A program made the translations under genes and the position numbers. A stretch of 64,000 nt of DNA from Candidatus Planktophila lacus (GTDB lineage Bacteria; Actinomycetota; Actinomycetes; Nanopelagicales; Nanopelagicaceae): positions 496,001-560,000 of the forward strand of contig NZ_CP016769.1 in NCBI RefSeq assembly GCF_002287925.1, in the 5' to 3' direction. Position 1 is the first letter of the stretch; each line of letters opens with the position of its first letter. The notes under the pieces are model-generated. The model ran no database searches. It had not been told where the DNA came from and worked only from the letters and a program-made list of their open reading frames with translations. Positions 1-64,000 of the stretch are shown here, one piece after another.

Positions 1-10
1 GAATGGGGAG

Positions 11-1546
11 ATGAAACGGGCTTTCTCAACTCTTGTTGTAGTTGTATCTCTCGCGGTATTTGCCTCGAATGCACAAGCAGTTGTTAAAGCAGGCAGCGCC
101 TGTTCTAAAGTTGGCGCTACGAGCGTTGCATCGGGAAAGAAATACACCTGCGTTAAATCTGGAAAGAAACTCGTTTGGAATAAAGGCGTAACCGAAAAAG
201 CGGCGAACAAACAGTCTGCATCACCCGTACCTGCTGATCCTGTGACACCAACAGCAGAAACCTACTCATTTAATCATTATTGCGATCCTGATCCTTTTAT
301 CCCTGCAAAGTGGAAAGCTTGGCAAGACACGGAAAAGCGCCTTAACGGTTGCCCTCCGCCTTACCGTTATTTGGTAAAGGAGTTAGGTTCTGCCGCTCCT
401 AAAATTGCGCAAAGCGATCTGAGTGAGTTGCAAAAAATTGAAGCATGTAAAAATCTAGGCAGTCGAGTTCGTCCAGGGCGCTCATTTATCGGTGCCACAA
501 AGGCTCGCCCAACGATAATTCAGGTAGTGCCTTTCTATATGAATAATGGAACGCCAACAACTACGCCGGCGCAGGATTGGGCGGATGCTCATAAATTTGC
601 TCTCGATGCGATTGCTAATATGAGCGATCAGGGTTCAGATATTCAGATTCGAATGCCAGATTCATATATCTACGTAAATGATGATTTAAAGCGATTTAAT
701 CTAGGCAATAACACGATGCATGGCGATACCTCTGCAACCGAAAGTCGCTGGGATTTGATTAATACTGTTACAAAAGTGGCTGATCCTGGGATTGACTTCT
801 CAGAAGCAGATGCCGTCTGGTTCTTGGCGCCAAGTAATGTCAAACGAACTTTGCTTTCAAATCAAATTGCATATGGCAGACAACTCATCACAAAGGAAAA
901 AAGCTTTAATCAAAGCTCATATATTTCCTCACCAATTTCTGATTTTTCGAATGAAGGCTTCCAGGCACGAGAACCCTTTGGTTTCGTTCACGAGTTAATG
1001 CATATATTTGATACCGCTGACGATCACTATGGGGATCACAAAAACGATTTAGGAACAGGCGGCTGGGGCAACATGTCTGGTGCTCAGGTCGATTTCTTAG
1101 CCTGGGATAAATGGACTTTCGGGTGGATTGGTGATCAGCAAGTTAGATGTGCGCCGGCTGGCACAACCAGTATTCATTGGATTAAACCTTCAACCGTTAA
1201 AGGTGCATATGAAAAATTATTGATGATTCCGATCAGCAATACTAAATTCATTGCAGTCGAGTCAGTGCGTAACAGCGGGTTTAACTTTAAAATTCCAGTT
1301 CCAATGCTTGGTGCAATTGTATACACAATCGATACCAAAGTACTTGATCAGCAAGTTGTATTCGGAACGGGCATTAACGTTCTATGCCCTAAAACACGCT
1401 CTTGTGATTACGCTCCTATGGCTCGCAACTTTCCGCTTAGTGGAGCAGCGCTAAAGGTAGGCGAGTCAATAACCGCACTGGGTTATCGAATAAGCGTTGT
1501 AGAAAGCGGAGATTTTGGAGATGTTGTAAAGGTTGAAATCGCTTAA
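11..1546 (+). CDS. Secreted M6-like zinc metalloprotease
   Basis: This 511-residue protein is predicted to be exported: residues 1-23 form a signal peptide ending in AQA. A short two-cysteine segment follows (C31, C47, ending in a lysine-rich GKKLVWNKG run), then a low-complexity linker to about residue 83. The catalytic region carries HELMH (H327, E328, H331), then a GWGNMSG stretch (351-357) and LAWDKWTFGWI (363-373), the order seen in M6 immune-inhibitor-A-like peptidases. The role is probably extracellular protein degradation. The ATG at 11 follows GGGGAG closely. It ends 2 bp from the convergent cupin gene. The family call rests on motifs only; other HExxH families are possible. Confidence 0.7.
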   Translation: MKRAFSTLVVVVSLAVFASNAQAVVKAGSACSKVGATSVASGKKYTCVKSGKKLVWNKGVTEKAANKQSASPVPADPVTPTAETYSFNHYCDPDPFIPAKWKAWQDTEKRLNGCPPPYRYLVKELGSAAPKIAQSDLSELQKIEACKNLGSRVRPGRSFIGATKARPTIIQVVPFYMNNGTPTTTPAQDWADAHKFALDAIANMSDQGSDIQIRMPDSYIYVNDDLKRFNLGNNTMHGDTSATESRWDLINTVTKVADPGIDFSEADAVWFLAPSNVKRTLLSNQIAYGRQLITKEKSFNQSSYISSPISDFSNEGFQAREPFGFVHELMHIFDTADDHYGDHKNDLGTGGWGNMSGAQVDFLAWDKWTFGWIGDQQVRCAPAGTTSIHWIKPSTVKGAYEKLLMIPISNTKFIAVESVRNSGFNFKIPVPMLGAIVYTIDTKVLDQQVVFGTGINVLCPKTRSCDYAPMARNFPLSGAALKVGESITALGYRISVVESGDFGDVVKVEIA

Positions 1547-1548
1547 GG

Positions 1549-2007
1549 CTAAGAGCGAATGAATTGAGCAACTTCTGGGTTGCTCTTCATCTGCGCTAGA
1601 TCTTCAGGTGTTGGCAGAGTTGGGCGATCGCGTTTTACTTTGACCATACATAAGAAGCCAAGTACTTCGTTTTCGGCGGCGCGGAATTGGTGCCACGCCC
1701 AAGCTGGAACATAGACCAAGTCATGAATTGCTAGCGGCAGAACTTCATCGTCGACTAAACAGGAGCCTTTGCCCTTAATCGGAATAACTAAATGTGTGTG
1801 TTCATGTTTTTCTAGAGTTGTGTGGCCGCCGGCATCTACTTCGAAGTAGCGGACCTCCATGCCATCCTGGTGATCTTCACCGAACAAGATGCGACGGGTT
1901 ACATCTTTAAATGTGGCAGCGCCATCTTCATCTTTATAGACGAGCTCTTCAACGTTACGCCAGCGATGAGGTTCATCCTGGGTAACGTGGTATTTACTCT
2001 TGCTCAT
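1549..2007 (-). CDS. Cupin-domain protein
   Basis: A 152-residue single cupin. The first motif is seen as HTTLEKHEHTH, followed by the glycine turn GKGS, and the second as VYVPAWAWHQFRA. These histidines and glutamates normally bind one metal ion. No signal peptide or membrane segment is visible, so it should be cytoplasmic. Substrate is unknown; cupins of this size are often small-molecule dioxygenases, isomerases or binding proteins. It is divergent from metY with a 44-bp gap, so a sulfur-metabolism link is possible but unproven. The start sits 6 nt downstream of TATAAT, suggesting a leaderless transcript. Confidence 0.75.
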   Translation of the reverse strand: MSKSKYHVTQDEPHRWRNVEELVYKDEDGAATFKDVTRRILFGEDHQDGMEVRYFEVDAGGHTTLEKHEHTHLVIPIKGKGSCLVDDEVLPLAIHDLVYVPAWAWHQFRAAENEVLGFLCMVKVKRDRPTLPTPEDLAQMKSNPEVAQFIRS

Positions 2008-2013
2008 TCGGCG

Positions 2014-2019
2014 ATTATA
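2014..2019 (-). promoter_or_regulatory. Probable -10 element, leaderless cupin mRNA
   Basis: Read on the minus strand this is TATAAT, separated by 6 nt from the ATG at 2007. That places the expected transcription start at the start codon itself. No Shine-Dalgarno sequence lies between. No convincing -35 is seen. Confidence 0.6.
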
Positions 2020-2051
2020 GCCACGATAAGGAATTGGTGTTTAATTAGATT

Positions 2052-3362
2052 ATGAGCGAACACAAGTGGGGCTTTAAAACTAAGGCTCTGCACGCCGGCA
2101 CGCAGCCAGATCCACAAACTGGTGCGCGCGCACTTCCGATTTATCAATCATCGGCATTTGTCTTTGAAAATACCGAAGATGCCGGAAATTTATTTGCGCT
2201 GCAGAAGTACGGCAATATCTATAGCCGAATTGGTAACCCAACCGTTTCGGCCTTTGAAGAAAAGATTGCAGCCCTTGAAGGTGGCATTGGCGCTGTTGCA
2301 ACCTCTAGCGGACAAGCAGCGCAGTTCTTAACTTTCGCAGCTCTTGTCGGTACCGGCGATCATGTAGTTGCATCATCTGCTTTATATGGCGGCACGTTGA
2401 CTCAGTTAGATGTCACCTTGCGCCGCTTTGGTGTGGATACAACTTTCGTGAAGTCGGATAAGGCTGAAGATTTTGCCGCGGCAATCACCGATAAGACCAA
2501 GTTTCTTTATGCCGAGATGGTTTCCAACCCAGCGTCACAAGTTGGCGATATCGAAGCACTGGCAAAGGTGGCACACGATGCTGGCCTGCCTTTAGTTATC
2601 GATTCAACTGTGGCAACACCATATTTAGTGCGCCCAATTGAATTTGGCGCCGACATTGTTCTTCACTCAGCAACTAAGTTCTTAGGCGGACATGGCACAA
2701 CGCTGGGTGGCGTAATCGTTGAATCTGGAAAATTTAATTGGGGTAACGGCAAGTTCCCAATGATGACCGAGCCAGTTCCTTCATACGGTGGCGTCTCTTG
2801 GTGGGAGAACTTCGGTGAATTTGGATTCTTAACCAAGGTTCGCGTTGAACAGTTGCGCGATATCGGAGCATCGCTAAGTGCGATGTCAGCATTCTTATTG
2901 GTGCAGGGCGTTGAAACGCTGCCACAACGTATGCGCGATCACGTAATCAATGCCAAAGCTGTCTCTGAATGGTTGGAAAGTGATTCACGTATTGCCTGGG
3001 TTAAGTACTCAGGGCTTGCTAGCCATCCACATTATGCGCGCGCCAAGAAGTACATGCCTGAAGGTCCGGGATCAGTATTTTCATTTGGCGTTAAGGCATC
3101 TGGTGATTTATCTGGACGCCAAACCGGTGAGAAGTTTATTAACTCAGTGCAGTTAGCTAGCCACTTAGCCAATATCGGCGATGTGCGCACGCTAGTGATT
3201 CACCCAGCAAGCACCACGCACCGCCAATTAACTGATGACCAGTTGATTGAGGCTGGAGTTCCACAAGACTTGGTTCGTATCAGCGTAGGCTTGGAAGATA
3301 TTGAAGATATCTTGTGGGATCTAGATCAGGCGTTAACTACTGCAACAGGATCGGTGCGCTAA
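2052..3362 (+). CDS. metY: O-acetylhomoserine sulfhydrylase
   Basis: This 436-residue PLP enzyme of the Cys/Met metabolism family should convert O-acetylhomoserine plus sulfide to homocysteine in the cytoplasm. Visible landmarks are the N-terminal TKALHAG, the YSRIGNPT loop (57-64), the substrate-stacking LYGG (111-114) and the PLP lysine K209 in HSATKFLGGHG. The loop usually read as DNTFATP is IDSTVATP here. Length is normal for MetY and longer than MetB/MetC. The likely acyl-donor enzyme MetX is encoded at 29217, not adjacent. The next gene starts inside its stop codon (TAATG), indicating translational coupling. No SAM riboswitch fits in the short upstream gap. Confidence 0.92.
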   Translation: MSEHKWGFKTKALHAGTQPDPQTGARALPIYQSSAFVFENTEDAGNLFALQKYGNIYSRIGNPTVSAFEEKIAALEGGIGAVATSSGQAAQFLTFAALVGTGDHVVASSALYGGTLTQLDVTLRRFGVDTTFVKSDKAEDFAAAITDKTKFLYAEMVSNPASQVGDIEALAKVAHDAGLPLVIDSTVATPYLVRPIEFGADIVLHSATKFLGGHGTTLGGVIVESGKFNWGNGKFPMMTEPVPSYGGVSWWENFGEFGFLTKVRVEQLRDIGASLSAMSAFLLVQGVETLPQRMRDHVINAKAVSEWLESDSRIAWVKYSGLASHPHYARAKKYMPEGPGSVFSFGVKASGDLSGRQTGEKFINSVQLASHLANIGDVRTLVIHPASTTHRQLTDDQLIEAGVPQDLVRISVGLEDIEDILWDLDQALTTATGSVR

Positions 3363-3841
3363 TGGCATTTACTGAACCAAACGCGATGGAGCGCTTGAAG
3401 TACATGCAGGATGCCACGACTGTTGCAATCGTTGGAGCATCAGATAACCCATCACGCGCTAGTTACTTTGTTGCGACATATTTACTGTCGGCTGCGCACT
3501 TTAAGTTGTTCTTTGTAAACCCAAAACTCAACGAAATCTTGGGCCAGAAGGTTTATAAGTCTCTAGCTGATATTCCAGAGCCAGTGGACATTGTCGATGT
3601 CTTTAGAAAAGCATCAGATATTCCAGGTGTGCTTGATGAGGCAATTGCCATTAAGGCAAAGACTTTCTGGATGCAGCTCGGAATTAGTGATGATGCATCT
3701 GCCGAACGCGGCGTGGCGGCAGGGTTAAATGTTGTGCAAGATAAATGCATCAAGATTGAGCATGCGCGCTTTGCTGGCGGACTTAACCTGGCCGGTTTTA
3801 ACACTGGGGTTATCTCATCCAAGCGCAATAAATCTATTTAA
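3362..3841 (+). CDS. CoA-binding domain protein
   Basis: A 159-residue Rossmann-type CoA-binding protein (YccU-like, PF13380 type). The nucleotide loop VGASDNPSRASY lies near residues 20-31, followed by FFVNPKLNEILGQKVYKSLADIP, typical of the family. An upstream in-frame ATG at 3314 would overlap metY by 49 bp; the ATG at 3362, overlapping the metY stop by one base, is preferred. Function is unknown, but coupling to metY suggests a role near sulfur amino-acid or acyl-CoA metabolism. It ends immediately before the convergent photolyase gene, with no intergenic bases. Confidence 0.85.
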   Translation: MAFTEPNAMERLKYMQDATTVAIVGASDNPSRASYFVATYLLSAAHFKLFFVNPKLNEILGQKVYKSLADIPEPVDIVDVFRKASDIPGVLDEAIAIKAKTFWMQLGISDDASAERGVAAGLNVVQDKCIKIEHARFAGGLNLAGFNTGVISSKRNKSI

Positions 3842-5314
3842 CTAAATAGTTCCTGCATCTAAACCCTTTAGAACTTCTTTCGCGCGCACCTTTAGCTCAG
3901 GTAGATCAGATAAGCGATTAAGACCGAAGATCTGCTGGCTCATGCGGTGGTTCTTCTTAAAGGTTTCAGAGTGACGATCTAGGAAATCCCAATACAAAGT
4001 AGTAAATGGACAAGCGGTATCGCCGGTGCGCAGTTTGGGGTTGTAGGCGCAGCCTTTACAGTAATTAGACATGCGCGAGATATAGGCACCGCCTGCCGCA
4101 TATGGCTTAGTCATCATCGCACCGCCATCTGCGTGAACGCCCATACCAATAACGTTGGGAACCATTACCCATTCGGTGGCATCGATAAATACTTCGCGCA
4201 TCCAATCGAGAAATTCTTGTGGGTTAGTGCCGGTGATCAGGGCTAAATTACTTAAGACCATAAGGCGCGGGATGTGGTGAACCCAGGCGCGATCTTGAAT
4301 ATCTGTGACGATAGTTTTAACGCAGTTCATCTGGGTCTTGGTGGGATCGCTAAAGAGCGGCAGAAGTTTCTTGGTGGCGTTAAGTTGATTGTTATCGCGG
4401 TATTCAGGGCCTAAGTACCAGTACATGCCATTTACATATTCGCGCCAGCCAATTACCTGACGGATGAATCCTTCGGCAGATTCGATCGGAATATCACCGG
4501 TGTTGAACTTCTTTACTGCGGCATCGATAACTTCGCTGGCGTGAAGAAGTCCATTGTTTAGGTATGGGCTAAGAAGTGAATGGTGGAGCGCCCAGTTATC
4601 AAGTGCCATGGCATCTTCATATGGCCCAAATGTTGCAAAGTGGTTTTCGATGAAGTTATTTAACTGAGCAAGTGCGCCTTTGCGAGTAGTCGCCCATGTT
4701 GTGGTGGGAGTGAAGCCCAGTTCTTTACCAACCTCAAGATCAATCGCATCTGGTTTATGTTCTAAATACTTGGGCCAGGTGTAATTTTTTGGGGGAGGCA
4801 AGCGGTTCTCTTTATCGAAGTTCCACGCACCCCCGGTTGGTTTGCCGTTTTCGATCAAGATATTTAAGCGAGCACGTTGAGCGCGATAGAAAGTCTCCAT
4901 CAGATAACTCTTCTGCGAATCTGCCCAGATAAAGAAGTGCTTGCGGGTGGTTAGGAAGAAGTCGTTTTCTACTAATTCTGCGCCGAATCCTTTGAGTTGT
5001 TCCATCTGGCGATGAGATGAAGGTTCGGCGCAGATTAACTTGTGGGTCTTATATTTCTTTTGAACCTTGGTTATGCCATCGATTGTGGTTGGAGCTTTCT
5101 CATATTCCACGGTGAAGCCTTCATCGCGCAGTGATTGTGCAAAGTGGCGAGCGGAGGAGATAAGAAAGTGCAGGCGCTGTGGGTGCCAGTTCCGGCCGGT
5201 GGTCATGCGCGCACTTTCGACCATCACAATTACATCTTGCTTAGGGTCAGCGTTCTTTAGCGCGCCAAATTTGCGGTGCAGGTGATCAAAAGGAAGATAG
5301 ATCAGCTGCGACAT
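3842..5314 (-). CDS. Fe-S photolyase/cryptochrome (DPRP family)
   Basis: A 490-residue deoxyribodipyrimidine photolyase-related protein, probably a prokaryotic (6-4)-type FAD photolyase repairing UV photoproducts or sensing light. The family signature is four cysteines that hold an Fe4S4 cluster; here they are C331, C419, C422 and C435. Spacings of 88, 3 and 13 match those I recall for Agrobacterium PhrB. Other landmarks are VIGWREYVNGMYW (287-299) and WVHHIPRLMVLSN (344-356). No signal peptide is seen. Carotenoid genes elsewhere in the window fit a light-exposed habitat. Whether it repairs (6-4) products or only signals cannot be told from sequence. Confidence 0.88.
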   Translation of the reverse strand: MSQLIYLPFDHLHRKFGALKNADPKQDVIVMVESARMTTGRNWHPQRLHFLISSARHFAQSLRDEGFTVEYEKAPTTIDGITKVQKKYKTHKLICAEPSSHRQMEQLKGFGAELVENDFFLTTRKHFFIWADSQKSYLMETFYRAQRARLNILIENGKPTGGAWNFDKENRLPPPKNYTWPKYLEHKPDAIDLEVGKELGFTPTTTWATTRKGALAQLNNFIENHFATFGPYEDAMALDNWALHHSLLSPYLNNGLLHASEVIDAAVKKFNTGDIPIESAEGFIRQVIGWREYVNGMYWYLGPEYRDNNQLNATKKLLPLFSDPTKTQMNCVKTIVTDIQDRAWVHHIPRLMVLSNLALITGTNPQEFLDWMREVFIDATEWVMVPNVIGMGVHADGGAMMTKPYAAGGAYISRMSNYCKGCAYNPKLRTGDTACPFTTLYWDFLDRHSETFKKNHRMSQQIFGLNRLSDLPELKVRAKEVLKGLDAGTI

Positions 5315-5320
5315 GCGTAA

Positions 5321-5326
5321 AGAGTA
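5321..5326 (-). promoter_or_regulatory. Probable -10 element, leaderless photolyase mRNA
   Basis: Minus-strand TACTCT lies 6 nt before the ATG at 5314, and no ribosome-binding site is present. The same hexamer and spacing recur before 29026 and 54557. Confidence 0.55.
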
Positions 5327-5356
5327 ATTGGATCAGCGTTTTTACGCGCCTTTTAG

Positions 5357-6589
5357 CTACTTCTTTTTAAAGCCAGTTGGGCACTTAGGTGGTGCGCCGG
5401 TTACTTTCTTGGAGGTCTTGCCTTTGACGCAAATGATTGTGGATTTCTTTGGCGCAACTGTTTTAGTAGCCTCCGCTGGCTTCTTAAAGCTAACTGCCAA
5501 TCGCGGTGATGAGTAAGAGAACCCGTAGGCACGCAGATTGATCCAATCGTTCTTTGCGTCATAGGTCGCAGTCACTGTTGCAACCTTCTTGGTGCCATCG
5601 TCATAGGAAACTTCAACTTTGGCATATCCGGCAGCGATTGCTGGGTCGATACCCCACCAATCACGTGCGCGATTTCCTTTAACTTTCAACTCCAGCCAGC
5701 CTTCGATCTCTTTGCCGTTTTCATCAAAGTGAACGTTGCCAACCTTTACAACGATCTGCTGGCTATCGCGATCAAAGCGGAAATCACTTAGACACCACCA
5801 GCCGTTGGTTCCGAGGATCACATCATCGGCGCGAGTATCTGAAGTTTTATTTCCTGCATCCCAATAGACCATGTTGACTGCCATATTGCGTTGAGTTGAT
5901 GCGGCTTTCAAAAGATTAGATTCGCAGACCGGATCGTTCGGGCGGGCTGCCGGGCTATTTTCAGGGAGTCCCTTAACGGTAATTAAATCTCCAGTGACGC
6001 TAACTTGTGGATCGCGAACATTGGAGAGCACCCATTTGATTCGCTTGGAAAAGCCTGGGCTCTTTAAAATAAATTGAAAGTAGTAGCCCGCTGGAAGAGA
6101 AGCCTTATTCATATCATTTGAAGTTAAATAGATCTGCAGACTGCTATTCATCAAGTGAACGCTGGCGCTGACTTCACTTGATCCATCAGTAGTTGTTACA
6201 CCAGCAGGTAGAGTCCAGATATGAGCTAATCCGCCGAAGTCCTTTACTGAAGAGTAATTCTCAATTTGTTCTCCTTGAGGAGATGAAATCATTTGCCACT
6301 CTTGAACGGCAGTAGTTGGGTCGAAGTTTGGTTGCTTCTTGTATTTCATTTCACCAACTTCGGTGCCATCTTCTTTAATAACCTTGATGCTCTGAGTGCA
6401 ATCTGTTGTGATCTTCCACTGCTCATCGCAAGGGAGCCAAACTCCGTAACGCACATCGGTGATGCCAGTTTGCTTCCACCACTTTGGTTCAGGTGGCATC
6501 GGAAAAGGATCGGCGGCGCTGGCGGGGGTAAGAGTGGTTGCAGCCAGGAGTAAGGCGATTGCGATGCGAAGCGCTGAACGAGTTTTCAT
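5357..6589 (-). CDS. Secreted protein with C-terminal Cys-Lys tag
   Basis: I do not recognise the main domain of this 410-residue protein. A signal peptide is clear (residues 1-25, hydrophobic core then TLTPASAADP). The mature part is rich in aromatic and beta-strand-like segments and has scattered cysteines. The last 30 residues form a distinct tag: two cysteines (C387, C403) in a lysine-rich, proline-containing run ending GFKKK. A related lysine/cysteine segment occurs at the N terminus of the metalloprotease at 11. The tag may be a cell-surface or wall-binding element; that is inference. A GGTGAAG ribosome site precedes the ATG, unlike the leaderless genes nearby. Confidence 0.7.
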   Translation of the reverse strand: MKTRSALRIAIALLLAATTLTPASAADPFPMPPEPKWWKQTGITDVRYGVWLPCDEQWKITTDCTQSIKVIKEDGTEVGEMKYKKQPNFDPTTAVQEWQMISSPQGEQIENYSSVKDFGGLAHIWTLPAGVTTTDGSSEVSASVHLMNSSLQIYLTSNDMNKASLPAGYYFQFILKSPGFSKRIKWVLSNVRDPQVSVTGDLITVKGLPENSPAARPNDPVCESNLLKAASTQRNMAVNMVYWDAGNKTSDTRADDVILGTNGWWCLSDFRFDRDSQQIVVKVGNVHFDENGKEIEGWLELKVKGNRARDWWGIDPAIAAGYAKVEVSYDDGTKKVATVTATYDAKNDWINLRAYGFSYSSPRLAVSFKKPAEATKTVAPKKSTIICVKGKTSKKVTGAPPKCPTGFKKK

Positions 6590-6727
6590 GGCTACTTCAC
6601 CGTTTCTTTTGCCACTTTTTATGCGCCCAGTGCGGTTGTCGGCGCGCTGGATTAGAGTCTAAATCTAGGTAGTCCTATGCCCATCGGCAATAGCAGGTGG
6701 CGAACTTGTACTCACAAGGAGGCAGAA

Positions 6728-7126
6728 ATGTTCGAACTATTGGCTCTTACGGCGGTTATCTATCTCTTTATCAATCGCAGGAAGAAGGTGCGCAAGCCGC
6801 GGGGGATCGATGCCGAACTCCGCGAGCTAGTCGAGAGCACTTATTACTCCGATGCGATGGCCGCTGAGATCAAGGGTTATCTGCTTTCAGTTGTTGGCGA
6901 TGATCGCGATGGCGCCGAGAAATTTTCCGATGCACGAATTGCGCAGGCGCAATCTATTTTAGATAAGGCCGGGCCTTCCGCTTTTTACTGGATGACTGAA
7001 ATCGCAACGCAATTAGCGGTTTTATCTGCCGCCAAGATCAATGGCATCGCCACAAATGTTGAAAGCGAGATTGGCGCTGACCCAGTAACGCCGGAAAGCG
7101 TTGTTCGCATCGTCGTTCAAGGTTAA
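6728..7126 (+). CDS. Small membrane-anchored protein, unknown function
   Basis: A 132-residue protein starting at the ATG at 6728, chosen because AAGGAGG ends only a few bases upstream; an in-frame ATG at 6677 lacks such a site. Residues 2-14 are a short hydrophobic segment followed by RRKKVRKPR, implying an N-out anchor with the rest cytoplasmic. The soluble part is mostly helical by composition, with no catalytic motif I can name. It is monocistronic, facing the structured intergenic region. No function is assigned. Confidence 0.65.
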   Translation: MFELLALTAVIYLFINRRKKVRKPRGIDAELRELVESTYYSDAMAAEIKGYLLSVVGDDRDGAEKFSDARIAQAQSILDKAGPSAFYWMTEIATQLAVLSAAKINGIATNVESEIGADPVTPESVVRIVVQG

Positions 7127-7177
7127 GAAAATTACAGAAAGTAGTTTTAATTATTTGATTAAATTATTTGATTGCAC

Positions 7178-7205
7178 TTGCAGAGAAAGAATTTTGATAT
7201 ATATT
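7178..7205 (+). promoter_or_regulatory. Possible promoter reading into the hairpin region
   Basis: TTGCAG (7178-7183) and TATATT (7200-7205) are separated by 16 bp. Transcription would begin near 7212, exactly where the GC-rich hairpin core starts, and would be antisense to the small minus-strand reading frame. Confidence 0.35.
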
Positions 7206-7218
7206 TAGTGGACCGCGC

Positions 7219-7305
7219 CGGTTCGCCAGAACCGACACGGCCGCCAGATGCGAATTAAAGATTGCTGAGATCCGGCCCGTCGTTATTTCGACGGGCGCTT
7301 CGCAT
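7219..7305 (+). ncRNA. Candidate structured small RNA
   Basis: Three perfect complementary arms fall in 87 bp: CGGTTC-GCCA-GAACCG, then ATGCGAA pairing across to TTCGCAT, which encloses CCCGTCG-TTATTT-CGACGGG. The nesting of the last two is what a folded RNA would show. No T-rich run follows, so it is not an intrinsic terminator on either strand. I do not recognise a known RNA family. The strand is uncertain. Confidence 0.35.
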
Positions 7306-7371
7306 TTCCACGTATCTAAATACGAGGTCGGCTAAGGCAACGACAAGCGTCACCCAATCGGTAGCTCTCAT
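7255..7371 (-). CDS. Possible 38-residue membrane microprotein
   Basis: A short minus-strand frame beginning at the ATG at 7371 and preceded by AAAGGAG about 10 nt upstream. The product starts MRATDW, has a hydrophobic stretch (VTLVVALADLVF) and a charged tail (RSARRNNDG). A longer version could start at a TTG at 7494, also behind AAGGAG, giving 79 residues. The frame overlaps the hairpin at 7276-7295, so its mRNA would be structured. Conservation is untested and it may not be translated. Confidence 0.35.
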   Translation of the reverse strand: MRATDWVTLVVALADLVFRYVEMRSARRNNDGPDLSNL

Positions 7372-7567
7372 TTCATTTGCACTCCTTTCTCCATTCTCAG
7401 CCTTTGCTGAGTGAACAAATGGGTCGCTGGCGGCGCGCATCTGCGTGGAGTTAAGGATTAAGGCGTGCGAAAGGTATTGGTAACAAGCCGCCAAGATTCA
7501 GATTTCTCCTTGGCTGTGGATATATCTCAATCAGCCGCTCGGATTAGTTAATTAATTGGCCGCTGAT

Positions 7568-7573
7568 TAGAAT
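7568..7573 (+). promoter_or_regulatory. Probable -10 element, leaderless prpB mRNA
   Basis: TAGAAT followed by 6 nt and then the prpB ATG at 7580. There is no Shine-Dalgarno sequence in between, so the transcript probably begins at the start codon. Confidence 0.6.
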
Positions 7574-7579
7574 GCGCAG

Positions 7580-8467
7580 ATGAAGCCAGAATCGGCCGGA
7601 AGTAAATTTAAGAAGGCGCTGCAGGAAGAGAAGCCACTGCAGATTGTTGGTGCAATAAATGCAAATCATGCGTTGCTGGCAAAGCGGGCTGGATACCGCG
7701 CCATTTACTTATCTGGTGGTGGGGTCGCCGCAGGTTCACTGGGTGTTCCAGATCTTGGAATAACAACTTTAGAAGATGTCTTAACTGATGTTCGTCGAAT
7801 AACTGGAGTTTGTGATCTGCCCCTGTTGGTTGATGCCGATACAGGTTTTGGGCCATCGGCTTTTAATATCGGTCGCACTGTAAAAGATTTAATCAAAGCA
7901 GGCGCAGCTGCAATGCACATTGAAGATCAGGTGCAGGCAAAGCGTTGTGGCCATCGCCCGAATAAAGAGATTGTTAGCAAGGGCGAAATGGTTGATCGCA
8001 TTAAGGCAGCCGTTGATGCGCGCACGGATGCAGATTTTGGAATCATGGCGCGCACAGATTCGATTGCAATTGAAGGTATCGATGCTGCGATTGAAAGAGC
8101 ACTTGCCTACATTGAAGCTGGTGCTGATTTTGTTTTCCCTGAGGCGATCCGCGATCTGGAAAGTTATAAGAAGTTTGCCGCCGCTGTTGGTAAGCCGATC
8201 TTGGCTAACATCACCGAATTTGGTTTAACCCCTTTATTTACTCGTGACGAACTCGGCGCCAATGGCGTGGGAATGATCTTGTATCCGTTGTCAGCTTTCC
8301 GCGCGATGAACAAGGCGGCCGAAAACGTTTATGAGGCGATTCGCCGTGATGGAACCCAAGCCGGTGTCATCGATTCGATGCAGACCCGCGAAGAGTTGTA
8401 CGAGCGAATTAATTATTATGAATTCGAAAAAGCGCTAGATCAATTCCAGAGCGAAAAGGATAAGTAA
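7580..8467 (+). CDS. prpB: 2-methylisocitrate lyase
   Basis: A 295-residue enzyme of the isocitrate lyase/PEP mutase superfamily that should split 2-methylisocitrate into pyruvate and succinate in the methylcitrate cycle of propionate use. Metal-binding DADTGFG (85-91) and the catalytic loop KRCGH (121-125, C123) are intact, and length matches PrpB. It overlaps prpD by one base (TAATG), so both are translated together. Other lyases of this superfamily act on oxaloacetate or dimethylmalate; the prpD partner makes PrpB the best call. No 2-methylcitrate synthase gene is in this window. Confidence 0.88.
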
Positions 8468-9921
8468 TGTCGGCAAATATCACCCGTGTAAATCAGGAGT
8501 TCGATAAAGAAATCGTAGATATCGTCGATTACGTCTTTGATTACGAAGTTACTTCGGATCTGGCATATGAAACTGCGTGGTCATGTTTGATGGACACCTT
8601 GGGTTGTGGCCTGGAATCACTCGAATACGAAGCCTGCACCAAGTTGCTTGGTCCGCTAGTTCCAGAACTTCAGGTTAAAGATGGTGTGCGCGTTCCGGGC
8701 ACCGCTTATCGCTTAGATCCAGTGCAGGGTGCATTTAATATCGGTGCCCTTATCCGTTGGTTAGATTTCAATGACACCTGGCTTGCCGCTGAATGGGGAC
8801 ACCCATCAGATAACTTAAGCGCGATCTTGTCTGTCGCTGACTGGATCTCGCAGCATCCGCAATATGGCACCGGTAAGAAACTCACTATGCGCGATGTAAT
8901 GACTGCGATGATCAAGGCCCACGAAATTCAGGGCTGCATCGCACTTGAAAATTCATTTAACAAAGTTGGTCTAGATCACGTGATCTTGGTAAAGATCGCA
9001 TCCACCGCTGTGGTTTCGCAGATGCTCGGTTTAACTCGCGAGCAAGCGCTTAACGCGGTTTCACTTGCTTGGATCGATGGACATTCACTTCGCACATATC
9101 GCCATTACCCAAATGCGGGATCACGTAAATCTTGGGCGGCAGGCGATGCCACATCTCGCGCGGTGCGTCTTGCACTTATGGCCAAGTTAGGTGAGATGGG
9201 TTATCCATCTGCACTAACTGCCAAGACCTGGGGTTTCTACGACACCTTGTTCCGCGGCAATCACTTTAAATTCCAACGCCCATACGGTTCATATGTAATG
9301 GAGAACGTGCTCTTTAAGATTTCCTACCCAGCAGAGTTCCACTCACAAACAGCGGTAGAAGCCGCCTTTACGCTGCATAAGCAGATGGTTGCTGCAGGAA
9401 AGACCAGCGATGACATCGCCAAGATCAGCATCCGCACCCACGAAGCATGTATCCGAATCATCGATAAGAAGGGGCCGCTCAATAACCCAGCAGATCGTGA
9501 TCACTGTATCCAGTACATGGTTGCGGTGCCGTTGATCTTTGGTCGTTTAACTGCCCGTGACTACGAAGATGTAATCGCCGATGATCCACGAGTTGATGCG
9601 CTACGCGCAAAGATGCACCTGCGCGAAGATGAAAGCTTTACTGCAGATTACTTTGACCCAGCAAAGCGTTCGATCGCTAACGCGATGACCATCGAATTTA
9701 ACGACGGCACCGTGCTTGGTGAAGAAGTCGTCGAATATCCAGTGGGCCATGCACGTCGTCGCGCCGAAGGAATTCCGTTGCTCGTTGAGAAGTTCAAGAT
9801 CAACTTAAATCGCATCTTCGCCGCCAATCAACAGAAGAAGATCTTGGACCTTTGCTTAGATCGCAAAGCCCTGGAGGCCACAGAAGTTAAGGACTTCATG
9901 GCGATGTTGGTCAAGGAATAA
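8467..9921 (+). CDS. prpD: 2-methylcitrate dehydratase (MmgE/PrpD family)
   Basis: A 484-residue cytoplasmic protein of the MmgE/PrpD family, predicted to dehydrate 2-methylcitrate. Family landmarks are the N-terminal helical domain with LMDTLGCGLESL, the substrate-region stretch DFNDTWLAAEWGHPSDNLSA (residues about 100-119) and the segment KISYPAEFHSQTAVEAA. It is coupled to prpB by a one-base overlap. The downstream UbiA-type gene starts 4 nt after its stop and may share the transcript. Some family members act on citrate or cis-aconitate, so substrate is inferred from the neighbour. Confidence 0.88.
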   Translation: MSANITRVNQEFDKEIVDIVDYVFDYEVTSDLAYETAWSCLMDTLGCGLESLEYEACTKLLGPLVPELQVKDGVRVPGTAYRLDPVQGAFNIGALIRWLDFNDTWLAAEWGHPSDNLSAILSVADWISQHPQYGTGKKLTMRDVMTAMIKAHEIQGCIALENSFNKVGLDHVILVKIASTAVVSQMLGLTREQALNAVSLAWIDGHSLRTYRHYPNAGSRKSWAAGDATSRAVRLALMAKLGEMGYPSALTAKTWGFYDTLFRGNHFKFQRPYGSYVMENVLFKISYPAEFHSQTAVEAAFTLHKQMVAAGKTSDDIAKISIRTHEACIRIIDKKGPLNNPADRDHCIQYMVAVPLIFGRLTARDYEDVIADDPRVDALRAKMHLREDESFTADYFDPAKRSIANAMTIEFNDGTVLGEEVVEYPVGHARRRAEGIPLLVEKFKINLNRIFAANQQKKILDLCLDRKALEATEVKDFMAMLVKE

Positions 9922-9925
9922 ACCT

Positions 9926-10576
9926 TTGAAGAAATTGCGCGGCCTGCTTAAAGCCTCACACTTTGGGCCGACGCTAATTGTTACTGCCATTTCTTGGTTC
10001 TTTGCCGCGCATTACTGGTGGGAAGGACCTGCCTATGTAATCGCTTTTGGTGTATTTACCGGCCAATTAGTTGTCGGCTGGAGCAATGATCTATATGACT
10101 ATAAAGATGATTTGATGCATAACCGGCAGAACAAACCACTTGTATCTGAACTTATCTCGCAAAGCTATTTAAAGCGCTGGCTTACCTTCATGGTGCCGTT
10201 CTCATTTGTGGCAAATTTGCTTGGCCCGCTTGGGTTTAAAGGCGGCTTGGTTTATATGTTTGGAATCGCAATGGGAGTTGCTTATAACTTCTTCTTTAAA
10301 TTTAACGTCTTCTCATGGCTCCCATACGCTCTGGCCTTTGCAGCGCTGCCTTCATGTATTGCGATTTCAAAAGATGTAACTCCACCAGTATGGATGTGGC
10401 TTGGGGGAGCGTTGCTGGGATCTGCTGCACACTTTATAAATGTAATTAAAGATATGGATCAAGATCGCGCAAGTGGCATTGGTGGTGCGCCACAGCGAAT
10501 TGGTAAGCGCAACTCAATAGTTGTTGCAGGGCTGTTGATCGCCCTAGGGCTTTCAACGCTAGTTGTATTTAATTAA
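9926..10576 (+). CDS. UbiA-family prenyltransferase
   Basis: A 216-residue integral membrane protein with several hydrophobic helices and both UbiA-type aspartate motifs: NDLYDYKDD (54-62) and DMDQD (176-180). These bind Mg-diphosphate of a prenyl donor. The start is TTG at 9926, with AGGA inside the end of prpD acting as a ribosome site, so translation is probably coupled. At 216 residues it is shorter than typical MenA or UbiA (about 290), as in several unassigned actinobacterial homologues. The acceptor is unknown; quinone, lipid or heme-related roles are all possible, and the prp context gives no strong hint. Confidence 0.78.
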   Translation: MKKLRGLLKASHFGPTLIVTAISWFFAAHYWWEGPAYVIAFGVFTGQLVVGWSNDLYDYKDDLMHNRQNKPLVSELISQSYLKRWLTFMVPFSFVANLLGPLGFKGGLVYMFGIAMGVAYNFFFKFNVFSWLPYALAFAALPSCIAISKDVTPPVWMWLGGALLGSAAHFINVIKDMDQDRASGIGGAPQRIGKRNSIVVAGLLIALGLSTLVVFN

Positions 10577-10583
10577 TTTTTAA

Positions 10584-11258
10584 CTAGCGAACGCTACGCA
10601 TAACAGCAGTGACTTTGCCCAAGATCTCGCAGTTATCGCCATTGATTGGCTCGAATGCGGGGTTGGCAGGAAGCAACCAGATGTGGCCGTTCTTGCGTTG
10701 GAAAGTCTTTACGGTTGCTTCGCCATCGATCATCGCGGCAACGATTTCGCCGTTGTTGCAATCCTTCTGTTCGCGAATAACAACGTAATCGCCATCGCAG
10801 ATTGCGGCATCGATCATTGATTCACCGACAACTTGCAACATGTAGAGGTTGCCCTTACCGACCAAAGTTTCAGGGAGGGCAAAGGTAGATTCAACGTTCT
10901 GTTCTGCGGTGATTGGGCCACCGGCTGCGATACGACCAACGAGTGGAACCTGCTTGGTGGCTTCGACTTCGAGTTCGGATTTCTCGCCAGGCATTAATAC
11001 TTCAAGTACTCCGCCGCGAGTTGGGTGGGCGGTGATAAAACCTTTTTCCTGCAAGATCTCGAGCTGGTATTTGACGGAGGCAGGGGATGAAAGGCCGGCG
11101 GCCTTAGCGATCACACGCATTGACGGTGGGTAACCCTCGTCGTCCATGCTCGCCTTGATGACCTGGAGGATCTTGAGCTGGCGGGCGGTTAGCTTCTCCT
11201 CGTCGGAGGTGAAGTCTGGGAGCTCGGTTACTTTGCTGGATGCGGGTTTCTTAGCCAT
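10584..11258 (-). CDS. lexA: LexA, SOS repressor
   Basis: A 224-residue transcriptional repressor with an N-terminal winged helix (about 24-85, including YPPSMRVIAKAAGLSSPASV) and a C-terminal S24 self-cleaving domain. The scissile A112-G113 bond, catalytic S147 (VVGESMID) and K184 (EATVK) are all present. RecA-stimulated self-cleavage should release SOS genes after DNA damage. Two operators lie in its upstream region: a near-consensus box at 11290-11305 close to its own start and a perfect one at 11351-11366 by the divergent LysM gene. The gene order lexA, LysM protein, nrdR, nrdJ is typical of actinobacteria. Confidence 0.96.
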   Translation of the reverse strand: MAKKPASSKVTELPDFTSDEEKLTARQLKILQVIKASMDDEGYPPSMRVIAKAAGLSSPASVKYQLEILQEKGFITAHPTRGGVLEVLMPGEKSELEVEATKQVPLVGRIAAGGPITAEQNVESTFALPETLVGKGNLYMLQVVGESMIDAAICDGDYVVIREQKDCNNGEIVAAMIDGEATVKTFQRKNGHIWLLPANPAFEPINGDNCEILGKVTAVMRSVR

Positions 11259-11289
11259 GGGCTAATCGTCCCACGCCTAGGAAAAAAAA

Positions 11290-11305
11290 TCAAACATATG
11301 TTCGA
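11290..11305. promoter_or_regulatory. LexA operator (SOS box), lexA side
   Basis: TCAAACATATGTTCGA matches the actinobacterial SOS box TCGAAC-N4-GTTCGA at all but one of the specified positions. It is 32-47 bp upstream of the lexA start, fitting autoregulation. Confidence 0.8.
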
Positions 11306-11350
11306 AAATAACTTGCCGATGTCGGTGGCATGGGGTTTAATTGGCCTTGT

Positions 11351-11366
11351 TCGAACAACTGTTCGA
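11351..11366. promoter_or_regulatory. LexA operator (SOS box), LysM-gene side
   Basis: TCGAACAACTGTTCGA is a perfect inverted repeat and matches the actinobacterial SOS consensus exactly. It ends 36 bp before the ATG of the LysM gene, predicting strong LexA repression of that gene. Confidence 0.9.
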
Positions 11367-11402
11367 ATACCTTCCCCAAGGTAGTACCAGCAGGAGAAAA
11401 CC

Positions 11403-11780
11403 ATGAGCACAGTTTCTTTAAACGCAACAAGCGCGCAAACCCTTATAAATCAAGGGTTTCAAGGCTATTCAACCAATCCGTCCGGCTTTCGTTTAAATCG
11501 CCGTGGTCGCCTAGCCCGTACGTTCGTGGTTCTCTCACTCGCTGTGGTCCTAGCCAGCGTCTTTGGCTTCCAGGCCGGGGCCGGCACAACCGACACCGTT
11601 GGCGCCCCAACATCTTTTATTGAGATCACCGCAGCCCCTGGGGATACCCTCTGGTCGCTGGCTACCCGTATGGCAGATGGCGGAGATGTTCGCGCGCTCG
11701 TAGATGAGATCGCTTCCGTTAACTCGCTGGCAACGGCTGAGCTCCAGGCAGGCCAGAAGGTACGCATCCCGCTCGATTAG
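11403..11780 (+). CDS. SOS-induced LysM membrane protein (division inhibitor-like)
   Basis: A 125-residue protein with a basic N-terminal region, one membrane segment (about 41-59) and an extracellular LysM domain (about 73-124, with PGDTLWSLA and LQAGQKVRIP). LysM binds peptidoglycan. The position, divergent from lexA behind a perfect SOS box and followed by nrdR, matches mycobacterial Rv2719c/ChiZ and resembles YneA and DivS, which halt division during DNA damage. The AGGAG site at 11391-11395 precedes the ATG. No catalytic domain is visible, so septum-associated inhibition is favoured over wall hydrolysis; this is inferred from family and context. Confidence 0.85.
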   Translation: MSTVSLNATSAQTLINQGFQGYSTNPSGFRLNRRGRLARTFVVLSLAVVLASVFGFQAGAGTTDTVGAPTSFIEITAAPGDTLWSLATRMADGGDVRALVDEIASVNSLATAELQAGQKVRIPLD

Positions 11781-11873
11781 TTTTGAATTAGTTTTAAGAG
11801 ATAGCCCCGACACGCCCTAGCAATGGTTAATGCGTACTCATCAGGAAAACTCTCAAGATTTGCTTTATAGTTC

Positions 11874-11889
11874 CCACTATATGTAGGGG
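11874..11889. promoter_or_regulatory. NrdR box 1
   Basis: The core CTATATGTAG (11877-11886) fits the NrdR-box core CwAtATaTwG at 9 of 10 positions. It lies 109 bp before nrdR and forms a pair with the box at 11905. Confidence 0.65.
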
Positions 11890-11904
11890 TCGAAACGAAG
11901 AAAA

Positions 11905-11920
11905 CTTCCATAAGTAGTGT
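11905..11920. promoter_or_regulatory. NrdR box 2
   Basis: CCATAAGTAG (11908-11917) followed by TGT matches the core at 7 of 10 positions plus the right flank. Its centre is 31 bp from box 1, the usual three-helical-turn spacing of tandem NrdR boxes. A TAGGGT hexamer at 11924-11929 could be the -10 element, placing box 2 in the promoter spacer. Confidence 0.6.
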
Positions 11921-11997
11921 TTTTAGGGTAGTTTCAGCGGTTCGCCAATACATCTAAATTTGGGAATATCTAGTATTTCGAAGGGAGACACGCCGAG

Positions 11998-12534
11998 ATG
12001 ATTTGCCCGTTCTGCAGCCACGATGATTCTCGAGTTGTTGACTCTCGTCCGGTCGAAGATGGCACTCAGATCCGCCGTCGCCGTGAATGCCCACAATGTG
12101 GCGAGCGCTTCTCAACTCAGGAAGTCGCTCTTCTCAACATTATTAAACGATCTGGTGCAACCGAGCCATTTGCTCGCGAAAAAGTTTTGGTTGGCGTACG
12201 TAAAGCCTGCCAAGGTCGCCCAGTCGGCGAAGATGATCTAGTCCTGTTGGCCCAGCGCGTTGAGGAAACCCTTCGCCGCACTGGCAAAGCAGAAATCGAA
12301 GCTCAAGAAGTGGGCTTGGCAATCCTTGCGCCACTTCGCGAACTCGATGAGGTGGCTTACCTGCGATATGCCTCGGTATACCGTAACTTTGCCTCCCTTG
12401 AAGATTTCGAAGGCGAGATCGCGTTACTGCGAGCAGTGCCTTCGAGCGCTAATTCCCACGGCGCAAACGAAGTAAATGAAAAAAGCGATGCCCCATCGTT
12501 AAAAGAAAATCAAACAACAACGAGCAATCGTTAA
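11998..12534 (+). CDS. nrdR: NrdR, ribonucleotide reductase repressor
   Basis: A 178-residue repressor with a zinc ribbon (C3, C6, C31, C34) followed by an ATP-cone domain (about 45-140) that senses ATP/dATP. It should bind tandem NrdR boxes and repress ribonucleotide reductase genes. The body matches the usual length of about 150, with a polar C-terminal tail of about 30 residues that is probably disordered. GGGAG precedes the ATG. nrdJ begins 22 bp downstream on the same strand. The paired boxes at 11874-11920 predict that NrdR controls its own operon. Confidence 0.95.
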
Positions 12535-12556
12535 AAGAGAAGACGGGAAAATAAAA

Positions 12557-15403
12557 ATGTCAGATACGGTCATCAACCGACCAATCAAGATCAAAGCTCA
12601 TAACACCGTAAAGGGTAAGGGCTTAACGATCGAACGTATTTATACAAATGAGGGAATTCATCCATACGATGAAGTTAAGTGGGAGCGTCGCGATGTTGTC
12701 CAGGCTAACTGGAAGACAGGCGAGACAGTATTCGAACAACTCGGTGTTGAATTTCCAGATTTTTGGTCAGTAAACGCATCAACAATCGTTACTACCAAAT
12801 ACTTCCGCGGGGCAGTGGGAGCAGAAAATCGCGAGTGGTCTCTTAAGCAGGTCATCGATCGCGTAGTTCTTACATATACAAAGGCCGGAAAAGAATTCGG
12901 TTACTTTGCAACAGATAAAGATGCAGAGATCTTCGAGCACGAGCTAACACATATGCTCTTGCACCAGATCTTCTCCTTTAACTCACCAGTTTGGTTTAAC
13001 GTCGGAACAGCAGCACCTCAGCAAGTAAGCGCATGCTTCATCTTGTCGGTTGATGACACGATGGATAGCATCCTTAACTGGTACCGCGAAGAAGGAATGA
13101 TCTTCAAAGGTGGATCAGGTGCAGGACTAAACTTGTCACGTATCCGTTCATCAAAGGAACTTCTAAAGTCCGGTGGAACAGCCTCTGGCCCAGTTTCATT
13201 TATGCGTGGTGCAGATGCATCTGCAGGAACAATCAAATCTGGTGGCGCAACCCGTCGCGCAGCCAAGATGGTTGTTCTAGATGTTGATCACCCAGATATC
13301 GAAGAATTCATCGAAACCAAGGTCAATGAAGAAGACAAGATTCGTGCACTACGCGATGCTGGCTTTGATATGGATTTGGGAGGCAAAGACATAATCTCTG
13401 TGCAATATCAGAATGCAAATAACTCAGTCCGCCTTTCAGATAAGTTCATGCAAGCGGTTGAAAACGGAGAGCAGTTTGGTTTAACAGCTCGCTCAACTGG
13501 CGAAGTTATCGACACAGTTGATGCGCGCGAACTCTTCACAAAGATTGCACAAGCTGCATGGGCATGTGCTGATCCTGGAGTTCAATTTGATGACACCATC
13601 AATGATTGGCACACAACTCCAGAGTCAGGTCGCATCAACGCCTCAAACCCTTGCTCTGAGTACATGTCACTAGATAACTCATCATGTAACTTGGCTTCAC
13701 TTAACTTGATGAAGTTCCTAAAGGATGATGGATCATTTGATGCAAAGACATTTGCTCGCGCATCTGACTTGATCATCACTGCAATGGATATCTCAATCTG
13801 TTTCGCAGATTTCCCAACTGAAGCGATCGGCGACACAACTCGCGCCTTCCGTCAGCTCGGAATCGGATACGCAAACCTTGGCGCACTTCTTATGGCTTCA
13901 GGTCTTGCATACGATTCAGAGGGTGGACGCGCTCTAGCGGGTGCAATCACTTCACTTCTAACCGGAACAACATATAAGCGCTCAGCAGAACTCGCTGGCA
14001 TCGTTGGTCCATATGCAGGCTTTGCACAAAATGCTAAGCCTCATGCCCGCGTAATGCGCAAGCATGCAGCAGCATCATCTGCAGCTAAGCAGCTTTCAAC
14101 TCTAGATATCGATGTCTGGACAGAAGCAAATAAGGCATGGGATGCATGTCTAACAACTGGCGACAAAAACGGCTGGCGTAACGCACAGATCTCTGTGCTT
14201 GCACCAACCGGAACAATCGGTTTGATGATGGATTGCGATACAACTGGTATCGAACCTGACTTCTCATTGGTTAAGTTCAAGAAGCTCGTCGGCGGTGGCT
14301 CAATGCAGATCGTTAACCAGACAGTTCCAGCAGCCCTTCGCAAACTCGGATACACCGAAGAGACAATCGAAGCGATCGTCGAATTTATCGCGGCAAATGG
14401 CCACGTAATCGATGCTCCGGGGCTAAAGACAGAGCACTACGAAGTATTTGACTGTGCACTAGGTGCGCGTTCAATTGCTCCAATGGGCCACGTACGCATG
14501 ATGGCTGCTTGCCAGCCGTTCCTTTCAGGTGCGATTTCAAAGACAGTTAACCTCCCAGAGGATGCAACTGTTGAAGAAGTTGAAGAAGTTCACCTTGAAG
14601 CATGGCGTATGGGCATCAAGGCACTTGCTGTCTACCGCGATAACTGCAAGGTCGGTCAGCCACTTTCAGATGGCAAGGCTAAGAAGAAAGATGCACCTGT
14701 TGAAGCAGAAGCACTTGCTACTCCAGTTCGCAAGCGTCTTCCAAAGTCACGCCCATCAACTACAACATCATTCTCTGTTGGCGGCGCCGAGGGTTACATG
14801 ACCTCAGGTGCATACGCTGATGGTGCACTTGGTGAAGTATTCCTAAAGCTTGGCAAGCAGGGTTCAACTCTTGCCGGTGTAATGGATGCATTCTCAATCG
14901 CAGTTTCAATCGGACTCCAGTACGGCGTTCCACTAGAAACATTCGTTGAGAAGTTCACAAACTTGCGCTTCGAGCCAGCAGGTATGACAGATGATTCAGA
15001 TATCCGCATGGCGCAATCCATGATGGATTACATCTTCCGTCGCCTGGCACTTGATTACTTACCATTCGATCAGCGTTCAGCGATGGGTCTGTTTACAGCC
15101 TCAGAGCGTGCACGCGCACTTGAAACAGGCGAGTACACACAAGATGCAGCACCTGCGAGTGCTGATACCCCAAAAGCGGCTGTAGCTGCGGCGGCTCCTG
15201 TGGCTGCTCCAGCACCAAAAGCAGTTGAGGTAAAGATCGAACCAGCACCACTTGATCGAGCAATCGGTTCATCATCTGATCTCCTTGAATCAATGGGAAT
15301 CAAATCAGATGCACCGCTCTGTATGACATGTGGCGTAAAGATGCGTATGTCAGGTGCATGTTTCGTATGCGAAGGCTGCGGAAATACATCTGGTTGCAGC
15401 TAA
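12557..15403 (+). CDS. nrdJ: Adenosylcobalamin-dependent ribonucleotide reductase (class II)
   Basis: A 948-residue class II reductase that makes deoxynucleotides using adenosylcobalamin as radical source. The likely redox cysteine C160 (VSAC), radical cysteine C366 (SNPCSE) and partner C377 (NSSCNL) are present. The barrel ends near residue 700. An Ala/Pro-rich linker (about 860-895) leads to a C-terminal cysteine-rich region with CMTC, CEGC and a final C, the thioredoxin-accessible shuttle. This size is usual for actinobacterial NrdJ. No cobalamin riboswitch is visible upstream; control appears to be by NrdR. The organism must make or import B12. Confidence 0.96.
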   Translation: MSDTVINRPIKIKAHNTVKGKGLTIERIYTNEGIHPYDEVKWERRDVVQANWKTGETVFEQLGVEFPDFWSVNASTIVTTKYFRGAVGAENREWSLKQVIDRVVLTYTKAGKEFGYFATDKDAEIFEHELTHMLLHQIFSFNSPVWFNVGTAAPQQVSACFILSVDDTMDSILNWYREEGMIFKGGSGAGLNLSRIRSSKELLKSGGTASGPVSFMRGADASAGTIKSGGATRRAAKMVVLDVDHPDIEEFIETKVNEEDKIRALRDAGFDMDLGGKDIISVQYQNANNSVRLSDKFMQAVENGEQFGLTARSTGEVIDTVDARELFTKIAQAAWACADPGVQFDDTINDWHTTPESGRINASNPCSEYMSLDNSSCNLASLNLMKFLKDDGSFDAKTFARASDLIITAMDISICFADFPTEAIGDTTRAFRQLGIGYANLGALLMASGLAYDSEGGRALAGAITSLLTGTTYKRSAELAGIVGPYAGFAQNAKPHARVMRKHAAASSAAKQLSTLDIDVWTEANKAWDACLTTGDKNGWRNAQISVLAPTGTIGLMMDCDTTGIEPDFSLVKFKKLVGGGSMQIVNQTVPAALRKLGYTEETIEAIVEFIAANGHVIDAPGLKTEHYEVFDCALGARSIAPMGHVRMMAACQPFLSGAISKTVNLPEDATVEEVEEVHLEAWRMGIKALAVYRDNCKVGQPLSDGKAKKKDAPVEAEALATPVRKRLPKSRPSTTTSFSVGGAEGYMTSGAYADGALGEVFLKLGKQGSTLAGVMDAFSIAVSIGLQYGVPLETFVEKFTNLRFEPAGMTDDSDIRMAQSMMDYIFRRLALDYLPFDQRSAMGLFTASERARALETGEYTQDAAPASADTPKAAVAAAAPVAAPAPKAVEVKIEPAPLDRAIGSSSDLLESMGIKSDAPLCMTCGVKMRMSGACFVCEGCGNTSGCS

Positions 15404-15423
15404 TTCTTTAAACCAACCCCGTT

Positions 15424-15460
15424 AAAAAGCCCCGCTGATTAATTTCAGCGGGGCTTTTTT
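15424..15460 (+). terminator. Intrinsic terminator after nrdJ
   Basis: A perfect 15-bp stem (15424-15438 with 15445-15459) around loop TTAATT, with a GCCCCGCTGA core and a run of six T. The A-rich left arm makes it potentially bidirectional. This is the only classical intrinsic terminator I could find in the window. Confidence 0.95.
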
Positions 15461-15546
15461 ATTAAACAGTTCAATTCGCTAGATTTCTTCAAATGCAAGG
15501 GCTTGGCAAAGATAAGATATGTACTTCGCAAGTTTAGGAGAAGTAA

Positions 15547-16671
15547 TTGCCACAAGCCCTGCCCCGCAAGTTGGTGCATCGCTTGGTGACCCTAAATGCA
15601 ATGAGCTCCTTCTTAATGGGCTCAATCGGATTTTCAATTCAACTAATTAAGCGCGACTTTGAGTTAACCCGCGTAGTAGCCAGTTGGCACAACATCGGCT
15701 GGGCGGCAGCCTTGGTATTTATCTCATTTATATTGCTCGGTCATGGCCATCGCCGGCCTGCCCACCAAACTATTCGCTTTGGTTGGGCGCTATTAATTCT
15801 TGGTTCACTTGTCTATTGCCTTAGCCCAAATATTTATTTCTCAGTACCTGCAGTGATCCTTACTGCAACTGGTTCGGTTATCGCAGGCAACACAACGACG
15901 GCAATCTTGGGCGCGCATTCAAAGACGGCGCTGAAGAATATGTTCCGATCAACCGGAGTCGGTTTGTTTGCGGCATCCGTTTCTCCAACGGTAATTGGCA
16001 TTACGACGCAGGCAGATATTCCTTGGCGCGCAACAGTTGCAACAACTGCTGTGCTTATTGGGCTAGTTGCCTTAAAGATCGTTCCTGAATTAGAAGCTCG
16101 TCCAGAGCCAGACCATGCCGATAGCAAGATCATCTGGAATAACACGATGATCGCAATTCTTCTCTTTGCTTTTATGACGATAACAATGGAAGTTTCACTA
16201 TCGGCTTGGGCGCTAGATCTTTTAACTGAGCGTGGATCAGAGGTTAAATCTGCGGTTCTATTTGCAACCATCGCACCTTATTTCGTGGCGCTAACTCGCA
16301 TCTATCTTTCAACTAAGAATGAACATAACCTGTATCGCATCTGGCGATTCTCATTTGTGGCGATCGGATCAGGTGTATTGCTCGTTATCTTTGCATCATC
16401 ACCAACGCTTACCTTGGCAGGTTTGATTATTGCCGCTGCAGGTATTGGGCCATGTGCATCTATTGCTATCGCAAACGCATCTTCGACCGCGCAGGGTTCA
16501 GATCGCGGTATCGCCGCCTTTGTGATTGGTATGGGCATTTCAAATGGCACATCACCATGGATCATGGGATTTGTCAGCGAGAACTTTGGATTTGCCGCAG
16601 CCTACGGAGTCATCTTGCTTGCACTAATTGCTGCAACTTATTTCTTTGCAACTATAAACAAGAAAAATTAA
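15547..16671 (+). CDS. MFS-type transporter
   Basis: A 374-residue membrane protein with about 11-12 hydrophobic segments and no soluble domain, resembling the major facilitator superfamily. The start is TTG at 15547 behind AGGAG. Substrate cannot be told. It converges with the SDR/FAH pair, overlapping the SDR gene end by 4 bp, which does not imply a shared function. The N-terminal part lacks a strict GxxxDRxGRR loop, so a distant MFS subfamily is likely. Confidence 0.72.
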   Translation: MPQALPRKLVHRLVTLNAMSSFLMGSIGFSIQLIKRDFELTRVVASWHNIGWAAALVFISFILLGHGHRRPAHQTIRFGWALLILGSLVYCLSPNIYFSVPAVILTATGSVIAGNTTTAILGAHSKTALKNMFRSTGVGLFAASVSPTVIGITTQADIPWRATVATTAVLIGLVALKIVPELEARPEPDHADSKIIWNNTMIAILLFAFMTITMEVSLSAWALDLLTERGSEVKSAVLFATIAPYFVALTRIYLSTKNEHNLYRIWRFSFVAIGSGVLLVIFASSPTLTLAGLIIAAAGIGPCASIAIANASSTAQGSDRGIAAFVIGMGISNGTSPWIMGFVSENFGFAAAYGVILLALIAATYFFATINKKN

Positions 16672-17417
16672 CGAGGAAGGCGAAGTCCTTGCATTCCGCC
16701 ATCTACGCCAAGTGCGGTGCCCGTTGTAGATGCTTGTGCAGGATTTGCCAGAAAGACAATCGCGCTAGCAACTTCTACAGGTGAAACAAGACGCCCGATT
16801 GGTTGGCGCGCTTGCAAGGCGGCATATTCCTGATCAGGGTTATCTGCCTTAGAAAGTAAGTTTTTAATCCAAGGGGTATCTGATGTTCCAGGGTTAACGC
16901 AGTTAACGCGAACACCGTGAGCAATTCCATCGGTTGCCATAGCAAGAGTAAGTGCGTAGATCGCACCCTTGCTGGCACCGTAAACCGCGCGATTTGGAAC
17001 GCCAGCTGTTGCAACTAGCGAACAAGTGTTAACGATTGCGGCATGTGAACTGGCCTTTAGGTATGGCATCGCTGCAGCGCTCATGCGCCCTGTGCCAAAA
17101 ACATTTACATTGAAAACTCGTAGCCATTCTTCTTCGGTGGCTTGCTCGACGGTGCCGATAGCGCCGATGCCAGCGTTGTTGATCAGAATATCTAGCGTCT
17201 TGCTCTGGCTGGCGAATTCAACAAATGCTTTCTTAACGCTATCGGGGTTGGCGATATCGCATTCAATAAATGTTGCTAGCTGACCCATATCACCAGAGCG
17301 AAGATCAAAGCCGAATACCTTCGCACCTTGCTCAGTTAACTTACGGGCAACTTCTAAACCGATACCAGAGCCTGCGCCTGTAACAATGGCGGTTAAGCCT
17401 GCGAAATCTTTACTCAC
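16668..17417 (-). CDS. SDR-family NAD(P) dehydrogenase
   Basis: A 249-residue classical short-chain dehydrogenase with TGAGSGIG (13-20), NNAG (80-83) and catalytic S133, Y146, K150 (YGASK). D38 in FGFDLR after the second strand suggests NAD preference. It is coupled to the upstream FAH-family gene with a one-base overlap. In non-phosphorylative L-fucose or related deoxy-sugar-acid pathways, an SDR oxidises 2-keto-3-deoxy-L-fuconate and an FAH-type hydrolase cleaves the diketo product. That pairing is the most attractive role here, but it is inferred from order only. Confidence 0.85.
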   Translation of the reverse strand: MSKDFAGLTAIVTGAGSGIGLEVARKLTEQGAKVFGFDLRSGDMGQLATFIECDIANPDSVKKAFVEFASQSKTLDILINNAGIGAIGTVEQATEEEWLRVFNVNVFGTGRMSAAAMPYLKASSHAAIVNTCSLVATAGVPNRAVYGASKGAIYALTLAMATDGIAHGVRVNCVNPGTSDTPWIKNLLSKADNPDQEYAALQARQPIGRLVSPVEVASAIVFLANPAQASTTGTALGVDGGMQGLRLPR

Positions 17418-18274
17418 TACTTTGCTCCCGCGTTATAGGCTTTAACGTGGTTGGTGATCTCACCGATACCTTCAATGCCCGTCTTAAGAACATCGCCAGC
17501 CTTTAGATAAATCGGTGGCTTAAAGCCCATGCCTACACCGAATGGCGTTCCGGTATTGATGATGTCACCTGGGCAGAGCTCCATAAATTGGCTGATGTAC
17601 CAAACGATGTGGTTGATTCCGTATAACAAGTCATCGGTATTGGAATCTTGTTTCATCTCATCGTTTACTGAACACCATAAGCGCAGGTTATGAGCGTTAA
17701 TTGAATCTGCTGAAACGATTACTGGGCCGACTGGATTAAATGTGGGGAATGACTTGCCCTTAACCCATTGACCGGCGCGCTCCATCTGCCAGTGGCGCTC
17801 TGAAACATCCTGCGAGATTGAGTAACCCAAGATGTGCTCTGCAGAATCTTCAGGAGAGTTTAGATAAAGCGCGGACTTGCCAATAACAATTGCGAGTTCA
17901 ACTTCGTAATCTGTGGCCGCGCTATTTGGTGGAATAACAACATCATCATTTGGACCGGTAATCGAATCTGGAGCCTTCATAAAGATAACTGGCTCAGGTG
18001 GAGTATCGAACCCCGCCTCTTTGATATGCGCTAGGTAATTAAGACCTACGCAAATAATCTTGGTTGGCTTATTGATAACTGCGCCGTAGCGAAGACCGGC
18101 AAGCGGTGTGCGGGGAAGTGAATTCAGATCAGCGTTGGCAACGCGTAGATAACCACCGGCTTCTAAATTTTCGCGATCCCAGTCGCTGACAAGTGAATCA
18201 ACATAGATTGCGTTATCACCATCGATAACTGCTGGGCGTTCTGATCCGCGTTCACCAATTCGTGCGATTTTCAT
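17417..18274 (-). CDS. Fumarylacetoacetate hydrolase-family protein
   Basis: A 285-residue protein with an N-terminal small domain (MKIARIG, 1-70) and an FAH catalytic domain starting at KIICVGLNYLAHI. Metal ligands are expected at E124, E126 (TDYEVELAIVIG) and the aspartate of SQDVSERHWQ. The insert KGKSFPTFNPVGP and the C-terminal GTPFGVGMGFKPP are typical of diketo-deoxy-sugar-acid hydrolases and ureidoglycolate lyase annotations. GGAGGAATA precedes the ATG. Together with the downstream SDR it probably forms a two-step sugar-acid catabolic unit. The exact substrate is unproven. Confidence 0.82.
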   Translation of the reverse strand: MKIARIGERGSERPAVIDGDNAIYVDSLVSDWDRENLEAGGYLRVANADLNSLPRTPLAGLRYGAVINKPTKIICVGLNYLAHIKEAGFDTPPEPVIFMKAPDSITGPNDDVVIPPNSAATDYEVELAIVIGKSALYLNSPEDSAEHILGYSISQDVSERHWQMERAGQWVKGKSFPTFNPVGPVIVSADSINAHNLRLWCSVNDEMKQDSNTDDLLYGINHIVWYISQFMELCPGDIINTGTPFGVGMGFKPPIYLKAGDVLKTGIEGIGEITNHVKAYNAGAK

Positions 18275-18379
18275 TATTCCTCCAGGTCTTACACAACCTT
18301 ATATGAGCAAGTAAGGCTTGGTCACGGGTGGTGTCACTGATTTTCGCTACTGTGGCCCAGTGAGGATTGAACTACAAAT

Positions 18380-20374
18380 ATGAGTGATCTATCGGCGAAA
18401 GTGCGTTCGGCCCTGGATGCCGCAGTCGCCGCCATTGGGGGATCACCACGTGAAGGCCAGATCGAAATGGCTGAAGCGGTGGCAAATGCGCTCACCGATC
18501 GCCACCATTTAATGGTGCAGGCCGGCACTGGTACCGGAAAATCACTGGCTTATTTAGTTCCAGCACTTGTCCATGGCCGCAAAGTTTTGATTGCAACGGC
18601 AACTCTTGCGCTGCAACGGCAGTTAGTGGAACGTGATTTACCTGCTGTTGTGCCAGCACTTGAAAAAGAGTTAGGCCGCGAGATTACTTATGGAATTTAC
18701 AAAGGCGTCGGCAACTACGTTTGCTTACAGAAGATGAATACCGATGAACCAGATCCCGATGGCGAAGTTTTGCTGGAGGTAAGTTACTTAGAAAAAGATG
18801 CCAAACGTTTACATGCCTGGGCAAAGACTCCAGGCGTTTCAGGTGATCGCGATGATGCACCTGATGTCGATCGCAGAGTCTGGGCGGCAAATTCACTTTC
18901 TGGACGCGAATGCGTTGGCGCCGATGTCTGTAATTACGGGCCACAATGTTTTGCAGCACTCGCTAAAGCGAAGGCACAGACCGCAGATGTTGTAGTCACC
19001 AACCACACCTTGCTTGCGATCGAAATCGTTGATTCACATCCGATCTTGCCCGAACGCGATGCGGTGATCTTGGATGAAGCCCACGAGTTTATGGATCGCA
19101 CTACGCAGGCAGTGACCGAAGAGCTCACATCTGCGCGCGTGATTCGCGCAGCCGCGATGGCGCGCAAACATATGCCGGGCAAGTTAGCTGATGCGCTCAC
19201 CAAAGCGGCCGATAATTTCCACGATGCGATGGCAGATTACGGAGATCAGATCCGCGGTGACTTTGCCGCGCAAGGTCGGCTTGAAGAAATTCCATCTTCA
19301 CTTGAAGCACCTATCCGTAAAGTTAAAGATGCGGCAGCTGCGATCGTGCAGATCATCAACGCCGATGACGACATTATCGATTCTGATGCGATTGCAGAGC
19401 GCGCCCGTGTAAAAGGTGCGGTCTCTGAGATCAATACAACTTGTGGCAAATTGTTAAAGATGGGCAATACCCACGTGCTCTGGTATGAACCAACCTTTTC
19501 AACACTGCATTTAGCACCGCTTTCTGTCTCTGAAGTTCTCCGTTCAAACCTATTAACCAAGACTCCAGTGATTGCGACATCTGCAACGCTCACCGTTGGC
19601 AATGGCTTTGATGCGATGGCGCGCAGTATTGGTTTCGTCGTTGGTTCAGATGCAGACACTGAAAGTGAAGATGGCGATATTGATCCGGCAAATGTGCAGA
19701 TGCTCGATGTTGGCTCACCATTTGATTTCGCCAATCAAGGCGTTCTATATATGCCAAAGCATCTACCTGAACCAGGTCGCGATGGACCAAGTCCTGAAGT
19801 CTTAACTGAACTCGGCGAGTTAATTGATGCAGCGGGTGGACGCACCTTGGCGCTATTTAGTTCATGGCGCGGTGTTGAAGCAGCCGATGCCCATCTGCGC
19901 AGCGTTTTAAAAGAGTTACCGATCACCATAATTACTCAGAAACGTGGAGATGCAGTTGGTCCGCTCGTTGAACGTTTTGCGAAAGATGAAACATCAATTC
20001 TGCTCGGCACGATGTCGCTCTGGCAGGGCGTTGATGTTCCAGGTTCATCTTGCATCTTGGTTGCAATTGATCGAATTCCATTTCCGCGTCCTGATGAACC
20101 GGTTATGTCAGCTCGTGCATCGTTGGCAGATGCCGCAGGTGGCAGTGGCTTTATGCAAGTATCACTACCGCGCGCAGCGCTACTGCTGGCGCAAGGCACT
20201 GGCCGCTTAATTCGCAGCGTTGATGATCGCGGGGTAGTGGCCATTTTAGATTCGCGAATTGTGACCAAACGCTACGGAAGTGTCCTACTTAACTCAATGC
20301 CGCCGCTGTGGCGCACCAGCGATCGGGCTGTGGTCATTGATTCACTGCGCAGGCTTTCGCAAACCATGAAATAA
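18380..20374 (+). CDS. DinG/XPD-type Fe-S ATP-dependent helicase
   Basis: A 664-residue superfamily 2 helicase. Motif I is AGTGTGKS (48-55), motif II DEAH (232-235), and the C-terminal motif VI region is QGTGRLIRS. Four cysteines (C115, C178, C184, C190) lie between motifs I and II, the place of the Fe4S4 domain of XPD, DinG and YoaA. It should unwind 5'-tailed DNA, R-loops or quadruplexes during repair. Actinobacteria usually carry this gene near lexA, as here, though no LexA box was seen in front of it. It is followed 7 nt later by a TetR gene. Confidence 0.9.
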   Translation: MSDLSAKVRSALDAAVAAIGGSPREGQIEMAEAVANALTDRHHLMVQAGTGTGKSLAYLVPALVHGRKVLIATATLALQRQLVERDLPAVVPALEKELGREITYGIYKGVGNYVCLQKMNTDEPDPDGEVLLEVSYLEKDAKRLHAWAKTPGVSGDRDDAPDVDRRVWAANSLSGRECVGADVCNYGPQCFAALAKAKAQTADVVVTNHTLLAIEIVDSHPILPERDAVILDEAHEFMDRTTQAVTEELTSARVIRAAAMARKHMPGKLADALTKAADNFHDAMADYGDQIRGDFAAQGRLEEIPSSLEAPIRKVKDAAAAIVQIINADDDIIDSDAIAERARVKGAVSEINTTCGKLLKMGNTHVLWYEPTFSTLHLAPLSVSEVLRSNLLTKTPVIATSATLTVGNGFDAMARSIGFVVGSDADTESEDGDIDPANVQMLDVGSPFDFANQGVLYMPKHLPEPGRDGPSPEVLTELGELIDAAGGRTLALFSSWRGVEAADAHLRSVLKELPITIITQKRGDAVGPLVERFAKDETSILLGTMSLWQGVDVPGSSCILVAIDRIPFPRPDEPVMSARASLADAAGGSGFMQVSLPRAALLLAQGTGRLIRSVDDRGVVAILDSRIVTKRYGSVLLNSMPPLWRTSDRAVVIDSLRRLSQTMK

Positions 20375-20381
20375 TTTTTTT

Positions 20382-20978
20382 ATGCCCAAGATTTCCACGC
20401 AAGATCTAGCCTCGCATCGCGATTGGCGCCGTATTCAATTGATTTCAGCGGCTACTCAGATCGCACTTGAGGAAAGCTCTGCCAGCATTTCAATCGCCGC
20501 AGTTGCAGCGCGCGCTGGGCTATCGCGAACTTCGGTCTATGAATACTTTTCTAGCAGCCAAGATCTCGTTGCTGATCTGTTAATTGAAGAGCTAAAGAAC
20601 TTTGGCGAACTCTTGCGCAGCGCAATCGAAGATGAAAGCGATCCAATCGCAGCGCTAACAATCTGGATTGAAACATCTCTTAACTACGTAGGCGATGGAC
20701 GACATCTGCTTGCCAAGTCACTTCACGCCACAACTTTGCCGCGCGAGCGAAACGCTGAAATAGGCGCCGCCCACCGTCAGATGCTCGCGCCACTTAGCAA
20801 AACTTTTGCTGCCCTTGGCATCACAGATACCGCACGCGCCTTAGCGCAGTTGCAAGCGATTACAGATGTAGCAACCCGCCGCATCGAATCAGGTGCCGCA
20901 ACGGCGCAAGATGAGATCGCAGTTACAACCGATTTCTATATCGCCGGAATTAAAGCTTTAGCTAACTCTAATTCTTAG
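20382..20978 (+). CDS. TetR-family regulator
   Basis: A 198-residue one-component regulator. The N-terminal helix-turn-helix spans about 19-65 and contains SIAAVAARAGLSRTSVYEYFSSSQDLV, characteristic of TetR proteins. The C-terminal two thirds form a helical ligand domain. It begins 7 bp after the helicase gene and may be cotranscribed. Its 3' end overlaps the convergent secreted-protein gene by 21 bp. Target genes are unknown; the adjacent importer locus is one candidate. Confidence 0.88.
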   Translation: MPKISTQDLASHRDWRRIQLISAATQIALEESSASISIAAVAARAGLSRTSVYEYFSSSQDLVADLLIEELKNFGELLRSAIEDESDPIAALTIWIETSLNYVGDGRHLLAKSLHATTLPRERNAEIGAAHRQMLAPLSKTFAALGITDTARALAQLQAITDVATRRIESGAATAQDEIAVTTDFYIAGIKALANSNS

Positions 20979-21926
20979 ATCTTGCTTAAGGGCTAGCCAC
21001 ATTCCTTCTTTAGCTGGCGCTGTAGCAACGATGGTGCAGACCCCTCGCTTTTGAGACTCGATTAGATTTAACTCAACGCGACAGTTCTTACTCAAACTCT
21101 TGTAAGTAATTACCTCACCGAAATTGCTTTCAGCAGGCATCGCCTTTGGTTTACCCTTTTTGAGTTCCTTGGTGGCGCGCTCTACTTTCTGGGTGCCAGG
21201 TTCGAGGATAAATGGATAGTTTGCAGAACTTGCTGCGAACTTATCGTTGCCGGCAGTTCGGTGAGCAAGTGCGCACTGTCCAGCGCCCTTGAGTGCAGTT
21301 AGCGTTCCATTTACGTATGAACATTCTGGAGTCAATGAAGTTAACGTCACTGGCAGACCAGATTGCGCAGTTGCAACAATCTTTGCGCTCTGGCGATAGG
21401 CAAGTGCCATCGGAACATTTCGGGTTAGCGGCTTGGTATTTAAAGTAACGGTTACTACATCAGCCGGTAGCAAAGGCGCGGCAGCACCTTCGCGGAAGGT
21501 AATTGGAAGGAATAAATCTTCGCTGGTATCTGCAGTTGCAGAACGATCTAGGCGGAAGAAGATTCCGCAAGATGTTTTGGTGCAGTCAACAGCTACGCCG
21601 CGCCCGGTAATAGTTGAGGCAACTTTAAATGCGATTGGCCCTGTTGCACTTACTGAACCAACTTCACCTTTAGTGCTGATCCAGAGCTGTAATTCATCGC
21701 TGCAGGTTGCAGGACGAGCACCAGCGACTGGGGCGATGCATTGCTGCATATACATTCCGCCCTTGGTCGTAAATTTTGTAAAGCCGCCATTGACGGTGGC
21801 ACCTGCTGGATCAAGATTTGTTAGCGGGCCGCTCTGGAAGACAAACGTCTCCGCGCTGGCACTCGGCGCCGTGAAGACAGGTATAGCCAGTGCTAATACT
21901 GAGATTAAGGTGATCATTTTCTTCAT
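20958..21926 (-). CDS. Secreted four-cysteine-domain protein A
   Basis: A 322-residue exported protein (signal peptide 1-25, ending PSASA). The first domain shares a pattern with the upstream gene product: C63 and C75 twelve apart around PxxGAxPxxC, an LWIS motif, then C115 and C120 five apart in VDCxKxxC, then D-x-S-x-DLFLPITF. A second half holds another cysteine pair around residues 220-240 and a lysine-rich stretch. It forms a two-gene unit with the homologue at 21929, separated by 2 bp, and is divergent from an importer of heme type. A role in surface capture of the importer's ligand is plausible but untested. Confidence 0.7.
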   Translation of the reverse strand: MKKMITLISVLALAIPVFTAPSASAETFVFQSGPLTNLDPAGATVNGGFTKFTTKGGMYMQQCIAPVAGARPATCSDELQLWISTKGEVGSVSATGPIAFKVASTITGRGVAVDCTKTSCGIFFRLDRSATADTSEDLFLPITFREGAAAPLLPADVVTVTLNTKPLTRNVPMALAYRQSAKIVATAQSGLPVTLTSLTPECSYVNGTLTALKGAGQCALAHRTAGNDKFAASSANYPFILEPGTQKVERATKELKKGKPKAMPAESNFGEVITYKSLSKNCRVELNLIESQKRGVCTIVATAPAKEGMWLALKQDLRIRVS

Positions 21927-21928
21927 TT

Positions 21929-22450
21929 CTATTTCCTTTTCTTAAATGTGACTGGAATAAAAAGATCGCGCGATCTATCCCCTTCACGTAGATGATCTGA
22001 TCTAACTGTTAAAGCGCATTTACTTTTGCGGCAATCGATCTTGCCGATTTTTTCCGAGACTCCAACGTTCTTGGTAAATCTGCCACCGGCGCGGAAAGGT
22101 TCTGCCAGATTGGCTGCATAGGGTGGTGCATTTGATGAGATCCAGTAAGAAGCATCGCCGATTCCGGATTTGTTAACGCCACCGCCACACGGAGTCGGAG
22201 CAGCACCCGATTTTGGCATTACGCAGTACGCAAGGTAGATACCGACAGTTTCATCAAAACCTTTACCAGTGATGACAATCTGCGCCTGACCATTTTTATC
22301 AACCGTTATATCTCGCGCTTGTGCGCTAATTGATTCGCCGAACTGGCCCTTAACCAATTGCGGTTTCTGCGCAGCGTTGCTCGGTGCCACACTAAGTGAG
22401 ATCAGAAGCAGCGCAGATACGGCTGTTGTGAGAAAAGCCTTTGTGCGCAT
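21929..22450 (-). CDS. Secreted four-cysteine-domain protein B
   Basis: A 173-residue exported protein with a signal peptide (1-26, APSNA). One domain only: a beta-rich start (VDKNGQAQIVITGKGF), C76 and C88 around the PKSGAAPTPC pattern, a YWIS motif, C140 and C145 in IDCRKSKC, then a D-R-S-R-DLFIPVTF end. Cysteine spacings (12 and 5) equal those of protein A, so the two arose by duplication. From memory, similar domains occur in actinobacterial surface proteins near heme uptake genes; I could not check this. The gene is divergent from the ABC importer lipoprotein, with 84 bp between. Confidence 0.72.
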   Translation of the reverse strand: MRTKAFLTTAVSALLLISLSVAPSNAAQKPQLVKGQFGESISAQARDITVDKNGQAQIVITGKGFDETVGIYLAYCVMPKSGAAPTPCGGGVNKSGIGDASYWISSNAPPYAANLAEPFRAGGRFTKNVGVSEKIGKIDCRKSKCALTVRSDHLREGDRSRDLFIPVTFKKRK

Positions 22451-22456
22451 GAGAAA

Positions 22457-22462
22457 ACCTTA
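22457..22462 (-). promoter_or_regulatory. Probable -10 element, leaderless secreted-pair mRNA
   Basis: Minus-strand TAAGGT, then 6 nt, then the ATG at 22450. The second gene of the unit instead has an AAAGGA ribosome site, as expected for an internal gene. Confidence 0.55.
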
Positions 22463-22534
22463 CTTTTATCTCGTTACCGTCTTATCCGACAACCCACCTA
22501 TATCTGTCAGGTAAAAGGCTGAGATGATTTAAGG

Positions 22535-23452
22535 GTGCTAAAGAATGGTCGATACCGGCATCTGTCAGTGGCTCTGGCCACAGCGCTTTCTTTAACCGCA
22601 TGTAGTTCCGGTGAAGTTGCTGTGCAAGAGATTAAAAGCGCTGCCGCGATAAGTATCGAAGATGGCGGTACTTCTTCAGCAACGCGCGTAATCGCACTTG
22701 CAAACGGATCTGCAGAAATTTTGGTTTCTTTAGGCTTAAAGCCAATCCTTATTGGACGAGATATCGCCAGCACTGAAGAAGTACTTTTAGATATTCCAAT
22801 CGTTACCTCTGGCCATCAAGTTGTTGCGGAAAATATTTTGAATTTGAACCCAGACTTGGTTCTGATCGACGATGCAACTGGACCGCTCGCTGCAATTAAG
22901 ACCCTGCGCGAAAATGGAATCAAGATTGTTCAGGTGCGCCAGGCCTGGACGCTCTCGGATATAAATCTAAAGATTGCCGATATTGCAGGGGCTGTTGGAG
23001 CAATTCCATCGGGGGCTGCCTTGAGCGAGAAGATCAACCAGTCACTTTCTGAAGTTAAGAAAGCAGATCGAAAAGCACGAATCGCCTTTCTCTATCTCCG
23101 CGGCGGAAACTCGATCTATCTCCTTGGAGGGAAAGGTTCAGGAGCAGATTCGCTAATCACGGCGATAAATTCCGTTGATGCCGGCGCAGAGTTTTCGAAA
23201 GATCCCTTTACGCCAGTTAGCGCCGAAGTTCTGGCTGAGTTAAACCCAGATGTAATTTTAGTTATGAGCAAAGGTCTGGCATCGGTTGGGGGAGTTGCAG
23301 GTTTAAAGGCACTTCCTGGAGTTGCCCAGACAACTGCTGGAAAGAAGGGGCGCATCCTTGCCGTTGATGATTCTCTTTTACTCTCCTTTGGCCCCCGCAC
23401 ACCAGATCTGATTCTTCAGATGGCAGCTTCTGTAGATGAGTTGATGAAATGA
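22535..23452 (+). CDS. ABC importer substrate-binding lipoprotein, heme type
   Basis: A 305-residue lipoprotein: signal peptide with lipobox LTAC (C23). The mature part is a class III binding protein (TroA/BtuF fold), with ANGSAEILVSLGLKPILIGRD near the start and LNLNPDLVLIDD later. The C-terminal GPRTPDLILQMA matches hemin-binding HmuT-like proteins better than siderophore or B12 ones. The start is GTG at 22535. It overlaps the permease gene by 4 bp (ATGA). Heme is the best substrate guess, but cobalamin, which NrdJ needs, cannot be excluded. Confidence 0.75.
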   Translation: MLKNGRYRHLSVALATALSLTACSSGEVAVQEIKSAAAISIEDGGTSSATRVIALANGSAEILVSLGLKPILIGRDIASTEEVLLDIPIVTSGHQVVAENILNLNPDLVLIDDATGPLAAIKTLRENGIKIVQVRQAWTLSDINLKIADIAGAVGAIPSGAALSEKINQSLSEVKKADRKARIAFLYLRGGNSIYLLGGKGSGADSLITAINSVDAGAEFSKDPFTPVSAEVLAELNPDVILVMSKGLASVGGVAGLKALPGVAQTTAGKKGRILAVDDSLLLSFGPRTPDLILQMAASVDELMK

Positions 23453-24423
23453 AGTTACGTTTCTCGCTAATTGTTATCGCGCTAAATATTGCGGTGGTGG
23501 CATCTCTATTGCTCGGTGCAACGCAGGTAGAAAACATCTGGCGTTATCTATTTAACCCCGGCTTTGACAGCGCAAGTACCAACCATTTAATTCTCTGGCA
23601 GATTCGAATTCCACGCATTCTGGTTGCGCTCTTAATTGGCGCAGCACTTGGCTTAGCCGGTGCGATCGCACAATCTGCGGCAAATAACCCGTTGGCAGAC
23701 CCTGCAATCTTAGGAACATCAGCAGGTGCAAGCCTGGGCGTTGTAATTGGCGTTCTCTTAAACCTTGCTGAAGTTGGTTCAGTGTCGGCAGTTCTCTTTG
23801 CAACTATTGGAGCGCTGATTGCAACGGCGCTCACTTTTACTTGGGCTCGCTCAGTAGGTGCCTTGATCATTATCGGAATCGGTACCTCGGCGCTCTTTTC
23901 CGCAGTTGTTGGGCTACTAATTACCGCCACAAATAATCCAGAGATCCGTTCGATCTCATTCTGGTCGCTCGGTTCATTAGCGTTAGCGACATCAGAGAGC
24001 CTTTTGATTCTTACGCCAGTATTTCTGGTCTGCTTCTTCTTCGCCTTTAAAATCGCTCCACAGTTAGATCTACTCTCACTCGGTGATATCTCAGTACGTC
24101 ACTTAGGACTTTCTGCGAAAGCGATTCGCTTGAAAGCATTCTTGATAATCGGTTCATTGGTTGCAGTCAGCGTGAGTACCGTGGGCTCAATCTCCTTCTT
24201 GGCGCTGGCCGCCCCACATATTGCGCGCATTCTCTTTGGTGGAAAGAACCGAATATTGACGATCGCATCTTCGCTAATCGGTGCGCTGATCTTGCTGGTC
24301 GGTGACACGATCGCACGCAGCGTTCTTCCCCCATACGAACTACCTATCGGCCTGATTACATCTTTATTGGGTGCACCAATTCTTATCCTGCTAGTGCGAA
24401 AGGCGGCGCTGACATGGAAATAA
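23449..24423 (+). CDS. ABC importer permease, FecCD/BtuC family
   Basis: A 324-residue permease with about ten membrane helices. Family landmarks are LWQIRIPRILVALLIGAALGLAGAIAQSAANNPLADPAILG (region 50-90) and the coupling-helix region followed by FLALAAPHIARILFGG. It would form the homodimeric channel for the binding protein at 22535. The ATGA overlap with that gene and a 10-bp overlap with the ATPase gene show a single transcription unit. FecCD permeases carry iron-siderophores, heme or cobalamin; sequence alone does not separate them. Confidence 0.9.
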   Translation: MKLRFSLIVIALNIAVVASLLLGATQVENIWRYLFNPGFDSASTNHLILWQIRIPRILVALLIGAALGLAGAIAQSAANNPLADPAILGTSAGASLGVVIGVLLNLAEVGSVSAVLFATIGALIATALTFTWARSVGALIIIGIGTSALFSAVVGLLITATNNPEIRSISFWSLGSLALATSESLLILTPVFLVCFFFAFKIAPQLDLLSLGDISVRHLGLSAKAIRLKAFLIIGSLVAVSVSTVGSISFLALAAPHIARILFGGKNRILTIASSLIGALILLVGDTIARSVLPPYELPIGLITSLLGAPILILLVRKAALTWK

Positions 24424-25028
24424 TTGAGATCAAAGATCTAACGCTGCAGCGCAATAACCGCGAACTCTTCACGGGGTTAAGCGCCACTATTGCTAAAGGC
24501 TCAATTAGCGCAATTATCGGCCCTAATGGTTGCGGCAAGAGTTCGCTGCTCTTGGCTATCACCGGTGACCTAAAGCCAATTAGCGGTTCTATCTTTATCG
24601 CGGAAAAGAATTTGCAAGAGTTAAGCGATCTCGAACAATCGCACCTGCGCAGTTTGGCGCTGCAAGAGCGCACCTTCTGGCTACCGATGACTGTTCGCGA
24701 AGTACTAGCCTTGGGGCAGAGCGATGAGGCCATGAATCAAATTGAGAAGATAGCGGCCGACTTGGGGCTTACCGAATTGTTGGGGAACTTAGTGACTACG
24801 CTTTCTGTCGGACAGGTGCAGCGTGTTGAAATCGCCCGCACCTTGTTGCGCGACTGCCCGATCTACCTTTTTGACGAACCATTTGCGGCACAGGATCTGG
24901 CAAGTAAAGAGAAGTTAATTGAAATCTTTAAGCAACAGCGCAGCGCAGGAAAGACCGTCATTCTGGTCGCACATAGTGAAGTTGAAAAACTATCTTGGTG
25001 TGATCAGATAATCCAACTGGGCTCTTAA
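24414..25028 (+). CDS. ABC importer ATPase, heme/siderophore type
   Basis: A 204-residue ATP-binding subunit. Walker A is GPNGCGKS (36-43), the signature LSVGQ (130-134) and Walker B LFDEP (152-156); the H-loop is in VAHSE. At 204 residues it is about 50 shorter than usual FecE/HmuV proteins, mainly lacking a C-terminal extension, but all catalytic motifs are intact. The signature has V where G is usual (LSVGQ for LSGGQ). Its last 39 bp overlap the convergent Nudix gene. Confidence 0.9.
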   Translation: MEIIEIKDLTLQRNNRELFTGLSATIAKGSISAIIGPNGCGKSSLLLAITGDLKPISGSIFIAEKNLQELSDLEQSHLRSLALQERTFWLPMTVREVLALGQSDEAMNQIEKIAADLGLTELLGNLVTTLSVGQVQRVEIARTLLRDCPIYLFDEPFAAQDLASKEKLIEIFKQQRSAGKTVILVAHSEVEKLSWCDQIIQLGS

Positions 25029-25457
25029 ATCGCGCCAAGATTTTGCAAAGCTGGGGTGTAGCGGCAAGCGAGTTACATCATCAAATAAAACCCAACGCAC
25101 TTCATGTGATTCATCATTTAACTCGTGCGCCACAAGTTCGCTCGTTGCCTCAGCGATAACGGTGTCATAAGACCAGTTACCGTGGTTATCGTTATGGGTT
25201 TGGCGCGGGGTTAACTGCTGTGGATCAATACCGGTCTCTTCTACCGCTTCGCGAATTGCGCCATCAATAACGCTCTCGTGTGAATCACGCGCACCGCCTG
25301 GGATTCCCCAAGTGTCTCCGTTATGAACCCAGGGTGCGCGGTGCTGTAACAAGATTGCGCCATCGCGATAGATAAGTAAACCTGCTGCGCCATGCAAGCC
25401 CCAATGTTTAGAGCCGCAACTGCACTCGACCCAACCATCTCCATCGCGCGCAGCCAT
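24990..25457 (-). CDS. Nudix hydrolase with N-terminal Cys/His segment
   Basis: A 155-residue hydrolase. The Nudix box is complete: G55, E61, R69-E70, E73-E74, G76. These bind Mg and cleave nucleoside diphosphate-linked substrates, for example oxidised nucleotides or cofactors. Before the fold is a short segment with C12, C14 and H18, which may bind zinc as in other actinobacterial Nudix proteins. An AGGTAGGA site precedes the ATG. Substrate cannot be assigned. The 3' end overlaps the ABC ATPase gene on the other strand. Confidence 0.88.
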   Translation of the reverse strand: MAARDGDGWVECSCGSKHWGLHGAAGLLIYRDGAILLQHRAPWVHNGDTWGIPGGARDSHESVIDGAIREAVEETGIDPQQLTPRQTHNDNHGNWSYDTVIAEATSELVAHELNDESHEVRWVLFDDVTRLPLHPSFAKSWRDLRAQLDYLITPR

Positions 25458-25533
25458 GTTCCTACCTTTCCATATGAGCCGTTAACTATCCACATGGAGT
25501 AGGTGCGGGGCGTTTTTTATCAGTTGCAAGATC

Positions 25534-25539
25534 TATCTT
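25534..25539 (+). promoter_or_regulatory. Probable -10 element, leaderless mRNA for PKD protein
   Basis: TATCTT, then 7 nt, then the ATG at 25547, with no ribosome-binding site between. Confidence 0.5.
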
Positions 25540-25546
25540 CCCGCAG

Positions 25547-26284
25547 ATGAAGCTCCCATTAATTCTGATTACAGCGTTGGTAATTTCTCTACAAACTCTC
25601 ACTTCGCACGCAGCAGATTGCGTCAAAGCCTGTGTTGATGTCTATACCCAAGATGGGCAATTGGTTATTGAAGCGAGAAAGGGAAGTGGCCCAAGTTCGG
25701 GCAAGGTGACCAAACCCAAAGTTGTTAAGCCAAAGGTTGTTGCTAAGCCTAAAGTTGTAGCCAAACCTAAGCCGGTTGTAAAGCCTAAAGTTGCTGCACC
25801 GGTTAAGAAAGCACCAGCGAAACCTGTAAAGAAACCAGTTAAAAAAGCGGCACCGAAAGTAGTCGCAGCAACTTCACTCAGTGATCGCTTAAGTAAATCA
25901 CTTCCCACCGGCGGCATTTCATATCAGCCAAATTTCAAACCGCTAATTCACACTCCGGTCTATTTCTGGAATGACTTGCCATCGGTCTTCCGCACCCAAG
26001 TTAATTTAATTGGCGAAACCATCGATGTGGTTCTGCGCCCTTCATATTTGTGGTCCTTCGGTGATGGTTCATTTCTTGCGACAACCGATCCAGGTGGTCC
26101 ATTTCCCGAAGGCAAGATCACACATATTTATTCACAGCCCGGCATTTATCCGGTGCTTTTAACAACAACTTGGAGCGGCAGTTTTTCTCACAATGCCGTA
26201 GAACGCGCCATTACTGGCCAGATCAAAAAAGTTTCAGCGCTGACCATCACCGTGGTGGCAGCTCCAACCCGCTTTATGAATTGA
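25547..26284 (+). CDS. Secreted Lys-Pro-repeat protein with PKD-like domain
   Basis: A 245-residue exported protein (signal peptide 1-22, SHAAD). Residues about 53-108 are an irregular repeat of K, P, V and A (KPKVV and VKK units), which is strongly basic and may contact the anionic wall or membrane lipids. The C-terminal half has a PKD/Ig-like pattern: YLWSFGDG followed by HIYSQPGIYPVLLTTTW, the usual first and last strands. A role as a surface adhesin or scaffold is inferred. The DUF4192 gene follows after 5 bp. Confidence 0.75.
   Translation: MKLPLILITALVISLQTLTSHAADCVKACVDVYTQDGQLVIEARKGSGPSSGKVTKPKVVKPKVVAKPKVVAKPKPVVKPKVAAPVKKAPAKPVKKPVKKAAPKVVAATSLSDRLSKSLPTGGISYQPNFKPLIHTPVYFWNDLPSVFRTQVNLIGETIDVVLRPSYLWSFGDGSFLATTDPGGPFPEGKITHIYSQPGIYPVLLTTTWSGSFSHNAVERAITGQIKKVSALTITVVAAPTRFMN
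25702..25860 (+). repeat. Lys/Pro/Val low-complexity coding repeat
   Basis: Irregular in-frame repeats encoding KPKVV, KPVVKPKV and PVKKPVKK units inside the PKD-protein gene. Units vary at synonymous positions, so this is an old protein-level repeat, not a recent DNA duplication. Confidence 0.8.
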
Positions 26285-26289
26285 GAGAG

Positions 26290-27309
26290 ATGACTACGCT
26301 TACATCACCACATGACCTACTTGCCGCAATTCCCTTTCTAATTGGTTACCACCCTGAAGATTCATTGGTTGTAGTTTCAATTAAAGATAACACCGTTGGA
26401 ATGGCGATGCGGATTGATTATCCAGTTGATATTCCCGAAGGTGCTTACGACTTATTGGCTTCACATCTACAGCGAGATTTGGCAACTGGGGCGCTGTTAG
26501 TTGCTTATGTTCCAAGCGATCGCAGCGATGGGGAAGTTGTTCTTGCCGATACAAGGGCGGCGTTAACCCGAATTAGTATTGCTACTGATGAATCTCTGCT
26601 TATCCAAGGCGGGCGTTATCGCTCTGTTCTATGTCAGGATCAAGGTTGTTGCCCTGCTGAAGGAAACTTAATTCCCGAGATCGATGGTTCGCGTATTGCC
26701 GTTGAACATGTTGTTGCAGGTCGTGCGATGCCCTTTGCCAATCTGCAAGCACTCACCGATTCAATTTCATCGTTGCCGGTAGCAACCGAGGCTAAATGGT
26801 GCGAATTAGTGGACAGTTTTCTAATTCCCAAAGCTATGGATAACTTGCCGAAGTTACAACGCGATGGCGCAACTGCGGTAATTGATTTAGCAGGTGAATT
26901 TGCCAGTGGACGCATTGGCCAAGATCTCGAACTAACCGCGCGGGTTATCGGTCGGTTAAGCGATATCCAGGTGCGCGATTTTGCACTTGGCAGCCATGAT
27001 GAAGAGAACGTTGATACCTACTTTCAGATGTGGCGCCACTTAATGCGGATCGCACCAAAGGGATATGTGGCACCGATTGCATCTCTGTGTGCCGCGCTGG
27101 CATATGAAAGCGGTGATGGCGCACTTGCCCACCGCGCGCTAGATCGCGCCCTCGAAGATGCCAATGGTTATTCCCTGGCGCTCTTATTGCGACGCGTCTT
27201 TACAGCAGGTTGGCCGCCGGCATCCTTTGCGGCGATGCGCAGAGAACTACATCCCAAAGTCTGCGCTGGAATTTTTGGTGAAGATCTACCGCCCGGATTC
27301 GGGCTTTAA
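26290..27309 (+). CDS. DUF4192 protein
   Basis: A 339-residue protein of the actinobacterial DUF4192 family, recognised by its start TTLTSPHDLLAAIPFLIGYHPEDSLVVVSI and the later DQGCCPAEG stretch. The ATG at 26290 is chosen over an upstream in-frame ATG at 26170, which would lie inside the previous gene; GAGAGAG precedes it. Domain function is unknown; it is cytoplasmic by composition. It sits 5 bp after the PKD-domain gene, probably in one transcript, and stops 3 bp from the convergent phosphatase gene. Confidence 0.85.
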   Translation: MTTLTSPHDLLAAIPFLIGYHPEDSLVVVSIKDNTVGMAMRIDYPVDIPEGAYDLLASHLQRDLATGALLVAYVPSDRSDGEVVLADTRAALTRISIATDESLLIQGGRYRSVLCQDQGCCPAEGNLIPEIDGSRIAVEHVVAGRAMPFANLQALTDSISSLPVATEAKWCELVDSFLIPKAMDNLPKLQRDGATAVIDLAGEFASGRIGQDLELTARVIGRLSDIQVRDFALGSHDEENVDTYFQMWRHLMRIAPKGYVAPIASLCAALAYESGDGALAHRALDRALEDANGYSLALLLRRVFTAGWPPASFAAMRRELHPKVCAGIFGEDLPPGFGL

Positions 27310-27312
27310 CAA

Positions 27313-28110
27313 TTACTTTGTTGGAAAGAAGCTATCTAATTGAGCAAAGACTTTAGGGGATGCAGCAATTATCTTGCCGCCCAGGTGCAGTCCATTGTCA
27401 GCGATAAAGTCATTAACTCTTCCGCCTGCTTCAGAGACCAATAAAAGAGCAGCTAAGCAATCCCAAGAGTTGATGTGATATTCGATGTAACCAATGAGTG
27501 CGCCACTTGCCACATAACAAATACCAAGTGCTCCTGAACCATTTCGGTGGTACATGCCACCGTTTTCAAGCAGGCCTTTCATCATATGAATCAACTGCGC
27601 TGGGGAAGTGCGGTTGGAGTAACCAACGCTAACGATGCCATCGTTTAGAGTCTGGGCATCGCGCACTTGAATTCTCTTGCCGTTTAACGTTGCGCCTTTG
27701 CCTTTTTGGGCGATGAAGAATTCATTACCTGCAGGGCTATAAACCAAGCCGATTTCAATTTGAGATTGACTTACAAAGGCGATCGAAACACACCAACTAG
27801 TCATCCCCATCAAAAATGGCTGCGTGCCATCAATTGGATCAACTACCCAGATACCTTCTGCGCCTTCAATTCCAGTTGGCCCGGTTTCCTCACCAAAGAA
27901 TGCATCATCTGGGAAACGTTCCTTGATAGCACTTTTGATCAAAACTTCAGTGTTGTAATCGGCTTCGCTAACAAAATCCTGCAGCCCTTTGCTCTTAACT
28001 TCTAGAGTTTCCAGCGATTTCCAATATGTCATGGCTAGATCACCGGCGCGAAGAATTAGCTCTTTGCCGAATTCAAAGCGCTGATCAATATCTACTTGCG
28101 AAAGGCTCAT
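27313..28110 (-). CDS. Inositol monophosphatase-family phosphatase (HisN-like)
   Basis: A 265-residue Mg-dependent, Li-sensitive-type phosphatase. Metal ligands are in GEETG (E74/E75) and VVDPIDGTQPF (D91, D94), with WDCLAALLLVSEAGG near residue 220. In actinobacteria this subfamily includes histidinol-phosphate phosphatase HisN as well as inositol phosphatases. The metal loop has Q where N is frequent. Neither his nor ino genes are nearby, so the substrate is open. TAGACT 6 nt before the ATG suggests a leaderless transcript. Confidence 0.85.
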   Translation of the reverse strand: MSLSQVDIDQRFEFGKELILRAGDLAMTYWKSLETLEVKSKGLQDFVSEADYNTEVLIKSAIKERFPDDAFFGEETGPTGIEGAEGIWVVDPIDGTQPFLMGMTSWCVSIAFVSQSQIEIGLVYSPAGNEFFIAQKGKGATLNGKRIQVRDAQTLNDGIVSVGYSNRTSPAQLIHMMKGLLENGGMYHRNGSGALGICYVASGALIGYIEYHINSWDCLAALLLVSEAGGRVNDFIADNGLHLGGKIIAASPKVFAQLDSFFPTK

Positions 28111-28116
28111 CTGGAG

Positions 28117-28122
28117 AGTCTA
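28117..28122 (-). promoter_or_regulatory. Probable -10 element, leaderless HisN-like mRNA
   Basis: Minus-strand TAGACT followed by 6 nt (CTCCAG) and the ATG at 28110. No ribosome-binding site. Confidence 0.55.
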
Positions 28123-28132
28123 ATACCCGTCT

Positions 28133-29026
28133 TTATTGCCATAACCAGGCAGCGCCGCGAACACCACTTGAATCTCCATGTTTTGAGCGAACAATTGGTG
28201 TGGCAAAGACTGGCGAAAATGTGTACTGACCAATTTTTCCTGGAAGATCGCGATACAACTCATCGATATTGCTCATTCCGCCACCCATGACAAAAACATC
28301 TGGATCCAATGTATTTACAACTACTGAAAGTCCGCGTCCAACGCGGTCAATCCAACTTTCATAATTTGCGATAGCAATTGTCTCTCCACCGCGTGCACGT
28401 TCCATAATCTCTGAAGGCTTTAGATCTGCGCCACCGCGCCTTTGATAATCTCTGGAGAAGCTATATCCCGAGATCCAAGTTTCCATACATCCCTTTTTGC
28501 CACAGTAACAATCTTCTCCAGGAAGTTCATCGGCGGTAGCAAATGGCAGCGGGTTATGTCCCCAATCACCAGCGCTGTTATTAGGGCCGTGATGTGCGCG
28601 CATATTTACCGCAACACCTGCTCCTGCACCGCTAGCGATAATTACTCCGAAGACAACTGCGTAACCTGCACCGGCTCCATCACGGGCTTCAGATGATGCA
28701 AAACAATCGGCGTCGTTTACAACGCGAAGTGGTCGTCCAATTACTTTGTTCAAATCTGCTTCAACGGGCTGGCCGTTTATCCAGGTTGAACTTCCGCCTT
28801 TACCTAAACGACTAATTGGTTCAAGAGATCCCGGAATTCCAATTCCGATTGAACCGCGCTGACCGGTCTTCTCCTCGATCTCCACGATTAATTCGGCAAT
28901 CGTCCTTAAGCAAGCCTGATAGTCACCGCGCGGAGTATCGCGCCTGATGCGCATTAGTTCGGTGCCATCGGGTTCTAGGGCAACGATTTCAATCTTGGTT
29001 CCGCCCCAGTCAACCCCGATCAACAT
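28133..29026 (-). CDS. ROK-family sugar kinase, fructokinase/glucokinase type
   Basis: A 297-residue sugar kinase. The phosphate loop is DWGGTKIE (residues 6-13). The Zn site appears as HNPLPF followed by CYCGKKGCMETWISG, diagnostic of ROK kinases and close to the Mak-type fructokinase pattern. It should phosphorylate a hexose with ATP in the cytoplasm, feeding glycolysis. An ATG 40 codons upstream is in frame but would run into the metX riboswitch region; the start at 29026 is chosen because TACTCT lies 6 nt before it. Confidence 0.85.
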   Translation of the reverse strand: MLIGVDWGGTKIEIVALEPDGTELMRIRRDTPRGDYQACLRTIAELIVEIEEKTGQRGSIGIGIPGSLEPISRLGKGGSSTWINGQPVEADLNKVIGRPLRVVNDADCFASSEARDGAGAGYAVVFGVIIASGAGAGVAVNMRAHHGPNNSAGDWGHNPLPFATADELPGEDCYCGKKGCMETWISGYSFSRDYQRRGGADLKPSEIMERARGGETIAIANYESWIDRVGRGLSVVVNTLDPDVFVMGGGMSNIDELYRDLPGKIGQYTFSPVFATPIVRSKHGDSSGVRGAAWLWQ

Positions 29027-29032
29027 AGTTCT

Positions 29033-29038
29033 AGAGTA
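29033..29038 (-). promoter_or_regulatory. Probable -10 element, leaderless ROK kinase mRNA
   Basis: Minus-strand TACTCT, then 6 nt (AGAACT), then the ATG at 29026. It supports the shorter start of this gene. Confidence 0.55.
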
Positions 29039-29082
29039 AGTCAGATAGAGAATGCGCGAAAGACCCACGTGGTTTTTTGGGT

Positions 29083-29088
29083 TAGAAT
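29083..29088 (+). promoter_or_regulatory. Probable -10 element for the metX leader
   Basis: TAGAAT would start transcription near 29095, precisely at the first pairing strand of the SAM-IV riboswitch. No clear -35 is seen. Confidence 0.5.
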
Positions 29089-29094
29089 TTGGAC

Positions 29095-29200
29095 AGGTCA
29101 CGAGTTCTAATCGATAGCCCCGGCTGATTAGACGGCAACCCTCCACCGCGGTGGGGTGCTCCGGGTGACGACCAGGTTTGCATCACACGATGTGAGCAAG
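29095..29200 (+). promoter_or_regulatory. SAM-IV riboswitch upstream of metX
   Basis: The leader matches the actinobacterial SAM-IV type. Outer arm GGTC (29096-29099) pairs with GACC (29170-29173); TCTAATC (29106-29112) pairs with GATTAGA (29126-29132); CCACCGCGGTGG (29143-29154) is a hairpin. Conserved single-stranded blocks AGCCCCGG and CGGCAACCCTCC are present, followed by the GGGGTGCTCCGGGTGACGACC-type core. A further hairpin (CACA/TGTG) lies before the GAAGGA ribosome site, so translation control by SAM is likely. Confidence 0.9.
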
Positions 29201-29216
29201 TGCGTGAAGGAATTAA

Positions 29217-30305
29217 ATGTCGAACTCGATTACTACAGCAGTTACAGGTGCATGGCTGGAAAGCCATGATCCCGGCGATCGCAAATTTGTAAAGATCGGC
29301 TTTCTCTTACTTGAAAGCGGCGAGACGCTGCCCGATATCACGATTGCTTATCAAACTTGGGGCACGTTAAGCGCTGCAAAAGATAATGCGATTTTAATTA
29401 ACCATGCGATGACTGGTTGGTCTGATGTAACTAGTTGGTGGCCAAATATGGTCGGCCCAGGTCTTCCTTTTGATACCGATAAATATTTCATCGTCTGCCC
29501 TAATGTGATTGGCGGATGTCAGGGAAGTACAGGTCCATCGAGTATTGCTCCTGATGGCAAACGTTACGGCTCACGTTTTCCAGTTGTGACAGTGCGTGAT
29601 ATGGCCGCGGCCGAACTTTTATTTAGCGATGCCATCGGCATAAAGAAATATCGTTTGGCTGTAGGTCCATCCCTTGGCGGAATGCGCTCGCTGGAATGGG
29701 CGATTGAATATCCAGACCGCGTCGGTGCTATTTGCACGATCGGTTCATCAGCAGTTGCAACCGGCGATCAGATCGGCGGATTCTCAGTGCAGATCCGCGC
29801 AATCAAGAGCGATCCAAATTTCAACGGCGGCGATTATTACGAGCAAGCAAGGGGCCCAATCGAAGGCTTGGGTATCGCCCGACGCATCGCGCATCTGACT
29901 TATCGCACCGAATCTGAGATGGATGTGCGCTTTGGTGGCCAGATGCAGGGCGATGACACCGGGCGCTATGCCGTTGAGTCATACCTTGATCATCAGGCGG
30001 TTAAATTGGCCAAGCGCTTTGATGCCAATACCTATATCTCGCTAACTTCAGCGATGGCATCCCATGATGTGGGCCGCGATCGCGGGGGAGTCGTGGCTGC
30101 GCTGGAATCGATCAAGATTCCGGTCGTTGTGGTCTCAATTGATACCGATCGCCTATTCCCACCTCGACTTCAGGTTGAGATTGCCGAGCTCGTTCCTAAG
30201 GCGCAACCGCTAATTACTATCTCATCGGACTTCGGACACGATGGCTTTTTGGTCGAATCTGAGTCAGTTGGCGCCGCAATCGGCCAAGCGCTGAGTATAA
30301 TATAG
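29217..30305 (+). CDS. metX: Homoserine O-acetyltransferase
   Basis: A 362-residue alpha/beta-hydrolase-fold acyltransferase that should activate homoserine for methionine synthesis. The catalytic triad is visible: S152 in GPSLGGM, D311 in DTDRLFPP and H341 in GHDGF. The nucleophile motif is PSLGG where most family members have GSMGG. The product would serve MetY (2052). Acetyl versus succinyl donor cannot be settled by eye; MetY usage favours acetyl. Expression is governed by the SAM-IV riboswitch. Its 3' end carries the sigma-factor -10 element. Confidence 0.92.
   Translation: MSNSITTAVTGAWLESHDPGDRKFVKIGFLLLESGETLPDITIAYQTWGTLSAAKDNAILINHAMTGWSDVTSWWPNMVGPGLPFDTDKYFIVCPNVIGGCQGSTGPSSIAPDGKRYGSRFPVVTVRDMAAAELLFSDAIGIKKYRLAVGPSLGGMRSLEWAIEYPDRVGAICTIGSSAVATGDQIGGFSVQIRAIKSDPNFNGGDYYEQARGPIEGLGIARRIAHLTYRTESEMDVRFGGQMQGDDTGRYAVESYLDHQAVKLAKRFDANTYISLTSAMASHDVGRDRGGVVAALESIKIPVVVVSIDTDRLFPPRLQVEIAELVPKAQPLITISSDFGHDGFLVESESVGAAIGQALSII
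30296..30301 (+). promoter_or_regulatory. Probable -10 element for the primary sigma gene
   Basis: A consensus TATAAT overlaps the end of metX. Transcription would start near 30308, just before the TTCGA repeat cluster, giving a leader of about 60 nt with a GGACA ribosome site. Confidence 0.55.
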
Positions 30306-30312
30306 CCATCGC

Positions 30313-30353
30313 TTCGAGCAGTTCGAAACAAAGGTTTCGAAGATAGTTCGAAA
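30313..30353. promoter_or_regulatory. TTCGA inverted-repeat cluster before sigma gene
   Basis: Four TTCGA units start at 30313, 30322, 30336 and 30347. The middle two form a perfect 8-4-8 palindrome, TTCGAAAC-AAAG-GTTTCGAA (30322-30341). It resembles but does not fit the LexA box spacing. It lies just downstream of the TATAAT, where an operator would work. Confidence 0.5.
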
Positions 30354-30368
30354 AACCAAAGGACAATT

Positions 30369-32036
30369 GTGGCTGTATTTAGTGCGCTCAAAAACAAGGC
30401 AAAGTCAGCAAAGGCAGCGAAAAATGCTCCTGCCAAGAAAGCTGTTGCTAAGAAAGCACCTGCAAAAAAGGTAGCCGCCAAGAAGGCACCTGTTAAGAAA
30501 GCGTCAGCGAAGAAGGTCGCAGCGAAGCCTGTTAAGAAGGCCGTCGTTAAGCCAGTTAAGCCAGTAAAGGTTGCGCTGAAGAAAGATTTATCTGCCAAAG
30601 AAGTTCAACAACTTGTAAATTTGAAGAACGACGTCGCTCGCCACAAAGAGATCGTCGAAACACTTGCTGCCAGCGGTATCGATAACTATCGCAAAGCGGT
30701 TAAGAAAGAATTTTTGGCGCTCGCCCAAGAAGCGCGCCACCTTGATGAAGTTATTGCAACTGACTCTGAGAAAGCACGCAAAGCAGGACTCGGAACATCT
30801 GCGCGAATTCTCTCTAAAGCCCAACTCGCACTAATTGCGCCACCTCCAGCACCTGTTGCTCCAAAGAGCGAAGGTAAAGCCGGCAAGGCTGCGGTGGTTC
30901 TAGATGATGAAGGTAACGAAATCGTCGTTGAAGAAATTGAACTTGAAGATGTCGAAACTCTTATCGCTGAAGTCGCTGAAATCATCGACACAGAAGCAGA
31001 AGATAAATCTAATCAGCCACGCGTTGTAAACCTGGCTGAAGAAGCATCTGGAAACGAAGAAAATGCCTTCACCCTAAAGGCCTCTGAAGAAGATGATGCA
31101 CCTGCGCAGACAGTTATGACTGCTGGTGCAACCGCTGACCCAGTAAAGGATTACCTAAAGCAGATCGGCCGCGTAGCACTCCTTAACGCTGAGCTCGAAG
31201 TAGAGCTAGCAACGCGTATTGAAGCCGGCCTCTTTGCCGAAGAGAAGATTAAAGAAGATAAGAAGATGGAGAAGAAGTTCAAGCGCGAACTTGAATGGAT
31301 CGTTGAAGATGGCAAACGCGCTAAGAACCACTTGCTTGAAGCAAACCTTCGTCTCGTTGTATCTCTTGCAAAGCGTTACACCGGTCGCGGCATGTTGTTC
31401 CTTGATCTAATTCAAGAAGGAAACCTCGGCCTTATCCGCGCAGTTGAAAAGTTCGACTACACAAAGGGTTACAAGTTCTCTACCTATGCAACTTGGTGGA
31501 TCCGTCAGGCGATTACTCGCGCGATGGCAGACCAGGCTCGCACAATCCGTATTCCAGTTCACATGGTTGAAGTCATCAACAAGTTGGCTCGCGTTCAGCG
31601 CCAGATGTTGCAAGACCTCGGCCGCGAACCGACTCCAGAAGAGCTCGCTAAAGAACTTGATATGACACCTGAAAAAGTTGTTGAAGTTCAGAAGTACGGC
31701 CGCGAACCAATCTCACTTCACACACCACTTGGTGAAGAAGGAGATTCTGAGTTCGGAGATCTCATTGAAGACTCTGAAGCGGTTAAGCCTGAAGAATCTG
31801 TAACTTTCACAATCTTGCAAGAACAGTTGATGCAGGTCCTTGGCGGCCTCACCAACCGTGAAGCAGATGTAATCAAGGCTCGTTACGGACTTACAGATGG
31901 TCAGCCAAAGACACTTGATGAGATCGGCAAGGTTCACGGGGTAACTCGCGAACGTATCCGTCAGATCGAATCTAAGACTATGTCGAAGTTGCGCCACCCA
32001 TCACGTTCGCAATCACTTCGCGATTATCTAGATTAA
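30369..32036 (+). CDS. sigA: Primary RNA polymerase sigma factor (RpoD/HrdB/SigA)
   Basis: A 555-residue group 1 sigma factor. The N-terminal third is lysine/alanine-rich (about 10-75) then acidic, a common actinobacterial extension. Region 1.2 is [16 protein letters not shown] (about 257-272); region 2 holds [32 protein letters not shown] and the -10 recognition helix; region 4.2 is [21 protein letters not shown] near the C terminus, ending RDYLD. It directs housekeeping transcription. Start is GTG at 30369 behind AAAGGACA. Gene order sigma, DUF7455, parE matches what I recall of Streptomyces hrdB. Confidence 0.96.
30402..30579 (+). repeat. Lys/Ala/Pro low-complexity coding repeat in sigA
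   Basis: Repeated [16 protein letters not shown] and PVKPVK units at the sigma factor N terminus. Such basic tails are known on actinobacterial primary sigma factors and DNA-binding proteins; they may bind DNA nonspecifically. Confidence 0.75.
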
Positions 32037-32066
32037 AACTAGATTAAAAAGAAATCGAGTTCTAAC

Positions 32067-32255
32067 GTGGATAAGCCAAAGGTTTTCATAAACCCCAAAA
32101 GTGGTTCTATCCGCATAACCGGTGAAGTTGAAATGGTCGATGCCGATGGCAACGTTCTGGAGACTTTAGAAAATCCAAAGTTCTGCGGATGTGGCCAATC
32201 AAAAGAAAAACCCTTCTGCGACGGATCGCACAAGGGTCTTCTTAAAAAAGATTAA
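32067..32255 (+). CDS. CDGSH-type 2Fe-2S protein
   Basis: A 62-residue protein consisting of one CDGSH domain. Cluster ligands C40, C42, C51 and H55 fit the pattern C-x-C-x2-S-x3-P-x-C-D-G-S-H exactly, giving a redox-active, labile 2Fe-2S cluster. No membrane anchor is present, unlike mitoNEET. Start is GTG at 32067, 30 bp after the sigma gene, with no clear ribosome site. It abuts the convergent DUF7455 gene with no spacer. The physiological partner is unknown; electron transfer or iron sensing is possible. Confidence 0.9.
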   Translation: MDKPKVFINPKSGSIRITGEVEMVDADGNVLETLENPKFCGCGQSKEKPFCDGSHKGLLKKD

Positions 32256-32468
32256 TTAGTTCTTAGATTCAACCAAGCGCTCTGATTCGTCTTGGATTGC
32301 AACTGCCACAGCCTTTAGCTTTTCAGCGTATTCCTTGCCGTGATGTGCACAGAACATTAGTTCGCCACCTGTTGCGAGGGTTGCTCGCACATATGCCTGA
32401 GCGCCGCAACGATCGCAACGATCAAGTGCATTAAGAGGTGTGGATTCGAGGATTACTTGCTCGGTCAT
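32256..32468 (-). CDS. DUF7455 zinc-finger-like small protein
   Basis: A 70-residue actinobacterial protein with C18-x2-C21 (RCDRCGA) and C40-x2-H43 (FCAHH), probably a zinc site, then a helical charged tail. GGAGAG precedes the ATG. It is recognised as the DUF7455 family typically located beside the main sigma factor and parE genes. Function is unknown; size and metal site suggest an RNA polymerase- or nucleic acid-associated factor, which is speculation. Confidence 0.85.
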   Translation of the reverse strand: MTEQVILESTPLNALDRCDRCGAQAYVRATLATGGELMFCAHHGKEYAEKLKAVAVAIQDESERLVESKN

Positions 32469-32692
32469 CGCGCTCTCCGTTCATTTAGGTGGGAAGTGGT
32501 ACTTCTTATGGAACATCAAACCATGTCTCTTTATTCCCCGCAGGAAATAAATGGAGGAATATTGTTACTTTTGCGTTGCAATTCACAGACTTTTCCGATT
32601 TTTCGCCCGAAAGAAGGAAATTACCAATATTTGAGACTATTACGGCGCGTTAACGCAAGATCCTTGCAACTACGCCGATAACCTTTGCCTCC

Positions 32693-34804
32693 GTGGCCGC
32701 CAAGAATTCTAAAGATGCTGGAGATCAACTCGATCTCACTGCTCTAGGCGACGCCGAAGATTCCTATACCGCCAAAGACCTGGCAGTCCTTGAAGGACTT
32801 GATGCGGTTCGTAAACGCCCAGGTATGTATATCGGTTCAACCGATTCACGCGGGCTCATGCACTGTCTCTGGGAAATTATCGATAACTCCGTAGATGAAT
32901 CACTTGCAGGTCATTGCAAGAAGATTGAAATTAATTTAGAGGCCGATGGTTCCATTGAAGTCCATGATGATGGTCGCGGTATTCCAGTTGATAAAGAACC
33001 AAAGACTGGATTAACTGGAGTTGAAGTTGTTCTTACAAAGCTGCACGCAGGTGGAAAGTTCGGCGGCGGTTCATACGCTGCATCTGGCGGATTGCACGGT
33101 GTTGGTGCATCAGTTGTAAACGCACTTGCCGAACGTCTTGATGCAGAAGTAGATCGCAATGGCAAAATTTACTGGATGTCATTTAAGCGCGGCGTTGCCG
33201 GCATCTTCGATGGCGAAGGCCCAAAGGCAGAGTTCACTCCACAATCAGGACTTCGCACAATCGGAAAAGTTTCCGCAAAAGTTACTGGTACCCGTATTAA
33301 GTGGTGGGCAGATCGTCAGATCTTCTTAAAGGAAGCATCCCTTGATATCGAAGAAATTTACGCTCGCGCACGTCAGACCTCATTCTTAGTTCCAGGATTA
33401 ACGCTGATCGTCAATGACAATCGCACCAAAGCTGTCACAACTCAAACTTTCTATCACAAGGGTGGTATTTCTGAGTTCTGCGAATTCTTACAACCAGATC
33501 AACCAGTAGGCGAAGTAATCCGCATCTACGGCACCGGCCATTATCAAGAGACTGTTCCAGTCCTTGACGATAAAGGCCACATGGTTTCAACTGAAGTAGA
33601 ACGCGATATGGAAGTAGATATTGCGATGAAGTGGGGCGATGGCTTTGATGCCACCGTTCACTCCTTCGTAAACATTATTTCGACGCCAAAGGGTGGAACC
33701 CACGTTCAAGGTTTCGAGCGAGCGATCACCAAAGCATTTAACGAATCCCTTCGCAGCACTGGCACTCTGAAGAAGAACGAAGCCGATGTTATTAAAGATG
33801 ACATCATGGAAGGCCTCACCGCTGTCATTACAGTGCGTATGTCTGAACCACAGTTTGAAGGACAGACCAAGGAAGTTCTCGGCACAGCGGCTGCAACACG
33901 AATCGTCTCTGCAGTAGTTGCCGACAAGATGAAAGAGTTCTTCAACACAACTCGTCGTATCGATAAGGCCAACGGCCGTTTGATTCTCGAGAAAGTTGCT
34001 GCTGCATCACGTACTCGTATTTCTGCACGTACTCACAAGGACCTGCAACGTCGTAAGAACGCCCTCGAATCATCTGCGCTTCCAACCAAGCTCTCTGATT
34101 GCCGTTCTGAAGATGTAACTCGCACCGAACTTTTGATCGTAGAAGGTGACTCAGCACTTGGTACCACCAAGGCAGCGCGTAACTCTGAATTCCAAGCGAT
34201 CCTGCCTATTCGCGGCAAGATCCTTAACGTACAAAAGGCATCGCTTTCACAAATGCTAGATAACTCCGAATGCGCATCAATCATTCAGGTAATCGGCGCC
34301 GGTTCTGGAAAATCATTTGAACTAGCCGATGCGCGCTACGGCCGCATCATCTTGATGTCCGATGCGGACGTTGATGGTGCGCATATTCGCTGCTTGCTCT
34401 TAACTCTTCTCTATCGCTATATGAAGCCGATGATCGATGACGGTCGCGTCTTTGCAGCGATTCCACCACTTCACCGCATCGAGCTAATGGGTAGCGGCGG
34501 CAAAAAGGGTGAGTATATCTACACATATTCAGATGATGAGATGAAGAAGTTAACTGCTGAGTTTAAAAAGGCTGGCAAAAAGTGGAAAGAACCAATCCAG
34601 CGCTATAAAGGTTTGGGTGAAATGGATGCTGATCAGCTCCGTGAAACCACTATGGACCCAGCGGCGCGCACCCTACGCCGCATAACAATTAAAGATGCCG
34701 CAGCAGCGGAGGCGATGTTCGAGCTTCTAATGGGTAACGATGTAGCCCCACGTAAAGAATTTATCTCAACGGCTGAAATCGATCGCGATCGGATCGACGC
34801 TTAA
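32693..34804 (+). CDS. parE: Topoisomerase IV subunit B (second GyrB-type subunit)
   Basis: A 703-residue type IIA topoisomerase ATPase subunit. The GHKL site contains ENSVDE-like DNSVDES and HDDGRGIPV; the TOPRIM domain has EGDSALG and the metal motif DADVDG; the C terminus keeps QRYKGLGEMDADQL. LEGLDAVRKRPGMYIGSTDSRGLMHCLWEI is typical of the actinobacterial ParE paralogue. With ParC (36463) it should unlink sister chromosomes. Start is GTG at 32693. A 224-bp region upstream has no other gene. Confidence 0.9.
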   Translation: MAAKNSKDAGDQLDLTALGDAEDSYTAKDLAVLEGLDAVRKRPGMYIGSTDSRGLMHCLWEIIDNSVDESLAGHCKKIEINLEADGSIEVHDDGRGIPVDKEPKTGLTGVEVVLTKLHAGGKFGGGSYAASGGLHGVGASVVNALAERLDAEVDRNGKIYWMSFKRGVAGIFDGEGPKAEFTPQSGLRTIGKVSAKVTGTRIKWWADRQIFLKEASLDIEEIYARARQTSFLVPGLTLIVNDNRTKAVTTQTFYHKGGISEFCEFLQPDQPVGEVIRIYGTGHYQETVPVLDDKGHMVSTEVERDMEVDIAMKWGDGFDATVHSFVNIISTPKGGTHVQGFERAITKAFNESLRSTGTLKKNEADVIKDDIMEGLTAVITVRMSEPQFEGQTKEVLGTAAATRIVSAVVADKMKEFFNTTRRIDKANGRLILEKVAAASRTRISARTHKDLQRRKNALESSALPTKLSDCRSEDVTRTELLIVEGDSALGTTKAARNSEFQAILPIRGKILNVQKASLSQMLDNSECASIIQVIGAGSGKSFELADARYGRIILMSDADVDGAHIRCLLLTLLYRYMKPMIDDGRVFAAIPPLHRIELMGSGGKKGEYIYTYSDDEMKKLTAEFKKAGKKWKEPIQRYKGLGEMDADQLRETTMDPAARTLRRITIKDAAAAEAMFELLMGNDVAPRKEFISTAEIDRDRIDA

Positions 34805-34826
34805 CTTATTTAACTTTAATCAGGTT

Positions 34827-36425
34827 CTAATCAATAGAAACTAGATCGAAGTATTCATCTTTCCAAATATCTTCATCGCCATCAGGCAGCAAGATCACGC
34901 GCTCTGGCTTTAGGGCCTGAACGGCGCCTTCGTCGTGAGAGACCATGATTACTGCCCCTTGATATTCACCAAGTGCGCCCAAGATCTCTTCACGAGATGC
35001 GGGATCTAAGTTGTTTGTTGGCTCATCTAGCAAAAGAACGTTTGCGGCAGATACAACAAGAGTTGCGAGTGCTAAACGAGTTCTTTCGCCACCAGATAAG
35101 ACCTTCACTGGCTTATGAACATCATCGCCAACGAATAAGAATGAACCAAGAACGTTACGGGCTTCTGGTTCGCGCAAGTCATCCTTGGAAGACATCATGT
35201 TTTCCAGAATTGTGCGATCAAAGTCGAGCATTTCATGTTCCTGGGCGTAGTAACCAAGTTTTAAGCCATGGCCATGTTCAACTTTTCCAGTATCGGATTC
35301 GAGTTGATTGGCAAGGATCTTTAGAAGAGTAGTTTTTCCAGCACCGTTAAGTCCCAAGATAACAACGCGTGAGCCCTTATCGATAACACAGGAAACGTCG
35401 GTAAAGATTTCAAGTGATCCGTAGTTCTTAGAGAGCTCTTCACCGGATAGGGGAGTCTTTCCGCAAGGTGCTGGTGTTGGGAAGCGAAGTTTGGCGACCT
35501 TATCCTTAACGCGAACGTCATCGAGTGAGGAACGAAGTTTCTCAGCGCGACGTAACATGCCTTGAGCGGCAGTTGCCTTAGAAGCCTTAGCGCGCATCTT
35601 CTCGCCCTGCTTCTGCAAGATTTCAGCTTTCTTTTCGGCGTTGGCACGCTCTTTCTTGCGGCGATGTTCATCTTGCTCGCGCTGCAAGAGGTATTGCTTC
35701 CAGCCCAAGTTATAAACATCGATCACGTTACGGTTGCCATCGATATAGAAGACCTTATTTACAACTTGTTCGATCAAGTTAACATCGTGAGAGATGATGA
35801 CAAGTCCGCCTGAATAAGTGCTGAGGTAGTTGCGAAGCCAGATGATTGAGTCAGCATCTAAGTGGTTCGTTGGCTCATCCAGAAGCAGAGTTTCTGCGCC
35901 CGAGAACAAGATACGTGCAAGTTCGATACGACGGCGCTGACCACCAGATAGTGTGTCTAGTTGATTGCCAAAGACTGCTTCAGATACGCCAAGTGAAGTT
36001 GCGATCGCTTCTGCTTCAGATGTTGCGGCATAACCACCGGCTGCTTGGAACTCGGCATCGACGCGTGAGTAACGCTCCATCGCCTTTTCGAGTGCTTCAC
36101 CTTCAGTTGTTGCCATCTCTTCTTCAACTTGGGTCATACGCGCTGCGATCTGATCTAATCCGCGCGCCGATAAAATTCTTTCAATAACAGTGCCTTGATC
36201 TTCACCAGTGCGGGGATCTTGTGGCAGATAACCGATCTTGCCGGTGCGTTGTACTGCGCCACCTGCGGGGAGTGTTTCACCAGCAAGTACCTTGGCGAGC
36301 GTAGATTTTCCTGCGCCATTGCGGCCAACGAATCCGATGCGATCTCCGTGGTTGATGCGAACATTTACTCCTGAGACCAGAAGTCGCGCACCTGCGCGTA
36401 GTTCAAGAGCACTTGTAGAGATCAT
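34827..36425 (-). CDS. ABC-F family ATPase (translation factor type)
   Basis: A 532-residue protein with two ABC domains and no membrane segment. Domain 1 has GRNGAGKS (about 35-42) and LSGGQRRRIELARIL; domain 2 has GLNGAGKT and LSGGERTRLALATL. Between them is a charged helical linker (about 240-300), the P-site tRNA interaction motif of ABC-F proteins. Such proteins bind the ribosomal E site and either tune elongation (EttA-like) or protect against antibiotics. Which role applies is not clear. It lies downstream of parC on the same strand, 37 bp apart. Confidence 0.88.
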   Translation of the reverse strand: MISTSALELRAGARLLVSGVNVRINHGDRIGFVGRNGAGKSTLAKVLAGETLPAGGAVQRTGKIGYLPQDPRTGEDQGTVIERILSARGLDQIAARMTQVEEEMATTEGEALEKAMERYSRVDAEFQAAGGYAATSEAEAIATSLGVSEAVFGNQLDTLSGGQRRRIELARILFSGAETLLLDEPTNHLDADSIIWLRNYLSTYSGGLVIISHDVNLIEQVVNKVFYIDGNRNVIDVYNLGWKQYLLQREQDEHRRKKERANAEKKAEILQKQGEKMRAKASKATAAQGMLRRAEKLRSSLDDVRVKDKVAKLRFPTPAPCGKTPLSGEELSKNYGSLEIFTDVSCVIDKGSRVVILGLNGAGKTTLLKILANQLESDTGKVEHGHGLKLGYYAQEHEMLDFDRTILENMMSSKDDLREPEARNVLGSFLFVGDDVHKPVKVLSGGERTRLALATLVVSAANVLLLDEPTNNLDPASREEILGALGEYQGAVIMVSHDEGAVQALKPERVILLPDGDEDIWKDEYFDLVSID

Positions 36426-36462
36426 TTGACGAAGTCTCCCACAGGGGAGAAGTTAAACGAAA

Positions 36463-37992
36463 TTAAGCAGCGCCAATTCGTGTGCGACGCGGGGTAGCGA
36501 ATGATTTTCCGACTGCAGTTAGCTCGGTTGCAACCTGCGCCTTGATATTTTCTTCAGATTTTAGAAGAGCGCTAAGCGCGGCGATAGTTGTTTTGAGTTC
36601 TTTCTGTTCAGTCTCAAGTTCGAGTTTGCTCATCTTGGTCAAACGACGAAGCGGCATGTCGAGGATATAAGTTGCTTGTTCATCATTTAACTTAAAGTCC
36701 TTGATCAACTTCTCTTTGGCAGCGGCTGCATCATCGCTACCGCGAATAATCTTGATTACCTTATCGATATCAATGATCGCCTTAAGCAGACCATCGACCA
36801 TTGATAGGCGACCTTCGGCCTTGGCTTTGCGATATTCAGAGCGACGACGTACAACTTCGATGCGGTGATCGATAAAGACTTGTAGCAATTCCTTAAGTCC
36901 AAGAGTTTGTGGGCGACCCTTAACCAAGGCAACAGCGTTAATGGCGAAGGCATCTTCCATCGGAGTTAACTTATAGAGCTGTTCTAGAACTGCCTCTGGT
37001 TCAAAGCCGTTCTTTAGCTCGATAACTACGTTGGTTCCGGTCTGGCCATCAGTTAGATCGATGATGTCTGAAATACCTTGAATCTTCTTCGCCTTAGCAA
37101 GATCTGCAATACGTTCAACAACTTTTTCAGGGCCGATGTTAAATGGAAGTTCCTTAATGGTGATACCCATCTTGCGAGAGGTAACTTTGCTGATTTCAAC
37201 AGATGCGCGAACCTTAAATGAACCCTTACCGGTGGCATATGCCTCGCGTACGCCTTCGGCGCCAACGAGTTCTCCGCCAGTTGGAAAGTCTGGCCCAGGG
37301 ATGTGCTTCATCAACTGATTAAGCGTCGCCTTAGGGTTATCAATTAAGAACTTAGTTGCAGCGATAACTTCACCTAGGTTATGTGGCGCCATATTTGTCG
37401 CCATACCAACTGCGATACCTGAACCGCCATTTACCAAAAGGTTTGGATACGCGGCAGGAAGAACAAGTGGCTCAAGCAATTGGCCGTCGTAGTTTGGACC
37501 AAAATCAACGGTGTCTTCATCGGCTTCAGCAACCATCGCCATTGCAGCGTTGGCTAGACGAGCTTCGGTGTAACGCATCGCTGCAGGGCCAGAGTCGAGT
37601 GAACCAAAGTTTCCGTGGCCGTCGATTAGTGGAACCTGCATTGAAAAAGATTGCGCCATACGAACAAGTGCATCGTAAATCGCTGAGTCACCGTGTGGGT
37701 GCAACTTACCCATTACTTCACCGACAACACGTGCGCTCTTCACATGGCCGCGCTCTGGACGAAGACCCATATCGGCCATCTGGTGCAAGATGCGGCGGTG
37801 AACTGGCTTTAAACCATCGCGCGCATCAGGAAGTGCTCGTGAGTAAATAACTGAGTATGCATATTCAAGAAATGATTCTGACATTTCAGATGAAACATCG
37901 ATATCTACAATCTTGCCGGGATATTCACCGGGCTTTGGACCAACGACCTTCTTCGCCTTGGTCGATGCTGCGGCTTTCTTTGCTGTTGCCAT
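36463..37992 (-). CDS. parC: Topoisomerase IV subunit A lacking the C-terminal domain
   Basis: A 509-residue type IIA breakage-reunion subunit. After a basic N-terminal tail come the winged-helix and tower domains; catalytic R140-Y141 sit in AMRYTEARL, and the gate region contains MADMGLRPERGHVKSARVVGEVMGKLHPHGD. Family members are usually about 800 residues because of a C-terminal beta-pinwheel that binds DNA. This protein ends after the coiled-coil exit gate with TPRRTRIGAA, so the pinwheel is absent. The next gene upstream is unrelated and no remnant frame is seen downstream. Decatenation may be retained. Confidence 0.88.
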   Translation of the reverse strand: MATAKKAAASTKAKKVVGPKPGEYPGKIVDIDVSSEMSESFLEYAYSVIYSRALPDARDGLKPVHRRILHQMADMGLRPERGHVKSARVVGEVMGKLHPHGDSAIYDALVRMAQSFSMQVPLIDGHGNFGSLDSGPAAMRYTEARLANAAMAMVAEADEDTVDFGPNYDGQLLEPLVLPAAYPNLLVNGGSGIAVGMATNMAPHNLGEVIAATKFLIDNPKATLNQLMKHIPGPDFPTGGELVGAEGVREAYATGKGSFKVRASVEISKVTSRKMGITIKELPFNIGPEKVVERIADLAKAKKIQGISDIIDLTDGQTGTNVVIELKNGFEPEAVLEQLYKLTPMEDAFAINAVALVKGRPQTLGLKELLQVFIDHRIEVVRRRSEYRKAKAEGRLSMVDGLLKAIIDIDKVIKIIRGSDDAAAAKEKLIKDFKLNDEQATYILDMPLRRLTKMSKLELETEQKELKTTIAALSALLKSEENIKAQVATELTAVGKSFATPRRTRIGAA

Positions 37993-38017
37993 GCGCGCAT
38001 TCTGCCAAGATAACTAG

Positions 38018-38923
38018 CTAAATCGCGGTACCTACACGCGGTCTGCCGCCGACGATTGCAACACAACCTGCCGCTAACTCTCCACCTGCCTGTAAAGCAG
38101 CGGTTAAATCGTGGTTCATCGAATATGAGGCGATAAATCCGGCGGCAAAACTATCTCCAGCCCCTGTTGTATCAACAACGGTAGCTGCAACTGCAGGAAG
38201 GCTAATGGAATCAAAACCGCGTGCTTTGGCGATAGCGCCAGCAGAGCCGCGTTTAATTACGACAACCTGCGAGAAATCAAGCAGGTAATCAAGAGCGCGT
38301 TCAATATCAACTGAGCCAGTTAAGTAAATCGATTCTTCTTCATTTAGGAATAAAACATCCATCATTGAAAACCAGTTATGTAACTCTTTATCTGCAACAT
38401 CTTTCATCGCACCAACAGATGCGGGATCAAAATAAATCGGTAGCCCATCTGCCTTGATCTTCTCAATCATCGCTAAAACACCATCACGGGCTAAGGGATT
38501 GAGAAGCGCGTAACCAGAGATGTAAACAGCTTGAAATGAACCCAGATCAGGTAGGTCTGTCACGGTTAGTCGTGAATTTGCACCTTTATCCGGAAACATA
38601 GTGCGCTCACCTGATGAGTCAACAAGAACTACAACAACGCCGGACGTTTCACCTGGAATTATTAGATCTCCATGGTTTACGCCTAAGGCATCGAATTCTG
38701 CAACGATCGCAGCACCTGCTGGATCATCTCCAACGTGGCTAACGATTGTGCTCCGTGCATCGGTACGAGTTAGCCAAGCGGCGACATTTCCTGCGGCTCC
38801 ACCACTGCTGGTGCTGATGCGGCTTGCGGTATCGCTACCGAAATTAATTTTTTGGGGAGAAACGTTTATGCGGGCGATGACATCGAGCATTACATCGCCG
38901 ATACACAGAACGTTAATTGTCAT
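38018..38923 (-). CDS. psuK: PfkB-family kinase, probable pseudouridine kinase
   Basis: A 301-residue ribokinase-fold kinase. The anion-hole/catalytic motif DTTGAGDSFAAGF is near residue 250 and GGAAGNVAAWL is in the N-terminal substrate region. PfkB kinases act on sugars or nucleosides; the gene upstream is a clear pseudouridine-5'-phosphate glycosidase 15 bp away on the same strand, so phosphorylation of pseudouridine is the likely role. Sequence alone would allow ribokinase or fructokinase. Confidence 0.78.
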   Translation of the reverse strand: MTINVLCIGDVMLDVIARINVSPQKINFGSDTASRISTSSGGAAGNVAAWLTRTDARSTIVSHVGDDPAGAAIVAEFDALGVNHGDLIIPGETSGVVVVLVDSSGERTMFPDKGANSRLTVTDLPDLGSFQAVYISGYALLNPLARDGVLAMIEKIKADGLPIYFDPASVGAMKDVADKELHNWFSMMDVLFLNEEESIYLTGSVDIERALDYLLDFSQVVVIKRGSAGAIAKARGFDSISLPAVAATVVDTTGAGDSFAAGFIASYSMNHDLTAALQAGGELAAGCVAIVGGRPRVGTAI

Positions 38924-38938
38924 TTAAATACCTAAGAG

Positions 38939-39853
38939 TTAGTGCTGCTGCTTAGCAACGGCGATATCAGCGGCAAGTGCTGAGTTCGATTTAATAATTT
39001 CGATATTTACTGAAAGCGATTCGCCTTCGCTGGCGGTGTGGAAATGCTCGAGAAGGAAAGGAGTTACCGCCTTGCCGACAATCCCCGCTTTACGTGCACC
39101 GGCTAGTCCGCTCTTCAAAATCGCATCATGGCGCTTGCGATCCATCTCGTGCTTTACCGGATTTGCGACAACCAACGCGCTCTTATTGGTCTTTAGCGCC
39201 TCACGTGAGTGAATGATTTGTGCGATCTCGGTAGCGCTTTCCACGCGATGTTCGATTGTAAAACCAGAATCAGTTAGGTAGAAACCTGGAAAGGCCGTTG
39301 TCTTATATCCAACTACGCCAATGGCTAGTGTTTCTAAACGCTCTAACGTTGCTGCCACATCGAGAATCGATTTAACACCAGCACATACAACAGTGATATC
39401 TAATTGTGAAAGCGCCGTAAGGTCGGCAGACTCATCAAAAGTTTCATTGGCATCGCGGTGAACTCCGCCCAAACCACCAGTTGCAAAGACTCGGATTCCA
39501 GCAAGTGCGGCTAAATGTGCTGTTGCAGCAACTGTTGTCGCTGCGCTCTTCTTGCTCGCCGAGATAATGGCCAAGTCGCGACTAGATGCCTTAGCGATGT
39601 CATCGCGATTAGCAATTGCCTTTAATTGGTCATCGGTTAAGCCAATATGAACAACTCCATCGATTACCGCAATAGTTGCTGGAACTGCGCCATGATCACG
39701 GACGATATCTTCGACTTCACGCGCTACCTCTAAATTTTGTGGGCGCGGCAGACCATGACTGATGATCGTTGATTCGAGTGCAACTATTGGTTTTCCTTCA
39801 GCCAGCGCTGCAGCAACTTCGGGCGATGGAGTAAAAGGCATACGGTGGCTCAT
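38939..39853 (-). CDS. psuG: Pseudouridine-5'-phosphate glycosidase
   Basis: A 304-residue Mn-dependent enzyme that splits pseudouridine 5'-phosphate into uracil and ribose 5-phosphate. Family-specific stretches are ALESTIISHGLPRPQNLEVA (about 25-44), VPATIAVIDGVVHIGLTDDQ and FATGGLGGVHR (about 126-136). Length is standard. With the adjacent PfkB kinase it forms a complete pathway for recycling pseudouridine from RNA. TAAGGT 7 nt before the ATG suggests a leaderless start for the pair. Confidence 0.93.
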   Translation of the reverse strand: MSHRMPFTPSPEVAAALAEGKPIVALESTIISHGLPRPQNLEVAREVEDIVRDHGAVPATIAVIDGVVHIGLTDDQLKAIANRDDIAKASSRDLAIISASKKSAATTVAATAHLAALAGIRVFATGGLGGVHRDANETFDESADLTALSQLDITVVCAGVKSILDVAATLERLETLAIGVVGYKTTAFPGFYLTDSGFTIEHRVESATEIAQIIHSREALKTNKSALVVANPVKHEMDRKRHDAILKSGLAGARKAGIVGKAVTPFLLEHFHTASEGESLSVNIEIIKSNSALAADIAVAKQQH

Positions 39854-39860
39854 AAGCCCA

Positions 39861-39866
39861 ACCTTA
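39861..39866 (-). promoter_or_regulatory. Probable -10 element, leaderless psuG mRNA
   Basis: Minus-strand TAAGGT, 7 nt (TGGGCTT), then the ATG at 39853. Confidence 0.5.
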
Positions 39867-39885
39867 CCCGTGAGAAGATACCTCC

Positions 39886-40989
39886 GTGCATCTCTCGCAA
39901 ATCACTCCTTCGCTCTTTGCCAGCCTAGGTTTAGCCGATGCCAGTGATCAAATAAATTGTGGTGCTAGCCCCAACGGCCGCGAACTTCTCTTTCTTGTAG
40001 ATGGCTTAGGCGCAGATGCAGTTGAAAAGTTTTCTAGCTATATCCCAACACTTTCCGCGCTGATTCGCCACGGCGCTGTGCGCACTTCGTTTCCTTCAAC
40101 GACGGCGACAAGCCTGGCAACGCTAACTACAGGTGTTAATCCCGGAACCCACGGAATGTTGGGTTACACCGTGCAAGTTCCACGCAGTGGTGGTCGCATT
40201 CTTAACTCACTTAAATGGGATGAACGCGTTGATCCAACAATTTGGCAACCTGTCCCGACTTTATTCGAGCGCGCAACGGCTGCAGATATCAACGTTACCC
40301 ATGTTGCGGCAAAGCGTTATGAAGATACTGGTTTCACGCGCGCAGTCTTTCGCGGTGCAAATTACCGCGGCGCCAATATCCACGAAGATTTAGTTACCGA
40401 AACTGTTGAGGCGTTAAAGAAGACGCCATCATTTGTTTATCTCTATGTAAATGAACTAGATGTTGCTGGCCATAGCGATGGAGTAGGTTCAGAGAAATGG
40501 TTGGCTGCTCTTGTTGCAATCGATCAGCTAGTTGCGAACTTACTGAAAAAACTTCCACGTAAAACCAGGCTTTGGTTAACTGCCGATCACGGCATGATCA
40601 ATGTCGGAGAAAAGATAGTTATTGGCCAAGACAATGACTTAGCCACTGATATCGCAACGATTGCCGGCGAGCCTCGTGCGCGCCACCTTTATTTGGCAGA
40701 TGGCGCTCCGCTTAGCGCACATAAAGAAGTGGCATCGCGCTGGGAAGAATATTTGGGGGAGAAGGCCACTATTTATTTACGCGATCAAGCGATCGCAGCA
40801 GGGCTCTTTGGTAGCGATGTCTCACTTGATGCATCAGATCGCATGGGTGATGTAATCGCAATCGCACATGGCGAAATGATCTTGATCGAAGCCGAACGCG
40901 AAAAACAAGAAGGCGCAATGGTTGGCCACCATGGCGGAGCAACAGATATTGAAAGCTTTGTACCGCTGCTAACTCATGTAACGAGTTAG
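39886..40989 (+). CDS. Alkaline phosphatase-superfamily phosphodiesterase
   Basis: A 367-residue protein of the nucleotide pyrophosphatase/phosphodiesterase branch. LFLVDGLGADAVEKF (metal aspartate) is followed by the nucleophile region RTSFPSTTATSLATLTTGVNPGTHGMLGY; later VNELDVAGHSDG, LTADHGMINV and VGHHGG carry the remaining metal ligands. No signal peptide is evident, so it may act in the cytoplasm. Start is GTG at 39886, 32 bp from divergent psuG. Substrate could be a nucleotide sugar, dinucleotide or phosphodiester. Confidence 0.85.
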   Translation: MHLSQITPSLFASLGLADASDQINCGASPNGRELLFLVDGLGADAVEKFSSYIPTLSALIRHGAVRTSFPSTTATSLATLTTGVNPGTHGMLGYTVQVPRSGGRILNSLKWDERVDPTIWQPVPTLFERATAADINVTHVAAKRYEDTGFTRAVFRGANYRGANIHEDLVTETVEALKKTPSFVYLYVNELDVAGHSDGVGSEKWLAALVAIDQLVANLLKKLPRKTRLWLTADHGMINVGEKIVIGQDNDLATDIATIAGEPRARHLYLADGAPLSAHKEVASRWEEYLGEKATIYLRDQAIAAGLFGSDVSLDASDRMGDVIAIAHGEMILIEAEREKQEGAMVGHHGGATDIESFVPLLTHVTS

Positions 40990-41894
40990 TTTTCGGGGGT
41001 TGGTTCCTCGGTAGTTTTACGGCCAAACATAATTTCATCCCATGAAGGAACTTTGGCGCGTGCAGTAATTCCATCTTGGCTATCGCCAGGTGCAGGGGTC
41101 TCGCGAATTGAAACCAATCGTGGTGTTTCACGGCTTACTTCTGCTTCAAATTCTTCATCTGTCGGATCGTTATCTGGAAGATCATCAAGGATGGAAGAGA
41201 TGCTGCGCACTGGTGCGCTATCGATACGAATTGGTTCGCGTGGTTCTGTGCGTTCTTCAATACGTGAAGGATGTGATGGCTCAGCATAAACCAAACCAGG
41301 TTCGATACGGCGTACAGGTGCTGCTTCACCGGTCATCCACGCCGCGTTGTCATCGAGCGGAGTAATTGAACGGCGATGGGTATCAAATGAGAACTGTGCA
41401 GATCCAACGCCATCGCGGTTTGGATAGTGGAGTTCGATTGTCCAACTGCCATCTTCTAAACGCCAGGTGTTCCAATCGATCGCATCGATATCTACGCCGC
41501 GTGGTGCAAGTTTTGAAATAACGATGTCGAGAAATGTTGGCGCATCTTTAGCGGTCTCTTTACCATCGCGACGTGGAGTCAGACCATGTACTTGATCGAT
41601 AATAAATAAACGCTCTTGCAGAATTGGACCAGAAAAACGTTCGACTTTATCTACTGAAATATTTCCATCGCGTGCAATTACTTCCATAGTTTCGCCTGCG
41701 CGCAGACGACGTTGAATCTCTTTAACGCTCATCACTTCGTTCTCGTCGCCAACTGGGACTGAAGTCAAACGTGGTTGGTTTACCGTGGCGCGCAAAGTGT
41801 CGCTGATTCGCAAAGTGTGTTCATTTCCATCGTTATCGGTGAGCGCTAGGTGCACCCCATCTGGGGTCTTGCCGGTTAGGCGTAGCTCACTCAT
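40986..41894 (-). CDS. sepH: Septation protein SepH (DUF3071)
   Basis: A 302-residue actinobacterial division protein. The N-terminal DUF3071 domain (about 1-165) begins [20 protein letters not shown] and contains a helix-turn-helix ([22 protein letters not shown]). The C-terminal half is proline/glutamate-rich and probably disordered. In Streptomyces SepH binds FtsZ and promotes Z-ring assembly. Its 3' end overlaps the phosphodiesterase gene by 4 bp. TATTCT 7 nt before the ATG indicates a leaderless transcript. Confidence 0.9.
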
Positions 41895-41901
41895 GTGGGC
41901 G

Positions 41902-41907
41902 AGAATA
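41902..41907 (-). promoter_or_regulatory. Probable -10 element, leaderless sepH mRNA
   Basis: Minus-strand TATTCT, 7 nt (CGCCCAC), then the ATG at 41894. Confidence 0.5.
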
Positions 41908-42064
41908 CCCGCAGAGGGTGAGAAAGTCGGGCAGGGTGAGCCCTCGGCTGAGCGGGAGGAACTGGCCGATTTACGCTCGACGCCCCTTCTATGGCAAGAT
42001 ACGCAGTCTGCACAACACTTTTAGTTACGCTTGTAAACGCTTAAAAATAGATGAGGACCTTACG

Positions 42065-42616
42065 ATGAATATTCTCGATGCCGTTGATGCGAAGTCACTT
42101 CGCCATGACGTCCCACAATTTCGCGCTGGAGACGAATTAAAGATCCATGTCCGCGTTATCGAAGGTAGCAAGAGCCGTATCCAGGTCTTCCAAGGAATCG
42201 TTATCCGTCGCCAAGGCGATGGCGTTCGCGAAACTTTCACAATCCGTAAGGTCTCTTACGGCGTTGGAGTAGAACGTACCTTCCCAGTACACACACCAGT
42301 TATTGAAAAGATCGAACTCGTAAAGAAGGGCGATGTACGTCGCGCCAAGCTTTACTACCTCCGCGATCTTCGCGGTAAGGCTGCCAAGATTCGCGAAAAG
42401 CGCGATGGCATCGAAGGCTACGGCGATGGAATCCTTTCAACTCCTGAGAAGGAAGTAATCGTTGAGGCGCCTGCTGCCGTGGTTGAAGAAGTAGTTGTTG
42501 AGGCTCCAGTAGTGTCCGAGCCAACTGCGACCGAAGTTGTGGCAGAGGTTCCAGCTCAAGAAGCGACTTCAGACGTTGTGGTTGAAGCTGCAGCTGAAGA
42601 CAAGCCTGCTAACTAA
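42065..42616 (+). CDS. rplS: Ribosomal protein L19 with long C-terminal tail
   Basis: A 183-residue form of bL19. The conserved body (1-115) includes [32 protein letters not shown] and [17 protein letters not shown], then [18 protein letters not shown]. The usual length is about 115; here about 65 extra residues rich in V, E, A and P follow, an acidic tail on an otherwise basic ribosomal protein. The ATG at 42065 with GAGGA upstream is chosen over longer in-frame starts. It leads an operon with lepB and rnhB. Confidence 0.93.
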
Positions 42617-42630
42617 GTAACTCTTCTCTA

Positions 42631-43284
42631 ATGCCACGCAAGGGCTCGCTATTACGCGAGTTACCTATTCTTGTTGTTGTCGCGCTCGCAGTTTCGCTCG
42701 TCATCAAATCATTTCTAGTTCAGTTCTTCTACATCCCTTCTGGGTCGATGGAGAACACCCTTCAGATAAATGATCGCGTTGCGGTCAATAAAGTCCCATT
42801 CATTAGCAAGTCAATTAATCGCGGAGATGTAGTTGTCTTTCGCGATCCAGATAACTGGCTACCTGAGCCATACAGTGCAGATGGAAATAAATATATAGCC
42901 AAGATTAAAGAAGGCTTTGTTGCCGTTGGCGTCCTACCAAATCCAGCAAAGCAATATCTGGTTAAGCGAGTAATTGGCGTTGCCGGCGATAAAGTCGAAT
43001 GCTGTGCCAAGAGCAAGAAGTTAATGATCAACGGCATTGAAATTGATGAGCCGTATATCTTCGCGGGAAATACACCGAGTGATACTAAATTTAATGTCAC
43101 CGTACCTGAAGGCAAAATCTGGGTTATGGGAGATCACCGTGGCGCCAGCGCTGATTCACGTTTCCATCAAGACGATATAAATCAAGGAATGGTGCCAACT
43201 TCTAAGGTAACCGGACGGGTTATCGGAATCATCTGGCCGCTAAAGAATTTTGGATTAGTTGGCTCTTACTCTTCACTTAAGTAG
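42631..43284 (+). CDS. lepB: Signal peptidase I
   Basis: A 217-residue membrane-bound serine-lysine peptidase that removes signal peptides on the outer face of the membrane. One N-terminal helix (about 11-30) precedes box B with S39 in IPSGSMENTL; the general base is K112 in YLVKRVIGVAGD; box E is GDHRGASADSR. It starts 14 bp after rplS. Many secreted proteins in this window with AxA cleavage sites are likely clients. Confidence 0.94.
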   Translation: MPRKGSLLRELPILVVVALAVSLVIKSFLVQFFYIPSGSMENTLQINDRVAVNKVPFISKSINRGDVVVFRDPDNWLPEPYSADGNKYIAKIKEGFVAVGVLPNPAKQYLVKRVIGVAGDKVECCAKSKKLMINGIEIDEPYIFAGNTPSDTKFNVTVPEGKIWVMGDHRGASADSRFHQDDINQGMVPTSKVTGRVIGIIWPLKNFGLVGSYSSLK

Positions 43285-43297
43285 TTAGTTGCTTTAA

Positions 43298-43903
43298 ATG
43301 GTGAAGGTAATTGAATCGCTGCTAATTGAAGCGGGGATAACGCCACTTGCCGGAGTAGATGAGGCAGGACGCGGTGCATGCGCCGGACCCCTAGTGATTG
43401 CATCAGTTGTTTTAGCCGATCCCTTTGCGCCAGAGTTAGCAAAAGTTCGTGACTCTAAAGACGTATCTGAAGCAGAACGAGAAAAGTTGTTTGATCTCGT
43501 AACTTCTGCGGCGCTTTCTATTAGCGTGATAACAGTGCCTGCGGCCGAAGTTGATTCTCGCGGTGTGCACGCGGCAAACCTCGATGGCATGCGCCGTGCG
43601 GTGCAGGGCTTATCGGTCACACCTAACTACGTGCTTACAGATGGTTATGCCATTGAAGGTTTAGCGATTCCCAATGTGGCAGTTTGGAAAGGCGACCAAG
43701 TCGTTACATGCATTAGCGCTGCTTCAATTATCGCTAAAGTTACTCGTGACCGCATAATGCGCGAATTAGATACTGAATTCCCAAATTATGGCTTTGCCAA
43801 ACATAAGGGCTATATCACCAAAGTCCACACCGAAGCGTTGCAAGAACACGGCCCGTGTATAGAACACCGCCGCTCTTTCGCAAATATTGCAGTGCTCCTT
43901 TAA
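43298..43903 (+). CDS. rnhB: Ribonuclease HII
   Basis: A 201-residue enzyme that nicks RNA/DNA hybrids and removes misincorporated ribonucleotides. The acidic active site is visible as D21-E22 in GVDEAGRGACAGP, with further aspartates in VRDSKDVS and VLTDGY, and KVTRDRIM downstream. Length is normal. It begins 13 bp after lepB. The same order rplS-lepB-rnhB is common in actinobacteria. Confidence 0.94.
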   Translation: MVKVIESLLIEAGITPLAGVDEAGRGACAGPLVIASVVLADPFAPELAKVRDSKDVSEAEREKLFDLVTSAALSISVITVPAAEVDSRGVHAANLDGMRRAVQGLSVTPNYVLTDGYAIEGLAIPNVAVWKGDQVVTCISAASIIAKVTRDRIMRELDTEFPNYGFAKHKGYITKVHTEALQEHGPCIEHRRSFANIAVLL

Positions 43904-43954
43904 TTATTACCCACAAGCGCTTTCAGCTTTGGATTAACTGTCTGGACCTTTCTC

Positions 43955-43960
43955 TAACCT
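43955..43960 (+). promoter_or_regulatory. Probable -10 element, leaderless UPF0102 mRNA
   Basis: TAACCT, 7 nt (GCGCGCC), then the ATG at 43968. It would drive UPF0102-comM-dprA separately from rnhB. Confidence 0.5.
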
Positions 43961-43967
43961 GCGCGCC

Positions 43968-44345
43968 ATGGGCAAAGTAGGCGAGAAGAAGAACAATCAA
44001 AAGACTGGTGCATTTGGCGAACAAGTAACCGCTGATTACTTAACTGCGCGCGGTGATGAAATTCTCGACCGCAACTGGCGGGTGCGCGAAGGCGAGATAG
44101 ATCTAGTTTCGCTAAGCAGCGATGGCATCTTTCACTTTATCGAAGTTAAGACTCGTTCTTCACTTGCCTTTGGCCACCCCTTTGAGGCAATCAATCGCGA
44201 TAAAGCCCATCGCATGCAACGTTTAGCACTTGCTTGGCTTGCCACCCACGGATGTCTAGGTTGCGAATATGCGATCGATGTTGTGGCTGTTCTTATTGCA
44301 GTCGATGGAACACATACCTTGGAATATCGAGGGGCGATCCTATGA
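43968..44345 (+). CDS. UPF0102/YraN nuclease-like protein
   Basis: A 125-residue restriction-endonuclease-fold protein. Conserved FGEQVTADYLTARG, NWRVREGEIDLVS and FIEVKTRSSLAFG supply the E, D and E-x-K active-site pattern, so DNA cleavage activity is possible although the family is uncharacterised. It overlaps the ComM-like gene by 4 bp (ATGA). The trio with comM and dprA suggests a role in DNA uptake or recombination. Confidence 0.9.
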   Translation: MGKVGEKKNNQKTGAFGEQVTADYLTARGDEILDRNWRVREGEIDLVSLSSDGIFHFIEVKTRSSLAFGHPFEAINRDKAHRMQRLALAWLATHGCLGCEYAIDVVAVLIAVDGTHTLEYRGAIL

Positions 44346-45853
44346 GCCTTGGTCAAACGACTTGTGTTGCTCTGCATGGCCTCGACGGTGCGATTGTCAC
44401 TGTTGAAGTAGATATCGCTGATGGCCTGCCGATGTATTCGCTACTTGGATTACCGGATGCGGCGCTTAACGAATCTCGCGATCGAGTACGTGCAGCGCTA
44501 ATTAATTCAAATGAAGTCTGGCCCAACAAGAAAGTAACTGTCTCGCTATCGCCTGCTTGGTTACCAAAGAGCGGTTCGGGTTTTGATCTATCTATTGCGC
44601 TAGCGATTTTGATCGCTCATGGTGCGCTGCCGCAAGAACCACTCGAAGACGTTGTTATCTTGGGCGAGCTGGCACTTGATGGTCGTATCCGTTCGGTGCG
44701 CGGAGTACTGCCAGCGCTAATTGCGGCATATAAATCAGGGATCAAAAGGGCTCTTGTTTCGCCAGAAAATTATGGGGAAGCATCGCTCATGACACAGATG
44801 GAGATCTTAACTTTCCCAAACCTGGCACAAGTTCTACGTTTCTTGCGAACCGGAGAAATTACATCTGCGCCGCAACTTGATCTAGAACTTTCAGTAGAAG
44901 AAGTTCAACCGGATTTCTCCGATGTTGCAGGTCAAACACGTGCTCGATTTGCAGCAGAGGTAGCAGCAAGTGGGGGACACCATTTGCTCTTGATCGGTCC
45001 ACCAGGTGCGGGTAAGACGATGATTGCAGCGCGGCTGCCAACTATCTTGCCCGCGCTTGGTATTGATCAAGCACTTGAAGTAACGGCAGTTCATTCAATT
45101 GCGGGTTCTCTTGGAACTCGTTCGCCAATGTCTTTAGTTGCGCCAATAGTTTCGCCACATCACAGCGCATCACGCGTTGCCATGGTTGGTGGTGGATCGC
45201 ATGCGATAAAGCCAGGTGCTTGTTCGCTGGCACACCACGGGGTTCTCTTTATCGATGAAGCCCCCGAATGCGCAGTTGGAGTCTTAGATTCACTCCGCCA
45301 GCCGTTGGAATCCGGAACGATCACGATTGCACGTAGCGTTGGCAGCATTACCTTTCCCGCACAATTTCTCTTGGTGCTTGCCGCTAATCCTTGTCCGTGT
45401 GGAAAGTTCACCGGTAAAGGTCGGGCATGTATCTGTTCCTCACTTGCGGTGCGGCGCTATCTCGGAAAGTTATCTGGACCGTTGATGGATCGTATTGATA
45501 TGCGTGTACAAGTCGAGCCCGTTAGCCGCACTGAAATGGCGCAGACCGAACTCGGAGAAAGCAGCGCAGTTATTCGCAATCGGGTGGTATCTGCAAGAGC
45601 TACTGCAGAAGAGCGATTTGCAAACGAGAGTTGGAAGTTGAATTCGCAAATTCCATCTCGGGCACTGCGCACGACATATAAACCTGAACGCGCTGCCATG
45701 AATTTTCTCCACGACCAATTAGAGAAAGAGTTGCTCACTGCGCGCGGATTACACAAGATCATCCGCCTTTCGTGGACTCTGGCAGATCTTGCCGGCCACA
45801 CAATTCCCAACCTTGCAGATGTGCAACGCGCTCACCAACTACGAGAGGGATAA
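44342..45853 (+). CDS. comM: ComM/YifB-type AAA ATPase (Mg-chelatase-like)
   Basis: A 503-residue ATPase. The N-terminal lon-type domain (about 1-170: LGLPDAALNESRDRVRAAL, SGFDLSIALAIL) precedes the AAA core with Walker A GPPGAGKT (near 221-228) and Walker B VLFIDEAPE. A C-terminal domain ends with RAHQLREG. ComM-type helicases promote branch migration during natural transformation. The ATG at 44342, overlapping the UPF0102 stop, is chosen over a longer start at 44234 inside that gene. dprA follows 5 bp later. Confidence 0.92.
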   Translation: MSLGQTTCVALHGLDGAIVTVEVDIADGLPMYSLLGLPDAALNESRDRVRAALINSNEVWPNKKVTVSLSPAWLPKSGSGFDLSIALAILIAHGALPQEPLEDVVILGELALDGRIRSVRGVLPALIAAYKSGIKRALVSPENYGEASLMTQMEILTFPNLAQVLRFLRTGEITSAPQLDLELSVEEVQPDFSDVAGQTRARFAAEVAASGGHHLLLIGPPGAGKTMIAARLPTILPALGIDQALEVTAVHSIAGSLGTRSPMSLVAPIVSPHHSASRVAMVGGGSHAIKPGACSLAHHGVLFIDEAPECAVGVLDSLRQPLESGTITIARSVGSITFPAQFLLVLAANPCPCGKFTGKGRACICSSLAVRRYLGKLSGPLMDRIDMRVQVEPVSRTEMAQTELGESSAVIRNRVVSARATAEERFANESWKLNSQIPSRALRTTYKPERAAMNFLHDQLEKELLTARGLHKIIRLSWTLADLAGHTIPNLADVQRAHQLREG

Positions 45854-45858
45854 GAGCT

Positions 45859-46716
45859 ATGAAAGAAATCCAGGCCCGGCTCGCACTCTTTGCCGCGATT
45901 GAAGGTGGTCATGTTTTCTGGAGCCAAGAGGTCGCAACTTATGGTTCAGATCATGTCTATAAGAAGCTAATCGCAGACGGTTATGACGGAGTTAAATTCG
46001 GAAAGACGATAGACCGATTGCGCGCTCTTAAGGTAGACGAAATTGCCAAAAGCATTGAAAGCGCAGGTGCGATCTTCTTAACGCCAGAAATGGCGCAATG
46101 GCCCGAGCAATTAAATGAACTCGCCGCTCCACCAATTGGTTTAATTGTGAAAGGCGATATTGATGTATTGCAAGAACGTGGCCTCGCAATTGTCGGAACG
46201 CGCAATCCCACGCCTTATGGAATCCGTAATGCTGGAGATTTCGCTGCTGGCTTTGTAGATCGCGAATGGACGATTATCAGCGGTGGAGCATATGGAATTG
46301 ATTCAGCAGCACATAAAGGTGCGCTTATTGCCGAAGGATCAACAGTTGCGGTGCTTGCTGCTGGAATAGATGTTGCATACCCGGCAGGAAATGCTCGGCT
46401 ATTTGCTGAAATCTGCGAGAACGGTGCACTGGTCTCAGAAGTTATTCCTGGCGCCCATGCAATTCCGTCACGTTTTCTAACGCGCAATCGAATAATTGCT
46501 GCGCTTTCCCAAGCGACCTTAGTCGTTGAAGCAGCCTTTCGTTCGGGCTCACTTCGCACTGCACGCGATGCCGCAGAGCTAATGCGCCCAGTGATGGCGA
46601 TACCTGGGCCGATAAGTGCGCCAACATCTGAAGGCTGTCATCGCTTAATCGGCGAACGCGCTGCTGAGTTGGTTACATCTGTTGGAGATGCGATTGAGTT
46701 GATTTCTACCCTCTAA
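45859..46716 (+). CDS. dprA: DNA-processing protein DprA
   Basis: A 285-residue single-stranded DNA-binding RecA loader. The Rossmann-like fold holds LAIVGTRNPTPYGIRNA, SGGAYGIDSAAHKGAL and VLAAGIDVAYPAGNARLF, then SRFLTRNRIIAALS, the usual DprA block order. It lacks long terminal extensions. The ATG at 45859 is 5 bp after comM; an upstream in-frame start at 45772 lies within comM and is rejected. With ComM this hints at transformation or recombination capacity, though no uptake pilus genes are in the window. Confidence 0.93.
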   Translation: MKEIQARLALFAAIEGGHVFWSQEVATYGSDHVYKKLIADGYDGVKFGKTIDRLRALKVDEIAKSIESAGAIFLTPEMAQWPEQLNELAAPPIGLIVKGDIDVLQERGLAIVGTRNPTPYGIRNAGDFAAGFVDREWTIISGGAYGIDSAAHKGALIAEGSTVAVLAAGIDVAYPAGNARLFAEICENGALVSEVIPGAHAIPSRFLTRNRIIAALSQATLVVEAAFRSGSLRTARDAAELMRPVMAIPGPISAPTSEGCHRLIGERAAELVTSVGDAIELISTL

Positions 46717-46738
46717 AAATTTGGTTTAGGCAATGCAA

Positions 46739-46761
46739 GCGCTTAATGAGAGAATAAGCGC
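46739..46761. repeat. Inverted repeat touching the era start
   Basis: GCGCTTA (46739-46745) and TAAGCGC (46755-46761) are perfect complements around a 9-nt loop, ending at the era ATG. GAGAAT (46750-46755) sits 6 nt before the ATG, so the palindrome may be a promoter-overlapping operator or an mRNA hairpin. Confidence 0.5.
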
Positions 46762-47679
46762 ATGAGTGAATTCCGTTCGGGCTTTGTTGCAATTGTCGGC
46801 CGCCCTAACACCGGAAAATCAACTCTCATCAACGCACTTGTCGGTAGCAAGATCGCAATAACCTCACCGCATCCCAACACCACGCGCCATGCCATTCGCG
46901 GCATCGTAAACCACCCAACTTTCCAAGCAGTGCTCGTTGATACCCCAGGTATCCATAAACCAAAGACTCTGCTCGGTCATCGCCTAAATGCAGTTGTCGG
47001 CGAGAGCATGGATTCAGTAGATATCGTTTTGATGTGCCTGCCAGCAGATGAAACTTCTGGGGGAGGAGATGTATTTCTTGCCCAAGAGATTGCCAAACAC
47101 CCGCGCGCTAAGAAATTCGCACTAGTTACTAAGACAGATTTAATCTCTAAGGAGAAATTGGCCCTGCGTCTAGCCGGAATCAACGATCTCGCTAAGGGAT
47201 TTACATGGGATGAGATCGTTCCGATCTCTGCAGCGATACATTCGCAGATCGATTTATTGGCCGAACTTATTGGTAAAAGCCTGCCGGTTGGCCCAGCCTT
47301 CTATCCCGAAGGAATGAAGAGCGATCAAGATCAGCAGCAGTTGATCTGCGAGTTAATTCGCGAAGCAGCCATGCGCGATGCTCGTGAAGAACTTCCGCAC
47401 TCGATTATGGTGACAATCGATGAGATGTCAGAGCGCGATGAAAAAGGCTCACGACCATTCTTTGATATTCATGCAACTATCCACGTCGAACGCGATTCGC
47501 AGACCGGGATCATCTTGGGCCATAAAGGCGAACGGTTAAAAGATATTGGAATGCGCGCACGCGCAGATATCGAACGCGAACTTAACGCGCGAATCTTCTT
47601 AGGGCTACATGTAAAGGTATCTAAAGAATGGCAGCGCGATCCTAAGTTGTTACAGCGTTTAGGATTTGGCGAAAACTAA
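46762..47679 (+). CDS. era: GTPase Era
   Basis: A 305-residue GTPase needed for 30S subunit maturation. G1 is GRPNTGKS (13-20), G3 DTPG, G4 TKTD; the C-terminal KH domain (about 200-295) contains GIILGHKGERLKDIG and binds 16S rRNA. The length fits the family. The start lies against a 7-bp inverted repeat. The 3' end overlaps the convergent EamA gene by 4 bp. Confidence 0.95.
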   Translation: MSEFRSGFVAIVGRPNTGKSTLINALVGSKIAITSPHPNTTRHAIRGIVNHPTFQAVLVDTPGIHKPKTLLGHRLNAVVGESMDSVDIVLMCLPADETSGGGDVFLAQEIAKHPRAKKFALVTKTDLISKEKLALRLAGINDLAKGFTWDEIVPISAAIHSQIDLLAELIGKSLPVGPAFYPEGMKSDQDQQQLICELIREAAMRDAREELPHSIMVTIDEMSERDEKGSRPFFDIHATIHVERDSQTGIILGHKGERLKDIGMRARADIERELNARIFLGLHVKVSKEWQRDPKLLQRLGFGEN

Positions 47680-48545
47680 GCGCTAGTTCTGCGGCTTGCT
47701 AGATATGAGCCGATCAAAACCAGTGGTAGTCCAACAATAATTCCAACGGTTAGCGGTTCATTTAAAATAATTACGCCAAGGATTACCGCAAAAGCGGTAT
47801 TCATATAAGTAACCAGCGATGCGCGGGTTGGCCCGATTTCAGCCATCACTGTGAAGAAGACGGCAAATGCGACTCCGGTTGATAAGACTCCGAGTGCGAT
47901 TAGCGAATAAATCGCCTCATTACTTATCGCGTGATCTGGCCAGAAGAAGAGCGCTGGTGAGTAGAAGACGGCAGTCATCACCATGGCGATACCGTTGATC
48001 GCAATGCCCGATCCATCAGGCATCTTGCGCGTAATGTAGATAACGGCGAAGGCGTAGCCGATAGATGCGGCGATTACCATCAAGATTGATAGCGGATCAG
48101 ATGAACCGGTGATGCTCTCAATTCCTACAAGTAAGAAGACGCCGAGAAAACCGATAGCGATTCCGAACAAGCGCTTTGGTTGCCAGACAGATTTATCACC
48201 GTAACGAGATGCAATAAGCGTCGAAAAGATAGGTACTGAGGAAACGAGCAAACCAGCTAGCCCAGATGAGATCTTCTGCTCTGCTGTTCCGATCAGAATC
48301 CACGGACCAACCATTTCAAAGAGGGCATAGACCGCTATGAAGCGCCAATGCTTAATCGCGGAAAAGAAAGTTTTGTCGTAGATCGCAATTGGAATCAGAA
48401 CTAGCGCTCCGATAAATACACGACCGAAGACGACGATGGCGGGAGTGAATCCGTCTTGCGGATCAACTGCGACCTTAATAAATAAATACGGGATACCCCA
48501 GAGAAAGCCAGCCAAGATAAAGAGGATCAAATTACGGCGCGACAT
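47676..48545 (-). CDS. EamA/DMT-family transporter
   Basis: A 289-residue membrane protein with ten predicted helices in two EamA repeats (about 5-135 and 150-285). The second repeat includes YMNTAFAVILGVIILNEPLTVG, a common DMT pattern. Members export metabolites such as amino acids, but the substrate cannot be read from sequence. It stands downstream of glgA on the same strand. A second, distant EamA gene is at 57438. Confidence 0.82.
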   Translation of the reverse strand: MSRRNLILFILAGFLWGIPYLFIKVAVDPQDGFTPAIVVFGRVFIGALVLIPIAIYDKTFFSAIKHWRFIAVYALFEMVGPWILIGTAEQKISSGLAGLLVSSVPIFSTLIASRYGDKSVWQPKRLFGIAIGFLGVFLLVGIESITGSSDPLSILMVIAASIGYAFAVIYITRKMPDGSGIAINGIAMVMTAVFYSPALFFWPDHAISNEAIYSLIALGVLSTGVAFAVFFTVMAEIGPTRASLVTYMNTAFAVILGVIILNEPLTVGIIVGLPLVLIGSYLASRRTSA

Positions 48546-48581
48546 GAGTCGGGGTGCTCCAGTGCTAGAAAGTGTTTTGAA

Positions 48582-49748
48582 TTAACGCAGCACGCTGCGA
48601 TAGAGCGCAATAGTAGCCTGTGCAACAGCATCCCAGCCAAAGTGCGTTGTGGCGCGTTCGCGACCTGCTTTTCCATAGCGCTTAAGTAGTTCTGGATCTG
48701 CCAATAAACGAGTAATCGCTTGCGATAAATCACACTCAAATTTGGCGTGATCTTCGGTGTATTCAACTAATTCACCAGTTTTTAAGTGATCGACAACTTC
48801 TGGAATACCGCCTACGCGTGAAGCCAGAACTGCGGTTTGGCATCCCATCGCCTCCAAGTTAACGATTCCGAGTGGTTCATAGATTGATGGACATAAGAAG
48901 AGTTCGGCTTGAGTTAACACAGCGGTTAACTCATCGTGCGGCAACATATCTTTGATCCACCAGATGTTTTTGCGAGTTTTCTGTAGTTCAGCAATTAGAT
49001 CAGCAACTTCTGCGCCAATACTTGGTTCATCGGGGCTTCCGGCGCAGAGTACTAATCCATATTCGGCAGGAACAGATTTCCAGGCTCGCAGCAAATGAGC
49101 TAAACCTTTTTGACGAGTAATACGACCAACAAATGTGGCATAAGGCCCAGTGATTCCATACTTTGCCAAAACCGATGGATCAGGATTTGGCGCAAACTTT
49201 GCAACGTCTACTCCATTGCGAATGGTGTGAACTTTACTTGGATCAACGCTTGGATAGGCGCTTAATACATCAGCGCGCATTCCATCGCTGACTGAGATAA
49301 TTGCTGCCGCGCTTTCGTAAGCTGTCTTTTCCGCCCAAGAAGAAATCTGGTAACCACCACCGAGTTGTTCGGCTTTCCATGGGCGCAGCGGTTCAAGTGA
49401 ATGCGCGCTAACAATGTGGGGGATTCCGTAAATCAGTGATGCGGTATGTCCTGCCATATTTGCATACCAAGTATGTGAATGTACGAGCTGCACGCTCTCG
49501 AGATTTGTTGCGATTGCCAGGTCTGTTGCGATCGCTTGAAGTGCAGGATTTGCAGATGTGAAGCCGCTGGGAACGTCATATCCAAAAGCGCCGTCGCTAC
49601 GTTCTCCACCAAAGCAATGCACATCTACCTCAACACCGCTTACGGATCGAAGCGCTTGCGTCAATTGGAAGACATGGACGCCGGCTCCACCATAGACCTG
49701 AGGTGGCCATTCTTTGGTGACAATGCCGACTTTGAGATCGCTGCTCAT
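48582..49748 (-). CDS. glgA: GT4 glycogen synthase (GlgA/GlgM type)
   Basis: A 388-residue GT-B glycosyltransferase of the actinobacterial family 4 type, opening KVGIVTKEWPPQVYGGAGVHV. Donor-binding residues are in FVGRITRQKGLAHLLRAW and PSIYEPLGIVNLEAMGC. The size equals mycobacterial GlgM, which can use ADP-glucose to make maltose 1-phosphate as well as elongate glucan, so either role is possible. It is divergent from glgC with 71 bp between, both apparently leaderless. Confidence 0.9.
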   Translation of the reverse strand: MSSDLKVGIVTKEWPPQVYGGAGVHVFQLTQALRSVSGVEVDVHCFGGERSDGAFGYDVPSGFTSANPALQAIATDLAIATNLESVQLVHSHTWYANMAGHTASLIYGIPHIVSAHSLEPLRPWKAEQLGGGYQISSWAEKTAYESAAAIISVSDGMRADVLSAYPSVDPSKVHTIRNGVDVAKFAPNPDPSVLAKYGITGPYATFVGRITRQKGLAHLLRAWKSVPAEYGLVLCAGSPDEPSIGAEVADLIAELQKTRKNIWWIKDMLPHDELTAVLTQAELFLCPSIYEPLGIVNLEAMGCQTAVLASRVGGIPEVVDHLKTGELVEYTEDHAKFECDLSQAITRLLADPELLKRYGKAGRERATTHFGWDAVAQATIALYRSVLR

Positions 49749-49755
49749 AGATCAG

Positions 49756-49761
49756 AGCCTA
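49756..49761 (-). promoter_or_regulatory. Probable -10 element, leaderless glgA mRNA
   Basis: Minus-strand TAGGCT, 7 nt (CTGATCT), then the ATG at 49748. Confidence 0.5.
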
Positions 49762-49807
49762 AACCAACTTGTCGCAATTTCTACTGTCGCGTTGGAAGTA
49801 ACGCGAG

Positions 49808-49813
49808 TAGATT
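49808..49813 (+). promoter_or_regulatory. Probable -10 element, leaderless glgC mRNA
   Basis: TAGATT, 6 nt (TAATCC), then the ATG at 49820. The two glg promoters face away from each other inside 71 bp. Confidence 0.55.
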
Positions 49814-49819
49814 TAATCC

Positions 49820-51043
49820 ATGAAGCGGAGAGAGCGACCACTAGGAATTGTCCTGGCTGGTGGCGAAGGTAAGCGCTTAATGCCGTTGACCGCAGATCGC
49901 GCTAAACCTGCAGTGCCATTCGGTGGCTCCTACCGATTAGTGGATTTTGTACTATCCAATTTAGTAAATGCCGAGATGCGCAAGATCGCTGTTCTGACTC
50001 AATACAAATCTCACTCTCTCGACCGCCACATAACAACTACTTGGCGCATGAGCACTTTGACTGGCAATTACATAACGCCAGTTCCTGCACAACAACGCCT
50101 TGGACCTCGTTGGTACACCGGCAGCGCAGATGCAATCTTGCAGAACTTCAATTTAATTCACGATGAAAATCCAAACCATGTTCTTGTCTTTGGTGCGGAC
50201 CACGTCTATCGCATGGATCCAGACCAGATGTTTGAGGCGCATATCGAATCTGGTGCGGGTGTAACTATCGCCGCTATCCGTATGCCGCGCGCTGAAGCGC
50301 ACGACTTTGGCGTAATTGAATTAGCTGATGATGGAATCTCAATTAAAGCATTCCACGAAAAGCCATCGGACCCACCTGCCATGCCAGGTCACCCTGATCT
50401 ATGTTTAGTTTCAATGGGAAATTACATCTTCCGCCGCGATGTTATGGAAGAAGCGTTAATTCTGGATTCTGAAGATCTAGAAAGTCGCCATGACCTGGGC
50501 GGAAACATAATTCCGATGCTCACCGCCAATGGCAGTGCAAAGGTTTATGACTTTGCAAATAACGTAGTGCCGGGTGAAACTGAACGCGATAAAGGCTACT
50601 GGCGTGATGTGGGTTCAATCGATGCTTATTACGATGCTCATATGGATCTAGTCTCGATCCATCCAATTTTTAATCTCTACAACCGCGAATGGCCTCTGCT
50701 CACCAATCCACCATCACTTCCACCTGCAAAATTTAGCGAAGGTGGTATTGCTCAGGATTCAATCGTTGGCGCAGGTTCCATCATTTCTGGCGGCCATGTA
50801 AACCGAACTGTTATTTCTCATGATGTTCATGTCGGAGCCGGCGCAATTGTAGACGGTTCTGTTCTTATGCCATCGGTAAAGATCGGTGACAAGGCGGTTA
50901 TCCGCAGCGCAATCTTGGATAAGAATGTAGTTGTGGAACCAGGTGCGCAGATCGGCGTTGATTTAGAGCGTGATCGTGCTCGATTTACTATCTCTGATGG
51001 CGGAATTGTCGTAGTCGGTAAGGGCGTTCGCGTTACCGCTTAG
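49820..51043 (+). CDS. glgC: Glucose-1-phosphate adenylyltransferase
   Basis: A 407-residue ADP-glucose pyrophosphorylase supplying the donor for glycogen synthesis. [25 protein letters not shown] holds the nucleotide loop; [11 protein letters not shown] holds the metal aspartate; FHEKPSDPP and the left-handed beta-helix (about 290-400, with hexapeptide repeats such as [11 protein letters not shown]) follow. Allosteric control by glycolytic intermediates is usual in the family. Its end overlaps the convergent esterase gene by 11 bp. Confidence 0.95.
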
Positions 51044-51962
51044 TTTTTACAACAATTTCTTTTGCTGCAAAATCAAGTGCCAGATGTGATGAAGGTGTTG
51101 CGGCAACGTTGGCAAAGAAGCCATGGATCATTCCTGGAAATTCTTTATATATAAATTCGGCGCCATCTTTTTCTAGCTTCGCGCAGTAATTCTCAGAGTC
51201 GCTGACTAGTGGATCGTATTGCGCGGTGATCACGATTGATGGGGCAACTCCTGCAAGAGACTTTGCGCGCATGGGCGCAGCATATGGATTGTTATCGTGT
51301 TGGCTACCTTGCAGATATTGATCCCAGAACCATTGCATCGCTTGCGTTGTTAACCCGTAATCTGTTGCTGCTTCGATGTATGACTTAGTTGTGAAGTCAC
51401 GATCCAGGCAGGGATAAACAAGTAATTGATAAGTTAGCGCCACGTTTTCATCACGCGCCTTTAAGGCAACAGCGGCAGCGAGATTTCCACCAGCGCTATC
51501 TCCACCAACGCCAATACGGTCTGGATCGACACCAATCTCCTGGGCGTGTGCTTTAACCCAGAGAAGTCCGGCGTAACAATCATCAAAGGGCGCTGGGAAT
51601 GGATGCTCTGGCGCTTTCTGATAATTAACGCTGATTATTACCGAGCCACTTTGATTTGCTAAGCGGTGAAGTGCGGCATCATAGATATCTAGAAAATTTA
51701 ATACCCAGCCGCCACCGTGGAAAAAGACCATGGCAGGGGCGTTCTGATCTTGATTTGGGCGATAGATCCGAATTGGCAGATCTGCAGTGGGGCCTGGAAT
51801 AAAGCGATTTGTTACAGAGAGAATTGGTTCTGGAACGCCTGCAAATGCAACGCGACCTTGCGTCAGCTCACGAATAACAGCAACGGGTGCTTCCCAAACT
51901 TGCGGGAGCCCTGCCGCTTTCTGATCTGCAAGTTGCTGAATTATTTCAGGGGCTAAGGTCAT
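51033..51962 (-). CDS. Alpha/beta hydrolase, HSL/GDXG esterase family
   Basis: A 309-residue hydrolase with the oxyanion-hole motif HGGGW (near 80-84), the nucleophile elbow GDSAGG (near 152-157) and a C-terminal IHGF histidine. This is the hormone-sensitive lipase (family IV) type, active on short-chain esters. No signal peptide is visible. It begins 4 nt after the xylulokinase gene and is probably cotranscribed, so it may remove acetyl groups from plant-derived sugars; this is inference. Confidence 0.85.
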
Positions 51963-51966
51963 TTAA

Positions 51967-53391
51967 TTAAATCCAATTTTCGGTGCGATCGCGCAGCGTG
52001 CGATATCGCTCAACTACATCTGGTGTTGCAATTGCAGAAACTTTTTCAATCTTTCCAAGATCCCAAATAGGTGCGCTATCTCCACCAAGTAAAGCCCAAG
52101 CTGCTTGGCGGGCTGCGCCATTTGCTACATATTCTCCTGCCGGCGGAACAAGTACTTCGCGACCAAAGAGCGCGGCAGCTATTTGCGAAACTGCAGGGTT
52201 CTTAGCGGCGCCACCAATCAAAATAATCCGTTTTACATTTACACCTAACTTCTCAAGCGCATCCACGGCATCTACTAAACCGCAGAGCATTCCTTCGACC
52301 ATCGCGCGGGCGATATCTGCCGCATTTGAGTTATTTAAGTTCATTCCGCCGAATACACCAGTTGCATGTGGTCGGTTAGGGGTTCGCTCACCTTCAAAGT
52401 AAGGAAGGAGCGAAAGCCCGTTGGCACCTGGCTTGGCGGTCAATGCAAGTGCTCCAACTTCATCATGTGTTTTTCCAAGGATGCGAGTTGCTGCATCCAA
52501 GATGCGTGCTGCATTTAAGGTGCAGACAAGTGGCAAGAAACGACCAGTTGCATCAGCAAAACCGGCGACTTGACCAGATGCATCATGGGTTGGTGTCTCA
52601 GAGACTGCAAAGGCGGTGCCACTTGTGCCCAGTGAGACAACAACATCTCCGGCTTGGGCCTGAATACCAAGTGCAGCGGCTGCGTTATCGCCTGCGCCTG
52701 GTGCAATTGGAATTCCAGATGGAGTTGTTCCGCCAAATTGCGCTGGCGAAATAATTTTTGGCAGATATATTTCGCGATCGGTGCGCAGAACCTTTGCCAA
52801 AATATCGCGGCGATATTGCGAAGTTGTTGGATCGAAGTAACCAGTGCCCGATGCTTCGCTGCGATCAGAGAAAAGTTTTCCGAAATCTAGAGCTTCACCT
52901 TTACTGTGTTGCAGTTGCCAAGATAACCAGTCGTGGGGGAGAGCAACGCCTGCAACCTTTGCCGCATTATCTTTCTCAGAATCCGCCAGCCAACGTAATT
53001 TTGTGGCGGTAAATGATGCAACCAATACCGAACCAATTTGTTTGGCAGTTTCTGCATTTCCGCCGAGTTCTTTATTTAGCACTGTTGCGGCATCGGCAGA
53101 ACGCGTGTCATTCCATAGAAGTGCATCGCGAATTACTTTGCCTTGCGCATCGAGTGCGACCATTCCATGTTGCTGTCCACCGATTGAGATCGCTTCAACG
53201 CCATCAAGACCGCCAGCTGCAGAAATAGCGGTATCTAGGGCGCTGACCCAGTGTGCAGGATTAACTTCGGTGCCATCAGGATGAGTAGCGCGGCCTTCGC
53301 GGACTAACTCGCCGGTAACGCCATCGCGGATGACGACCTTGCAAGATTGAGTAGATGAATCCACGCCCGCGATGAGTTTTTGGTTAGCCAT
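51967..53391 (-). CDS. xylB: Xylulokinase
   Basis: A 474-residue FGGY carbohydrate kinase. AGVDSSTQSCKVVI opens the ATPase domain; ISIGGQQHGMVALD is the xylulose-binding signature with its catalytic aspartate later in GAGDNAAAALG; GGAAKNPAVSQIAAALFG closes the second domain. It should phosphorylate D-xylulose for the pentose phosphate pathway. No xylose isomerase lies nearby. TAACCT 6 nt before the ATG suggests leaderless expression. Confidence 0.92.
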   Translation of the reverse strand: MANQKLIAGVDSSTQSCKVVIRDGVTGELVREGRATHPDGTEVNPAHWVSALDTAISAAGGLDGVEAISIGGQQHGMVALDAQGKVIRDALLWNDTRSADAATVLNKELGGNAETAKQIGSVLVASFTATKLRWLADSEKDNAAKVAGVALPHDWLSWQLQHSKGEALDFGKLFSDRSEASGTGYFDPTTSQYRRDILAKVLRTDREIYLPKIISPAQFGGTTPSGIPIAPGAGDNAAAALGIQAQAGDVVVSLGTSGTAFAVSETPTHDASGQVAGFADATGRFLPLVCTLNAARILDAATRILGKTHDEVGALALTAKPGANGLSLLPYFEGERTPNRPHATGVFGGMNLNNSNAADIARAMVEGMLCGLVDAVDALEKLGVNVKRIILIGGAAKNPAVSQIAAALFGREVLVPPAGEYVANGAARQAAWALLGGDSAPIWDLGKIEKVSAIATPDVVERYRTLRDRTENWI

Positions 53392-53397
53392 GGGTAG

Positions 53398-53403
53398 AGG
53401 TTA
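53398..53403 (-). promoter_or_regulatory. Probable -10 element, leaderless xylB mRNA
   Basis: Minus-strand TAACCT, 6 nt (CTACCC), then the ATG at 53391. Confidence 0.55.
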
Positions 53404-53464
53404 GACTGTGCCTGTCAACGTTGACCACTTATTCTCAAGTCTAAAATTCATTTTGGCTTAGATT

Positions 53465-53470
53465 TATAAT
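53465..53470 (+). promoter_or_regulatory. Probable -10 element for the phosphofructokinase gene
   Basis: A consensus TATAAT 19 nt before the ATG at 53490, followed by a GGAG ribosome site. This gene therefore has a short conventional leader, unlike its divergent neighbour xylB. Confidence 0.55.
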
Positions 53471-53489
53471 TTTTTGAACTGGAGTTTTC

Positions 53490-54515
53490 ATGCGTATTGG
53501 CGTCCTTACAGGTGGCGGAGATTGCCCTGGTCTTAATGCGGTTATCCGCGCAGTAGTTCGTAAAGGTGTAAAGGAATACGGCCACGAGTTTGTTGGCTTC
53601 CGTGATGGCTGGAAAGGCCCACTCGAGAACTACACAATGGAGCTCAACCTTGAGACAACCCGCGGCATCTTGCCTCGCGGCGGAACTATTCTCGGTTCAT
53701 CTCGTACCAACCCATTTAAAATTGAAAATGGCGTAGAACGCATCAAGCAGAACCTCGCTGATCAAGGCATCGATGCACTTATCGCAATTGGTGGCGAAGA
53801 TACTCTCGGCGTTGCCACAAAGTTAGATGCACTTGGCGTAAAGGTAATCGGCGTTCCAAAGACGATCGATAACGACCTTAACAACACCGATTACACATTT
53901 GGTTTCGACACATCTGTAAACATTGCAGTTGAAGCGATCGATCGCCTTCACACGACTGCTGAATCACATCACCGCGCACTTATCGTTGAAGTTATGGGCC
54001 GCCATGCTGGTTGGATCGCACTTCACTCAGGTATCGCAGGCGGAGCCGCTTGTATCTTGATCCCAGAAGTTAAATTCTCAGTAGATAAGGTCTGCGAATG
54101 GGTCGAGTCACGCTTTAAGAGCAGCTATGCACCAATCATCGTTATCGCTGAAGGTGCAATTCCTCAAGATGGCGACATGATCACTAAGGATTCAGAGCTC
54201 GATGCTTTCGGTCACGTAAAGCTTTCTGGAATTGGCGAATGGCTTGCTAAGCAGATCGAAACCAAGACCGGCAAAGAGGCACGTACATCTGTACTCGGCC
54301 ACATCCAACGTGGTGGAACGCCAACTGCCTTTGACCGCGTTCTTGCTACACGTTTTGGTTTGCAGGCGATCACCGCTGCATCTGAAGGCGACTGGGGCAA
54401 GATGGTTGCACTTCACGGAACAGATATCGTCCGCGTTCCGCTTGCAACAGCGACTGAGAAGCTCAAAACTGTTCCAATCGAGCGTTACAAGGAGTCAGAG
54501 ATCTTCTTCGGATAA
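53490..54515 (+). CDS. 6-phosphofructokinase, predicted PPi-dependent
   Basis: A 341-residue phosphofructokinase. The donor loop GGGDCPGLNAVIR (8-20) and catalytic PKTIDND (123-129, D127) are intact, and numbering matches the E. coli enzyme. Residue 104 is Asp (GGED) and 124 is Lys; known ATP enzymes have Gly at 104, while the Asp104/Lys124 combination marks pyrophosphate-dependent enzymes such as that of Amycolatopsis. The prediction is a reversible PPi enzyme serving glycolysis and gluconeogenesis. The nearest alternative is an ATP group III enzyme, which would have Gly104. Confidence 0.9.
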   Translation: MRIGVLTGGGDCPGLNAVIRAVVRKGVKEYGHEFVGFRDGWKGPLENYTMELNLETTRGILPRGGTILGSSRTNPFKIENGVERIKQNLADQGIDALIAIGGEDTLGVATKLDALGVKVIGVPKTIDNDLNNTDYTFGFDTSVNIAVEAIDRLHTTAESHHRALIVEVMGRHAGWIALHSGIAGGAACILIPEVKFSVDKVCEWVESRFKSSYAPIIVIAEGAIPQDGDMITKDSELDAFGHVKLSGIGEWLAKQIETKTGKEARTSVLGHIQRGGTPTAFDRVLATRFGLQAITAASEGDWGKMVALHGTDIVRVPLATATEKLKTVPIERYKESEIFFG

Positions 54516-54544
54516 TTCTCACCCGAGAAACAATCTGAGCAAAC

Positions 54545-54550
54545 TACTCT
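54545..54550 (+). promoter_or_regulatory. Probable -10 element, leaderless DAHP synthase mRNA
   Basis: TACTCT, 6 nt (TTAACC), then the ATG at 54557. Confidence 0.55.
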
Positions 54551-54556
54551 TTAACC

Positions 54557-55903
54557 ATGATGAATTCACTAGATACCCTCTTCACCCCTGGCCTCGTAGC
54601 GGCGCAACAACCGCAGTGGCCAGGTGGTGTTGATGGCGCTCCAGTGAAATCCGCAGTTGCCCAACTGAAATCTTTTCCACCGCTGGTTTTTGCCGGTGAG
54701 TGCGATGACCTAAAGGCGAAGATTGCTGAAGCTGCCGCAGGGCGCGCATTCTGGTTACAAGGCGGAGATTGCGCTGAGACATTTGCAGCCGCAACTGCAG
54801 ATTCAATTCGCAATCGCATCAAGACCATCCTGCAGATGGCCGCGGTCTTGCAGTACTACTCAAGCCTGCCAGTTGTAAAAGTTGGTCGTATGGCGGGGCA
54901 GTTTGCAAAGCCGCGTTCAAATGATTTTGAAACCCGCGGCGATGTAACGCTTCCTGCCTACCGTGGCGATGCCGTTAACGATCTCGAATTTAATGAGGCA
55001 TCACGTACGCCAGATCCAGATCGCATGGTTCGTGTCTACAACACTTCTGCTGCAACCCTTAACTTAGTTCGCGCCTTTACTCAAGGTGGTTTTGCAGATC
55101 TGCGCCAAGTTCACGAATGGAACAAGGGCTTTATCCGCGATTCATCTGTTGGCGATCGCTACGAACAAATGGCGCGCGAGATCGGTCGCGCACTTGACTT
55201 TATGAAATCAGCAGGCGTCGACCCTGATTCATTTAAATCTGTTGATTTCTACTCCAGCCACGAAGCGTTGATCATGGAGTACGAGAAGGCGTTGACGCGC
55301 ATCGATTCACGCACTCAACTTCCTTACGATGTTTCAGCACACTTCTTATGGATCGGCGAACGCACACGTCAACTCGATGGCGCTCATATTGATTTTGCTG
55401 CCAAGGTACGCAACCCAATCGGTGTAAAACTCGGACCTAAGTCAACAGTTGATGATGCACTTGCCTTGATCGACCGCCTTGATCCAAATCGCGAGCCAGG
55501 TCGACTCACATTCATTACTCGCATGGGCGCAGGAAAGATCCGCGAAGCACTCCCTGCGTTAGTTGATGGCGTTACGAAATCTGGCGCACAAGTACTTTGG
55601 GTCTGCGATCCAATGCACGGTAATACCTTTGAGGCAGCAACTGGTTACAAGACCCGTCGCTTTGATGATGTTATGGATGAAGTTAAGGGATTCTTTGAAG
55701 TTCATAAGAGCCTTGGCACACATCCAGGCGGAATCCATATCGAGCTAACTGGTGATGATGTCACTGAGTGCCTCGGTGGCGGTGAGCAGATCTCTGAAAC
55801 TGATTTAGCTACCCGCTACGAAAGCGCCTGCGATCCACGCCTTAACCACTCGCAGTCCCTGGAACTTGCCTTTTTAGTTGCTGAAATGTTGCGCGATCGC
55901 TAA
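54557..55903 (+). CDS. aroG: Class II 3-deoxy-7-phosphoheptulonate synthase
   Basis: A 448-residue class II (plant/mycobacterial type) DAHP synthase, the first step of aromatic amino-acid synthesis from PEP and erythrose 4-phosphate. Metal and substrate motifs include QGGDCAETF (C in the metal site), KPRSNDFE-type phosphate contacts, ERTRQLDGAHIDF and WVCDPMHGNTF. GIHIELTGDDVTECLGG near the C terminus is standard. Feedback sensitivity cannot be judged. The ogt gene starts 10 nt downstream. Confidence 0.94.
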   Translation: MMNSLDTLFTPGLVAAQQPQWPGGVDGAPVKSAVAQLKSFPPLVFAGECDDLKAKIAEAAAGRAFWLQGGDCAETFAAATADSIRNRIKTILQMAAVLQYYSSLPVVKVGRMAGQFAKPRSNDFETRGDVTLPAYRGDAVNDLEFNEASRTPDPDRMVRVYNTSAATLNLVRAFTQGGFADLRQVHEWNKGFIRDSSVGDRYEQMAREIGRALDFMKSAGVDPDSFKSVDFYSSHEALIMEYEKALTRIDSRTQLPYDVSAHFLWIGERTRQLDGAHIDFAAKVRNPIGVKLGPKSTVDDALALIDRLDPNREPGRLTFITRMGAGKIREALPALVDGVTKSGAQVLWVCDPMHGNTFEAATGYKTRRFDDVMDEVKGFFEVHKSLGTHPGGIHIELTGDDVTECLGGGEQISETDLATRYESACDPRLNHSQSLELAFLVAEMLRDR

Positions 55904-55913
55904 TTTAGCGGAC

Positions 55914-56408
55914 GTGGCACTTCAGATTTCGCAATACAAATCTCCTATCGGGGTTCTAAATCTAATTGCTGACGATCAAATTCTTCTTGGGCTAAACCTT
56001 TCTAATGTGAAGGCCCTTAAAGATGGCCTTTCGCAGGAAGATTACGAAAAGGGCTTCAAGGAAGTTTCAAAAATTCCTGTCATCACAGACTTATTAGGCG
56101 ATTACTTTGCCGGCGACATAGATGCGATCAATGGAATATCAGTCCGCCAACCTGGTGCGCCATTTTCACAGGCAGCGTGGAAAGCGATGCGCAAAGTTAA
56201 GGGTGGCAAAGTTCTTTCTTACGCTGATTTAGCAGATAACGCTGGATCGCCAGCTGCGGTGCGTGCAGCGGGCTCTGCATGTGCCAAGAATGCAATTGCA
56301 CTCGTTGTGCCATGTCATCGAATAGTAAAAACTGGGGGAGCCCTCGGAAATTACGCGTATGGGCTAAGTAAGAAAGAGTGGCTATTACGCCACGAGAACG
56401 CGCTTTAA
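55914..56408 (+). CDS. ogt: Methylated-DNA-protein cysteine methyltransferase
   Basis: A 164-residue suicide repair protein for O6-alkylguanine. The acceptor is C134 in VVPCHRIV, preceded by the recognition helix SPAAVRAAGSACAKN. The N-terminal domain is short. GTG at 55914 is preferred to an in-frame ATG at 55878 that lies inside the DAHP synthase gene. The 3' end overlaps the convergent aldolase gene by 24 bp. Confidence 0.92.
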   Translation: MALQISQYKSPIGVLNLIADDQILLGLNLSNVKALKDGLSQEDYEKGFKEVSKIPVITDLLGDYFAGDIDAINGISVRQPGAPFSQAAWKAMRKVKGGKVLSYADLADNAGSPAAVRAAGSACAKNAIALVVPCHRIVKTGGALGNYAYGLSKKEWLLRHENAL

Positions 56409-57425
56409 TATTTCAATTGCAGCAGCGCATTGCTCGTCGTCAAAATCTAAATGAGTAACCAAGCGCGCATAATTTGGACCTAGCGCGCTAATCCAAAGTC
56501 CTGCTTCACGGCAACGCGTTGCGAGTTCTGCCGCTGTATATGGAGCGTTTGCTAAATCAAGTCCAACGATATTTGTCTCAACTAAAGCCGGATCAACAAA
56601 GGATTTATCTATGGCAGCGATGGCAACTGCCAACTCTTTAGCGCGGCGATGATCTTCTGATAAGCGAGCAATATTGTTATCGAGTGCGTAATGCGCAGCA
56701 CCTGCGAGCAAGCCAACCTGGCGCATCCCGGCCCCGTAACGCTTGCGCCAGATACGCGCCTTGGTCACACGCTCTTTGGTGCTGAGCATTACTGAACCAA
56801 TTGGCGCACCTAAACCTTTAGATAGGCAGACGCTGATCGTGTCGAAGTATTTTCCATATTCGTTGAAAGCAACGCCACTTGCAACGTGGGCGTTCCAGAT
56901 ACGTGCGCCATCTAAGTGCAGGGCAACGCCAATTTCATCTGCGCCTTTACGAAGCGCTTTGATTTGATCAAGTGGTTGGACAGTTCCGCCGCCAAAGTTA
57001 TGGGTATTTTCCACTGCAATCGCGGTTGTTGAAACTAAGTAAGGACCCGAATTTGGGCGGGCGATTTCTAGCGCATCTTCGGCAACTAAGAGACCGTTCT
57101 TGGCGGGCCAAGTGCGCGTTGTTATTCCGCTAAATACTGCAGCAGCACCCAGTTCGGCGCGAACGATATGAGAATTAGTTTCTGCGATTAACTCTTCGCC
57201 AGGGGCAACAAGCATGCGAATAGCCAGTTGGTTGGCTAGCGATCCAGTTGGTGTAAACACACCTGCTTCTTTCCCAAAGAGCGCCGCAACTCGTTCTTCG
57301 AGCGAGTTAACAGTTGGATCATCGCTATAAACATCATCGCCAACTTCAGCACTTGCCATCGCTTGGCGCATCGCCTGTGATGGGCGAGTTACGGTATCTG
57401 AGCGAAGATCAATTGGGTTGGCCAT
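56385..57425 (-). CDS. ltaE: Low-specificity L-threonine aldolase
   Basis: A 346-residue PLP enzyme splitting threonine or allo-threonine into glycine and acetaldehyde. It opens IDLRSDTVTRPSQAMRQAM; the PLP lysine is in VCLSKGLGAPIGS (about residue 202), and HLDGARIWNAHV holds the cofactor aspartate. It could supply glycine in a cell with limited synthesis. It lies 12 bp downstream of an EamA gene in the same orientation, which could export or import a related metabolite. Confidence 0.93.
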   Translation of the reverse strand: MANPIDLRSDTVTRPSQAMRQAMASAEVGDDVYSDDPTVNSLEERVAALFGKEAGVFTPTGSLANQLAIRMLVAPGEELIAETNSHIVRAELGAAAVFSGITTRTWPAKNGLLVAEDALEIARPNSGPYLVSTTAIAVENTHNFGGGTVQPLDQIKALRKGADEIGVALHLDGARIWNAHVASGVAFNEYGKYFDTISVCLSKGLGAPIGSVMLSTKERVTKARIWRKRYGAGMRQVGLLAGAAHYALDNNIARLSEDHRRAKELAVAIAAIDKSFVDPALVETNIVGLDLANAPYTAAELATRCREAGLWISALGPNYARLVTHLDFDDEQCAAAIEILKRVLVA

Positions 57426-57437
57426 GGCCTAAGCCTC

Positions 57438-58298
57438 TCACGCCTCTTTCATCACGATCAAATACATCGCGATCACAACCAAGATTCCGCCAATTGATAC
57501 TTGAAGTGAGAGAGATTCTCCGCCAAATACAACTGCGAAGAGCGCAGCAAAGACAACTTCCATCGTCAAGATAACTGCCACCTTGGTAGAACTCATATGG
57601 GCTTGCGACCAAGTTTGTACGATGAAGGCAACTGCGGTGCAAACAACCGCGGTGAAAATTACTACGCCCCAAACTCCGGCATCTGGCGGGGTTTCATAAC
57701 CTTGTCCTAAAGAAATTGCGCCAGTTAGGATCGCGCAAATCGTGAGTTGAACAACGGTAAGTGCATAGGCATCTAAACCTAAACTCCATTTACTCAAAGT
57801 AACGATATGCGCGGCAAAAGCGATAGCGCTAATGAAGACGAGCGCCTCACCAACCCCGACTGACCAGCCTTGTAGTGAAAGCAACGCAAGGCCAATTGTC
57901 GCCAGCACAACACAGAACCAAGTAAAAGCTCTAATTCGCTCCTTTAAAAACACCGCTGCAATTAGCGGTGTTAGAACAACATAGAGTCCAGTAACAAAAC
58001 CTGTAATCGCAGCCCCGGTGCGAGCAAGTCCAAGAGTTTGGAATATGTAACCAGAGCCTAAGAAGAGTCCGGCCAGTGAGCCTTTCAAAATTAATTCACG
58101 ATTTAACTTCTGCAAGACACTTGGGCGCAGAATTACCATCGCAAGAACCGCCACCACAAAACGTGTTGCTAGAAAACTATTTACTGCTTGGCGCTCGATC
58201 GCTGGTTTCATCAAAACGAAGGCTGCGCCCCAAGATGCTGAGACCGCTAATAGCGCCCAAGGCGCAAGCTTTAACTGGAGTTGATGGCGCGCGCTCAT
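57438..58298 (-). CDS. EamA/DMT-family transporter
   Basis: A 286-residue protein with ten predicted membrane helices in two EamA repeats. VSASWGAAFVLMKPAIE at the start and GLYVVLTPLIAAVFLKERI at the end of repeat one are typical. It overlaps nfo by 4 bp (ATGA) and precedes ltaE by 12 bp, so the three may be one operon. Substrate is unknown. It is clearly different from the EamA protein at 47676. Confidence 0.85.
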   Translation of the reverse strand: MSARHQLQLKLAPWALLAVSASWGAAFVLMKPAIERQAVNSFLATRFVVAVLAMVILRPSVLQKLNRELILKGSLAGLFLGSGYIFQTLGLARTGAAITGFVTGLYVVLTPLIAAVFLKERIRAFTWFCVVLATIGLALLSLQGWSVGVGEALVFISAIAFAAHIVTLSKWSLGLDAYALTVVQLTICAILTGAISLGQGYETPPDAGVWGVVIFTAVVCTAVAFIVQTWSQAHMSSTKVAVILTMEVVFAALFAVVFGGESLSLQVSIGGILVVIAMYLIVMKEA

Positions 58299-59152
58299 CC
58301 ACGTAAACCTTTTAGAAGTTCAACCTCTTTACCGTGCTCCGGTTCCATGCCAGGCGTCTCCAAAATTAGGGGAGCGTTCTTAACTGCCGGGTGCTTTAGT
58401 AACTCTTTAAAGGGATCTACGCCGATAAAACCATCGCCGATATTTTGGTGGCGATCTTTAAGCGCACCGCAGACATCCATCGAATCATTGGCGTGGATTA
58501 ATTGGATTCGTTCGGCGCCAGCGACTTCAACAAGTAAATCCAAAGTCTCTTTCATGCCACCTTTTTTAGCTATGTCATGGCCTGCGGCAAAGACATGGCA
58601 GGTATCAAGACAGATGCCAACTTTAGGATGGTACTCGAGAGCCTTTAAGTAATATTCCAGATCCTCTAACCGCTTAACAAGTGATTGCCCTTGGCCCGCT
58701 GTTGGCTCAAGGAGCAACATCGGAGCATCATCAGTTAGCGCGTTAAGAATCGGCATCATCCCTTTATGGATTTGCTTCCATGCTTTATCAACAAAATCTT
58801 CATTTACAGCAGATCCGGTATGAACTACAACGCCATGTGCGCCAATTTCTTTACCGCGCTTAAGCGAGAACTCGGTAGATGCAAGTGAGTTTTTATAAGT
58901 TCCTTCAGTTGGAGAACCCAGATTGATTAGAAATGGTGCGTGGACATAAACCTCAAGATCTAACGCTGCTGCCTTTTCACGAAAGAGTGCATCTGCTTCA
59001 TGGTTGGTCTCTGGCATCGCCCAGCCGCGTGGATTAGAGGTAAATACCTGGATCGCTTCGGCGCCGATAGTTTCGGCATATGCGATAGAGCGCTTAGCCA
59101 TTCCACCGGTAGTCGGAGTATGTGCACCGATACGCGGTGAGGTTTTTGGCAT
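58295..59152 (-). CDS. nfo: Deoxyribonuclease IV (AP endonuclease)
   Basis: A 285-residue Zn-dependent TIM-barrel endonuclease of base-excision repair. Metal-binding blocks are GVVVHTGS, LLLEPTAGQG, VGICLDTCHVFAAGHD and IHANDSMDVCGALKDRHQNIGDG, in the usual order. Length is typical. GGGTAGG precedes the ATG and the gene starts 4 nt after the pknB stop, so it is translated from the pknB transcript. With Ogt and the photolyase it broadens the DNA-repair set here. Confidence 0.94.
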   Translation of the reverse strand: MPKTSPRIGAHTPTTGGMAKRSIAYAETIGAEAIQVFTSNPRGWAMPETNHEADALFREKAAALDLEVYVHAPFLINLGSPTEGTYKNSLASTEFSLKRGKEIGAHGVVVHTGSAVNEDFVDKAWKQIHKGMMPILNALTDDAPMLLLEPTAGQGQSLVKRLEDLEYYLKALEYHPKVGICLDTCHVFAAGHDIAKKGGMKETLDLLVEVAGAERIQLIHANDSMDVCGALKDRHQNIGDGFIGVDPFKELLKHPAVKNAPLILETPGMEPEHGKEVELLKGLRG

Positions 59153-59156
59153 TTGC

Positions 59157-61103
59157 CTACCCTACTGTGATCGTAACCGTGCTGCCACGTTTAACCTTCG
59201 TGCCGACCTTCGGAGCGATATTTGTGACCGACTTGACCTTCTTGGCACCGATCTTCTTTACAACAACTTTAAGTTCGAGATCTGTAAGCGCTGCGCGCGC
59301 CTTTGCTTCAGTAAGTGAGAAGACATTAGGGATAAATACAAATTGTGATCCCTTAGAAATCGTCAAGGCGATTTTCTCGCCCTTAGGTAGCGGTGCTCCG
59401 CCTGATGGAACCTGGCTAATAACGGCACCTGCTAAAACGCTTTCGCTAAATTGATCAATTGTTTCGACATCAAATCCAGCTTCAGTTAATTCATTTAGCG
59501 CTTGGTCGGCGGACTTTCCAACATAGGAAACGACATCTAGAGTTTCTACGCCCTTACTTACCAAGATATCTACCGTTGCATCGCGCTTTACTTTCTCACC
59601 TTGCGCAGGGCTTGATGAGATAACAAATCCCTTAGGCGTTCTATCGTTAAAGACTTCCTTTAACTCGCCAACTTTTATTGGAGATTTAGCTAGAAGATTG
59701 ACCGCTGCCTCTGGCGTAAGCCCAACTAGCATCGGAATTACATAACGCTCTGGGCCTTTGGAGATGATCGCCTTTACTTGTCCGCCAGCATCAACTTTGC
59801 CTCCACCTGCAGGATCAGATTCGATAATCTGGCCATCGCCGACTTCTTCATCAAAGCGTTTTTCAGAGATCACCAGCGTTAATCCGAGAGGAGATAGCGC
59901 GCTTAACGCTTGGTTCTCTGTCGCACCGACAATTGATGGCACAACAACACGTGAACCTGGACCGACGAGCGCATACCAACCGAAGATTCCTAGTGAAATT
60001 GCCAGACCGGCTGCGATAAAGCGATTACGACGAACTCGCTTACTTATCTTCTTACGCTTTTTAATCTGCGCCGTTGTTTCGCGCTTTGTCGGCTCTCCCT
60101 TTTCAGGTAATTCATTTGAGTCTTCACGATTTTTCTTTAGCGACACAGTCTTTTCCTTTTCGGCGCGCGCACGTTCACGGCGACTTGGTTTCTTCGATGC
60201 CGGGCGCATCGGAGCAATAGGAATATCTAGCTCCAAACTCATCTGTTTTTGATTTGGGTCAAGCGATTGTGCGATAGCGCTGAGCGCGGCATGGAATTCG
60301 CCGGCATCTTTGGGGCGGCCATCAGGATCTGAATTTGTAGCGCGCTGAATCAGTTGATCGAGTTCGGCAGGAATACCGGTTTTCTTTGTACTCATTAGCG
60401 GCACGCGTTCGTTAACGTGCATATATGCGATCTGTATTGGCTCATCACCTGCGAATGGTTTTTCGCCAGTAAAGATCTCAAATGCGGTAATTCCAGCGGA
60501 GTAAACATCGCTACGTGCATCTGCAATTCCGCGTTGAACTTGCTCGGGGGATAGGTATGAAACGCTGCCGAGTATGACGCTGGATTCGGCGGTCATCGTT
60601 GTGCCAAGCAGCGGCCCCTTTGCTAAACCAAAGTCCGCGATCTTGATTCTTCCTTCTTTAGAGATCAAAATATTTTCGGGTTTAATATCGCGATGGACAA
60701 TGCCAACTTTATGCGCTGCAGCAAGTGCGCTCAAGACAGGTAACAGAAATTGAATTCCGTTAGCTACCGAGAGTGAACCTTGCTCATTTAAATATTCGCG
60801 AAGGGTGTGGCCCTCGACCATCTCCATTACTAGAAAGACTGCAGGCGTACCGTTCTGATTCCACCCTTGATCTTGTACCGAAACAATGTTGGGATGAGAT
60901 AACGCAGCTGATGCTTTGGCTTCGCGAATAAAGCGTTCTACAAATTGTTCATCCTGAGCAAGATGGGGGTGCATTATCTTTACCGCCACTTTGCGATCTA
61001 AGCGGGTATCAACTGCCTCATAAATTGTTGCCATTCCACCTGCCGCCATCTGGCGAAGGAGCTGATAGCGCCCATCAATTAGCTCGCCAGTTAGATCGGA
61101 CAT
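59157..61103 (-). CDS. pknB: Ser/Thr protein kinase with four PASTA domains (PknB type)
   Basis: A 648-residue membrane kinase. The kinase domain (about 10-270) has GGMATIYEA (glycine loop), catalytic K42, HRDIKPENIL and ADFGLAKG. A basic, charged linker leads to one membrane helix (RFIAAGLAISLGIFGWYAL) and four extracellular PASTA repeats that bind muropeptides, ending in a short tail. It should couple wall state to growth and division. The ATG at 61103 is preferred; a longer frame to 61220 would enter the P-loop kinase gene, whose stop is 10 bp upstream. Confidence 0.93.
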   Translation of the reverse strand: MSDLTGELIDGRYQLLRQMAAGGMATIYEAVDTRLDRKVAVKIMHPHLAQDEQFVERFIREAKASAALSHPNIVSVQDQGWNQNGTPAVFLVMEMVEGHTLREYLNEQGSLSVANGIQFLLPVLSALAAAHKVGIVHRDIKPENILISKEGRIKIADFGLAKGPLLGTTMTAESSVILGSVSYLSPEQVQRGIADARSDVYSAGITAFEIFTGEKPFAGDEPIQIAYMHVNERVPLMSTKKTGIPAELDQLIQRATNSDPDGRPKDAGEFHAALSAIAQSLDPNQKQMSLELDIPIAPMRPASKKPSRRERARAEKEKTVSLKKNREDSNELPEKGEPTKRETTAQIKKRKKISKRVRRNRFIAAGLAISLGIFGWYALVGPGSRVVVPSIVGATENQALSALSPLGLTLVISEKRFDEEVGDGQIIESDPAGGGKVDAGGQVKAIISKGPERYVIPMLVGLTPEAAVNLLAKSPIKVGELKEVFNDRTPKGFVISSSPAQGEKVKRDATVDILVSKGVETLDVVSYVGKSADQALNELTEAGFDVETIDQFSESVLAGAVISQVPSGGAPLPKGEKIALTISKGSQFVFIPNVFSLTEAKARAALTDLELKVVVKKIGAKKVKSVTNIAPKVGTKVKRGSTVTITVG

Positions 61104-61113
61104 ATCTGCAATT

Positions 61114-61650
61114 TTAGGTAGTGAGAATGAAATCTGCCTTTTCACGCGTTGAGTGTTGTAAGAAATATTCGGCTTGTGTTCCAAGCCACTTTTGCATCCG
61201 CTCATGCATCTGCGCGCCATCGCGATCTATTACACGTTTTAAGCCATCTGTGGGGTCAATCTCCATCCAAATTAGAGCTGCAAATCGATCTTGCAACTCT
61301 TTATCTCCGCAACCAACTCCCTCGAGAATTAGGAGATCGCTAACCGGCAGTTCTTCACTTTCACCGAAGGAAGAACTCTCCCAGTTATACCTTTGAATTT
61401 TGGCGGGAGATTTTGCTTCATGTTGGCTAACTAGGTATTGCAGAATCGTGGAAAGGTCTTTCGATAGAGCGTTATCCCAGCCGTCGTACAAGTCATCCAT
61501 ATGAATAACTTGTAAAGACATCTTGTTACTTAGGGCTAAGAAAATTTCATGAGCCAAGGTTGTTTTCCCCGCCCCAGCTGGCCCATCAATTGCAATGACG
61601 GGCCGCGACTTCTCCTTACAGAGATCGGCTAGCGCTGCGATGAGCTCCAT
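61114..61650 (-). CDS. Uridine-kinase-like P-loop kinase downstream of pnuT
   Basis: A 178-residue small-molecule kinase. Walker A is GPAGAGKT (23-30); HMDDLYDGW follows, as in uridine kinase/phosphoribulokinase-like proteins, then LLILEGVG and a lid region with R residues (RVIDRDGAQMHERM). It overlaps the upstream pnuT gene by 35 bp, so both are made from the TPP-riboswitch transcript. PnuC-type importers work with a kinase that traps the vitamin inside the cell; a thiamine kinase or pyrophosphokinase role is therefore proposed. Known thiamine pyrophosphokinases look different. Confidence 0.75.
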   Translation of the reverse strand: MELIAALADLCKEKSRPVIAIDGPAGAGKTTLAHEIFLALSNKMSLQVIHMDDLYDGWDNALSKDLSTILQYLVSQHEAKSPAKIQRYNWESSSFGESEELPVSDLLILEGVGCGDKELQDRFAALIWMEIDPTDGLKRVIDRDGAQMHERMQKWLGTQAEYFLQHSTREKADFILTT

Positions 61651-62206
61651 ACCATTTGCTCCATCCCATAGCCGCTAGCACTGTGAAAGTAATATAAAGC
61701 ACTGAAGTAAAGAGTAAATCCTGTGATGCATAAAGTGCTACATATCCAGCATCTACGACCAACCAGATAATCCAACTTTCAAACTTTTCATAAACCATCA
61801 AAATCTGTGCTGAAAGTGAACCGAAGAATAGAATCGCATCAGCAAAGGTTGATGCCGCACCCCAGTATTTAAGTAGCGGTGCTAGAGCCAGGGTTGCCAA
61901 AATTATTGCAATTACAACATATGCGCGATGGCTGCTCTTCAATCTTCCAGGCTTTGCGCCACTTGGTTCCCATCCAAACCAACCTGCAATTGCAGCGATG
62001 ATAAATACGATTTGAAGGGCGGCGCTGGCGTAGAGCTCCCATTGGAAGAAGAGAATTCCGTAGAGAACTGAACTTAGCGCCCACCAGGGCCAAGTAATTC
62101 GTTTACCGGTTATGCCAAGTGCAACTCCGATGAAAGAGGCCATTACCGCGATTAGTTCGAGATAAGACAGTTCGTATCCCCAAATAGTTAAAAATGTAGA
62201 TGACAT
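61616..62206 (-). CDS. pnuT: PnuC-family transporter, probable thiamine importer PnuT
   Basis: A 196-residue membrane protein with about seven hydrophobic helices and tryptophan-rich loops (WEPSGAKPG, GMGWSKWYG) of the PnuC family. PnuC homologues carry nicotinamide riboside, riboflavin or thiamine; the one under a TPP riboswitch is called PnuT and takes up thiamine by facilitated diffusion. The riboswitch at 62215-62299 reaches to within 9 nt of the ATG, so the thiamine assignment is strong. It follows crtB with 99 bp between coding regions. Confidence 0.88.
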   Translation of the reverse strand: MSSTFLTIWGYELSYLELIAVMASFIGVALGITGKRITWPWWALSSVLYGILFFQWELYASAALQIVFIIAAIAGWFGWEPSGAKPGRLKSSHRAYVVIAIILATLALAPLLKYWGAASTFADAILFFGSLSAQILMVYEKFESWIIWLVVDAGYVALYASQDLLFTSVLYITFTVLAAMGWSKWYGAHRSASRSL

Positions 62207-62214
62207 AGTTTTAC

Positions 62215-62299
62215 CCTTTCCGCATCCGCATTACCGGACGGGTCAAGCGGTCGATCTGAATTTCAGATCCTCTCAGCCGTTTCAGCGGCTCCCGCGAGA
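62215..62299 (-). promoter_or_regulatory. TPP riboswitch (THI element) before pnuT
   Basis: On the minus strand the leader runs GCGGGAGCC, then CTGAGAGGATC (62276-62266), a variable hairpin formed by ATCTGAA/TTCAGAT, then GACCGCTTGACCCG, CCGGTAATGCGG and GATGCGGAAAGGG, all blocks of the TPP aptamer in order. The last block contains the purine-rich GGAAAGGG ribosome site, so ligand binding should block translation directly. The element starts 7 nt after the crtB stop. Confidence 0.93.
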
Positions 62300-62305
62300 T
62301 TTACT

Positions 62306-63211
62306 TTAGCGCAAACGCGCTGCAACGGCGCTTATATAAGCCGCGAAAGCCACTCGCGCTCTGCGAGCTGTCGAAGTCTTGGCGCGCTTATTAAAGATGT
62401 CGTAACCAATTTTTTCTACTTCATCAACGATTCCACAGTACAACTCACTGGCTGCGCGGATACATGGCTGGCTGGTCTTATCTAGTAGCGCAATACCTGG
62501 TTCGGCAGCCTTCTGTAGTTGGCGAACGCGAGCGATCTGAAACTTAAGAGCGCTAATTATCTCCGGAGTTAACTTACGCGCTTCCAACATTTGACGAGTT
62601 ACGCCGTGTTCGGCAAGTTCTTGTAGCGGCAAGTAAACGCGGCCGCGATCTAAATCCTCACCCACATCGCGAATAAAGTTAGCGAGCTGGAAGGCAACGC
62701 CCAGATTCTTTGCAGCTTCTAAAGAATTAACAGTATCTCCCCCCAAGATCGGCACCATCTGAAGACCAATAACTGCTGCAGATCCATATACATATTCATA
62801 AAGATCATCAAAAGTTTGGTACTCAGTAACAGTTAGGTCCATCTCCATCGAGTGTAAGAAATCTACGAAATGTTGGTGGGGGATATCAAAGCGCTGCACC
62901 GTATCAATTAGCGCACGACCAACGAGATCTGAACTTTCACCGGTTTTTAAACCGCGCAATACATCAGAACTCCATGCGCGAAGTACTTCTGCTTTCTCTT
63001 GAGCAGTTAACGTTGAGGCTAAATCATCGACGATCTCATCGGCATAACGTGCAAAACCATAAAGCGCGTGAACAAATGGTCGCTTGCTCGCTGGTAACAA
63101 AAGAGTTGCTAGGTAATAAGTCTTGCCGTGCAGAGAGTTGAGACGTTTGCACTCGGAATAAGACTCCCGTAGTTGCGGGTCGGTAATCCCTGCAGCGCTT
63201 AACTCACTCAC
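62306..63211 (-). CDS. crtB: Phytoene synthase
   Basis: A 301-residue squalene/phytoene synthase family enzyme that joins two geranylgeranyl diphosphates. The first aspartate motif is DEIVD (58-62) in FARYADEIVDDL; the second is NFIRDVGEDLDRGRVYLP near residue 180. It overlaps nothing but starts directly (0-nt spacer) at the crtI stop, so the two genes are cotranscribed. The product feeds carotenoids, and in related freshwater actinobacteria retinal for rhodopsin. Confidence 0.94.
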   Translation of the reverse strand: MSELSAAGITDPQLRESYSECKRLNSLHGKTYYLATLLLPASKRPFVHALYGFARYADEIVDDLASTLTAQEKAEVLRAWSSDVLRGLKTGESSDLVGRALIDTVQRFDIPHQHFVDFLHSMEMDLTVTEYQTFDDLYEYVYGSAAVIGLQMVPILGGDTVNSLEAAKNLGVAFQLANFIRDVGEDLDRGRVYLPLQELAEHGVTRQMLEARKLTPEIISALKFQIARVRQLQKAAEPGIALLDKTSQPCIRAASELYCGIVDEVEKIGYDIFNKRAKTSTARRARVAFAAYISAVAARLR

Positions 63212-64000
63212 TTACTTAACCGGACCTACGATTCGCTCTGCCGCTAAACGACCAGAAATCAAAACCATCGGAACGCCAACGCCTGGTTGGGTACCTGAAC
63301 CGGCAAAGACGACATTTTCAAAACCAGCTGCGATATTGCGGGGACGGAATGGTCCGGTTTGGAAGAAGGTATGCGCGCTAGCAAATGGTGCGCCGCGTTC
63401 CATGCCTTGTGCTTGCCAATCAAGTGGCGTGGTCATTACTTCGGTTTCAATTGAATCGCCAAAGCCGGTGTAACCGCGATCTTCAAGAGTCTTGATCATG
63501 TGATCACGATATGGACGCGCTTGAGTCTTCCAATCAATATCGGCATCCAAGTTTGGAGTCGGATAGAGAATGTAATAACTCTCTTTTCCAGCAGGTGCCA
63601 ACGCGGCATCATCCTTAGTCGGAATAGTCACGAGTACCGAAGGATCTGACATCAAGGTCTTCTTCTTGATTAGCTCATCAAAGACGCCATCCCAAGATTT
63701 TCCGAAGTGAATATTGTGGTGAGCCACGTGGTCATACTTCTTAGAAGAACCAACTAGCAAAGTTGCACAAGATGGTGAGTACTTAAGGCGCTTAATATTT
63801 AGCGGAGTTTTACCAAGTAGATCGCGCCAAACAACGGGTAAATCTGGGTTCATGACAACCACATCGCATTCGATGCGTTCGCCCTTATCGGTGATAACCG
63901 CTTTGGCGCGCCCGTTCTCTACTTCTAGGCGAGTGACCGTGGTGCTGTATTTGAAAGTCACGCCATGCTTCTCTGCAGCAGCAGCAAGTGCGCGAGGTAC
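63212..64000 (-). CDS. crtI: Phytoene desaturase, C-terminal part (truncated by window end)
   Basis: The frame stays open to the window edge; 263 codons of the C-terminal part are visible, so the apparent start at 63961 is not the real one. Sequence at the edge (VPRALAAAAEKHGV) matches the internal FAD-region of CrtI. Later blocks include CDVVVMNPDLPVVW, HHNIHFGKSWDGVFDELI and the C-terminal FAD-binding PGVGVPMVLISGRLAAERI. It should desaturate phytoene towards lycopene or neurosporene; the number of steps is unknown. Confidence 0.92.
   Translation of the reverse strand, partial: VPRALAAAAEKHGVTFKYSTTVTRLEVENGRAKAVITDKGERIECDVVVMNPDLPVVWRDLLGKTPLNIKRLKYSPSCATLLVGSSKKYDHVAHHNIHFGKSWDGVFDELIKKKTLMSDPSVLVTIPTKDDAALAPAGKESYYILYPTPNLDADIDWKTQARPYRDHMIKTLEDRGYTGFGDSIETEVMTTPLDWQAQGMERGAPFASAHTFFQTGPFRPRNIAAGFENVVFAGSGTQPGVGVPMVLISGRLAAERIVGPVK

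Follow-up and report, generated by a model that had tools for sequence, protein, structure and literature searches.

Which substrate does a P-loop kinase phosphorylate when its gene follows a TPP riboswitch and a PnuC-family transporter gene? In the window (the whole 64,000-nucleotide stretch analysed here), riboswitch, pnuT and kinase gene form a minus-strand array flanked by a phytoene synthase gene and the gene for a PASTA protein kinase:

59157–61103, minus strand: PASTA Ser/Thr protein kinase gene, flanking and outside the system (PF00069 and four PASTA domains)
61114–61650, minus strand: candidate thiamine kinase gene, 178 aa, P-loop, PRK06547-like (NF005115, E=2.5e-25; uridine-cytidine kinase fold)
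61616–62206, minus strand: pnuT, predicted PnuC-family thiamine importer, 196 aa (PF04973, E=1.4e-37; TIGR01528, E=1.1e-21)
62201–62305, minus strand: TPP riboswitch (THI element), divergent (RF00059, 41.8 bits, E=1.5e-6)
62306–63211, minus strand: phytoene synthase gene (crtB), flanking and outside the system (PF00494, E=7e-70)

Part of this array has a precedent. Passages of Kang et al. 2017 (PMC5301498) propose a riboswitch and PnuT as the thiamine uptake route of thiamine-auxotrophic acI actinobacteria, the most abundant bacteria of most freshwater lakes, and report that almost every enzyme of thiamine biosynthesis and salvage is missing; the passages of that paper retrieved by term make no mention of the adjacent kinase, and neither a published assignment of it nor a described alternative thiamine kinase was found in the open-access literature. 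The riboswitch with PnuT and the thiamine auxotrophy of acI were already known in 2017, and the assignment of the kinase appears to be new. The gene probably encodes a thiamine kinase, which would convert thiamine to TMP and leave ThiL to finish TPP, within a TPP-repressed thiamine salvage operon. As acI cannot make vitamin B1, the candidate would fill the previously unassigned phosphorylation of the imported vitamin.

The kinase gene starts with an ATG at 61650, preceded by GGAG and located within pnuT, so that the two genes overlap by 35 bp. This overlap had been proposed in the preliminary description of the locus, whose interval of 61114–62299 proved correct within a few bases and whose THI element directly before a PnuC-family gene is recovered by the RF00059 and PF04973 matches. 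Orthologue comparison places the start of the PASTA kinase at a conserved MSDLTGEL, leaving 10 bp between its gene and that of the candidate kinase, and crtB is the same neighbour in relatives. The Rfam scan of the window also returned a SAM-IV riboswitch (29096–29208, plus strand, 99.2 bits).

The RF00059 match spans all 105 model positions, and its 3′ end extends to the Shine-Dalgarno sequence and start codon of pnuT. Its score does not reach Rfam's gathering threshold (54.3 bits), and default scans therefore miss the element: at that threshold no TPP riboswitch was called at 62201–62305. A whole-genome RF00059 search also missed it, probably through a loose first look, as 41.8 bits should pass. 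RF00059 is present at the same place in 57 of 58 homologous pnuT leaders (20/20, 19/19 and 18/19) from 13 genera by assigned labels, with 26–45 bits in the 57 relatives, and an alignment of 54 leaders contains compensatory stem changes, on both sides, in 9 of 18 predicted pairs. Conserved leaders and stem covariation thus establish that the match is not due to chance. The pnuT leader element has the conserved aptamer core of RF00059 with supported stems; for the closing stem P1, flank pairing did not exceed that of shuffles or slid controls, with alignment ends uncertain, and the pairing tests give no support to a P1 that sequesters the ribosome site. The pnuT-type TPP riboswitches of the order (62201–62305 and leaders L095–L134) form a divergent group, all below 54.3 bits and without detected P1 pairing, and would escape default annotation; among relatives, the scored TPP elements of the thiO, ykoE and cytX types exceed the cut-off.

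The best family match of the candidate kinase is NF005115 (PRK06547), annotated as 'hypothetical protein'. Although its 88.9 bits fall below the cut-off of 173, no other listed match comes within about 16 orders of magnitude of it, and judged by sequence the protein is a divergent PRK06547 relative. ThiK (TIGR02721) and ThiN/TPK (TIGR01378) are both missing from its listed NCBIfam matches, in agreement with the earlier view that it is not a recognised enzyme of either type. An AlphaFold model (mean pLDDT 95.4) has uridine-cytidine kinases as its nearest Foldseek neighbours (UCK2, E=8.4e-12, TM 0.74), with the P-loop and overall fold as in uridine kinase, and the sequence shows remote similarity to uridine kinases and 1rz3. 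The label 'uridine-kinase-like' is therefore apt for the fold but not for the family, as the best family match is PRK06547. The candidate and PRK06547 homologues have the motifs DG-x-AG-x-GK, DDLYxGW, YDW, EGxG and RDG in common, and the P-loop, D52, W58, W90, E110, R139 and R143 are invariant across distant homologues. The DHPDAFD stretch with which uridine kinase binds its nucleoside has no counterpart and falls in a gap of the kinase family profile.

To place the kinase in a pathway, we surveyed thiamine enzymes in 151 genomes of the order, all from one family by assigned labels. ThiC was found in two genomes and ThiE over cut-off in six, leaving 145 genomes without ThiE; nearly all of these bacteria must therefore import thiamine. 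PF04973 (NMN_transporter) covers the whole of PnuT (residues 14–186), whose substrate would be thiamine, judging from the riboswitch and from the auxotrophy indicated by the absence of ThiE and ThiC. ThiL is over cut-off in 133 genomes, with some match in 149, the weakest of which may be other superfamily members; in the genome of the window it scores 192.5 bits, over cut-off, and is encoded away from the operon (genome G000, contig 1, 893350–894150). Since ThiL acts on TMP and ThiE is absent, something must convert thiamine to TMP. ThiK is above cut-off in none of the 151 genomes, with no match at all in this one. The preliminary description had proposed to look for absence of thiN and thiL, of which the first half holds throughout (ThiN matched in 0 of 151 genomes) and the second does not, ThiL being retained in nearly all; the standard thiamine pyrophosphokinase that would have spoken against the proposal was found neither in this genome nor in its 150 relatives. 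A ThiK-like relative of about 300–340 aa occurs in about 54 genomes, at 55–78 bits against a cut-off of 299. It was rejected as the missing enzyme: it is absent here, present in two ThiE-containing genomes that lack the kinase (G034 and G110), and does not track need. A role as HMP or thiazole kinase was rejected on the grounds that 145 of 151 genomes lack ThiE, which joins both halves.

The absence of ThiN would also suit a candidate that acts as a thiamine pyrophosphokinase, taking thiamine to TPP in one step as ThiN does and completing the pathway alone. We consider this improbable, because ThiL is kept in nearly all of the ThiE-less streamlined genomes, where it has no other evident source of substrate, and because its fold and active-site pattern match those of enzymes that transfer a single phosphate, uridine kinase among them. 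The presence of ThiL makes thiamine to TMP the likely reaction rather than pyrophosphorylation. The original proposal of a new thiamine (pyro)phosphokinase within the uridine kinase fold accordingly survives as a thiamine kinase, favoured by the absence of ThiN and ThiK and by the linkage to pnuT, and not as a pyrophosphokinase.

This linkage is strict. The kinase occurs in 145 of the 151 genomes and a close PnuT in 135, and in all 134 genomes having both the two genes are adjacent on the same strand, pnuT first, with gaps of −41 to +100 bp; two odd cases reflect contig ends, the kinase gene of G135 and the transporter gene of G132 each lying at an edge. The co-occurrence of kinase, pnuT and THI element anticipated earlier is thus borne out by this adjacency and by the 57 riboswitch-bearing leaders, and the contrary outcome, a lack of conserved linkage in relatives, was not observed. 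In G140 (contig 1, 131494–132059), pnuT is apparently split by a frameshift into two overlapping pieces beside an intact kinase gene, which may be an assembly error.

Presence of the kinase also follows the expected need. It is found in 143 of 145 ThiE-less genomes as against 2 of 6 with ThiE (Fisher p=1e-5, phylogeny not corrected for), and the two ThiE-less genomes without it are G132, with its contig end, and G141, which is 79% complete. The well-supported kinase-less genomes (G034, G059, G110 and G134) all contain ThiE. In the three of these that were examined (G034, G110 and G134), a TPP riboswitch and thiO-thiS-thiG immediately precede the PASTA kinase gene, in the position held elsewhere by pnuT and the kinase (L176:4514-6759, L174:3183-5461 and L177:485-2730). 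G034 and G110 carry a further riboswitch before a CytX-like hydroxymethylpyrimidine transporter gene, and no thiamine importer under a riboswitch was seen in these genomes. Such cells would be able to make TMP via ThiE, leaving no evident need for a thiamine kinase, and the shared slot suggests replacement of a biosynthesis locus by a salvage locus, or the opposite exchange.

Eight ThiE-less genomes contain the kinase and lack a close PnuT. A riboswitch model (R1) derived from the pnuT leaders located a TPP riboswitch elsewhere in each of them. The element heads a gene for a ThiB-type thiamine-binding protein (TIGR01254, over cut-off) in G058, G075, G080, G088, G108, G113, G123, G129 and G007, adjoined, where the contig is long enough, by one for a ThiP-type permease (TIGR01253, below cut-off). 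The kinase is likewise retained in two genomes with both ThiC and ThiE, namely G007, with its ThiB-ThiP pair, and G043, where a TPP riboswitch heads YkoE. Retention of the kinase where pnuT is lost and another TPP-regulated importer is present indicates that it follows thiamine import and not PnuT itself. In the kinase tree, ThiB-type genomes occupy at least two separate places among those of the PnuT type (the G129 row is very divergent and its placement unsure), which implies that ThiB-ThiP replaced PnuT at least twice, with the orthologous kinase retained. A weak R1 match in G080 (L171:1935-2752, 24.4 bits), lying across the start of a CcdA-like cytochrome c biogenesis gene, is probably due to chance.

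These patterns bear on the likewise improbable alternative of a nucleoside kinase, for uridine/cytidine or another nucleoside, whose gene only happens to sit in the operon, as the structural match to uridine-cytidine kinases and the distant sequence similarity noted above might suggest. For such an enzyme, one would expect neither an association (linkage or co-occurrence) with three different TPP-regulated importers nor its absence where the cell makes TMP, and the nucleoside-binding segment is the very part that falls in the profile gap.

The association extends beyond the order. An Aurantimicrobium MAG (L200) carries a TPP riboswitch that exceeds the gathering score and is followed by ykoE, ykoD, ykoC and a PRK06547 kinase gene; five f36-family genomes (G239, G260, G331, G339 and G347) have this array too. 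Two of the ykoEDC-linked kinases pass the NF005115 cut-off (L294, 200 bits; L200, 184 bits) and one does not (L295, 160 bits); the two that were compared are 30–34% identical to the candidate in the window. As YkoEDC may carry thiamine or a pyrimidine precursor, this linkage is support rather than proof, and most PRK06547 genes outside the linked lineages are not beside thiamine genes. Across Actinomycetes, a PRK06547 kinase is present in 59 of 71 YkoE-bearing genomes (no clear one in the other 12) and in 73 of 154 without YkoE (p=2.5e-7), an association that is descriptive only, given shared ancestry. None of the 247 Actinomycetes genomes sampled passes the ThiN cut-off; weak partial ThiN matches in 103 of them cover about 50 positions, mostly within reading frames of about 400 aa, which we take to be perhaps SteA-like division proteins.

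Where pnuT is absent, the kinase gene still lies between the carotenoid genes and the PASTA kinase gene, without a riboswitch there, so that conserved gene order could account for part of the adjacency; that it accounts for all of it, in streamlined genomes where the kinase has an unrelated role, is the least probable reading, since kinase absence coincides with ThiE presence and the ykoEDC link recurs in other families.

We therefore return to the thiamine kinase. When TPP is low, the riboswitch would leave pnuT translatable and PnuT, as its family suggests, would admit thiamine down its gradient; the kinase would then phosphorylate thiamine to TMP, trapping the vitamin, and ThiL would convert TMP to TPP. 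In this role the kinase would stand in for both ThiK and ThiN without being orthologous to either. The PRK06547 family probably supplies the same step in many other thiamine-importing Actinomycetes, and we lean towards regarding it as the thiamine kinase of actinobacteria in general, forming its own P-loop lineage beside ThiK and ThiN. This reading may give a function to a large 'hypothetical' family of Actinomycetes, a class in which no sampled genome passes the ThiN cut-off, and, if true, would change the prediction of B1 auxotrophy and exchange from genomes.

Among known systems, PRK06547 provides the best family match and the motifs of the candidate, as a family without assigned function. 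Uridine-cytidine kinases (PDB 1uej and 3asy) have the fold and P-loop in common with it at about 20% identity, with DHPDAFD left unaligned. ThiN/TPK likewise salvages imported thiamine, but by one-step pyrophosphoryl transfer and with a different fold. Closest in predicted chemistry is ThiK (YcfN) of E. coli, which makes TMP from thiamine and ATP for ThiL to act on; ThiK is an aminoglycoside-phosphotransferase-like protein, whereas the candidate kinase is an unrelated P-loop protein.
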